Shown here: positions 1 through 37,353 of the stretch, one piece after another
Layout of the letters: each line of letters opens with the position of its first letter
How positions within the stretch are numbered: the stretch's first letter is position 1
Source of the DNA: Paenibacillus hemerocallicola
Lineage (GTDB): Bacteria; Bacillota; Bacilli; Paenibacillales; NBRC-103111
Assembly: GCF_006265175.1 (NCBI RefSeq)
Contig: NZ_VDCQ01000084.1
Location: forward strand, 1 to 37,353
Direction: 5' to 3'
DNA: 37,353 bases
Position numbers and translations under genes: made by a program
The notes under the pieces: model-generated
Told to the model about the DNA's origin: nothing
Seen by the model: only the letters and a program-made list of their open reading frames with translations
Databases searched by the model: none

Positions 1-225
1 TCCACGCCACCCGATTCGACCGCCCAGTCGCACCAGGATAGCGCTGAAATCGGCACTATGCGCGATCCGAGCATACCGTTTTCGCGGAATAAGGTTGGTT
101 TCAGCGCTATATTCTCCACGCCACCCGATTCGACCGCCCAGTCGCACCAGGATAGTGCTGAAATCGGCACTATGCGCGATCCGAGCATACTGTTTTCGCG
201 GAATAAGGTTGGTTTCAGCGCTATA
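1..225. repeat. Tandem 114-bp repeat; array A of the 51-62-51 dyad element
   Basis: Two copies of a 114-bp unit (1-114 and 115 to about 225) differ at two seen positions, and the window starts inside the first, so the array probably continues to the left. Each copy holds two 22-nt dyad units with ATA/TAT ends, at 38-59, 89-110, 152-173 and 203-224. Start-to-start spacing is 51, 63 and 51 nt. One of the two differences (C42 versus T156) turns a C-A mismatch in the first hairpin into a T-A pair. The short spacer also has inverted ends (CGCGA/TCGCG). From 226 to 373 I see no gene; the open frames over this stretch look incidental. Confidence 0.8.
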
Positions 226-373
226 AGTAAGCGCTCCGCAATTTCGTACTGCCAGCACCGGGCGACCTCCACCTTCCCGTCCGTGCGCCGAATTTCGGCG
301 ACGGGAACGGTGTTGCAGCACGTTGAACTAACCTGACGCGCCTTCTTTCACCGGCACGCCTGGAAACGGGACG

Positions 374-403
374 CAAAAGAGGCCGCCCGCTCCGGGCAGC
401 CTC
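374..403 (-). terminator. Intrinsic terminator of the DUF4127 gene
   Basis: Read on the minus strand, a GC-rich hairpin (GAGGC.GCCC / GGGC.GCCTC arms with a CGGAGC-type loop) ends in TTTT. It lies about 10 bp past the stop codon of the DUF4127 gene. Confidence 0.75.
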
Positions 404-413
404 CATACAACTC

Positions 414-1967
414 TTATTGCTCGAGCACCGCTTCGAACCCGACCTCGAACATCCGGCTCCACGGCAAGTGGACATCCTCGATCCGGACACGGCCGGGACA
501 GCCTTCCTGAACGTATTGCGCAAAAAACTGCTCGAGCTTCTCGCGAATGACGGCATATACTTCCGCCTGCACGTGAGTCAGCTCATAGTAGCTTGCCCCA
601 AGCTTCGGCAGCTCGTTATGGATGACGTCCTTGCGGACGATCGCCTGATAGCCCCAATCCTCGATAAGACGGAAATAATAATAGGCGCGGCTCCGGTTCA
701 ACCGTTCCGCCGAATCGTCCCCGCGGCCGCGATAATACGACTCGATCACCGCATGGGAAACGACGGTTCCCATCGTATTGCCCGACGTATTCCAGGCCGC
801 ATACGCCGCGATTTCGTGCAACAGCCCGCTGGCGCTGACCAGCTTCATGAAAGGATGATCCGAGCCGTTGCTTACGGCGACGTCCGCGAGAGCGACCATG
901 TGTCCTTCGCGAATGTAATGTCGGATCGCCTGTACGAACTCCTTCGTATTCACCTCCGAGAAATACGAACGGTGGCGCTGGCCGTATGGAGTCGAGCACT
1001 CGGCCATTTCCTTCTGGCCGACAGGCGGCGAGTTCGTCATCAGGATGAAGTCGGTGCCGCAGGAGTTGTCGTGCGAGACCGCGCCTGCCGCCGTCAAGTG
1101 ATATTTGATGCTTTCCCCGAGCGACCTGTCCTCGTATTTCGGAACGACAAACGGCCCATGAACCGAGGAATAGCGGACGAACGCTTTCGGCGTATACTGC
1201 TTCGCTTCGCAAAACGCCCGGGCAAACAGCGTACAGCCGATTTCGTCGGCGCCCGGGTAGATCATGATTTTGTCGCCGAGGTCAAGCTCTTCCGCCAACA
1301 GCGACAGCTTTCTTTGCTCGAGCGGGCTGAAGCCGTATTTGGAGTTGTCGTCGAGCGGGATGATCAGAAAATCGATTACGCCGTCTCGGACAAGCTTCAT
1401 CGTCTCCGCATTGACGTAAGCGTTCGTTTTGCGGCGGGTCAGGAAATCGTCCAGCACGCTCTGCGGGATGGTCGCCAATAACGATTCGAGACGGGCCGTC
1501 TCGTCCGCATCCAGCGCCTCCTGCTCGGCCTTGTCCTTCAGCCAGCCGTACGTGTACAGCTCGTTGCCGAAATCCGCATAATAATCCGGCTCTTCCTCCG
1601 AGCTGGAATAGGCGGGAACGCGAGTGATCAGGTTGAAGGCGTATATGCGCAATCGCGGATTCGATTGTTTCAGCCGGGCCAGAACTCCGAGACGCTCCTT
1701 GCACGCCGCTTCCGATGTATGATGAAGACGGGAAGGCACGATCCCTCCGTGAACGAGCATATCGATCGAGACGATCAGCGCGTCGGCTTCCGATGCGGCA
1801 CCGACCAGCCAATCGCGGACCGCATCCGTGTCGGCAGGCGTCTTTTTGCGGCCCAGCAGTCCGATTTCCGGCACTTGCAGCTCAAGGTCGGTCATGGACG
1901 CCAAATACAACGGATAGCGATAATTGCAAGGTCTTTCATCTAGCGGGACATATACGATCTTGTGCAT
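414..1967 (-). CDS. DUF4127 family protein
   Basis: A 517-aa protein with no signal peptide or membrane segment, so probably cytoplasmic. It opens with KIVYVPLDERPCNY, the hallmark N-terminus of the DUF4127 family found in many Firmicutes. Other conserved-looking blocks are DALIVSIDMLVHGGIVPSR, FLIIPLDDNSKYG and ALADVAVSNGSDHPFM; their Asp, His and Asn residues suggest an enzyme with a polar active site. The family has no function that I know. The start is supported by GGGGAGAG six bases before ATG. It stands alone, with a terminator behind it. The nearest upstream gene is an iron-binding lipoprotein more than 500 bp away and separately terminated, so no operon link is claimed. Confidence 0.88.
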   Translation of the reverse strand: MHKIVYVPLDERPCNYRYPLYLASMTDLELQVPEIGLLGRKKTPADTDAVRDWLVGAASEADALIVSIDMLVHGGIVPSRLHHTSEAACKERLGVLARLKQSNPRLRIYAFNLITRVPAYSSSEEEPDYYADFGNELYTYGWLKDKAEQEALDADETARLESLLATIPQSVLDDFLTRRKTNAYVNAETMKLVRDGVIDFLIIPLDDNSKYGFSPLEQRKLSLLAEELDLGDKIMIYPGADEIGCTLFARAFCEAKQYTPKAFVRYSSVHGPFVVPKYEDRSLGESIKYHLTAAGAVSHDNSCGTDFILMTNSPPVGQKEMAECSTPYGQRHRSYFSEVNTKEFVQAIRHYIREGHMVALADVAVSNGSDHPFMKLVSASGLLHEIAAYAAWNTSGNTMGTVVSHAVIESYYRGRGDDSAERLNRSRAYYYFRLIEDWGYQAIVRKDVIHNELPKLGASYYELTHVQAEVYAVIREKLEQFFAQYVQEGCPGRVRIEDVHLPWSRMFEVGFEAVLEQ

Positions 1968-2210
1968 GGTTTCTCTCCCCGTGGCATGAAGTAATAGAGC
2001 TTATTTCCATTTTGTTTTATATACTTTGGAGAATAACTCCATTCTATCACGAACCCGGCCGTTTGGAAAAGCAAAATTCGGCAGGAAAGAGACACAACCT
2101 CTCCGGTAAAAAACGTCGTCAGCATAGTTCGCCTCCAGACGCGCATGCATGGCATGACCGACGGAGGCTCGGCGCCTTTGCCGACGACCGGCAGACCGCG
2201 AATCGATAAA

Positions 2211-2397
2211 ATAACGGAACTGGCGTATCTTATTGACACGGTTACGCGTGTCGATGACAACATAACGGAAATCGGCTCCGCTATTCCACTGTTCATCCTC
2301 ATTTTCGCCCCGAAAGCTCCAAAATAACGGAAATGTGTGCCGTTATATTCGGAGACGTATCCAAATATGGAACAATAACGGAAATCGGTTCCTCTAT
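2211..2397. repeat. Array B of the 51-62-51 dyad element
   Basis: Four 23-nt units start at 2211, 2262, 2324 and 2375 (spacing 51, 62, 51). All begin ATAACGGAA. The third has perfect 7-bp arms (ATAACGG/CCGTTAT), the second and fourth close with TCCGCTAT and TCCTCTAT, and the first lacks a good right arm. The first short spacer contains a GACACG/CGTGTC hairpin. The middle spacer, reverse complemented, resembles that of array C (TCGGGGYGAAAATGA). Upstream, 1968-2210 holds no gene; it has a small GGAG-AATAA-CTCC dyad near 2030 and probably the promoter of the DUF4127 gene. Confidence 0.8.
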
Positions 2398-2465
2398 AGT
2401 CGGCAGCATATTGCTCCCGCCTCATCGACAGCCCTCCAGGTCGTATGCGGATTATGCGGATGCAT

Positions 2466-2494
2466 TAAAAAGCCGTCCCCAATAAGGGACGGCT
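2466..2494 (-). terminator. Intrinsic terminator of the siderophore-binding lipoprotein gene
   Basis: On the minus strand AGCCGTCCC-TTATT-GGGGACGGCT is followed by TTTTTAAT, just past the stop codon at 2504. Confidence 0.85.
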
Positions 2495-2503
2495 GCGCTT
2501 GAT

Positions 2504-3511
2504 TTATTTTTTGTTTTGCGACAGCAGCATTTGCACCTGAATGTCCAGCTGCTTCTCCAGCGAGATGAGATCGCCCGCGGCGAACTGATCGATATCCAGC
2601 TTGTAGACGCGGTTGTTTTTGACGGCGGGGAGGTCCTTCCACAGCTCGCTATTCATGATGTCCGCGGCGCGCTTATCCCCTCCGTCAGCGGCATACACCG
2701 TAACGAACATATGATCCGCGGCATGCTGCGGCAGTACTTCGAGCGACATGTCCAGACCGGAGCCGCCTTTCTCGAATATATATTTCTTCAACGATTCCGG
2801 TGGCGAGTAGCCCAGACTCGCGTACAGATTGCGCGTCCCTCTCCCGAAGCTCTGGCTGACCGCCCAGAAGCTTTTCGCCCATATTTCGTAAACGCCTACG
2901 GTTTCGTCGGGCCCGATGACGCCGGCCAGCTTTTGCTTCGCTTCGGCCGCCTTCGCTTCGAACCGCTTGATCGCCGCTTCGGCCTCGGCCTTCTTTCCTA
3001 CCATTTCGCCGAAATCTCGAAGCTCGTCCATGACATCCTTCTGCCCCCAAGGCACGACGATCGTTGGAGCGATCTTGGAAAACTGCTCGTAGTTTTTGTC
3101 CGATGGCCGTATGATCAAGTCCGGCTCCAGCAGCGCGATTTTCTCCAAGGCAACGGAATCGTCCCCGATATCCGCTATCCCTTCCGTCCTATCCTTCAGG
3201 AAATATTGCTTCAAGCTCGCGGAGCCCGCTCCGACCGGCTTCACGCCCAACGTCAGCAAATGACCGAGGTATTGCGTGGCGACGATCCGTTTCGGCTCGA
3301 CCGGAATTTCGATGTCCCCTTTCACCGTTTTGTAAAGGCGGGTTTTGGGCTTGTCTGTCGTCCGGGCGGCCTCGGCCGCACCTTGCCCCGCGCTTTTCGC
3401 CCCCGATGCGGCATTCACGGCTTCGTCTTGCTTGCTCGCGCAAGCGGCGAGCATTACGGCCAACAACGCGGCGGCCAAACCGGCGAATAGGACTCGTTTC
3501 AAATATGGCAT
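2504..3511 (-). CDS. Iron(III)-siderophore ABC transporter substrate-binding lipoprotein (FecB/FeuA type)
   Basis: A 335-aa lipoprotein. The signal peptide has a KR-rich start, a hydrophobic core and a lipobox ending AVMLAAC; a low-complexity linker follows. The mature part has the two-lobed class III binding-protein pattern: RIVATQYLGHLLTLGVKPVG, then LLEPDLIIRPSDKNYEQFSKIAPT, a long connecting helix and a C-terminal lobe. It should capture a ferric siderophore outside the membrane and hand it to a FecCD-type permease, but no permease or ATPase gene is nearby, so it must share one encoded elsewhere. ATG at 3511 is chosen over ATG at 3532 because GGAGGGG lies seven bases before it and the longer start would run into the Fur box. 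It is homologous over its whole mature length to the C-terminal half of the adjacent regulator. Confidence 0.88.
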   Translation of the reverse strand: MPYLKRVLFAGLAAALLAVMLAACASKQDEAVNAASGAKSAGQGAAEAARTTDKPKTRLYKTVKGDIEIPVEPKRIVATQYLGHLLTLGVKPVGAGSASLKQYFLKDRTEGIADIGDDSVALEKIALLEPDLIIRPSDKNYEQFSKIAPTIVVPWGQKDVMDELRDFGEMVGKKAEAEAAIKRFEAKAAEAKQKLAGVIGPDETVGVYEIWAKSFWAVSQSFGRGTRNLYASLGYSPPESLKKYIFEKGGSGLDMSLEVLPQHAADHMFVTVYAADGGDKRAADIMNSELWKDLPAVKNNRVYKLDIDQFAAGDLISLEKQLDIQVQMLLSQNKK

Positions 3512-3532
3512 GTCTTCCCCTCCAGACAACAT

Positions 3533-3547
3533 TGATAATCATTATCA
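3533..3547 (-). promoter_or_regulatory. Fur box before the siderophore-binding lipoprotein gene
   Basis: TGATAATCATTATCA is an exact match to the Bacillus 7-1-7 Fur consensus. It lies 21 bp before the chosen ATG and would overlap the -10 region of a plausible minus-strand promoter (TTGTTA, 16-bp gap, GATTAT). Iron repression by Fur is the direct inference. Confidence 0.9.
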
Positions 3548-3637
3548 ATATAATCGTAACAACAGCCGGAGATTGCGTCTATTTCCGAATATAAGATTTG
3601 GCATGGACTATTGTATGATGGTCCGAAAGCTTGCCGA

Positions 3638-5229
3638 TCAGCATTGCCGCCGCAGCAGCCGGGTCTGGACGGTCAGCTGCTTCTCGATGGATAGCGGGTC
3701 GTTCCAAACGAACGTGTCGAGATCAATATCGTATATTCGGTTATTGCGCACCGCGTCCAAGCCTCTCCACTGCTCGCTCTCCATCAACCGCTTCGCCTGC
3801 TTCTCGCCGCCATGCTCTTTCCAGACGCTGACAAACATATGATCCGCGGCATATTGCGGCAAACGATCGAACGGAATCTCCTTGCCCGGACCTTTCCCCA
3901 GCACGTGTTCGGCCAACGTCTGCGGAGGCGAGTAGCCAAGCGTCTTGTATAGATTTCTCGTTCCGCGGCCATAGCCGATATTGACCGCCCATATGCGGTC
4001 GCCCCATATTTCGTATACGGCGACGGATTCCCTTTTTCCTACGATCCCCGCCACCTCCCGGCGAGCCCGTTCCTCCTTCTCGCAAAATCCGGCGATCCAA
4101 GCCTCGGCTTCGTTCCGCCTGTCCAGCAGCTCGCCGATATACTCGAGCTCCCGCAGCGTATCAAGCCGCCCCCACGGTATCGCTATCGTCGTGGCGATTT
4201 GCGACAAATGCTCGTGCTGTTCGCGTATCGTCAAGATCAGGTCCGGTTCGAGTCCGGCGATTTTGGGTAATGATACCGGTATTCCTACATCCCGAATTCC
4301 CGATGTTATTGGGGACAGCGCAAAGGGCGACAGCTGCTTGGCCGTCGTTCCCGCCGGAGTTAGTCCCAACGCGAGAATATGTCCGAGGTACTGCAGGCAT
4401 ACGATCTTCTTCGGCTTCTTGATATAGGCGGTAGGCGACAAACCGACCATCTGTTTGAATTTGCGGCTCAAATAGAGACCGTCCGCATATCCGACCGTAT
4501 GCGCAATTTGATTCAGCGTGCTTTTGGAGACGAGCAGCTGTTCCTTCGCTTTGGCGATGCGCACCCGTGCCAAATAGTCGGCGAACGTACAACCCGTCAC
4601 TTTTCTGAACACGGACGAGAAATATTCCGGCGTGAGCCCGCACCTATGAGACAATAACTCGCGGTAATATCCTCCCGATAGTTGTCCCGGATGTAAGAGA
4701 CGGCTTCGCGAATGCGCCGCTCCGAATCGTATTCGTCGCCATTGGACGGATTGCTCGCCAAATGATGCAGAACGTTCATGAATAAGGAGTCGGCCTGAAA
4801 GCTCATCCCCTCGTTCACGCCGGCATGCCGCCATGCTTTTACAAGTTGGGCAGCCGATGCGGATATCGTACGGGAAAATCGGGTTTCGATCTGCCCGGTT
4901 TCCTTATAATCGGACGTTTCCTTAACGAGCGTTTGCCGCCCGTCCGAGTCCTCCTCCGCCACCTTCCATATTTCGAAGGCGATGGCATGCCATTTCAGTC
5001 TGCTGCCGCAAACACGGTGAATTTCCAGACAAGCGCGCGGATTCAGGAATACGACGGAATCGGGATTCAGCTTGCAGGCCCTGCCTTCGATATACGCTTC
5101 CGCGCTTCCTGAAGCGACGACGATCAGCATGTACGAGGCGGACATTTCCTTGACCGGCAGCTCTTCGGGAACCGCTTCGCTGGATCCGGCTCTCATAAGC
5201 CGGTATACTTTAGAATGGATACGATCCAC
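3638..5229 (-). pseudogene. btr: Btr-like AraC regulator fused to a siderophore-binding domain, frameshifted
   Basis: Two overlapping frames together make about 530 aa, the size of Bacillus subtilis Btr (YbbB), which activates siderophore uptake when its ligand binds. The first part starts at GTG 5229 (GGGGGAG upstream) and carries a cupin-like sensor domain and the first HTH helix, ending ...SYIRDNYREDIT. The second frame continues with RELLSHRCGLTPEYFSSVFRKVTG, the second HTH motif, and then a FecB-type binding domain (KIVCLQYLGHILALGLTP to the end) closely related to the neighbouring lipoprotein. The switch lies near 4668-4676 and needs one extra base; no homopolymer is present. As written, the product stops at 4597 (210 aa) inside the DNA-binding region. 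This could be a real loss of function or a sequencing error. Confidence 0.82.
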
Positions 5230-5281
5230 TATGGTTTTCTCCCCCGTCTGACGCGTTGCCGTCAATAAAAGCTTTACCCTT

Positions 5282-5310
5282 ATTATATTGATAACCGTTC
5301 TCAGTATCAA
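5282..5310 (-). promoter_or_regulatory. Promoter with embedded Fur box for the Btr-like gene
   Basis: On the minus strand TTGATA (5310-5305), a 17-bp gap and TATAAT (5287-5282) form a near-ideal vegetative promoter. Its spacer contains TGATAACCGTTCTCA (5289-5303 on the plus strand), which matches 12 of 14 defined Fur-box positions. Fur bound here would cover the promoter. The site also lies upstream of the divergent nagZ-like gene. Confidence 0.82.
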
Positions 5311-5377
5311 TCGCCGCGTATTCCGCTTGTTCGCGATGGGCATATTGCTGGATAGGACCGGAAAGGAGAATTTTGTC

Positions 5378-6592
5378 ATGAGGCTATCACGATCTTTGTT
5401 CGCGCTGGCGCTGTCGGCAACGCTCCTATTGGGAGCCGCCGGTTGTGCCAAGGATACACGACAGCAAACAAACGAGCCTCCCTCCGATTCGAAAATCGAA
5501 CGGGATCCGCTCTGGGTGAAAATAGAGGAAATGCCGCTCAAACAGAAGCTGGGGCAAATGATTATAGCCGGAGTGGAAGGGACGGACATCGACGAGCATA
5601 CGAGAAGCCTGATCGTCGACGATCGCATCGGGGGATTTATTTTATACAAACCGAATATCGAATCGACCGAGCAAACGGTCGCCCTGCTGAACGGGCTGAA
5701 GGAAGCGAACCGCTCCAATCCCGTACCGCTGCTGCTTAGCGTAGACCAGGAGGGCGGCAGAGTGAACCGGCTGCCGTCATCGTTCGCCGCCATCCCGTCC
5801 AGCCGGGACATCGGGAAATCGGGCAGCGTTCAAAAGGCGCGCGCATTCGGCGAAGCGATCGGGGAACAGCTCCGCGCCTTCGGCTTCAACATGAATTTCG
5901 CTCCCGTACTCGACGTCGACAGCAATCCGGACAATCCGGTGATCGGCAGCCGTTCGTTCGGCTCGACCGCATCCGTCGCAAGCTCATTCGGCATCGAGGA
6001 GATGCTCGGCCTCCGGTCGAAAGGGGTCATCCCCGTCGTCAAGCATTTTCCCGGACATGGCGACACGTCCGTCGACTCCCACCTTGAATTGCCCGTCGTG
6101 GACAAGACGCCCGAGCAGCTGCGGAAATTGGAGCTCGTACCATTCTCCGAGGCGATTCGCTCGAAAGCGGATGCCGTCATGATCGCGCATATTTTACTGC
6201 CGAAAATCGACCCGGACTCTCCGTCCTCGATGTCGTCCAAGGTCATTACCGGCCTGCTGCGCGGCGAGCTGGGCTACGATGGAATCGTCATGACCGACGA
6301 CATGACGATGGGAGCGATCGTGAAGCATATGGACGTGGGCTCCGCAGCCGTCCGATCCGTCAAGGCCGGAAGCGACATCATACTGGTAGCGCACGAATAC
6401 GGGCAGGTGAAAAAGGCGATCGACTCGCTCGTACAAGCGGCCGAATCCGGCACGATTCCGAAGGAGCAAATCGATCGGAGCGTTTACCGGATTTTATCTC
6501 TAAAGGAACGCTATAGCTTGAAGGACACCCCGTCCGGTCCGGTGGACGTGGAGAAAATCAACTCCGCGTTGAAGGCGGCTGCGGGCAAGTGA
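5378..6592 (+). CDS. nagZ: Beta-N-acetylhexosaminidase lipoprotein, glycoside hydrolase family 3 (NagZ type)
   Basis: A 404-aa lipoprotein with signal peptide and lipobox LLLGAAGC. The family 3 TIM barrel covers the rest. KHFPGHGDTSVDSH (residues about 222-235) holds the Asp/His general acid-base motif, and MTDDMTMGAI holds the nucleophile Asp at about 307. The Bacillus homologue YbbD removes N-acetylglucosamine from muropeptides during cell-wall recycling. The roughly 400-aa length means it lacks the extra C-terminal domain of the longer Bacillus NagZ, whose catalytic His-Asp pair sits in the barrel motif kept here. ATG 5378 is preferred because AAAGGAG lies before it and the signal peptide begins there. 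In B. subtilis nagZ also lies near btr, so the neighbourhood is conserved. No amiE, murP, murQ or murR genes follow. Confidence 0.9.
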   Translation: MRLSRSLFALALSATLLLGAAGCAKDTRQQTNEPPSDSKIERDPLWVKIEEMPLKQKLGQMIIAGVEGTDIDEHTRSLIVDDRIGGFILYKPNIESTEQTVALLNGLKEANRSNPVPLLLSVDQEGGRVNRLPSSFAAIPSSRDIGKSGSVQKARAFGEAIGEQLRAFGFNMNFAPVLDVDSNPDNPVIGSRSFGSTASVASSFGIEEMLGLRSKGVIPVVKHFPGHGDTSVDSHLELPVVDKTPEQLRKLELVPFSEAIRSKADAVMIAHILLPKIDPDSPSSMSSKVITGLLRGELGYDGIVMTDDMTMGAIVKHMDVGSAAVRSVKAGSDIILVAHEYGQVKKAIDSLVQAAESGTIPKEQIDRSVYRILSLKERYSLKDTPSGPVDVEKINSALKAAAGK

Positions 6593-6613
6593 GCAGCAGC
6601 TTGCCAGGGACGT

Positions 6614-6684
6614 TAAGGTTCAAATCGGCGCTATACTTGCCTCGGGGGCAGCTTTTCGAGCGGATAGTGCTCTTTTGAACCTTA
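6614..6684. repeat. Half copy of the dyad element (array F)
   Basis: Two 22-nt units at 6614-6635 and 6663-6684 (49 nt apart) are inverted copies of each other: TAAGGTTCAAA at one end, TTTGAACCTTA at the other, with inner GGCGCTATA and GATAGTGC. The spacer has CTCG/CGAG inverted ends. Sequence and spacing resemble half of array A. It lies just past nagZ and could also act as a weak hairpin terminator, though a clear T-run is missing. Confidence 0.6.
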
Positions 6685-6726
6685 TTTCCATCTCGCGGTG
6701 TCACACCGGCCGCTGTTTGCCTCCAT

Positions 6727-6757
6727 AAGAAAAAGCGGCAAGCCAACGCTCGCCGCT
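6727..6757 (-). terminator. Intrinsic terminator of the 57-aa gene
   Basis: On the minus strand AGCGGC.AGC-type arms close a hairpin followed by TTTTTCTT, about 20 bp past the small gene's stop. Confidence 0.75.
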
Positions 6758-6779
6758 GTTATATGCTTATTGCCGATCA

Positions 6780-6953
6780 TCACCGCTTATGGACGGTCAG
6801 CATGTATTGCTGCACCGTGCCCAACGCTTCCGTAAACCGGATCAGCTCCTCTTTCGTCATGTTGTCGAAACTTTGCAGCAATCCGTTTACGCCGGCCTCA
6901 CTAATCCATTGCTCCAGCTCCAAGGTCAGTTCGCGCATTCCCGGTTCATTCAT
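6780..6953 (-). CDS. 57-aa protein of unknown function, under c-di-GMP riboswitch control
   Basis: A 57-aa acidic, probably helical protein (MNEPGMRELTLELEQWISE...). It has no signal peptide, membrane segment or Cys motif, and I do not recognise the family. ATG 6953 is chosen over the further upstream ATG at 7010 because GGAGGAA sits eight bases before it. It is the only gene between the c-di-GMP-I riboswitch and its own terminator, so it is the apparent sole output of that switch. This points to a role in motility, adhesion or biofilm decisions, but that is inference from the regulator alone. Confidence 0.7.
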   Translation of the reverse strand: MNEPGMRELTLELEQWISEAGVNGLLQSFDNMTKEELIRFTEALGTVQQYMLTVHKR

Positions 6954-7064
6954 AGCCTTGTTCCTCCATTGTCGATGAATAGTAGCTGCGTGCAATACGG
7001 TACTCGTCATTAGCCTCCCTCATACTCTCGCAAACTGCGCTTCCAACGGCGGCGATCCGCCCGA

Positions 7065-7093
7065 AAAAAGAAAAACCGCCCAAAATCGGGCAG
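7065..7093 (-). terminator. Riboswitch expression-platform terminator
   Basis: On the minus strand CTGCCC-GATTTT-GGGCGG is followed by TTTTTCTTTTTT. It lies about 35 nt after the c-di-GMP aptamer and about 110 nt before the small gene, so read-through here would decide expression. Confidence 0.8.
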
Positions 7094-7126
7094 TGATCGC
7101 CAAAATAAACGGAAATCACCTCAATT

Positions 7127-7205
7127 TCGGCAACCCAGCCGCCTTAGGAAATCCATTAGGCCTGCAGCTTTGCGTCCCTACCTTTCGATAGGTTTGCCAT
7201 TTGTC
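7127..7205 (-). ncRNA. Cyclic di-GMP-I (GEMM) riboswitch aptamer
   Basis: Read on the minus strand the segment has the GEMM core in order: GGCAAACC, a CCTAT-CGAAAG-GTAGG stem with GAAA tetraloop, GGGACGCAAAGC, a second stem with GGCCTAA and TAAGGC that would hold the tetraloop receptor, then GCTGGGTTGCC closing the outer stem with GGCAA. This matches the well-known Vc2-type aptamer. An extended -10 promoter (TGCTATAAT, TATAAT at 7248-7243 on the minus strand) lies about 40 nt upstream. A terminator and the 57-aa gene follow. It should tie that gene to cellular c-di-GMP. Confidence 0.92.
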
Positions 7206-7321
7206 GATCTTAGTGAAAACTTGTCATATTCGAATCGATTTCATTATAGCATGACTACTTATAAAAAAGAACTACCTCCACCAAATTAAATAGGCATAAA
7301 GACCTATCCGATTCATTGCCG

Positions 7322-8344
7322 TCATATTCTGAAAAAAGCGTCGCGTCCGTCCACGATCGACCGGGAGGATACGAACAGGAACGTTTGCTTGATGCCGGCA
7401 AACTCCTGAACATATTCCGTCAGCGCCTCGTACGCCTGATAGTAAGGGAACAGCATGTAGGCGGAATCCGGTCCGTCCGCCTTCAGCAGCTCGGGCCTCA
7501 ACGCCTTAAGCATGAGCCCTGACGGAATTTTCTTTCCTTGCATGACCCGCTCCTGCAGTCGGACCGTCAAATCGATCGCCCGGATCAGACGCGCGCGTTC
7601 CGGACAGGACAAATCCGCCTTCTGCAAAGCTTTCACCAAATCCCGTACCCTCTCGAGCATCGTCTCGTACGTACGGAACAAATGACCGGGCTCGAAGGAG
7701 TCCTTCCGGTTCAGCCAGCGATCTTCCCGGATCAGGCCGGATATTTCCTTGCCCGATTCCACATAGCTCCGAACCTCTTCGATTTGCATGCGCATTTGCG
7801 GCTTATATGGAGTCATTCGGCTGGACATCAGGTCGTACTGGACATAATAAAGCATCGTGCGGAGCATGCTTTCCGATTTCACCAGCAGCACTTCCTCCCG
7901 TTCCCGGTGAACCGGCTTGCGGATCAAATTGACTGCCGTTCCGACCAGCATGCCGATAATGACGAGCATCAGCTGATGATAGGCAGCGTTGCCGTGCAGC
8001 TCGTCGGACGTGCCGACCGTGTTCACGGCGACGATTACGGCGAGCGTCAACGATGCGGTTTTACGCAGACGGACGTGAATCGCCATGACGAGCAGCGACA
8101 CGCCCGCGATGACGATGGAATAATCCCCGATAAATAGTGCGGCTCCGATACCGAGCAGAGCGGCGAAGAGAGCGCTGGCCAGATGGGATAGCGTATGCTT
8201 TAGCGACCGATACACGGAAGGCTGGACGGCGAGCATCGAGATGATGCCCGCGAAGTGATCCGGCTCCAATTTCAGCAGACGGGCGATCGAGATGCTGATC
8301 GCGATAGCAATGACGGTTTTGATAACACGAAGTCCGACCAACAT
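7322..8344 (-). CDS. Aromatic acid exporter family (FUSC/ArAE, DUF939-like) membrane protein
   Basis: A 340-aa protein. The N-terminal half (about residues 5-140) has four to six hydrophobic segments and the ArAE signature area (GLRVIKTVIAIAISISIARLL, then HFAGIISMLAVQPSVYRSLK). The C-terminal half is soluble and helical, with basic amphipathic stretches. Bacillales relatives such as YqjA are annotated as aromatic acid exporters, but a substrate has rarely been shown. AGGTGGAG seven to eight bases before ATG supports the start. An A+T-rich inverted repeat (TGTTAT/ATAACA, 8375-8391) lies just upstream and could be an operator. The downstream minus-strand end has only a weak ATAGG/CCTAT hairpin near 7295. 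Confidence 0.85.
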   Translation of the reverse strand: MLVGLRVIKTVIAIAISISIARLLKLEPDHFAGIISMLAVQPSVYRSLKHTLSHLASALFAALLGIGAALFIGDYSIVIAGVSLLVMAIHVRLRKTASLTLAVIVAVNTVGTSDELHGNAAYHQLMLVIIGMLVGTAVNLIRKPVHREREEVLLVKSESMLRTMLYYVQYDLMSSRMTPYKPQMRMQIEEVRSYVESGKEISGLIREDRWLNRKDSFEPGHLFRTYETMLERVRDLVKALQKADLSCPERARLIRAIDLTVRLQERVMQGKKIPSGLMLKALRPELLKADGPDSAYMLFPYYQAYEALTEYVQEFAGIKQTFLFVSSRSIVDGRDAFFRI

Positions 8345-8401
8345 AAAGAATCTCCACCTTTCCGTTTTATGTTATATATCATAACACAAGGAGGAGTGGA
8401 G

Positions 8402-8524
8402 ATGCGTATTTTTTATGTTAATGTCATTTTATTTGACGTATACATAACACAAAACTCAAACTCTCTCGATACCGCGCCCCAATTGCCTTACGGCAAGAAA
8501 GCCGATTCCCCCGATACAGCATAG
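8402..8524 (+). CDS. Possible 40-aa small ORF with a strong ribosome site
   Basis: ATG 8402 is preceded by AAGGAGGAG at a good distance and opens a 40-aa frame (MRIFYVNVILFDVYITQN...). The last 69 bases overlap the 3' end of the MFS gene on the other strand, which argues for chance or decay. It is divergent from the exporter gene, with the TGTTAT/ATAACA dyad in between. I do not recognise the peptide. It may be a leader or a remnant of a lost regulator. Confidence 0.25.
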   Translation: MRIFYVNVILFDVYITQNSNSLDTAPQLPYGKKADSPDTA

Positions 8525-9610
8525 AACTGCCGCCAACCGGAACAACGTATCGAAGCCGGAATGGTCGATCAGCCAGCCGCCGAAATTGCTCGCGATCAAG
8601 ATGGCCAAATTCGTATACACCATGCTGAACAAGGTCTGGGCCGTCGTCTTCCAGCCTTCCGGACATAAATCATTGGCGTATTGAACGCCCGCGGCGTAGA
8701 ACAAGGCGAACGTTATTCCTTGCAGCGGTTGGGTAAGCAGAAGCACCCCCATAGGCGGGTCGAACGACACGATGCATAGGCGAAGCGCGGCGGCAAAAGC
8801 TGCCAGAGCCAGCATCCTCCGGTAACCGAACCGTTCGGAGAAGCGGGCGGCAAAAATAAAAAACGGCAGCTCGGACAGCGCCGACACGGCGGTCAGCCAG
8901 CCGATTTTCTCCGAAACGTTGCCGCCCGTCGTGCCGAGATAGACGGAGAAAAACACGCTGAAGCTTTGCGTGCCGCACGCGACAAGCAGAACGAGCAGCA
9001 AAAAAACGGAAAATTCCTTTTTCTTCAGCAGCTTGCCTACATCGCGCCACGAGGCGTTTCTTCTAACCCCGCCCTTCTCCAGCAGCATGGCGATTCCGAC
9101 CACGATGACCATCATCGACATATAGACGACGAACATATGCTCGATGCCGATATGCGAATAAATAATGCCGATCGGCGAAACCGTCAGGGCGAATCCGATC
9201 GAGCCCCATACCCGGGCGGCCCCGTACGTTTGCCGGTGCTTTTGCGCATGTGCTACCGCAATGGCGTCGGACAGCGGAACCATCGGAGAATTGAAGATAG
9301 CCAGCACTACGGCCGTCGCGGCGTAAAAACCGAATCCTCCGCCCGTCGAATATCCGAAGGCGATGGCCGGAGTCATCAAGCCGCACAGCATGAGTACCGC
9401 TTTCTCGATGCCGTGTCTATCGCACAGCAGCCCCCATACCGGCTGAACGAAAAGGGCCACCAACGGTCCGATCGCATACAGCGCCCCGATTTGCTGGCTG
9501 GTCAAGCCCGCTTCCCTCAGCCAATAGCCGAGGAACGGCGAATAGGAGGCCGCGGCGGCAAAGAAGAAAAAATAGTAAACATGCGGCGCGTAAGGCTGCA
9601 ATCGATTCAT
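8456..9610 (-). CDS. MFS transporter (HcaT/YwbF-like)
   Basis: A 384-aa protein with about twelve membrane segments. The first half has SPFLGYWLREAGLTSQQIGALYAIGPLVA and QPVWGLLCDRHG, the loop 2-3 motif region of the MFS_1-like (3-phenylpropionate/YwbF) group; KHRQTYGAARVWGSIGFA is the typical loop 4-5 signature of this group. The second half repeats the fold (FAARFSERFGYRRML). The substrate cannot be told. ATG 9610 is chosen over ATG 9637 because GGGAG lies nine bases before it and the protein core begins there. It stands just upstream of the exporter gene on the same strand, separated by 111 bp with its own elements. Confidence 0.88.
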   Translation of the reverse strand: MNRLQPYAPHVYYFFFFAAAASYSPFLGYWLREAGLTSQQIGALYAIGPLVALFVQPVWGLLCDRHGIEKAVLMLCGLMTPAIAFGYSTGGGFGFYAATAVVLAIFNSPMVPLSDAIAVAHAQKHRQTYGAARVWGSIGFALTVSPIGIIYSHIGIEHMFVVYMSMMVIVVGIAMLLEKGGVRRNASWRDVGKLLKKKEFSVFLLLVLLVACGTQSFSVFFSVYLGTTGGNVSEKIGWLTAVSALSELPFFIFAARFSERFGYRRMLALAAFAAALRLCIVSFDPPMGVLLLTQPLQGITFALFYAAGVQYANDLCPEGWKTTAQTLFSMVYTNLAILIASNFGGWLIDHSGFDTLFRLAAVLCCIGGIGFLAVRQLGRGIERV

Positions 9611-9805
9611 GCTGTTCAGCTCCCGTTCGGTGTCCAAAGGCCAAATCGTACCTGTCCCGCTTACGGTGTCTAAGATATCACGCTTGTTCGCGGCGCGTCA
9701 ATCCGTACGGACGCGGCAAGCAAATGATGCGCCAAACGTTCTGTTCCGCGACGAAATATGCTATGCTTGAGTTTACAATACAAATATAATAAGGAACCGA
9801 ATCCA

Positions 9806-11731
9806 ATGAATCTATTGACCGCAGAACGACTCAGCAAAAGCTTCGGCATGAAAAAGCTGTTCGAGCAAGTATCCTTCAGCGTAAACGAAGGGGAGAAAAT
9901 CGGACTGATCGGCATTAACGGCACCGGCAAATCGACGCTGCTGAAAGTGATAGCCGGAGCGGAGCAGCCCGACGAAGGGACGATTTCGATTCGCAACGGC
10001 ATTTCGGTCGAATATTTGCCGCAAAATCCGCCGATGGACGACGATGCTACCGTATTGGGCCACATCTTCAGCGGGCGCTCCCCGCTTATGCAGCTGCTCC
10101 GCGACTATGAGCAGGCGATCGGACAGCTCGAGCGCGGAGAGGACAGCCCCGCGCTGCAGAAGCGGCTGCTCGAGCTGAGCGGACGGATGGATGCGGCCGA
10201 CGCATGGCAAGTGGAGAACGAAGCGAAACGGATATTGGCAAAGCTCGGTATCGACGATTTCGAGGCCCGCATGGGAACGCTGTCCGGGGGCAAGCGCAAA
10301 CGGGTCGCACTCGCCGGCGCGCTTATTCGCCCTGCGGATATTGTGATTTTGGACGAGCCGACGAACCATATCGATACCGATACCGTCGATTGGCTGGAGC
10401 AGCATTTATCCAAGTCCAAATCGGCGTTGCTCATGATTACGCATGACCGCTATTTCCTCGACCGGGTCGCCCAGCGCATCGTCGAGCTTGACGGCGGCAA
10501 GCTGTATGGCTACACGGGCAGCTACAGCGTTTACCTCGAGCAGAAGGCCGAAAGAATGGCGCAGCAGCAAGCGTCGGAGGACAAGCGCCAAAATTTGTTC
10601 CGCCGCGAGCTGGCTTGGATCCGGCGTGGAGCCAAGGCGCGCTCGACGAAGCAAAAGGCGCGGATCGAACGGTTCGAGAAGCTGCAGGATGCCGCGCCAG
10701 ATGCGGCGGCGCAGGATATGGACATAGCGCTGTCGGGCGCAAGGCTCGGGAAAAAGGTGATCGAGCTGCACGACGTCTCCAAACGGTACGGAGAGCGCGA
10801 AATTATACGCTCCTTCAGCTATATCGTGCAGAGGGACGATCGGATCGGCATCGTCGGACCGAACGGAGCGGGCAAATCCACGCTGCTTAAGCTGATCGCG
10901 GGCTCGCTGACGCCGGACTCCGGACGGCTCGACATCGGCTCCACGGTCAAAATCGGCATGTTCTCGCAAGAAAACGAAGAGCTGAACGAATCGTTGCGGG
11001 TGATCGAATATATCCGCGAAGCGTCGGAGCAAGTACGCACGTCGGACGGCGAGCTGATCAGCGCCTCGCAAATGCTGGAGCGGTTCTTGTTCCCTCCGTC
11101 GGCGCAATGGACCCCGATCGCCAATTTGTCCGGAGGCGAGAAGCGGCGGCTGTTCTTGCTGCGCATCTTGATGGAAGGGCCGAACGTGCTGCTGCTGGAC
11201 GAGCCGACGAACGATCTCGATATTCAAACGCTGACCGTTCTGGAGGATTATTTGGATCGGTTCCAGGGCGCGGTCCTCGTCGTCTCCCATGACCGCTACT
11301 TCCTGGACCGGACCGTCGATTCGCTGCTCGTCGCCGAAGGAAACGGCGAAATATCGCATCACGCCGGCAATTTCTCGGAATACCGGGAACGCCTGAAGGA
11401 GACGGAGGCGGCTTCGCTTTCCGTCAAGGAGAAGAAAGCGGCCGCCCCTTCCGCCGATTCGGCCTCCGATAATCGCTCCAGGGAGAAAGCGTTGAAATTC
11501 TCGTTCAAGGAACAGAAGGAATACGGGGAAATCGACGACCTGATCGCACGGGCGGAGCGTGACGTCCAGGAAATCGAGGAAGCGATCGCGAATGCCGGCA
11601 CCGATTACGAAGCGCTCTCCAAGCTGACCTCCCGGCATCAGGAGCTCGAAGCGGCACTGGAAAGCTTGTTGGAGCGTTGGACGTACTTGACCGAGCTGGC
11701 CGAACGGATAGAGCGGCAGAAGAACGGATAA
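9806..11731 (+). CDS. uup: ABC-F family ATPase, Uup/YfmR type
   Basis: A 641-aa protein with two ATPase domains on one chain and no membrane segment, hence ABC-F. Domain one has Walker A GINGTGKST, signature LSGGKRKRVALAGAL and Walker B ILDEPTNHID. Domain two has GPNGAGKST, LSGGEKRRLFLLR and LLLDEPTNDLD. Between them lies the charged P-site interaction linker. The C-terminal 80-90 residues (from EKALKFSFKEQKEYGEIDDL) form the coiled coil typical of Uup and of B. subtilis YfmR, which help ribosomes stalled on difficult sequences. ATG 9806 has AAGGA ten bases before it. The gene is followed within 30 bp by an AraC gene; a shared transcript is possible. It is probably housekeeping, not a resistance ABC-F. 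Confidence 0.93.
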   Translation: MNLLTAERLSKSFGMKKLFEQVSFSVNEGEKIGLIGINGTGKSTLLKVIAGAEQPDEGTISIRNGISVEYLPQNPPMDDDATVLGHIFSGRSPLMQLLRDYEQAIGQLERGEDSPALQKRLLELSGRMDAADAWQVENEAKRILAKLGIDDFEARMGTLSGGKRKRVALAGALIRPADIVILDEPTNHIDTDTVDWLEQHLSKSKSALLMITHDRYFLDRVAQRIVELDGGKLYGYTGSYSVYLEQKAERMAQQQASEDKRQNLFRRELAWIRRGAKARSTKQKARIERFEKLQDAAPDAAAQDMDIALSGARLGKKVIELHDVSKRYGEREIIRSFSYIVQRDDRIGIVGPNGAGKSTLLKLIAGSLTPDSGRLDIGSTVKIGMFSQENEELNESLRVIEYIREASEQVRTSDGELISASQMLERFLFPPSAQWTPIANLSGGEKRRLFLLRILMEGPNVLLLDEPTNDLDIQTLTVLEDYLDRFQGAVLVVSHDRYFLDRTVDSLLVAEGNGEISHHAGNFSEYRERLKETEAASLSVKEKKAAAPSADSASDNRSREKALKFSFKEQKEYGEIDDLIARAERDVQEIEEAIANAGTDYEALSKLTSRHQELEAALESLLERWTYLTELAERIERQKNG

Positions 11732-11759
11732 ATCCCCTTGTACGGTTGGAGGGACGGCC

Positions 11760-12572
11760 ATGGAGCAACCGGCTTTTTACAAACGCGGCTCTATCGGAAC
11801 CTATAGTGAAGAATGGCACGATGTCGGCTTCCACCAGAACACGACGCTCGAAATCGAAATCGTCCTCGAAGGACGCGGCTTGTTCGAATGGCCGGAGCGC
11901 AAGGCGTTCATCGAGACCGGTCATGTCGTCATCATACCGCCGGGCATTTCGCACCGGTTCGCCGCCGTGACGAAGGTCCGGTTCGGAGTGCTTCACCTGC
12001 AAGGAATGCCGCCCGCACTCAGGGAGGTCGCCGACAAGCTTGCCCGCGGGTATGGGCAGCCGCGAATTTACGCCTTATCCCGTATCGACCGCGACCGCTT
12101 CGAGAAGCTGTTCCGGGAATGGCTGCGCGTGCTCGCTTCTCCTCTGAAGGAGCCGCAGCGGACTCATGCCGTATGGGCGGAGCTGCTGCTGCTCTACTTG
12201 TACGAGCATTCCCAGACGGACTTGCAGGCGATGACGATCACGAAGGCCGCCGACTTTCTCCGGGAAAACTTGCGCCAGAACGTTCAGGTGGCCGATCTGG
12301 CCGAGCTGACCGGACTTACGGTAGCCGGATTCCGTCGCACCTTCGAGAAAATGTACCGGCTCAGCCCGAAGCAGTACCAGCAGCAATGCCGGATGCAGGA
12401 AGCCAAATGGCTGCTCAGCGCGACCGACAAGGACATGAATGAAATCGCCGAGCAGGTCGGCTTTCATCGGCTCCATTCGTTCTCCCAATGGTTCAAATGC
12501 GCGGAGGGCACCTCCCCTTCCCTGTGGCGCAAACGCCAAAAAACGATGCACGACCTCGACGTCCAGTCGTAG
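11760..12572 (+). CDS. AraC family transcriptional regulator
   Basis: A 270-aa protein. The N-terminal cupin-type sensor (about 20-90, with EIEIVLEGRGLFEWP and GHVVIIPPGISHRF) resembles sugar-sensing AraC proteins. The C-terminal 100 residues contain two HTH motifs (VADLAELTGLTVAGFRRTFEKMYRLSPKQY and MNEIAEQVGFHRLHSFSQWFK). GGAGGG seven bases before ATG supports the start. It ends with a clear terminator and is followed on the same strand by an oxidoreductase/isomerase pair, its most likely target. The ligand is unknown. Confidence 0.9.
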   Translation: MEQPAFYKRGSIGTYSEEWHDVGFHQNTTLEIEIVLEGRGLFEWPERKAFIETGHVVIIPPGISHRFAAVTKVRFGVLHLQGMPPALREVADKLARGYGQPRIYALSRIDRDRFEKLFREWLRVLASPLKEPQRTHAVWAELLLLYLYEHSQTDLQAMTITKAADFLRENLRQNVQVADLAELTGLTVAGFRRTFEKMYRLSPKQYQQQCRMQEAKWLLSATDKDMNEIAEQVGFHRLHSFSQWFKCAEGTSPSLWRKRQKTMHDLDVQS

Positions 12573-12600
12573 CCGTCCGCATTCATCCGTTTCCATTCGA

Positions 12601-12626
12601 AGACACCCGGGCAGGGTGTCTTTTTG
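12601..12626 (+). terminator. Intrinsic terminator of the AraC gene
   Basis: GACACCC-GGGCA-GGGTGTC followed by TTTTT, about 30 bp past the stop codon. Confidence 0.85.
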
Positions 12627-12739
12627 CGTAAATTCCCGTTCCATTTCGATAAATACTTTTCCGGACATTTCCACTATTGTTGTTCGTGTAGCGTAACGTT
12701 TCGCCAAAAAAATACGAAGCAAGCTTGGGAGGAATCCGC

Positions 12740-13711
12740 ATGAACAAGGTGAAAATCGGATTTATCGGCGTCGGCGGCATGGCCGAGAATCACATCAAGA
12801 AGCTGCAAAAAATCGAGCAGGCGGAGCTTACGGCGATATACGATATTAACGCCGAGCGCGCCAAGCAGGTCGCGGATACGTATGGTGCGGAAGTGTTTGC
12901 GAGCGACCGGCAGATGATGGATTCGGGCAAGGTGGATGCACTGTTCGTCTGCACGCCCCCGTTTGCCAGGGGAACCGTCGAGGAGGAGGCCGCGGCCAAA
13001 GGCATCCATCTGCTGTCGGAAAAGCCGGTCGCGCTGGATAAAGAAACGGCAAGGCGCATCAGCCGCGCGATCGATCAAGCCGGAATTATCAATTCGTCCG
13101 GCTACTGCTTGCGATACTTGGAGACGGTGCAAAAGGCGAAGAGCTACCTGGAGGGGAAGAAGATCGACATGGTGCTCTCGTATCGGATCGGCGGCCTGCC
13201 TCCGATGAAATGGTGGGCCCAGCAGGATAAATCCGGCGGACAAGTGGTCGAGCAAGCGACGCATCAGGTCGATCTTCTCCGCTATTTGGCAGGCGAATTC
13301 GATACGGTCCAATCGTTGACCGCCCAACGCGGGATTCGGCAACTCGATCCGGACGCCACCATTTCGGACGTAGGGGTTACGTCGTTTACGTTGCGTTCCG
13401 GCGCGATCGGCTCGTTTGTCAATTCGTGCATCTCCCCTCATTTCGGACGAGGCGACGTAGAGCTGTTCGGACAAGATTTTTATTTGTCCATTAAAGGAAA
13501 TTCGCTTACGATCCATGACGCCGGGCAGAAGCTGAACGAGAAATGCGAGACGGACTTCTATTTGGAGCAGGACCGCGCATTCGTGGAGGCGGTACGTACC
13601 GGCCGCCAAGACCTTGTGCTGGGGAGCTACGCCGAAGCGGTCGCGACGCTAGAAGCGACGCTTGCATTCAACGAAGCGGCGGAGAGCGGAAGTACGGCAA
13701 CCGTCCGATAA
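12740..13711 (+). CDS. Gfo/Idh/MocA family NAD(P)-dependent oxidoreductase
   Basis: A 323-aa protein. The N-terminal Rossmann domain has GFIGVGGMAENHIKKL; EKPVALDKETA carries the conserved catalytic Lys-Pro pair. The C-terminal domain has GGQVVEQATHQVDLLRYLAG with the substrate-contacting His. The family oxidises or epimerises sugars and inositols. ATG 12740 follows GGGAGGA at good spacing. The next gene is a sugar isomerase/epimerase 35 bp on, a pairing common in minor-sugar or inositol-like pathways and consistent with control by the AraC gene upstream. The exact substrate is not visible. Confidence 0.9.
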   Translation: MNKVKIGFIGVGGMAENHIKKLQKIEQAELTAIYDINAERAKQVADTYGAEVFASDRQMMDSGKVDALFVCTPPFARGTVEEEAAAKGIHLLSEKPVALDKETARRISRAIDQAGIINSSGYCLRYLETVQKAKSYLEGKKIDMVLSYRIGGLPPMKWWAQQDKSGGQVVEQATHQVDLLRYLAGEFDTVQSLTAQRGIRQLDPDATISDVGVTSFTLRSGAIGSFVNSCISPHFGRGDVELFGQDFYLSIKGNSLTIHDAGQKLNEKCETDFYLEQDRAFVEAVRTGRQDLVLGSYAEAVATLEATLAFNEAAESGSTATVR

Positions 13712-13746
13712 CGAATAACTACATATACCAGGGAGAGTGATAGCGC

Positions 13747-14583
13747 ATGCTCAAAAGCGTCAACCAATGGTGCTTCCCGGCAGGCACGCCTTTGCAGGAG
13801 CTGTTCGAGGTGAGCCGCAAAGCGGGCTATGACGCCGTGGAATTGAATCTGTACGCGCCGGGCAACGTCGGTCTTACGACGGACACGACGCCGGGGGAAG
13901 CCGATGCGATCGCCAAGCTGGCGGCAGAATACGGATTGCAGCTGAAAAGCGTATCCACCGGCTTGCAGGGGAAGACGCCGATGTCTTCGCCGGATGCCGA
14001 CGTTCGGGCGCAAGGAAGAGCCGTTGTCGTCAAGCAGCTGGAAATCGCAGAACGCATCGGAGCCGACTCGGTTTTGGTCGTGCCGGGTTTTGTCAATGCG
14101 GCTACCTCTTACGACGATTGCTACGAGCGCAGCCGGAACGAGCTGGAGAAGCTTATTCCGGAAGCGGAGAAGCGCGGCGTCAAAATCGCCGTAGAGAACG
14201 TGTGGAACAAGTTTCTGTTATCTCCGCTCGAAATGAAACGGTATGTCGATGATTTGAACTCGCCGAATCTGGGCGTCTATTTCGACGTAGGCAACATTAT
14301 TTTGTACGGATTCCCGCAGCATTGGATCCGGATACTGGGCAGCCGCATTTTCAAAGTTCACGTCAAAGATTTCAAAGCGGCTGTCGGCAACGGCGGAGGC
14401 TTCGTCCCTCTGCTCGCCGGAGACGTGAACTGGCCGGAAGTGATTGCCGCTCTGCGGGAAGTCGGCTATGACGACACGCTGACGGCGGAAATCGGCATCT
14501 ACTCGACGAATCCCCACCAAGCGGTATACGATACGGCGAATCAGTTGGAAGCGATTATCAATAGCGTTCCGCGAGACCGCTAA
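13747..14583 (+). CDS. Sugar phosphate isomerase/epimerase (xylose-isomerase-like TIM barrel)
   Basis: A 278-aa AP-endonuclease-2-type TIM barrel. Metal-site motifs appear in order: AVENVWN (Glu), GVYFDVGNI (Asp), KVHVKDFK (His, Asp) and TAEIGIY (Glu). The protein resembles hexulose-6-phosphate or inosose isomerases and epimerases. The start has GGGAGAG upstream. It forms a two-gene operon with the preceding oxidoreductase and ends at a strong terminator. The substrate is unknown. Confidence 0.9.
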   Translation: MLKSVNQWCFPAGTPLQELFEVSRKAGYDAVELNLYAPGNVGLTTDTTPGEADAIAKLAAEYGLQLKSVSTGLQGKTPMSSPDADVRAQGRAVVVKQLEIAERIGADSVLVVPGFVNAATSYDDCYERSRNELEKLIPEAEKRGVKIAVENVWNKFLLSPLEMKRYVDDLNSPNLGVYFDVGNIILYGFPQHWIRILGSRIFKVHVKDFKAAVGNGGGFVPLLAGDVNWPEVIAALREVGYDDTLTAEIGIYSTNPHQAVYDTANQLEAIINSVPRDR

Positions 14584-14590
14584 TACACGA

Positions 14591-14633
14591 AAGACCGTCC
14601 CTTCCGCGAACGGAACAGGGGACGGTCTTTTTT
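14591..14633 (+). terminator. Intrinsic terminator of the oxidoreductase-isomerase operon
   Basis: AGACCGTCCC and GGGACGGTCT arms with an inner TTCCG/CGGAA extension, followed by TTTTTT. Confidence 0.9.
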
Positions 14634-14701
14634 CTGCGACATCAAGATCCGCATACATCCCGGAGGTCCCTTAATGAAGCTGGCGCAACGTGCTGCCGTT
14701 A

Positions 14702-14887
14702 ATAGAGGAACTATATTCCGCTATGGTCTCGAATTCCGGTATACGGTTGAAAATAACGGAACCGACTTCCGTTATTTCGATCTGTCGGGGTGAAAATGAA
14801 CTGGAACTGCGGAATAGCGGAACGGTTTTCCGTTACTTTGCCATCAATTCAAGTGCTCGGCTCCATAGCATACTTCAGTTCCGCTAT
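14702..14887. repeat. Array C of the 51-62-51 dyad element
   Basis: Four 23-nt units start at 14702, 14753, 14814 and 14865 (spacing 51, 61, 51). The second is a perfect hairpin: 9-bp arms ATAACGGAA/TTCCGTTAT with a 5-nt loop. The first reads ATAGAGGAA...TTCCGCTAT, the third ATAGCGGAA...TTCCGTTAC, and the fourth keeps only its right arm (TTCCGCTAT). The middle spacer matches that of array B in inverted orientation. From 14888 to 15054 I see nothing else. Confidence 0.82.
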
Positions 14888-15054
14888 TTGTTACAGGAAC
14901 AACCCCGCTACGCCGCCTGCCACGGATCGCGACCTCGTTGATAAGCAGCCCCCCGCAATATCATGCCGACATAATTCCTCTCTTAAATGAATAAGACTTT
15001 CCCCTAGTACGGAGAAAGTCTGACGCTCTTTGCGATTTATATGCACGTTGTCGC

Positions 15055-15261
15055 TTAGCCCGTTATATACCAAACCAATGCAAAGCAGGAAGCGATTCCG
15101 GCCATAACATAGAAAAGCGTCAGCCGGATCGTATTGGCTCCCGTCTTTTTGTCATAATCCGGATTACCTTCTCTATTCGGCTTGGAATTCCCGATCATGA
15201 CCGTTGCGACGGCGGCAAAACCGATCAATACGAGCAGCGCGATTACAACCATAGCGTTCAT
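15055..15261 (-). CDS. Small two-helix membrane protein
   Basis: A 68-aa protein with two hydrophobic segments (about 3-22 and 46-66) around a polar loop containing NPDYDKKTGANTIRLT. ATG 15261 follows GGAGGG at nine bases; the further upstream start at 15297 lacks a site. Small proteins with this NPDYxKKTxxNxxRLT loop occur in Bacillales, sometimes under a bacillithiol-related name; I would not assert that function. It has its own transcript on the minus strand. Confidence 0.7.
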   Translation of the reverse strand: MNAMVVIALLVLIGFAAVATVMIGNSKPNREGNPDYDKKTGANTIRLTLFYVMAGIASCFALVWYITG

Positions 15262-15404
15262 CGTTTCCGTCCCTCCGTTTCCGTTTCGGTCGATCATCCT
15301 AATTGTATCGCGGAAGGCAGCAAAGTAAAGCGCCGGAGATGAACTCTTTGTGAACCGGTCGTTTCTACTCCACGAAACTTCTTTAATAGGAAGTATATAG
15401 AAAT

Positions 15405-15437
15405 ATTAAGGTTTTATTAAGGTTCATTCTTTACAAT
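15405..15437 (+). promoter_or_regulatory. Promoter region with 11-bp-spaced direct repeats before the LTA-synthase-like gene
   Basis: ATTAAGGTT occurs twice, 11 bp apart (15405 and 15416). Such direct half-sites at one-turn spacing are typical of OmpR/PhoB-type response regulators. They overlap the -35 position relative to TACAAT (15432-15437). The start codon is about 190 nt downstream, so the leader would be long. The remainder of 15262-15628 has no gene or known riboswitch that I can see. Confidence 0.45.
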
Positions 15438-15628
15438 CGGTAAAGGAGAGAAACTACGTCCATCAGGCATTGGCGACTATATGCAATCCATTCCCATTCC
15501 ATTTCCTGTCGAACACTCGGCGCATACAACATTGGAGACTCTTACCGGCTACGTGTGGAAGCCCGGTCTGCGGATCAACAATTACACTATATATGGGGTA
15601 CTAGAGAGAAAGGAGTGTATGGACCATC

Positions 15629-17590
15629 ATGAATAGGCTTTATTTTTTCCGGAAACGAATTTCTTACCGGCTAACGAACAACCGCACCAAAAAAATTGCC
15701 GTCATAACCGCGCTATTGGCTATTTTCCCTTTATTGCTAGCATTCGGCGTCGAAACGATCGAGCGCGGCACGTTCGGCGATGCCGCCGATTGGATCGCGG
15801 CCAACCCGTCGCTGTTTGCGATGAACGCATTGATTTATTGCTTTGCCCTGTTGCTTCTATACGGCTTGATCGGCTCTTTGTTCCCGGCCGTAGGCTGCAC
15901 AGCTCTGCTGCTGTTTCTTGCCGCCTTAATCAGTCATTACAAAACGAAAATGATCGGAGAGCCGTTCTTTCCGTGGGATATATTGTTGAAGAAGGAAGGC
16001 GCCAACATCATCCCGCTCGTGACGAACCAGACGGTACTTGTGCGCGTAAGCGTCGTAGCGGCGGTCGTCCTTTCGCTGTTCCTGCTGCGCCTGTTCCTTC
16101 CCCGCTTCCGTATGCCGGTCGTCAGCCGCATAGTAATGGTATTGTTGGCGGCGGCGGCTTTGCAAAACTTGGCGGAAAGAACTCCCGCGGCCCAACGGCT
16201 GTACGATCGCGCCGGGGTGAACGAGGTCGTATGGAATCAGAAGGATAACTACGGGTATAACGGATTCGGACTCGCTTTCACGCTGAACATCCAGAACTCG
16301 ATCATATCGAAGCCGCCCGGCTATGGCGAGGCGTCCATCGCGACGGTCGCACAGCAAATATCCGATCGCAGGAACGCCTCTACCGTCACCCCGAAGGAAG
16401 ATCAGCCGAACGTGATCTTTATTATGAACGAAGCTTTCTGGGACCCGACGCTGCTTCCCGACGTAACGTTTAGCGAAGACCCGATTCCTACCGTCCGCAG
16501 GCTCCAGGAGGAGTCGACCTCGGGATACTTGCTGTCGCCTCAATTCGGGGGCGGAACCAGCAACGTGGAGTTCGAGGTGCTGACGGGCAACTCGATGAGC
16601 TTTCTGCCCAGCGGCTCCATCCCGTACCAGCAATATATCCGGCAGCCGGTGCCGAGCCTCGCCAGCTACTTTCAAAATATCGGCTATAAAAGCATGGGCA
16701 TCCATTCGTACGACGGCTGGTTCTGGAACCGGGACAGCGTCTATAAGTGGCTCGGCTTCGAAAGCTTCAAAAGCAAAGAGAAATTCGACGATCCCGAGTA
16801 CAAAGGAACCTTCATCTCGGATAACGAAGTATCCCGCAGCATTATTAGCGCCGTCGAGGAATCGTCCCGGCCAATGTTTATTTACGCAGTCACGATGCAA
16901 AACCACGGATCGTACGATGATGGCCGTTATGAGGAAAATCCGATTCAAGTACAGGGCAATTTGACGGACGAAGCCAGAAACTTGCTGGAAACATACACGC
17001 ATGGCGTTCGTGACGCGGATCAAAGTCTGCAAATGCTGATCGATCATTTCGAGCAGTCCGGCGAGCCGACGGTGATCGTTTTTTACGGCGATCATTTGCC
17101 GATGCTCGGTCTGGACTATGAAGTGTATAAGCAAGGCGGCTTTATCGGAACCCAGGCCTGGTCCCTCGAGGAGCAGAAGAAGATGCACAGCGTACCGTTC
17201 GTCATGTGGTCCAACTTCGAGCTTCCGCAGGATGAAGTGCCTACGATGAGCAACTCGTTCCTTGGCGCATACGTGTTGGATAAGCTCGAGATGGAGCTGC
17301 CCGCCAACTTCGAATTCAATCTGGACTTGTTCAAGCAATACCCCGGGCTGCTGACCGGCCTGATCGTCGATGCGGATCAAAACTTATACAATACCGTGCC
17401 GGATTCGGCCAAGTCGGTCATCGACCCATACAGAGAGCTGCAGTACGACATTTTGTTCGGAGTCCGCTATTTGGCTCAATACCTCGATGCCGATTATTTG
17501 TCGGGGTCCGCGCTGGCGGATTACAATATGGAATTCGACGCCCCTACAGCCGTAGCGGCGCCTGCCGAAGAAGAAGAGGAGTCCATCTGA
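15629..17590 (+). CDS. LTA synthase family phosphoglycerol transferase (sulfatase fold)
   Basis: A 653-aa protein with about five N-terminal membrane segments (up to residue about 175), then an extracellular alkaline-phosphatase/sulfatase domain. FIMNEAFWDP supplies the first metal ligand, GGGTSNVEFE holds the probable nucleophile Thr310, and FYGDHLPML holds Asp488 and His489. It matches LtaS-like enzymes that polymerise glycerol phosphate from phosphatidylglycerol. The N-terminal half is more divergent than in classic LtaS, so a primase or a different polymer is possible. The C-terminus is a charged EEEEES tail. AAAGGAG lies 13 bases before ATG, rather far. It is a single-gene unit. Confidence 0.88.
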   Translation: MNRLYFFRKRISYRLTNNRTKKIAVITALLAIFPLLLAFGVETIERGTFGDAADWIAANPSLFAMNALIYCFALLLLYGLIGSLFPAVGCTALLLFLAALISHYKTKMIGEPFFPWDILLKKEGANIIPLVTNQTVLVRVSVVAAVVLSLFLLRLFLPRFRMPVVSRIVMVLLAAAALQNLAERTPAAQRLYDRAGVNEVVWNQKDNYGYNGFGLAFTLNIQNSIISKPPGYGEASIATVAQQISDRRNASTVTPKEDQPNVIFIMNEAFWDPTLLPDVTFSEDPIPTVRRLQEESTSGYLLSPQFGGGTSNVEFEVLTGNSMSFLPSGSIPYQQYIRQPVPSLASYFQNIGYKSMGIHSYDGWFWNRDSVYKWLGFESFKSKEKFDDPEYKGTFISDNEVSRSIISAVEESSRPMFIYAVTMQNHGSYDDGRYEENPIQVQGNLTDEARNLLETYTHGVRDADQSLQMLIDHFEQSGEPTVIVFYGDHLPMLGLDYEVYKQGGFIGTQAWSLEEQKKMHSVPFVMWSNFELPQDEVPTMSNSFLGAYVLDKLEMELPANFEFNLDLFKQYPGLLTGLIVDADQNLYNTVPDSAKSVIDPYRELQYDILFGVRYLAQYLDADYLSGSALADYNMEFDAPTAVAAPAEEEEESI

Positions 17591-17606
17591 TCGAAATGCC
17601 CCGATT

Positions 17607-17637
17607 ACAATGCCGGCCCTTCTCGGGTCGGCATTGT
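17607..17637 (+). terminator. Probable terminator of the LTA-synthase-like gene
   Basis: ACAATGCCGRCCC-type arms pair with GGGTCGGCATTGT; the following T-run is short. Confidence 0.6.
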
Positions 17638-17718
17638 TCATTATAGCAGGAATACCCCGTTGTGTTTCGGGTCCGGAACATACTATAATAAGACGATATT
17701 ACATGAAAAAGGTGCAAA

Positions 17719-19275
17719 ATGAGCATACTAACCGTAAAAAACTTAAGCCACGGCTTTGGCGACCGCGCCATATTCAACGACGTCTCGTTTCGGCTGCTTA
17801 AAGGCGAGCATATCGGCCTGATCGGCGCGAACGGCGAAGGCAAATCGACCTTCATGAACATTATTACCGGCAAGCTCCAACCGGATCAAGGCAAGGTCGA
17901 ATGGGCCAAAAGGGTCCGCGTCGGTTATTTGGACCAGCATTCGGCGCTGCAAAAAGGGATGACGATCCGCGACGTATTGAAAACCGCATTCGCCTATTTG
18001 TTCGAATTGGAAGCGGAAATGAACGGCATGTACGAGAAGATGGGCGAAGCTACGCCCGAGCAGCTGGAGAAAATGCTCGAGGATGTCGGCACGATTCAAG
18101 ATACGCTGACCAATCACGATTTCTATATGATCGATGCCAAGGTCGAGGAAATCGCCCGCGGACTGGGGCTGGAAGATATAGGTCTCGACCGGGACGTTCA
18201 CGATCTGAGCGGAGGTCAGCGGACAAAGGTGCTGCTGGCGAAGCTGCTGCTGGAGAAACCGGACATCCTGCTGCTGGACGAGCCTACCAACTATTTGGAC
18301 GAGCAGCATATCGAATGGCTGAAGCGGTATTTGAACGAATACGAGAACGCCTTTATACTCATTTCCCACGATATTCCGTTCCTGAACAGCGTCATCAACC
18401 TGATCTACCATATGGAGAATCAGGAGCTGAACCGGTATGTCGGCGATTACAGCGTCTTCGAGCAGCAGCACGAGGCCAAGAAGATGCAGCTGGAGTCCGC
18501 CTTTAAAAAGCAGCAGCAGGAAATCGCCGACCTGAAAGACTTCGTCGCCCGCAACAAAGCCCGGGTATCCACCCGCAACATGGCGATGTCGCGCCAGAAG
18601 AAGCTGGACAAGATGGACGTCATCGAGCTGGCCAAAGAAAAGCCGAAGCCGGAATTCCGCTTCAAAGATGCGAGAGCGTCCGGAAAGCTTGTCGTCGAAA
18701 CGAAGCAATTGGTCATCGGCTACGACGAACCGCTGTCTCGCCCGCTCGATCTGAGGGTGGAGCGCGGGCAGAAGATCGCGCTCGTCGGAGCGAACGGCAT
18801 CGGCAAAACGACGTTGCTGCGCAGCATTCTTGGCGAGATCAAGCAGTTGGACGGTACCGTAGAGCGTGGCGAGCATTTGTACATCGGCTACTTCGAGCAG
18901 GAAATGAAAGGCTCGAGCGGCAATACGTGCATCGACGAAGTGTGGAACGAGTTCCCCTCGATGTCGCAATTCGAGGTCCGTGGCGCTCTAGCCAAATGCG
19001 GACTGACGACCAAACATATCGAGAGCCGCATCGAAGTATTGAGCGGCGGCGAGAAGGCCAAGGTGAGATTGTGCAAGCTGATCAACAAAGAAACGAACCT
19101 GCTCGTATTGGACGAGCCGACGAACCACCTGGATGTAGAAGCCAAGGATGAATTGAAGCGCGCCCTGCAGGCGTTCAAAGGAACGATATTGCTTATTTCC
19201 CACGAACCTGAATTTTACCGGGAAGTGGCTACCGAAGTATGGAATTGCGAATCTTGGACGACCAAGCTGCTGTAA
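17719..19275 (+). CDS. yfmM: ABC-F family ATPase YfmM
   Basis: A 518-aa duplicated ATPase that resembles B. subtilis YfmM nearly along its whole length, starting MSILTVKNLSHGFGDRAIF. Walker A motifs are GANGEGKST and GANGIGKTT, signatures LSGGQRTKVLLAKLL and LSGGEKAKVRLCKLI, and Walker B ends LLDEPTNYLD and VLDEPTNHLD. The linker KDFVARNKARVSTRNMAMSRQKK is the typical P-site interaction arm. The family acts on ribosomes as a translation factor. AAAAGG lies just before ATG, so the site is modest. This is the second ABC-F gene in the window, of another subfamily. Confidence 0.95.
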   Translation: MSILTVKNLSHGFGDRAIFNDVSFRLLKGEHIGLIGANGEGKSTFMNIITGKLQPDQGKVEWAKRVRVGYLDQHSALQKGMTIRDVLKTAFAYLFELEAEMNGMYEKMGEATPEQLEKMLEDVGTIQDTLTNHDFYMIDAKVEEIARGLGLEDIGLDRDVHDLSGGQRTKVLLAKLLLEKPDILLLDEPTNYLDEQHIEWLKRYLNEYENAFILISHDIPFLNSVINLIYHMENQELNRYVGDYSVFEQQHEAKKMQLESAFKKQQQEIADLKDFVARNKARVSTRNMAMSRQKKLDKMDVIELAKEKPKPEFRFKDARASGKLVVETKQLVIGYDEPLSRPLDLRVERGQKIALVGANGIGKTTLLRSILGEIKQLDGTVERGEHLYIGYFEQEMKGSSGNTCIDEVWNEFPSMSQFEVRGALAKCGLTTKHIESRIEVLSGGEKAKVRLCKLINKETNLLVLDEPTNHLDVEAKDELKRALQAFKGTILLISHEPEFYREVATEVWNCESWTTKLL

Positions 19276-19291
19276 AGCCATATGTAAATCG

Positions 19292-19325
19292 AAAGCCCCG
19301 CATCTCGACGGATACGGGGCTTTTT
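19292..19325 (+). terminator. Terminator between yfmM and the convergent sigma factor gene
   Basis: AAAGCCCCG...CGGGGCTTTTT: a 7- to 8-bp GC stem with a T-run on the plus strand and a shorter one on the minus strand, so it may serve both genes. Confidence 0.85.
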
Positions 19326-19342
19326 CTATAGGTTCGTTCCTG

Positions 19343-19981
19343 CTACGCTTTCACCATACCGCCGTCCATGTTGATCTGGAACAGCATGCTGAACAAGATC
19401 ATCATGATGCTGACCGTCAAGGTCATCCCCCATTTTTTGCGGAGCTGCTCCCTGCCCCTGTACAGCCTCGTTTTTACCGTCGTGACGGGAAGCCCGAGCG
19501 TCTCGCTGATTTCTTCGAGAGTAAGCTCGTTCAAATAATACAACATCACGATCGTCTTGTATTTGTCCGACAGCTTGTCGATCACTTTGCGCAGCTGATC
19601 CTGAAACTCGTTCAGCAGCACCCGGTTCTCGGGGCCGATTTCGTCGCTGGTCAGCTTGTCGTAAAAGGTCCGTTCTTTCTCGTCGCCCAGACCGGAATCG
19701 AGCGACCGGACGTCCTTCTTTTTGCGCAGCAGGTCGATGCACAGATTTTTGCCGATCCGGTATATCCAGGTCGAGAACTTCTGCGTGTCGTCATACTGGT
19801 TCAAATTCAAATAAACCCGCATGAACGTCTCCTGTACGATATCCTCGGAATCGTGCTGATTGTTCAGCATCCGGTACGCGAGACGGTGAAGCTTATCCCG
19901 ATACAAATGAATCAGTTCCATAAAAGCAGCGGAATCGCCGGTGCGAGACAGCTGAACGAGCGTACCCTCCGTAGCATTCAT
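19343..19981 (-). CDS. ECF sigma factor, SigW-like, with a C-terminal hydrophobic tail
   Basis: A 212-aa protein. Region 2 (about 20-90) has YRMLNNQHDSEDIVQETFMRVY and KFSTWIYRIGKNLCIDLLRKKK; region 4 (about 130-183) has LSDKYKTIVMLYYLNELTLEEI and GLPVTTVKTRLYRGREQLRKK. This is the SigW/RpoE group of envelope-stress sigma factors. Beyond the usual end it carries TLTVSIMMILFSMLFQI, a plausible membrane segment, and a short polar tail. No anti-sigma gene follows: a terminator and the convergent yfmM come next. GGGGAGG six bases before ATG 19981 decides the start over the listed upstream in-frame options. Confidence 0.88.
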   Translation of the reverse strand: MNATEGTLVQLSRTGDSAAFMELIHLYRDKLHRLAYRMLNNQHDSEDIVQETFMRVYLNLNQYDDTQKFSTWIYRIGKNLCIDLLRKKKDVRSLDSGLGDEKERTFYDKLTSDEIGPENRVLLNEFQDQLRKVIDKLSDKYKTIVMLYYLNELTLEEISETLGLPVTTVKTRLYRGREQLRKKWGMTLTVSIMMILFSMLFQINMDGGMVKA

Positions 19982-20170
19982 GACGCTTCCTCCCCAAATC
20001 GAAAGCTTCCCTATGCATCCAGTATAACACAATCTGCGGGAATTTCTTAATTTCGAAAGTTTTTCTCCGTTCGGATCGGATTTTCATGAAACTATGGAAT
20101 GAAACACTGCTATCAAGCGAATTTCGTCCCATTGCGTTGATATTCAACTCAAAATTCGGTTCAAAAAAAA

Positions 20171-20884
20171 TTACAAATCCATCGTTAGCTGCTCGCAGGC
20201 CGGAGCGCTTCTTCCGTCCGCGCGACTGACTCGACCGTCAGATTCGATCTGCAGCAGCCGCAGCTGCTTTAACCGAACGGACAAGGCGGAGATCGATACC
20301 TTCAAGCAATCGGCCAGTCCGTATATGTGAGGGAGCTGAATCGCTCCCAGCATATTCAATTGCTTGACCGCCCGCACCATCATCGGACGGGGCATGAGCA
20401 AGCATCCGGCGAACAGGTCCGCCTGAATTTCTTCCGCCGGCTTATGAGACGTGCTCCGGCAATAGTATGTATCCGCGTCGCTGCTATTCTCGGGGGCCGA
20501 ATCGCTCCGCATGTAACCTGGGCCATATTCGCTGCCGCTTCTTAAATAAGACTGGCCGGGGGCGTGCAGCACCCAATGACCGAGCTCGTGCGCCAAAGTA
20601 AAGTGATAGGTGCCGATTTTCTTGTCAAACAAATCGCGGTGCGTCTCGTTTAATATAATCTGCTTTCTGTCGGGAATAATCGCGGCCATGACCATACCCT
20701 CGGCATCCAACCGATCTATCGCTTCCCAGCAAATTTGCAAATCATAGTGAAACTCCACGATTTCCTCTATAGGGACGGAACGCACCTGCTTATCGTCGGG
20801 GTCGAACCCGTAATCGGACAAAATTTGCCCGGTAATCGACTCCATTCGTCCGATCGGGATGTAGCTGAAGCTGGAACGGCTCAT
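20171..20884 (-). CDS. ImmA/IrrE family metallo-endopeptidase
   Basis: A 237-aa protein with the zinc motif AHELGHW (His99, Glu100, His103) and a downstream EEIQADLFAGCLLMP block that supplies the third ligand. ImmA/IrrE peptidases cleave a partner XRE repressor, often after DNA damage or stress. The start ATG overlaps the stop of the upstream XRE gene by four bases (ATGA), a tight translational pair. The C-terminal 60 residues look like a winged-helix segment (LADCLKVSISALSVRLKQLRLL), usual for this family. No integrase or phage gene is nearby, so this is probably a chromosomal stress pair, not an element regulator. Confidence 0.9.
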   Translation of the reverse strand: MSRSSFSYIPIGRMESITGQILSDYGFDPDDKQVRSVPIEEIVEFHYDLQICWEAIDRLDAEGMVMAAIIPDRKQIILNETHRDLFDKKIGTYHFTLAHELGHWVLHAPGQSYLRSGSEYGPGYMRSDSAPENSSDADTYYCRSTSHKPAEEIQADLFAGCLLMPRPMMVRAVKQLNMLGAIQLPHIYGLADCLKVSISALSVRLKQLRLLQIESDGRVSRADGRSAPACEQLTMDL

Positions 20885-21228
20885 TCCGTCTCATCCTCTT
20901 CTTTCCCGTGCAAAATCTTCTTGATCTCCACCCATTGCGCCGGAGAAAGCTCCGATGCTTTCCTCAGAAAAATCGGCACATCGCTGTTTTCCGTAATCAG
21001 CTTCTGGAACGTAGTCGGTACTTTCTTCGCCGCCAATACGAGCTCTTCCGGCTCCACATGAAGCACTTCGGCCATCCGGATAATTTTATCCTCTGCGGGC
21101 GGGTCCATCGTACCGCTCTCGATTTTGCTAATGTAAGTAAAATCGATGCCGACAAGCGCGGCCAACTGCCTTTGGGTCACTTTGTTCTGTTTGCGCAAGT
21201 TGCGAAGCAGCTCGCCAAAACCGCTCAT
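20881..21228 (-). CDS. XRE family repressor, partner of the ImmA peptidase
   Basis: A 115-aa protein. The HTH is near residues 8-60 (LLRNLRKQNKVTQRQLAALVGIDFTYISKIE). A C-terminal extension (PAQWVEIKKILHGKEE) could be the cleavage and dimerisation part, as in DdrO or ImmR. AGGGAG ten bases before ATG supports the start. It is the first gene of a two-gene unit with the metallopeptidase and likely represses its own promoter. Confidence 0.88.
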   Translation of the reverse strand: MSGFGELLRNLRKQNKVTQRQLAALVGIDFTYISKIESGTMDPPAEDKIIRMAEVLHVEPEELVLAAKKVPTTFQKLITENSDVPIFLRKASELSPAQWVEIKKILHGKEEDETE

Positions 21229-21255
21229 GGCCTTATCTCCCTTCCTTTACGATCA

Positions 21256-21294
21256 GTATGCCCGGCGTTGAACTTATTGTCAACATCGGGCATG
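21256..21294 (+). other. Hairpin with plus-strand T-run between the GluRS-like gene and the XRE gene
   Basis: ATGCCCGGCGTTGAAC pairs with GTCAACATCGGGCAT around TTATT, followed on the plus strand by GCCGTTTTTT. The genes on both sides run on the minus strand, where no T-run follows, so as a terminator it faces the wrong way. It might still slow or process the gltX-like transcript. Confidence 0.5.
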
Positions 21295-21301
21295 CCGTTT
21301 T

Positions 21302-22960
21302 TTATGCCGAGACATACCGGCCTAGTCGGCTCCGCACCCTGCTATCGCCCATGACCTGCATCATTTCATACAAATCGGGAGTTTGCAGCCTGCCCGTCAG
21401 TACGGCCCTGACTACCGCCGCCACATCGCCCACATGCCCGGCGTAAGCGGACGGATTTTTCTTGTATTGTTTCATCTCCCGGGCAAAGCCGTGCGTTTCG
21501 GCAATGTTCTTGACTTTACCGAACCATGTGTCCTTGTCGTCCCCGAGATCGAGTACCCGGATAAAGTCGCGAACGATTTCTTTCGCTTTCGAATCGGTCA
21601 CTGCCGCAGGAAGAGGAAGGATTGGAGCTTCCATCTCGAACCACTCGTCATAATAAAAGGCGACCGCCTGCTTCACGTCCGACCATTTGGCTAAATCTTT
21701 CCGCGGCTTCTCCGGCGTTCTTCCTACGCCAAGTATGTTTACGGAGTAGGATTTGTCGCCATCCAGCCAACGGAATAATTCCGCATCGCAGGCTCTGGCC
21801 CACTCCGCTGCCGACGCATAGACTTCTTCGGCGCTAAATCGAGAGATTACGTCTTTGCTGACGTCGTTAAGCTTGTTCAAGTCGAACAACGCTCCGCTGA
21901 CGTTCATTTTGTCCGTGCCGATACGAAACTCCGTATACGGCTCCGACGGATTGCCCAACCGCCACTCCTCGTAATCGGAGTTGATCAAGGTCATGAAATA
22001 TTCTGTGACGGCCAAGCTCGGGTATCCTTGATTCCGGTAATAGTTTGCCGTTGCGTCCCGGTCCTTCCGCTTGCTGAACTTGCGCTTCGAAGCTCCGTCC
22101 ATCTTCATGAGCGGGGCCAGATGACCGTATTCGGGTGCCCGAAATCCGAGTATGCGAAACAATTGCAAATGGATCGGTACGGACGAAATCCATTCGTCTC
22201 CTCGAAACACATGCGTCGTCCCCATCAAATGATCATCGACCGCATGGGCGAAATGATAGGTCGGGACGCCATCCGATTTCAGCAAGACGATATCCTGGTC
22301 GTTCTCCGGCAGCTCGGTCTCTCCTTTGATCATATCGACGTATCGGATCCGGTTGTCGGCCGAACCCGGAGATTTTAGTCTGACGACGAACGGCTTTGCG
22401 TCGGTCAGCTGTTCCCGGACTTCATCGATCGTCATGTTTCTGTGAACGGCCCATTTGCCGTAGTAGCCGGTATTTTCTTTTGCCGCTTGCTGTCGATCCC
22501 TGATCTCGTTCAGCTGGTCTTCCGTGCAGAAGCAAGGATACGCCAAATCCTGCTCCAGCAAACGTTTGATCCACGCTTGATAAATCCCGACTCTGGAGCT
22601 CTGCCGGTATGGTCCGTATCTCCCGGTCTCCTCCCCTTCGGAGGTCGGCCCTTCATCGATGCGGATTCCGAACCGTTCCAACGATTCGATCATATCCTCG
22701 ACGCTTCCCTGCACCTCGCGTTTTTTGTCCGTATCCTCGATGCGCACATAGAACAGTCCGCCGCTCTGACGCGCCATTCTTTCGGAAATCATCGAGGCGT
22801 ACAGACCGCCAATGGTCAGAAAGCCGGTCGGGCTTGGGGCGAATCTCGTCACTTTCGCTCCCGGCTTCAAGGCTCTCGGCGGATATTGTTCGGCAATCGT
22901 TTCCGGGAGCAGCGCGACGTCGGGAAAAAGCAAATCGGCTAGCTCGGCCCACGTTGTCAT
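21302..22960 (-). CDS. gltX: Glutamate--tRNA ligase-like class I synthetase, long divergent form
   Basis: A 552-aa protein, longer than the usual 470-490 aa. The class I core is clear: TRFAPSPTGFLTIGGLYAS (signature 1), FYVRIEDTDKKREVQGSVEDMIESLERFGI, PYPCFC-like AYPCFCTEDQL, HVFRGDEWISSVPIHLQLF, and KRKFSKRKDRDA (the KMSKS counterpart). A C-terminal anticodon-binding helical region follows. In the HIGH position it reads TIGG (residues 49-52), so the first His is Thr, unlike the HIGG/HVGG normally seen. The gene has its own T-box leader with a GAA triplet at a plausible specifier place, supporting a glutamate-related job. Whether it is the only GluRS of the cell cannot be judged here. Confidence 0.88.
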   Translation of the reverse strand: MTTWAELADLLFPDVALLPETIAEQYPPRALKPGAKVTRFAPSPTGFLTIGGLYASMISERMARQSGGLFYVRIEDTDKKREVQGSVEDMIESLERFGIRIDEGPTSEGEETGRYGPYRQSSRVGIYQAWIKRLLEQDLAYPCFCTEDQLNEIRDRQQAAKENTGYYGKWAVHRNMTIDEVREQLTDAKPFVVRLKSPGSADNRIRYVDMIKGETELPENDQDIVLLKSDGVPTYHFAHAVDDHLMGTTHVFRGDEWISSVPIHLQLFRILGFRAPEYGHLAPLMKMDGASKRKFSKRKDRDATANYYRNQGYPSLAVTEYFMTLINSDYEEWRLGNPSEPYTEFRIGTDKMNVSGALFDLNKLNDVSKDVISRFSAEEVYASAAEWARACDAELFRWLDGDKSYSVNILGVGRTPEKPRKDLAKWSDVKQAVAFYYDEWFEMEAPILPLPAAVTDSKAKEIVRDFIRVLDLGDDKDTWFGKVKNIAETHGFAREMKQYKKNPSAYAGHVGDVAAVVRAVLTGRLQTPDLYEMMQVMGDSRVRSRLGRYVSA

Positions 22961-22995
22961 GCTTCTTCATCCTTTCCATACCGGATATGGGTATG

Positions 22996-23290
22996 CAAAA
23001 AAGCCTTTCATCCCGTCAAGGACGAAAGGCTGTGCTTCCGCGGTACCACCTGAATTGGTCATAACGACCCTCTTATGCAGCGATTCATGCAGCATGCTCA
23101 TGCTCATGCTCAAGCCCATGATCGCACCCTTCTGTAACGGGAAGTCCCGCCGAACGTACTCCCAACTTTTCCGTCCGATACTCGTAGGCTTCTTTCATCA
23201 ATGCCGACTATCCGCTCCCACCCCCGCGGACTCTCTGCGAGTCGGTTCGTTGACTACTGTTCCTCTTCATTGCATTTCGCTATCTGTAAA
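22996..23290 (-). ncRNA. T-box leader of the GluRS-like gene
   Basis: On the minus strand the leader contains GAAGAGGAACAGTAG and AGAGAG (stem I landmarks), a GGGTGGGAGCGG segment, and the T-box antiterminator core AGGTGGTACCGCGG (23051-23038). A terminator follows: AGCCTTTCGTCC, loop, GGGATGAAAGGCT and TTTTTT (23032-22997). GAA at 23192-23190, followed by a purine after the ATTGATGAAA strand of stem I, is the best specifier candidate and would read tRNA-Glu. Uncharged tRNA should then allow read-through into the ligase gene about 35 nt on. Confidence 0.93.
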
Positions 23291-23401
23291 TTAGATAACA
23301 AATTATCATGTTTTGTCGTAAGAGTCAAGAACAGAGTATCACCGACCAAATCGCGACGTTACTGTTCGACGAATCCGAGATGCTGACCGAGTTCGGAGCT
23401 T

Positions 23402-23619
23402 GGCGGAACAAATAGTTCCTCTATTTTTCAATACCAAGCCGAAATGAAGCGAAACGGAAGGATTAGTTCCTTTATCCGCTAGAAAAGGGTATTTTTCCGG
23501 GGCAATTCTTGAAATAGCGGAACTTAAAGTTCCGTACACCCCCATATTCGACCTCTCGGCAAACGATAGCGGAAATAATCGTTCCGTGACCGAAATATAG
23601 CGGAAGCTAGTCTTCCGTT
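23402..23619. repeat. Array D of the 51-62-51 dyad element, with a fifth unit
   Basis: Units of about 23 nt start at 23402, 23453, 23514, 23566 and 23597 (spacing 51, 61, 52, 31). Arms are mostly GCGGAA(C)/(G)TTCCGT; the fifth reads ATAGCGGAAG...CTTCCGTTA with a 5-nt loop. The middle spacer contains TTCCGGGGCAATTCTTG, resembling the TCGGGG motif of arrays B and C. It lies between the T-box leader and the small HTH gene. Confidence 0.78.
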
Positions 23620-23673
23620 AATCCATCGACAGTCCAGGCTCGGCAACATACATGCTTTCCTCCCTTTTTCGGC

Positions 23674-23877
23674 TCAATCTCTCTGCTGTTCGTAGACGAT
23701 ATTGCGAATGCGCTCCTCGCTTAAATGGTACAGCTCCGCCAGCTCGGCGAGCGGGATCCCGCCTGTGTGCAGCTCGAATATTTTCTCGTTCCGCGGCTTC
23801 ATCTCCCTCGTCTGCCCGTGGAAGCCCCCCCCTACCCTCTCTTCCCGAAGCTCCCTTATGTTTATCCCGTCTTCCAT
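23674..23877 (-). CDS. 67-aa helix-turn-helix protein
   Basis: The C-terminal 40 residues (RNEKIFELHTGGIPLAELAELYHLSEERIRNIVYEQ) look like a sigma-region-4/LuxR-like HTH. The N-terminus is short and charged. AGGAGGG six bases before ATG 23877 is a near-perfect site. I recognise no named family; similar tiny HTH proteins occur in Paenibacillus. It may bind DNA or, as an isolated sigma-4-like module, contact RNA polymerase; both are inference. It stands alone between array D and the solute-binding protein gene. Confidence 0.7.
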   Translation of the reverse strand: MEDGINIRELREERVGGGFHGQTREMKPRNEKIFELHTGGIPLAELAELYHLSEERIRNIVYEQQRD

Positions 23878-24017
23878 CGTATTCCCTCCTTGTATCGTCG
23901 GTAGCTTCAGTATGCATGAAAAGCAACATTTGGAAAATACCGAGAATTTGTTGCATCGTTTTAATGGAAATCCGTTCTTGCATCATAAATTTCGCAACTA
24001 ATGTACTCGTAATCCAA

Positions 24018-24047
24018 TTGACAGCGATTGCAAAGTGGATGTAGAAT
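24018..24047 (+). promoter_or_regulatory. Promoter of the solute-binding lipoprotein gene
   Basis: TTGACA (24018-24023), an 18-bp gap and TAGAAT (24042-24047). The leader to ATG 24202 is about 150 nt. The remainder of 23878-24201 shows no gene. Confidence 0.65.
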
Positions 24048-24201
24048 AAAATTGGAATTACATTTACATCAGATTGGAAACTAAACGATTGGAGGCGCTT
24101 CGATAAAGCTTTGCTTAACAGGCATTCATGTACTTTGCTCGGGGGGTCAGCATTCAAAAGTTCCCTGCACATCATTCTCAACTACACGGGAGGTTTCTAC
24201 T

Positions 24202-25515
24202 ATGCGCAAGAAAGGATTGACCCTGCTGCCGTTGATGCTCACGACGGCCTTGATTTTCACGGCTTGCGGGAAAAGCGGTACGACATCGGATACGGCGGCA
24301 AACTCCCCGGAGACGGCTGCCAAAAAGGAGCCGGTCACGCTGAAGTTTTTTCTCGCTTCCAAATCCTCGATGACGACGGACGAGTTAAAAGCAATGTACG
24401 AAGCACCGATTCAAAGGAAGTATCCCCACATCTCGCTGGAATTCATCAACAATGACAAAGGGATCGATGCTTTTATGGCGACGGGTACGAAGGTCGACTT
24501 CATATTCGGGTCCTTCCAGGTTCTCAGCAACCTCAAGTCGTACGACCTGTTCGGCGACATGTCGGACCTCGTGAAGAAGCACAAATACGATACGGGCCGG
24601 TTCGAGCCGACCTATCTGGAAGCGATAACAGGCATGAGCGACGGCAAGCTGTCTGGCTTTCCGTTCTACGATCTCCGGCTTGCCTTGTATTACAACAAAG
24701 ACTTGTTCGACCGGTTCGGCGTACCGTATCCGAAGGACGGCATGACTTGGGAGCAGCTTCTCGATACGGCAAAACGATTGACACGCGAGGACGGGGGCGT
24801 GTTATACCGGGGGTTCGCCGGCGGTCCGTCCAATTTCGTGGCCGTAAATCAGTTCTCGCTTGGCCTTGTCGATCCGAAAACAAATCAGGCCGCGCTGCAG
24901 AAAGATCAATGGAAATCGTTCCTGGACGCGCTCGTCCCGCTATACCAAATGCCCGGCTATAGTCCGACCAAAAAGCTGCTCGCGGTAAACGATCAGTCGA
25001 ACTTGTTCTTTAACGAGAAAACGGCCGCCATGCTCGTCGCATTCAGCAACGGCGCTCCGCTCGCGAACAAGAGCAATCTGAATTGGGACCTGGTCAGCCT
25101 TCCGGAGATGAAAGGTCTTCCGGGAGTCGGCTCACAGCCGTATCCGGTCTATTTGACTTTATCGTCCAACAGCGAGCACCGCGACGACACATTTCTGGCG
25201 ATCACTCAGCTTGTGTCCGACGAAGTGCAGATGGAGCGCAGTGCCGATATGGCCCACCTCACTCCGTTAAAGAACGCAGAAGTAAAAGCCGCATACGGCA
25301 AAAACGTGAGCGACTGGAAAGGAAAAAACATCGCCGGAGTCGTAAACCAGAAGACGGCGTCCCCTATGCCGTACAGCCCTTATAACATTACCGGCCAGAC
25401 CGAAATGACGAATGCGATGCTCGCGGTCATCGTCGGCGAGAAGGATGCGAATACGGCTCTCCGGGAAGCCGAAGAGCAGACGAACAAGAAGATTCAAGCC
25501 GCAGCCGGGAAGTAA
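24202..25515 (+). CDS. ABC transporter extracellular solute-binding lipoprotein (family 1, carbohydrate type)
   Basis: A 437-aa lipoprotein: signal MRKKGLTLLPLMLTTALIFTAC, lipobox FTAC. The mature part has the SBP_bac_1 pattern: YYNKDLFDRFGVPYPKDGMTWEQLLDTAKRLT and a C-terminal EEQTNKKIQAA end. Proteins of this family bind sugars or oligosaccharides for a CUT1 importer, but no permease or ATPase gene is adjacent. GGGAGG before ATG supports the start. The next gene, 45 bp on, encodes an exported beta-helix protein, so both may act on one polysaccharide. Two regulators with the same binding fold are encoded just downstream. Confidence 0.9.
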   Translation: MRKKGLTLLPLMLTTALIFTACGKSGTTSDTAANSPETAAKKEPVTLKFFLASKSSMTTDELKAMYEAPIQRKYPHISLEFINNDKGIDAFMATGTKVDFIFGSFQVLSNLKSYDLFGDMSDLVKKHKYDTGRFEPTYLEAITGMSDGKLSGFPFYDLRLALYYNKDLFDRFGVPYPKDGMTWEQLLDTAKRLTREDGGVLYRGFAGGPSNFVAVNQFSLGLVDPKTNQAALQKDQWKSFLDALVPLYQMPGYSPTKKLLAVNDQSNLFFNEKTAAMLVAFSNGAPLANKSNLNWDLVSLPEMKGLPGVGSQPYPVYLTLSSNSEHRDDTFLAITQLVSDEVQMERSADMAHLTPLKNAEVKAAYGKNVSDWKGKNIAGVVNQKTASPMPYSPYNITGQTEMTNAMLAVIVGEKDANTALREAEEQTNKKIQAAAGK

Positions 25516-25560
25516 TCGTATTATTACCAATCCAATTCGAGAGAATGGCGGTGTTTTGAA

Positions 25561-27282
25561 ATGTCCAAGGAATCGATGAGCAGAAGGCAATTGTTGACGG
25601 TGTTGGGCGCGGCGGGCATAGGAGCGGTCGGGGCCACGGTCGCTGCGACGGCCACGGCCGGGATTGTGTCGGGAGCGCCTTTTCCGGGCAACTCGGTGAA
25701 CCGGAGCGTCTACGGAGGGAATGGCGGGGAGCCGTGCGAGACGCAGATTTGTTCGTTAAGCAGCGTGCTGGACCTGGTCGGCCTGGAAGGCGACCAGAAC
25801 GGCTCGATCGTCAATTTGCTCGGCTATCGCCCCGGAACCGGCCTGGGGGGCGGTTTGTTTTATTGGGACTCCGGCCGGCCGAGGTCTTCCCATAACGGAG
25901 GAACGATTATCAGCCCTACGGTTCCTCTGCTGCCGGACTTCTCGAATTTGAGCGGTTACTTGAACGGCACCGGCGATACGGCTCCGAGCGTGAGCGGATG
26001 CTGGATTCGTCCGGCGCAATCGGAAATCCCGCTGGAGCAGTTCGGCATCGATCCTACTGGGCAAACCGACTCCTACGACGTCATCATGAAAGCGGCTGCC
26101 TATGCCGCCACTCTCAACGGCAATCCGCCCGGGCAATCGTACCAGACGAATGTCGGAGCGACGCTCGTATTCCCGCGGGGAAGCATCCGGATCGATCGCG
26201 AGATCGTATTCACCGGATGGGGCATCCATCTTCGCGGCCATCGGCAAATGACGAGAATTTGCAACGGCGGCACCTTTACCGGCGAAGCTTACTTCCGCTT
26301 CTACAATCCCGCGACTTTTCTGAGCGACGTTTCGTGCCAGGATATGGCGTTCGACGGATGCGGGCTGGCCGTGAAGGGAGTCGTCTTCCAACGGTGCCGC
26401 AATCCCGCTATTGCCAGCGGCTTAAGCGGCCAATATATGGGCGCCGCCCTCGTCAAAACGCTGCAATGCGACATGTGGCTGATCGACGACGTCTTCTTCA
26501 TCCCGCTCGTACCGGGATCTTCGGCCAACGGGATCGAGATCATCGACGGCAACGAAGGCGTCCTATCCCGCGCGAAGCTGTTCGGCTGGAACGACAAGAA
26601 CGGTACGGAGAAGACGAACGGCTCGGCCGTATATATTGAAGACAACGAGGAAGTGAAGCTGTTCGCCGTGGAGATCGCCTTCTTCGGAAGATACGGCCTC
26701 GAGGCCAAGGGTACGTTCGCGTTGAAATCGTACGATTTGCAGGCGGAGAGCTGCGGCTTGGGAGGCGTTCTGCTAACTTCAAGCGCTGCCCGACGGGCGA
26801 TTTATTGCGCCTTGTCCGGCACGAATCTTGACGGAGTGGGCAATCAGAAGAAGATGTATATCGACGACGCTCTGGGCTGCAGAGTTATCGATCATACGGC
26901 GGGATCGATCGAGCTGACCGCGCTATCGGAGAAATGCGTAGTAGACATTTCTGCCGGCGGAAGAGGTGCGGCGGTTACGAATTCCGGTTCGAACAACGTG
27001 GTCCTGTCCGACTTTTTCGGCCAGTTGAAAGTAACGGGAGGCGTCCGAATCGCCGGCACGACGGGCAAAGTGACAGCGGAAGGCACCTTATCGCTGGAAG
27101 CGGCGACATCGATTGTTCCGAAGAAATACATGACGTTTCAGTCGGGGTGGTCCACGCTGGATGCCGGCGGTCTCCGCCTCGGCGCATACAGGCTTTGGGT
27201 CGACAGCTCGGGTCGGCTGCGCATGAAGAACGGCGATCCGGCAAGCGACACGGACGGCGACATCGTAGGCGCGCAGAGCTAG
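25561..27282 (+). CDS. Tat-exported right-handed beta-helix (pectate-lyase-superfamily) protein
   Basis: A 573-aa protein. The N-terminus has a twin-arginine motif (SMSRRQLLTVLG) and a hydrophobic stretch with AxA-type ends, so folded export is likely. The next 150 residues have the pattern LGYRPGTGLGGGLFYWDS...NGGTIISPT...GCWIRP...LEQFGIDPTGQTDSYDVIMKAA, which is the usual entry to pectate-lyase-3/tailspike-like beta-helices; the rest has short beta repeats. It probably binds or cleaves a polysaccharide, but no catalytic residues can be named. It is likely co-transcribed with the binding lipoprotein and ends at a bidirectional terminator some 340 bp on. Confidence 0.8.
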   Translation: MSKESMSRRQLLTVLGAAGIGAVGATVAATATAGIVSGAPFPGNSVNRSVYGGNGGEPCETQICSLSSVLDLVGLEGDQNGSIVNLLGYRPGTGLGGGLFYWDSGRPRSSHNGGTIISPTVPLLPDFSNLSGYLNGTGDTAPSVSGCWIRPAQSEIPLEQFGIDPTGQTDSYDVIMKAAAYAATLNGNPPGQSYQTNVGATLVFPRGSIRIDREIVFTGWGIHLRGHRQMTRICNGGTFTGEAYFRFYNPATFLSDVSCQDMAFDGCGLAVKGVVFQRCRNPAIASGLSGQYMGAALVKTLQCDMWLIDDVFFIPLVPGSSANGIEIIDGNEGVLSRAKLFGWNDKNGTEKTNGSAVYIEDNEEVKLFAVEIAFFGRYGLEAKGTFALKSYDLQAESCGLGGVLLTSSAARRAIYCALSGTNLDGVGNQKKMYIDDALGCRVIDHTAGSIELTALSEKCVVDISAGGRGAAVTNSGSNNVVLSDFFGQLKVTGGVRIAGTTGKVTAEGTLSLEAATSIVPKKYMTFQSGWSTLDAGGLRLGAYRLWVDSSGRLRMKNGDPASDTDGDIVGAQS

Positions 27283-27620
27283 CGAGTCTGTGCCCGGTTC
27301 CTGACTCGACAGTTGTGCGGGGCTCCTGCACGGTCTTGTTCCCTTGCGCGCTCGTTCCAGCTGTCAGCTTGCCATGCTCGGTCGTTGCGCTGCACAGCCG
27401 CTGTACCCGAACGGTCAAGGCGTGGTGCACCTCGGTGTGTCTGTACGGCCGGTCATAGCTCGTATGCTGCACCGTCGCAATCGCTCCGCTCAATTTGCGT
27501 ATCTTATTCAGAATCAAGTTGTACGGTGTCCGTTAAGCCGAACACCCGCCTCTCTATACCTCGGCAGTAACAATTGGGTTCACCATTGCCGCACCAGCCC
27601 TATCGACATAGTTCACTGCA
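27283..27620. other. Intergenic stretch without a supported gene
   Basis: About 340 bp after the beta-helix gene. Open frames exist on both strands, but none has a ribosome site, a recognisable protein pattern or a good length. I see no known repeat or riboswitch. It could be a decayed gene. Confidence 0.5.
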
Positions 27621-27690
27621 AAAAAACCGTTCCCCTTGACGGAATCCGCGCGCTACAGCTGCCGGATTCCGCTCGGGATGAACGGTTTTT
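27621..27690. terminator. Bidirectional two-stem terminator
   Basis: AAAAACCGTTC pairs with GAACGGTTTTT outside and CGGAATCCG with CGGATTCCG inside. T-runs lie on both strands, so it can end the beta-helix unit from the left and the GntR-type gene from the right. Confidence 0.85.
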
Positions 27691-27695
27691 CTTTC

Positions 27696-29096
27696 TTATT
27701 TACGATCGGATGAGGTCCGGACATGGGCGCCCAGGTTCTCGCGGATTTCCCGCAGCAGCGTCTCCCCGTCGATCACGCGGGACCAGTATTGCTTCAGCAT
27801 TTTCCAGAGGACGACGAAGCCGGTGCTGGTCAGATTCAAATCCTGATGGCCCCGCATCGTCGGCAAAATGTCGCGGAACAGATCGAAGCGGGACGGCCGG
27901 TTCAGCCCGTCCTTGACCGGCATTTCCGCGGCGGACTTCAGGGCGGGAATGCTGAGCGTCTCGCTGCGGATCAGCTGCTGCCCTTCCTCGGACGATAAAA
28001 AATCGACAAGAACGCGAGCCGCTTCTTTTTTCTCCGAGCTTTTCCGGATGCAGGCCCCGATCGAGATTGTCAATGTCCTCGGTTCGTATAAATACGGCAG
28101 CGTGGAGATGTCATAGGCGACGTCGGAGTGCTTCAGCTCGTTCAAGCTCGTATAGCTAGTCAAAATCATCGATACTTTGCCGGCCATAAACAAATGCATC
28201 ACATCATCGTTGCTCTCCGACAAAATTTTCGGGAACACATCCGGGTCGTGTATGATCCGCTCGTACAGCCGAATGCTGTCGTAAAGCGGAGTTCCGGCAA
28301 TATCGCATTGACCGTCCGCATTCCGCTCGAACCTCATTCCGCTTTGCAGCAGAAAGACCGGCCAACGGTTGTAAGACATTTCGTAGAAAACGAAGCCGTA
28401 ATGGCCGCGCCGCTCGGTCAGTCTGCGGGCATTATCCGAGCAATCCTCCCAGCTCCAGCTGCTGTCGGGCTCGGACAGGCCGGCCTCGCGGAAATGATCG
28501 GTATTGTAGCAGAGCACGACGGGCGAAAACTGGATCGGCTGCGCATACAGAAGGCCGTCCACCGTAAAGGACTCCTCCAGAAACCGGTACGTCCCAGGCG
28601 CGACGGCAAGCGGCTCGAGCGTATGCAGCAGACCGTCCTCCTCCATGTGCTGAAAGTATTGGCGGTTGATCAGAAAAACGTCCAACAAACCGTTGTCCAC
28701 ATATTCCTTGACGAAGGTGCGCGAGTTCCCCGGTATCGTGATCGTCTGGACCTGTATGGACGGATATTTGCGTTGAAAACGGTCCAACAGCTTGGACAGC
28801 GCGATATCCCGCTCCAGACTGCTGTTGATTCCCAGCGTAACCGTCGTCGCCTGCTTGGACGCTTCGGTCACCTGATTGCCGACCCGGGGTATTTTCCGGA
28901 TCAGTCCCTCCTCCACCAAAATATCCAAGCCTTGGCGGACCGACTTGTTGCTCATCCCGAACTGTCCGGCCAAATCCGACTCGGACGCCAGATAGTCTCC
29001 CGGCGCCAATTTGCCGCTTACAATATCGTGCCTCAATTGCTGAATCATCCGCTCCAAACGGACGCGAAATAATCGCTGGCTCGTCTTTCCGCTCAT
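27696..29096 (-). CDS. GntR-type HTH fused to a family 1 solute-binding domain (copy 1)
   Basis: A 466-aa protein without signal peptide or membrane segment. The winged helix covers about residues 10-80 (LAPGDYLASESDLAGQFGMSNKSVRQGLDILVEEGLIRKIPRVG). The rest is an SBP_bac_1-type binding domain (VVLCYNTDHFREAGLSEPDSSWSWEDCSDNARRLT; LFMAGKVSMILTSY; RVLVDFLSSEEGQQLI). The binding fold normally found outside the cell is therefore used inside it as a ligand sensor on a DNA-binding domain. The free lipoprotein two genes away has the same fold and the same YYNKDLF...TWEQLLDTAKRL pattern. AAGGA nine bases before ATG supports the start. The downstream end is the bidirectional terminator. It is paralogous to the next gene upstream. 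Confidence 0.9.
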   Translation of the reverse strand: MSGKTSQRLFRVRLERMIQQLRHDIVSGKLAPGDYLASESDLAGQFGMSNKSVRQGLDILVEEGLIRKIPRVGNQVTEASKQATTVTLGINSSLERDIALSKLLDRFQRKYPSIQVQTITIPGNSRTFVKEYVDNGLLDVFLINRQYFQHMEEDGLLHTLEPLAVAPGTYRFLEESFTVDGLLYAQPIQFSPVVLCYNTDHFREAGLSEPDSSWSWEDCSDNARRLTERRGHYGFVFYEMSYNRWPVFLLQSGMRFERNADGQCDIAGTPLYDSIRLYERIIHDPDVFPKILSESNDDVMHLFMAGKVSMILTSYTSLNELKHSDVAYDISTLPYLYEPRTLTISIGACIRKSSEKKEAARVLVDFLSSEEGQQLIRSETLSIPALKSAAEMPVKDGLNRPSRFDLFRDILPTMRGHQDLNLTSTGFVVLWKMLKQYWSRVIDGETLLREIRENLGAHVRTSSDRK

Positions 29097-29131
29097 CCTG
29101 CTACATCCTTCGTCGATTCAAGTTATTTATA

Positions 29132-29161
29132 AGTATACCCCGACCTTCGCGGCAAAAACAA
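29132..29161 (-). promoter_or_regulatory. Promoter of the first GntR-SBP gene, flanked by an inverted repeat
   Basis: On the minus strand TTGTTT (29161-29156), an 18-bp gap and TATACT (29137-29132). It is enclosed by TCAAGTT (29118-29124) and AACTTGA (29160-29166), a 7-bp inverted repeat 42 bp apart (about four turns), a possible autoregulatory site. Confidence 0.55.
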
Positions 29162-29256
29162 CTTGATCGACCCGCCTTTCCCGCACGGCGCAAGGCTTGG
29201 CGCTTCAGATCCGACGAACCGTCCCGCTTCGGTCCGTTCGATTGCGCAACGGACTC

Positions 29257-30675
29257 CTAATGGGGCACTCCGGATTCGGGCACGGCCTTTTCATTGACGA
29301 TATCGGTTAATTGTCCAAGCAAGGAAGGCTCGTCTATCATATCGGACCCGTACAGCTTGATCAGCTCCCGGAGCCTGTAGAACGCCCCGGGCGGCAGCCC
29401 CAAATCCCGGTATCGGCGATACCCCGGAACGATATTGCGGTACAGATGGAACCGTGCCGGCCGGTTGAGGACATCTTCATCGGACAATGGCGAATCGGCG
29501 ATCTTCTTCATGGCCGGTATGCTGAGCGTCCGTTCCCGGATCAGACGTTGGGCATGCTCGGACGATAAAAAATCGACAAGCAGCTTGGCCGCCGCTTTGT
29601 TGCGGGAATGCTTGTTCACCGCAATGCCGATCGTCGTCAGCAGCGTTCTCGGCTCTCCCCGATACGGCAATGCGGAGATGTCGTACTCCGGCCCGCCAGC
29701 GGCGAAATCGTTCAGCAAATTGTACGTGCTCATAATCATCGAAGCATGGCCCCTGCGGAACAACGCGACGAAATCCCGGCTCGATTCGGCCAAATATTCG
29801 GGGAAATAGTCCCGATTGCGGACGATCGATTTATACAGTCGGATGCCGTCCAGCAGCTTTGTGCCGTTCAGGCGGTAGCGGCCGCCCGGCTCGGCTTCGA
29901 ATCGCTCGTTGCTTTGCAGCAAAAAAACCGGCCACCTGTTGTTGGATAACGGGTAAAAGCACAATCCGTACCGTTTGCCGGGGACGGACAGCTTGACGGC
30001 ATGCCCGATCGCATCGTCCCAAGTCCAGCTGCCATCGGGTTCCGGTATGCCCGATTCGCGAAAATGGGCTTTGTTGTACGCAAGAATGACAGGCGAAAAG
30101 ACGAGCGGCTGTACGTATAACGTACCGCCGAAGGAAAACGATTCGTGGAGGAACGGATACGTCTCTTCCAGTCGATTCTGAGGCTCAAGCGGGAATTCGC
30201 CGCCCGGCCCGCTCATTTGCCAGAACAGCTCGTCGTTGATCATGAGAGCATCCACCACGCCGGCAGCGAGGTGAGCCTCGATCGCTCCCGTGAAATAATC
30301 CGAATGGAATTTGACCGTTTCGATTCGGATGTCGGGATTCCGGCTCTCGAATTCCCCGAGCAACGCGGACAGCTTCATGTCCCGCTCGAGCGAATGCATC
30401 GACCCGAGCCGCAAAGTAACGGCGCTCCGCTTCGCCGATTCGGCGGTCACCCTGCTGCCGACTCTCGGGATTTTCTCGATCAGTCCTTCCGCAATAAGCT
30501 GCTCCAAGCCTTTGCGGACGGTCTTGTTGCTTAACCGGAACTGACTGACCAATGTAAGCTCGGACGGCAGAAATTCGCCCGGTGCGTATTTGCCGCGAAT
30601 CGTAATGTCGTCCCTCAGCTGCTTCACCATATCGTCCAGCCGGAACGGCTTGTCGTTCGATCGTGTCGTGTTCAT
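29257..30675 (-). CDS. GntR-type HTH fused to a family 1 solute-binding domain (copy 2)
   Basis: A 472-aa protein of the same build as copy 1. The winged helix is at about 15-85 (YAPGEFLPSELTLVSQFRLSNKTVRKGLEQLIAEGLIEKIPRVG), then the binding domain (VILAYNKAHFRESGIPEPDGSWTWDDAIGHAVKLS; FRRGHASMIMSTY; LLVDFLSSEHAQRLI; LNRPARFHLYRNIVPGY). The two paralogues keep the order of these blocks but differ in the ligand-pocket stretches, suggesting different ligands. It is divergent from the hydroxyacid dehydrogenase gene. A perfect 17-bp palindrome lies over its likely -35 region. The ribosome site is weak (GAGG then GGA). No signal peptide is seen. Confidence 0.9.
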   Translation of the reverse strand: MNTTRSNDKPFRLDDMVKQLRDDITIRGKYAPGEFLPSELTLVSQFRLSNKTVRKGLEQLIAEGLIEKIPRVGSRVTAESAKRSAVTLRLGSMHSLERDMKLSALLGEFESRNPDIRIETVKFHSDYFTGAIEAHLAAGVVDALMINDELFWQMSGPGGEFPLEPQNRLEETYPFLHESFSFGGTLYVQPLVFSPVILAYNKAHFRESGIPEPDGSWTWDDAIGHAVKLSVPGKRYGLCFYPLSNNRWPVFLLQSNERFEAEPGGRYRLNGTKLLDGIRLYKSIVRNRDYFPEYLAESSRDFVALFRRGHASMIMSTYNLLNDFAAGGPEYDISALPYRGEPRTLLTTIGIAVNKHSRNKAAAKLLVDFLSSEHAQRLIRERTLSIPAMKKIADSPLSDEDVLNRPARFHLYRNIVPGYRRYRDLGLPPGAFYRLRELIKLYGSDMIDEPSLLGQLTDIVNEKAVPESGVPH

Positions 30676-30744
30676 ATGCGCATCCAGCCTCTATTCCTGA
30701 TTTTGTTGCCCATAAATAGATCATACCGAAAATTCGCCAAAAAG

Positions 30745-30761
30745 TACAGCAAATTGCTGTA
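30745..30761. promoter_or_regulatory. Palindromic operator candidate TACAGCAA-A-TTGCTGTA
   Basis: A perfect 8-1-8 palindrome in the divergent region between the second GntR-SBP gene and the dehydrogenase gene. It overlaps the place of the -35 box that would belong to TATGAT (30725-30720, minus strand) of the regulator gene and lies 35 bp before the dehydrogenase promoter. Control by the GntR-SBP protein is inference. Confidence 0.55.
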
Positions 30762-30795
30762 TTTTATCACCCCAATATACATCAAAAACTAATTA

Positions 30796-30824
30796 TTGAC
30801 AGAATCGACATCAGATTTTATGAT
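30796..30824 (+). promoter_or_regulatory. Promoter of the hydroxyacid dehydrogenase gene
   Basis: TTGACA (30796-30801), 17 bp and TATGAT (30819-30824), a near-consensus vegetative promoter. The leader to ATG 30964 is about 130 nt. Confidence 0.8.
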
Positions 30825-30963
30825 TTTTACATCTGCTGTGAATCAGATACGAGCATTTCACCTATCGCGATCCAAGAATTCGGCATGCGGTCAGCCGCTC
30901 GGGCAATATCGTTTTTACATCAGCATACAGCAGAGATACCATTCAAGGGAGAGGTCGACGACA

Positions 30964-31956
30964 ATGACGTTAAGAATCGCCATATTACCGCCTGACGCTT
31001 CAAGACAAAGAGTGCTTACGCCCAAGCATTTGGAGGAATTATCGCAATGGGGAGAAGTCGTATGCAATGAATACGGCGCCAATGATCCTGCATCCATCCG
31101 CAAAACGATCGAAGGCGCCCATATCGCCATATCGTCCTGGGGAACTCCGAGTCTGACAGGCGACATATTGGAAGCCGCACCGCAATTGAAGGCGGTCATA
31201 CATGCCGCGGGTACCGTCAAGCCGATCGTAACCCCGGAGCTGTGGAACAGAGGCATTCGCGTATCCAGCGCGAACGGACCGCTCGGCCAAGGCGTAGCCG
31301 AGACTGCACTGGGACTGACCATCGCCAGTCTGAAAAATATGTGGAAAGTATCCCGCGAGACGAGGCAAGGCGGCTGGGCCGACGAGAAGAAACGGGTGCG
31401 CGAGCTGTTCGACGTGACGATCGGCGTGATCGGGGCCGGCAAAGCGGGCAAGCACTACATCAAGCTGCTGCAAAACTTCGACGTTACCGTTCTGGTGGCG
31501 GATCCGTTCGTTACACCCGAGCAAGCCGAAGCGATCGGCGCGTCCAAGGCGGAGCTGGAAGACCTGCTTAGCCGTTCCGATGTCGTCTCCATCCATGCGC
31601 CGTCGCTGCCCTCTACTTACAAAATGATCAACGGCGAACGCCTTGCCTTGATGAAAGACAATGCGATCCTGATCAATACGGCCCGCGGCTCGATTATCGA
31701 CGAGCCGGCGCTCGTCGCCGAATTGGAAAAGGAGCGCATTTTCGCCTGCATCGACGTGACCGATCCCGAGCCTCCGACGGCCGATCATCCGTTTCGCAGC
31801 CTGAACAATTGCATCCTTACTTCCCACATAGCCGGCTCGGTGACGAACGGCATGTATCGGATCGGCAAGTATGCGGTGAAAGAGATCGAACGTTTGTTGA
31901 ACGACAAACGGATGGACGGAGAAGTCGAAGAGAAAGATATGGCCTTCCTGGCGTAA
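30964..31956 (+). CDS. D-isomer-specific 2-hydroxyacid dehydrogenase
   Basis: A 330-aa NAD-dependent enzyme. The nucleotide site is GVIGAGKAGKHYIKLL; the catalytic triad is Arg241 (NTARGSIID), Glu269 (DVTDPEPP) and His288 (TSHIAGS). The family reduces 2-oxoacids or oxidises D-2-hydroxyacids, for instance glyoxylate/hydroxypyruvate or phosphoglycerate; the substrate is not visible. ATG 30964 is chosen over earlier in-frame ATGs because GGGAGAGG precedes it and the domain begins there. It is divergent from a GntR-SBP regulator and may be its target. Confidence 0.9.
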   Translation: MTLRIAILPPDASRQRVLTPKHLEELSQWGEVVCNEYGANDPASIRKTIEGAHIAISSWGTPSLTGDILEAAPQLKAVIHAAGTVKPIVTPELWNRGIRVSSANGPLGQGVAETALGLTIASLKNMWKVSRETRQGGWADEKKRVRELFDVTIGVIGAGKAGKHYIKLLQNFDVTVLVADPFVTPEQAEAIGASKAELEDLLSRSDVVSIHAPSLPSTYKMINGERLALMKDNAILINTARGSIIDEPALVAELEKERIFACIDVTDPEPPTADHPFRSLNNCILTSHIAGSVTNGMYRIGKYAVKEIERLLNDKRMDGEVEEKDMAFLA

Positions 31957-32213
31957 GATCCGAATAGGACAACATGACGGGCGGGAGGGGCTTCAAATCG
32001 GGATATACCTCCGATCGTACAACCGATCCGTATGGAAAGATGCGGATCGGCATGGCGGCATCCGAGTGGCTCCCAGTATTTCCGTGAGCCCCCCTCCCCA
32101 CTCGTCAGCTTGAGCTTTCGATTCCGACGACATAGCGTTGCTCCGGGTAAGCATGCAATGCGACTTCTCGATGCTATAAGGGAGCAAGATCGGAGCGAAC
32201 CGACACGTTGACG

Positions 32214-33572
32214 CTACATGAGGCCGAAAGCGATATGCTCCAGCTCCAGCCCTCTGGAGCCTTTTATCAATACGGCGTCGGTCGGGGCGATGACGGCGCG
32301 AAGCTCGCCGATGATTTGATCTTTATGCTCGAAAGCTTTTACGTTTCCGGTCGGGAATCGTCCGGCGGCTTCCAGCGCGATTTCTCTCGCAAGCTCGCCG
32401 ATCGTGAATACGTATTGGATCGTTCCCGGGTCCACGAGGCGTCCGATTTCCTTATGGTACGCCCGTTCCTCCGGTCCCAGCTCGCGCATGTCTCCGAGCA
32501 CGAGAAATTTGTTGGAGTATCCTTCCAGCTCCGCAAAAGTTTCGATCGCCGCTTGAACCGATACGGGACTCGCATTCCATGCGTCGTTGATTACGGTATA
32601 ACCTGCGGAAGACCGGCTTATCTCCATTCTCATCCCGGTTACGGTCAGCTTGCTCAACCCTGCCCGGCATTGCTCCGACGTAATTCCGGCAATGGCCGCC
32701 ACGGCGATAGAAGCCAGAGCGTTCGTGACATTGTGTTTGCCCAGCAGCGGAATGCGGTATTCGTTCCCGCCGACTTGAAAAGAAACTCCCGATGCATCGG
32801 ACCGGATCGATTTCGCGCAATAGCCGAAGGAATCCGGCGTCCCGAAACGGACCGTACGAACGGATCGGCAGGCCGCAGCCTTCTCCGCGTCCGCCAGCAG
32901 CGGCTCCCCGCCATTGTATACCAGCGCTCCGCCTTCCTTCATTCCGAGCACTATTTCCATCTTGGCCGCCGCAATCTGTTCCCTCGAGCCGAGCGACGAC
33001 AAATGCGAGACGCCGATCATCGTAATGACGGCGATATCCGGCTTCGCCAGCTTGGACAAGCGCTCGATCTGACCGCGTTCGCTCATCCCCATCTCGATGA
33101 CCGCATATTCGGTATCCGGCGTTATATCGAGCAGCGTTAACGGAAGTCCGATCTGGCTGTTCAAATTCCCTTTCGTTTTGTGAACCTTGTACGACACGGA
33201 CAAAATCGAGTCGATCATGTCTTTGGTCGTCGTTTTGCCGTTGCTGCCTGTAATTCCGACCACCTTGACCGGCAATCGGCTCCGATAATCGCCGGCCAAC
33301 GTTTGCAAAGCGGCGAGGCAATCTTCGACCGCGATAACCGGAACGTCCGTCGGAGGATCGGGATGATCGCTTTGCCACAGCATGGCCGCCGCCCCATTGC
33401 GGATCGCTTCGCGGGCATAATCGTGGCCGTCTTTGATCCTCGTCAGCGGAATGAACAGGTTGCCTTCCCGTATCGTTCGCGAATCGATCGATACTCCGCG
33501 GATCGTTATCTCGCCGTTCACGCCGGCCGCTGCCTTTCCATGCACAATCCGTTCCAGTTCCTTGAGCCGCAA
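32214..33572 (-). CDS. murF: UDP-N-acetylmuramoyl-tripeptide--D-alanyl-D-alanine ligase
   Basis: A 452-aa Mur ligase. The N-terminal substrate domain includes VSIDSRTIREGNLFIPL; the ATP site is GITGSNGKTTTKDMI (about 103-117); KTKGNLNSQIGLPLTLL and EMGMSERGQI follow; the C-terminal domain has MRMEIS...VINDAWNASP, where Trp replaces the usual Tyr of YNASP. It adds D-Ala-D-Ala to the cell-wall precursor. It lies alone, outside a dcw cluster and without ddl, so it may be a second copy. The in-frame TTG at 33572 is far (17 nt) from GAGGGGG; homology and spacing favour an ATT start at 33581, discussed as a finding. Confidence 0.93.
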   Translation of the reverse strand: MRLKELERIVHGKAAAGVNGEITIRGVSIDSRTIREGNLFIPLTRIKDGHDYAREAIRNGAAAMLWQSDHPDPPTDVPVIAVEDCLAALQTLAGDYRSRLPVKVVGITGSNGKTTTKDMIDSILSVSYKVHKTKGNLNSQIGLPLTLLDITPDTEYAVIEMGMSERGQIERLSKLAKPDIAVITMIGVSHLSSLGSREQIAAAKMEIVLGMKEGGALVYNGGEPLLADAEKAAACRSVRTVRFGTPDSFGYCAKSIRSDASGVSFQVGGNEYRIPLLGKHNVTNALASIAVAAIAGITSEQCRAGLSKLTVTGMRMEISRSSAGYTVINDAWNASPVSVQAAIETFAELEGYSNKFLVLGDMRELGPEERAYHKEIGRLVDPGTIQYVFTIGELAREIALEAAGRFPTGNVKAFEHKDQIIGELRAVIAPTDAVLIKGSRGLELEHIAFGLM

Positions 33573-33635
33573 GCAAATAATAGAAACCGCCCCCTCGTTT
33601 CCGAATCGTCTACCTCAAATTATTCACCATATAGG

Positions 33636-33664
33636 AAAAAAACGCCACCCGTTTTCGAGCGGCG
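33636..33664 (-). terminator. Terminator of the XRE-cupin gene
   Basis: On the minus strand CGCCGCTCG-AAAA-CGGGTGGCG (nine pairs, two of them wobble) is followed by TTTTTTT, between the XRE-cupin stop and murF. Confidence 0.82.
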
Positions 33665-33692
33665 CCGCTTCATTTAGTGAATTACCGGCCTT

Positions 33693-34247
33693 CTAGAACG
33701 GATATCGAATAATAATCTGAAGCCACACGGTAGCGTCGGAATCATTGACATAGAGGTGTCCCTGATCCGCATTGAAGCGGATGGCGTCGCCCTGCTCGGC
33801 GACGTATACCTCGTCCCCGATATGCAGCTCCAAGCATCCATGCGTGACCACGACGAACTCCTCCACGCCTTCTTGATGCGCCTCCGATTGATGATTGCAA
33901 CCCGGTTCGACTTTCACCGTGTACACTTCGAAATGCGTTTTGGAATCGAACGGAAAGAGCGGAAACGCCTGATACCGTCCGTCATTCTCCATGATCGGCT
34001 CCATATCGGCAAAGCGGACGATCGTCACCTCCTGCGCCTCTTCGGCGATCAAGGCCGTCACGGAAATACGCAGGCCGTTGGCGATTTTCCATAACAGCGA
34101 GATGGTCGGGTTCGAGTCTCCGCGTTCGACCTGCGCGAGCATGGCCTTGCTTACCCCCGTCAGCTCCGCCAGCTTATCCAAGCTGAGGTCCCGGGACTTG
34201 CGTATCGTTTTCAAATTTTTGCCAACCTTTATCGGAATATGATCCAT
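33693..34247 (-). CDS. XRE-cupin transcriptional regulator
   Basis: A 184-aa protein. The HTH is at about 10-65 (LKTIRKSRDLSLDKLAELTGVSKAMLAQVERGDSNPTISLLWKIANGL) and the cupin-2 domain at about 105-180 (VKVEPGCNHQSEAHQEGVEEFVVVTHGCLELHIGDEVY). Proteins of this plan regulate amino acid and small-molecule genes. AAGGAG ten bases before ATG 34247 decides the start inside a much longer open frame that is antisense to tdh. It is divergent from tdh-kbl, and similar sites lie at both promoters, so it likely controls them. Confidence 0.92.
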   Translation of the reverse strand: MDHIPIKVGKNLKTIRKSRDLSLDKLAELTGVSKAMLAQVERGDSNPTISLLWKIANGLRISVTALIAEEAQEVTIVRFADMEPIMENDGRYQAFPLFPFDSKTHFEVYTVKVEPGCNHQSEAHQEGVEEFVVVTHGCLELHIGDEVYVAEQGDAIRFNADQGHLYVNDSDATVWLQIIIRYPF

Positions 34248-34276
34248 CGGATGCGGACTCCTTTTTCTCCAAAATC

Positions 34277-34294
34277 GTATACTATATTGTACAA
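34277..34294 (-). promoter_or_regulatory. Operator candidate 1 of the tdh-kbl/XRE region
   Basis: On the minus strand TTGTACAATATAGTATAC lies just upstream of the XRE-cupin gene. It matches operator candidate 2 at 14 of 18 positions and is in the opposite orientation. Confidence 0.55.
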
Positions 34295-34319
34295 AAAAAA
34301 TAATATATTGAAAAGGCCA

Positions 34320-34359
34320 TTGATCCTGCATCTTCCAAGTTGTATAATATGACATACAA
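34320..34359 (+). promoter_or_regulatory. tdh-kbl promoter with operator candidate 2
   Basis: TTGATC (34320-34325), 17 bp and TATAAT (34343-34348) form the promoter. TTGTAT (34340-34345) and ATACAA (34354-34359) form an inverted repeat over the -10 box, so a bound regulator would block transcription. Confidence 0.7.
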
Positions 34360-34394
34360 TAGTGCGTTATGTTAAACAAATGGGGGATGCAGCC

Positions 34395-35435
34395 ATGACC
34401 GCCACAATGATGGCATTGGTGAAGGAGAGCCGCGCTTCGGGACTTAGTCTCAGACACGTACCGATTCCGCAGGCTGGGCCGAACGACGTATTGATCAAGG
34501 TGCGCTCCAGCTCGATTTGCGGGACGGATCTGCACATTTACAAATGGGACGCCTGGGCGGAGAGCAGCGTAGTGACGCCTAACGTGATCGGCCACGAATT
34601 CGCGGGCATCGTGGAAGCGGTCGGCTCCGAAGTGACCGGCGTGCGGCCGGGCGACTGCGTGTCCGCGGAAGGACATATCGTCTGCGGCGTCTGTCGGGCG
34701 TGCCGGAGCGGCAACGCGCACGTATGCCCGCATACGCGCAGCTTCGGCATAACGGTCCCGGGCTGCTTCGCGGAATACGCGGTCGTACCGGCGACGAACA
34801 TCGTCCGCAACGATCCCCGTCTGCCGTCGGAGCTCGCCTGCCTGCAGGATCCGCTCGGCAACGCGGTCCAATCGGTCATGGCCGGCGACATTACCGGCAA
34901 AAGCGTCGCCGTCGTCGGGGCCGGACCGATCGGTCTTATGGCCGTAGCCGTGGCGAAGGCTTGCGGGGCATCTACCGTCATAGCGGCCGACATCAACGAT
35001 TTTCGACTCCGGATGGCCAAAACGATGGGCGCCGACGCGCTTGTCAACAGCGCCACCGAGAAATTGTCCGAGCGGCTGAAGGAGCTGACCGGCGGAGAAG
35101 GCGCGGAAGTGCTGCTGGAAATGTCCGGACACCCCGACGCGATTCGCGAAGGCTTGGAAGGAACGGCCAATGCCGGACGGGTTGCCCTGCTCGGTATCCC
35201 GACGAGCGGCGTAGAGTTGGATTTGTCCCGCAGCATCATATTCAAAGGACTGCGAATCGACGGAATTACCGGCCGGCGCATGTACACGACCTGGTTCCAG
35301 GTGAAGGGGCTGCTGGAGGGCGGAAGAATCGATTTGTCCCCGCTCGTTACGCATCGGTTCAGGCTGGAGCAATACGAAGAAGCGTTCGAGCTTGTCCGCA
35401 GCGGCAATTGCGGGAAAGTCGTTTTCACGCATTAA
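34395..35435 (+). CDS. tdh: L-threonine 3-dehydrogenase (zinc medium-chain dehydrogenase)
   Basis: A 346-aa zinc enzyme. Cys42 (SICGTDLH) and His67-Glu68 (GHEFAG) make the catalytic zinc site; Cys97, 100, 103 and 111 (CGVCRACRSGNAHVC) hold the structural zinc; GAGPIGLMAVAVAK is the NAD site. It oxidises threonine to 2-amino-3-oxobutyrate. The length agrees with the Bacillus enzyme. ATG 34395 has GGGGGA seven bases upstream. The ligase gene follows 17 bp on, so the pair should hand over the unstable intermediate. Alone it might be another polyol dehydrogenase, but the neighbour settles it. Confidence 0.92.
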   Translation: MTATMMALVKESRASGLSLRHVPIPQAGPNDVLIKVRSSSICGTDLHIYKWDAWAESSVVTPNVIGHEFAGIVEAVGSEVTGVRPGDCVSAEGHIVCGVCRACRSGNAHVCPHTRSFGITVPGCFAEYAVVPATNIVRNDPRLPSELACLQDPLGNAVQSVMAGDITGKSVAVVGAGPIGLMAVAVAKACGASTVIAADINDFRLRMAKTMGADALVNSATEKLSERLKELTGGEGAEVLLEMSGHPDAIREGLEGTANAGRVALLGIPTSGVELDLSRSIIFKGLRIDGITGRRMYTTWFQVKGLLEGGRIDLSPLVTHRFRLEQYEEAFELVRSGNCGKVVFTH

Positions 35436-35452
35436 TGGAAGGGGAAAACCGT

Positions 35453-36640
35453 ATGCCGACCAATAAAACATTCGACTACTTGAACGAGGAGCTGCAGCGG
35501 CTGCAGCGGGAGGGCATGTATCGCATCCCGGCCGTATGGTCCGGGGCCTCAGGCCCATGGATGGAAACCGGAGGACGCAGACTGCTGCAGCTTTCCTCCA
35601 ACAATTACTTGGGCTTTACCGGACATCCGGATATTCAGGCCGCCGCCATCGAGGCGATCCGGCAATACGGGTCCGGCAGCGGTTCGGTTAGAACGATTAC
35701 CGGCACGTTGGGCATCCACGACGAGCTCGAGCGGGAATTAGCCGATTTTAAAGGAACGGAAGCGGCACTTGTGTTTCAGTCCGGCTTCACGACGAACCAG
35801 GGCGCTCTGGCTTCTCTGCTCGGACCGGATGAGCTGGTCATCAGCGATGAGCTGAACCATGCCAGCATCATCGACGGCATCCGGCTAACGAAGGCGGAGC
35901 GCGGCATTTTCGCCCATAAGGATATGGACCAGCTGGAGCGGAGATTGAAGGAAAACGACGGCCGCAAACGCGCTTTCATCGTGACCGACGGCGTATTCAG
36001 CATGGACGGCGACATCGCGCCGCTTCCTGCCATCGTGGAGCTCGCGGAAAAGTACGGAGCCTACGTCTACGTGGACGACGCGCACGCAAGCGGCGTATTG
36101 GGCCGGAACGGCAAAGGGTCGACCGACCATTTCAACCTGCACGGACGCGTCCATGTACAGGTCGGCACGTTGTCCAAAGCGGTCGGCGTCGTCGGGGGCT
36201 ATGCGGCGGGAGCCGATGTGCTGAAACGGTATTTGATCCACAAGGCGCGTCCGTTTCTATTCAGCACCTCTCACCCTCCGGCCGTCGCCGCCGCCTGCTT
36301 GGCCGCTATTCGTCTGTTGCGGCATAGCCAGCCTCTGATCGACCGGCTGTGGAACAACGCGTCCTTCTTCCGTTCGCGGCTGCAGGAGGAGGGCTTCGAT
36401 ACGGGCGGAAGCGAGACTCCGATCGTCCCGGTGCTGATCGGAAAGCCGGACCGGACGGCCGAGTTTTCCCGCCTGCTGATGCAGGAAGGCGTGTACGCGC
36501 AAGGCATCGTATACCCTACGGTAGCGATGGACAAAGGCCGGGTGCGCTGTATCGTGACCGCCGCCCATACGAAGGACGACCTCGCCTTCGCCGTCGATAA
36601 ACTCGTTGCCGTCGGCAAACGGACAGGCGTGTTGCAGTAA
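35453..36640 (+). CDS. kbl: Glycine C-acetyltransferase (2-amino-3-ketobutyrate CoA ligase)
   Basis: A 395-aa PLP enzyme of the alpha-oxoamine synthase family. LQLSSNNYLGFTGHP is the family N-terminal mark, YVDDAHASGVLG contacts PLP, and Lys242 in GTLSKAVG forms the Schiff base. It splits 2-amino-3-oxobutyrate with CoA into glycine and acetyl-CoA. GAAGGGG eight bases before ATG 35453 fixes the start inside a longer frame that runs through tdh. The related enzymes BioF and HemA are less likely because of the tdh partner. Confidence 0.93.
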   Translation: MPTNKTFDYLNEELQRLQREGMYRIPAVWSGASGPWMETGGRRLLQLSSNNYLGFTGHPDIQAAAIEAIRQYGSGSGSVRTITGTLGIHDELERELADFKGTEAALVFQSGFTTNQGALASLLGPDELVISDELNHASIIDGIRLTKAERGIFAHKDMDQLERRLKENDGRKRAFIVTDGVFSMDGDIAPLPAIVELAEKYGAYVYVDDAHASGVLGRNGKGSTDHFNLHGRVHVQVGTLSKAVGVVGGYAAGADVLKRYLIHKARPFLFSTSHPPAVAAACLAAIRLLRHSQPLIDRLWNNASFFRSRLQEEGFDTGGSETPIVPVLIGKPDRTAEFSRLLMQEGVYAQGIVYPTVAMDKGRVRCIVTAAHTKDDLAFAVDKLVAVGKRTGVLQ

Positions 36641-36700
36641 GGCTGTCGGGCGGGTGGGCATGAGAGGCTGGCCCGCCGGTAATATGCATCAGAGGGGATA

Positions 36701-36720
36701 CCGGATGGCAGTGCATCCGG
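36701..36720 (+). other. Hairpin after kbl
   Basis: CCGGATG-GCAGTG-CATCCGG, a perfect 7-bp stem 60 bp past kbl. No proper T-run follows (only GGGTTTT 15 bp on), so it is a doubtful terminator. Confidence 0.4.
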
Positions 36721-36777
36721 TTGATCAATCCGGTCGGGTTTTCGACATACGTATGGAGCGATCCCCCGGCGGCGACC

Positions 36778-37172
36778 ATAAATGGAAAAGTTGAGGCTGT
36801 TGAAAAAGTCTTTGAGAGGAAGCGTCGGAGACTAGAGGTGGGGGAATGCGCTCCACATCCGTTAACATCGTGTTAGTTTGTAAGATTTTAGCGGTTACAA
36901 CACGATTTTAAAGTCAGCCACTTCGCTTTCCGCACATTTCCCCCATCTCTTTTTGTAGTGCAAATCTCTCTTTTGACTTTTTCAACAACCGGAAAAGTTG
37001 CAGTTATTTTCGGCAATCCAGCGCATTCCTCATCCGATAACTGGAAATATTACAGCTATTTCTCCCGCATGGGTGCTGTTCGCCATCACGGTGAGGAAAT
37101 AGATGGAGGTTTTCCAGTTAAACCTTCATTTCGGCCTTCGATGCCGATAATACCTGTACATTTTCCATCTAT
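36778..37172. repeat. Array E of the 51-62-51 dyad element, first unit split by a MITE
   Basis: The first unit is ATAAATGGAAAAGTTG (36778-36793) plus CAGTTAT (37001-37007); joined without the insertion and its duplicated 10 bp they make 23 nt. Later units start at 37037, 37099 and 37150. Counting the first as 36985, the spacing is 52, 62 and 51. Here the arms read CTGGAAA...TTTCCAG instead of CGGAA...TTCCG. Confidence 0.75.
36795..36990. mobile_element. MITE-like insertion, 196 bp
   Basis: Ends are GGCTGTTGAAAAAGTC and GACTTTTTCAACAACC, inverted with one mismatch. GGAAAAGTTG occurs at both sides (36784-36793 and 36991-37000), a 10-bp target duplication with one base (A36794) between it and the left end. 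The inside is partly self-complementary (AGAGGTGGGGGAATGCG against the reverse of CACATTTCCCCCATCTCT; AACACGAT). There is no coding frame. The ends resemble those I know from IS1182-type elements, so a transposase elsewhere may move it. Confidence 0.75.
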
Positions 37173-37173
37173 G

Positions 37174-37334
37174 GCTCAGACAGAGCCCGGTGTCGGTTCG
37201 AACTATATGCTGATACACGAACCATTAGCGCATTCGGCACCGCAACCTGCCCAGAGGCGGCAAGCCAGCTCATTGCTCTCCATAGGACAAGAAAAGCCCG
37301 ACCGGCTGGCGCCGAGGCCACTGAAAAAGACACG
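37174..37334 (+). pseudogene. Degenerate IS110-family transposase fragment
   Basis: Three plus-strand frames together resemble the C-terminal part of IS110/IS116/IS902 transposases. 37174-37221 reads AQTEPGVGSNYMLIHE (PGVG helix-hairpin-helix), 37212-37247 reads DTRTISAFGTAT (the E.G.D.S.F.T motif), and from 37268 comes AHCSP, stop, DKKSPTGWRRGH, stop, KRH, which aligns to the ASWAGLCPGQ.KSGG.RRGHTKKG block. It has at least two frameshifts and two stops. It starts right after array E, and the window ends before its other end. Confidence 0.45.
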
Positions 37335-37353
37335 TTTTTTTCGTGAAGCATCG

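Follow-up and report, generated by a model that had tools for sequence, protein, structure and literature searches.

We describe a dispersed intergenic element with a conserved four-unit layout, noticed in a window of 37,353 nt (the whole stretch of DNA analysed) from Paenibacillus hemerocallicola and found again across that genome and in other Bacillales. Each array holds four dyadic units with ATA and TAT ends at a fixed geometry, and the linkers between the units carry an AT/GC phase at the helical repeat. The two half-sites of a unit vary independently in the window genome, copies are dispersed, and a subset of them lies within MITEs. The arrays are probably DNA-level architectural platforms, which a putative protein would occupy and wrap or loop.

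If this reading is right, selection keeps shape, not sequence, in a dispersed bacterial repeat, and bacterial genomes contain specific stretches written to be wrapped by a novel protein. A sequence-free search for nucleoprotein sites would then become directly testable, with the arrays as a probe for the wrapping protein. It would bear on the persistence of some small intergenic repeats and on how the two ends of an element come together when its length is near the persistence length of DNA. No description of the layout was found in Rfam or in a limited survey of paper listings; the placement of the arrays in a class of their own rests on that survey and on failed tests of membership in the nearest families.

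Four units at a fixed spacing

A preliminary description of the window had listed five member regions. Arrays 2, 3 and 5 stand as clear members and array 4 as a worn one, and array 1 is doubtful (Table 1). The layout given there for arrays 2 and 3 agrees with ours, as do the start spacings of array 4, in which the ATA start is missing in units 1 and 2 and the TAT end in units 3-5. Array 5 is interrupted by a 196-bp insertion, possibly another MITE family, which has a 10-bp direct repeat (GGAAAAGTTG) on both sides; once it is removed, unit 1 is 23 nt long. Unit 4 of this array has GTAC within its inner half-site. Array 1 consists of two 111-nt copies, 114 apart and 98% identical, and owes its 51/63/51 spacing to one tandem duplication. 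Its units 2 and 4 are not among the dyads listed and its spacers are without AT phase (z -0.06); it is probably an unrelated tandem duplication and not a member.

Table 1. Arrays and associated features, with positions in the window.
Feature	Position	Strand	Description
Array 1	38..224	.	tandem duplication, period 114; 22-nt units
MITE around array 2, probable limits	2114..2464	-	worn terminal inverted repeats at both ends; approximate, by eye
Array 2	2211..2397	-	four units, 51/62/51; spacer AT phase z 3.0
Left end (terminal inverted repeat, worn) of the ~350-bp MITE around array 3	14634..14656	+	likeness to CTACGACAGCATAATYCGCRTAC, by eye
Array 3	14702..14887	+	four units, 51/61/51; inner half-site ATAGCATAC in unit 4 is the orientation mark
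Array 3, unit 1	14702..14724	+	ATAGAGGAACTATATTCCGCTAT, 23 nt
Array 3, unit 2	14753..14775	+	ATAACGGAACCGACTTCCGTTAT, 23 nt
Array 3, unit 3	14814..14836	+	ATAGCGGAACGGTTTTCCGTTAC, 23 nt
Array 3, unit 4	14865..14887	+	ATAGCATACTTCAGTTCCGCTAT, 23 nt
Array 4	23402..23620 (about)	+	worn; five dyads, 51/61/52/31; spacer AT phase z 2.5
Array 5	36778..37172	+	diverged member, CTGGAAA / ATGGA units; spacer AT phase z 2.35
Inverted-repeat insertion in array 5, unit 1	36795..36990	.	196 bp; ends GGCTGTTGAAAAAGTC..GACTTTTTCAACAACC

Doublets of the form unit-28-unit match five times in the window against 0.52 expected, a number reached in none of 100 shuffles. The window genome, a 9.65-Mb assembly of 167 contigs, was then scanned with a sequence-free descriptor of four ATA-N17-TAT units with gaps of 28/38/28, or with a middle gap of 39, allowing at most 3 mismatches. 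It matched at 108 places (gap 38) and 58 places (gap 39), counts into which tandem arrays enter more than once; the reversed control gave 0 matches and a middle linker lengthened by half a turn 1 place. The preliminary description would have been refuted by a spacing confined to the window copies; the spacing recurs genome-wide and in other Bacillales and, as proposed there, is better conserved than sequence. Recent duplication of one sequence, named there as an opposing explanation, disagrees with spacer identities between copies that fall to 0.22.

Because descriptor searches select for spacing, two tests free of it were carried out. Half-site pairs sought with any gap from 17 to 47 permitted numbered 127, and the gap was 28, 38 or 39 in all 50 matches listed. 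At 20 loci picked on unit sequence alone, the 72 neighbour spacings of up to 120 were 51 (43 times), 61 (19), 62 (6), 50 (2) and 52 (2). Perfect ATARCGGAA...TTCCGYTAT dyads number 114 in the window genome (reversed control 0) and are all 23 nt among the matches listed, though 23-27 were permitted. Some arrays have grown in tandem with a 112-nt period, which is 51 plus 61 (L005; C135 as L219). At L005 and L127 the linkers repeat along with the units at this period, rather than being all different as the spacers of a CRISPR would be.

Distribution and genomic neighbourhood

In a draw from the same genus, family and order, 18 of 97 other genomes matched with at most 3 mismatches, most of them at 1-3 places, and four same-genus genomes held 0 or 1 copies each. 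At class level 397 other Bacilli genomes were drawn, of which 8 matched with at most 1 mismatch, each holding 1 to 31 copies (control 0), and two Rossellomorea genomes hold 66 and 17 copies (control 0). A scan of named genomes returned at least 100 stretches; among the 80 matches listed all come from Bacillales genera, including Solibacillus, Lysinibacillus, Neobacillus, Rossellomorea, Ureibacillus, Cytobacillus, Sporolactobacillus, Paenibacillus and Cohnella. None of 397 other genomes of a phylum draw matched (15 of them were Bacilli), and the gap-38 descriptor had no exact match in viral contigs. We excluded as evidence of spread one genome with 1 match and a control of 1 (G006), other single weak matches, and G057, where 12 descriptor matches stand beside 9 in the reversed control; this last genome may hold another dense regular repeat. 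So patchy a distribution fits poorly with an essential host function.

No neighbouring gene of the arrays recurs convincingly; the largest protein cluster near them covers 13 loci and, by eye, resembles ABC transporters. With ORFs called mechanically, gene orientation in the window genome is unbiased (11 convergent, 10 divergent and 20 co-directional among the 41 placed of 49). In the named set, convergent and divergent pairs stand at 13:7 at arrays versus 23:46 at other neighbour pairs (p 0.02), a mild convergent excess that is compatible with avoidance of promoters.

Places where genomes differ were inspected for empty sites. Beside the left neighbour gene of array 3, the array is absent in four same-genus genomes (G001-G004). 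One of them, G003, has a DUF554 gene at the matching place, the first part of which is matched about 10 bp beyond the array. Window positions 14897-15450 match the start and upstream region of that gene, and the rest of the gene is missing beside array 3. The gain of the array therefore came with a deletion and is no clean insertion. Two polymorphic places between Rossellomorea genomes likewise differ by more than the array and show no clean insertion. As a separate observation in Rossellomorea, a 286-bp block with one array is present as three tandem copies in one of the two genomes (L291:8822-9579) and as a single copy in the other (L295:7075-7260).

Mobility and MITE context

The elements spread as intergenic mobile DNA, with some copies within unrelated MITE families. 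One subfamily of the window genome forms a MITE about 344-360 bp long, bounded by 23-bp terminal repeats (CTACGACAGCATAATYCGCRTAC). Of 20 regions selected because they hold this repeat, both ends are present in 15, at a distance of 344-360 bp (314 in one), and facing pairs of the repeat on one contig within 1 kb number 10, all 344-360 bp apart. By eye, runs of at least four T or A lie on both sides of 14 of these 15 copies, and several of the flanking T runs belong to terminator-like hairpins. The left repeat of the MITE around array 3 also follows the T run of such a hairpin without a gap; the right end of this MITE was not recognised by eye. A flank scan of unselected elements exceeded z 4 in 14 of 65 cases in the window genome and in none of those of S. 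merdavium (16), Solibacillus faecavium (8), Bacillus PS06 (4) and R. vietnamensis (4). Four copies in Neobacillus mesonae sit in a different MITE, with 8-bp duplications, read by eye, in all four.

A rather unlikely alternative is that the array itself is mobile and that its shape is kept by selection for transposition. Such a very short transposon would have the outer units as terminal repeats, and synapsis of the 190-bp element would be aided by the inner units together with the phased linkers. Copies are indeed patchy and lineage-specific, and in some further genomes dispersed copies share little more than the bare array: in Bacillus PS06, among the top-listed matches, shared blocks start and end within about 10 bases of the outer units, and several pairs in S. 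faecavium and R. vietnamensis have similar limits. However, these limits are perhaps set by divergence, and other pairs in the same genomes extend further. No target-site duplication was seen by eye beside bare arrays, and the two polymorphic places described above are not clean. In a subset of window-genome copies and in Neobacillus mesonae, the mobile unit is bounded by other terminal repeats and duplications, and no longer, autonomous copy bounded by the CTACGACAGCATAATYCGCRTAC repeat was recognised in the window genome with up to 2 mismatches.

Helical phase of the linkers

The reading as a wrapped or looped platform draws on the linkers, which lie outside every search pattern and whose phase signal is thus free of search selection. 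Their AT content oscillates roughly every 10.3 bp, in register with the ATA and TAT termini of the units. The phase is positive in 70/70, 99/99, 18/18 and 20/20 elements, against 65/137, 103/186, 18/34 and 20/40 of the flanks. With the 5 nt beside each unit removed, it is still positive in 70/70 elements of the window genome, 99/99 of the named genomes and 36/38 of the others (same-length flanks: 51/137, 108/186 and 37/74). In a set of 45 elements, nominally one from each genome (Paenibacillus koleovorans, at least, enters twice), 44 are positive, with a mean z of 2.87 and 39 above 1.64. Array 3 taken singly has a weak phase (z 1.49; reached by 144 of 2000 shuffles). At the dinucleotide level, AA/TT is enriched 4- to 5-fold at the AT phase, and SS 3- to 11-fold at the opposite phase; in the Bacillaceae set TA shows no phasing.

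Static curvature, computed with a wedge table, depends on the set. Elements are more compact than shuffles in 68/73 cases in the Bacillaceae set and 25/33 among relatives and the class set, and the feature is absent in the window genome (17/39) and in the Paenibacillus/Cohnella set (8/19). It was therefore dropped as a common feature, and bendability rather than fixed curvature is what the elements would share.

On another reading, which we consider improbable, the arrays would be strong sites for DNA gyrase, like Mu SGS or BIME-2, and the unit sequences a matter of history. According to PMC6379681, the gyrase motif of E. coli spans 130 bp as a symmetric pattern of periodic GC content, with two 47-bp arms around a 36-bp centre and a period of 10.75 bp, and gyrase cleavage sites are over-represented in BIME-2. 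Like the arrays, this motif and the Mu strong gyrase site are long symmetric DNA with helically periodic GC, explained by wrapping. The arrays differ in having four sequence-defined dyads and a period of about 10.2-10.35 bp: 10.35 is fitted in the linker interiors of 168 gap-38 elements and 10.17 is the unit period (183 bp over 18 turns, gap 38), with the phase running continuously through the array centre and over all 18 turns. Spacer power at 10.75 is lower, yet not nil (0.24 against 0.57 at 10.25), and a gyrase site leaves the invariant ATA/TAT ends and the conserved half-sites unexplained. A period under 10.5 would fit nucleosome-like wrapping better than a gyrase wrap. If the partner were gyrase or a known nucleoid protein, the arrays would become a variant of architectural repeats.

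Unit sequences and half-sites

The unit consensus in the window genome is ATARCGGAA-N5-TTCCGYTAT. All eight half-sites read ATARCGGAA except the inner half of unit 4, which is ATARCRTAC; this was derived from 49 of 68 elements, the other 19 having been dropped as not orientable by the unit-4 motif, and the constancy of its TAC is partly due to that selection. The unit body varies by genus (ATAAGCGGAA, ATAACGCTGT and ATAGGACTG types among the examples), and in some genomes the two halves of one unit are different words. Constant across genomes are ATA-N17-TAT and the 51/61/51 layout, both of which the searches asked for.

Units look constrained in place, on a small sample of sequence comparisons. 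In the window genome, where two copies have a spacer identity below 0.35 (null 0.25), their units retain an identity of 0.74 (76 of 1176 pairs, with 49 of 68 elements used). Six comparisons were made between two Rossellomorea genomes, in which most aligned blocks are 87-98% identical. Over the four in-place pairs that were summed, 24 of 368 unit sites and 52 of 376 spacer sites had changed (p 0.001); one of these pairs has nearly the same rate in units and spacers (9 and 10 changes), and the fourth pair (L269/L264) is of uncertain orthology. The two comparisons with other tandem copies were omitted; one was misaligned and in the other the units changed more than the spacers (11 vs 8).

The preliminary description had the arms of a unit change together so that pairing is kept, and had left the choice between a multi-site protein platform and a folded RNA. 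Arms do covary between genomes, but within the window genome they are independent. There, in 168 oriented units (42 of 51 elements, 9 rows having been dropped beforehand for tandem shifts, duplication or being off-register), Watson-Crick and wobble pairing at arm positions 4-9 equals the expectation for independent arms. A-C mismatches and G-U pairs occur at chance frequency at positions 4/20, and A-G mismatches are present at positions 5/19 in 38 of the 168 units. Pooling the named set gives pairing above chance at positions 6-9, which would be the case if the two halves of a unit share the dialect of their genome. Shuffling within genomes left no pairing excess in S. merdavium (64 units), L. 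fusiformis (48) or the Rossellomorea genomes (88 and 44); in Solibacillus faecavium (32 units of mixed types) the arms pair above shuffles, 2 of 300 of which reach the observed value.

A structured RNA, with four hairpins within a transcript, is on these data very improbable. In the window genome the units can form hairpins of 9 bp, and the pooled set and S. faecavium pair above chance; against this stand the independent arms of the window genome, the lack of excess in four of the five other genomes, and the many units of Paenibacillus koleovorans and Cohnella that are, by eye, not self-complementary. We know of no RNA meaning for AT/GC phasing at the helical repeat. The hairpin reading was set aside on arm independence, and of the two options first proposed the multi-site platform is the better reading, the folded RNA being at odds with independent arms and helically phased linkers. 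Searching the window with Rfam at the gathering score gave only a T-box and a c-di-GMP-I riboswitch, neither of them at an array. The former is a T-box leader (RF00230, 105.7 bits) at 23015-23279 on the minus strand, just left of array 4; the latter (RF01051, 78.1 bits) lies at 7126-7208, also on the minus strand.

Proposed architecture

The preliminary interpretation is partly supported, and the spacer phasing, the mobile flanks and the range of unit sequences in other genera have been added to it. The platform would span about 186-190 bp. Each 23-bp unit would be a putative dyadic protein site, formed by ATAR and about five dialect-specific bases, present twice around a 5-bp centre. Unit starts 51, 61 or 62, and 51 apart correspond to five, six and five turns at about 10.2 bp per turn, an equivalence of spacing and helical turns that had been proposed from the window and that holds; all units therefore lie on one face of the helix. 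The linkers are free in sequence but place AT in phase with the unit ends and GC half a turn away, as nucleosome-positioning DNA does. Four dimers, or two tetramers on rigid unit-28-unit doublets, might then keep the DNA compactly wrapped or tightly looped. The bend may help to bring together the two ends of very short mobile elements or, alternatively, may serve a host nucleoid role; the patchy distribution favours the former.

A more specific proposal, which we put forward tentatively and hold to be less likely than the general one, is that this geometry-defined, dispersed element of Bacillales encodes a nucleosome-like wrap. Its protein partner would have switched sequence dialect from genus to genus without any change in the shape of the complex, and unrelated MITEs would have taken the element up as a bending or synapsis cassette.

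Comparison with known repeats

Eukaryotic nucleosome-positioning DNA has AA/TT and SS dinucleotides half a helical turn out of step, repeating in less than 10.5 bp. The arrays share both properties; they differ in being bacterial, discrete and dispersed and in having four conserved dyadic sites, and no histone is implied.

Among bacterial repeats, the BIME/REP elements of enterobacteria are also dispersed intergenic palindromes in ordered clusters, and BIME-2 is linked to gyrase, a DNA-wrapping enzyme. In the arrays, unlike these, the unit sequence differs by genus while the geometry is fixed, and an AT/GC phase of about 10.3 bp runs through 186 bp. That the units are REP/REPIN-type palindromes moved by a RAYT transposase has, despite their dispersed, intergenic and often clustered occurrence, very little probability: by eye no GTAG or CGTC tag is constant in the unit consensus or the other dialects, and the transposase domain Y1_Tnp (PF01797) gives only 3 matches at two places, all with internal stops, in a window genome with more than 100 arrays. 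REPINs are described in PMC3116915 as inverted doublets with compensatory changes, and compensatory stem changes were not found in the 168 window-genome units or in four of five other genomes, S. faecavium showing an excess. REP/RAYT was set aside for lack of a tag, for lack of an intact RAYT in the window genome and for the independence of the arms. The broken Y1 transposase genes lie at G000:C81:96431-96792 and C110:75452-75649.

A subset of the arrays is flanked by terminal inverted repeats and target duplications, as prokaryotic MITEs are; unlike a single MITE family, they occur in unrelated MITEs and also without detectable terminal repeats. Some prokaryotic MITEs carry IHF sites, according to PMC10969869. 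In PMC2267715 (Table 3), Bhal-1 of B. halodurans is a 74-bp family of 36 copies, an intergenic stem-loop family; its 74 bp equal one unit-28-unit doublet, a likeness in length only.
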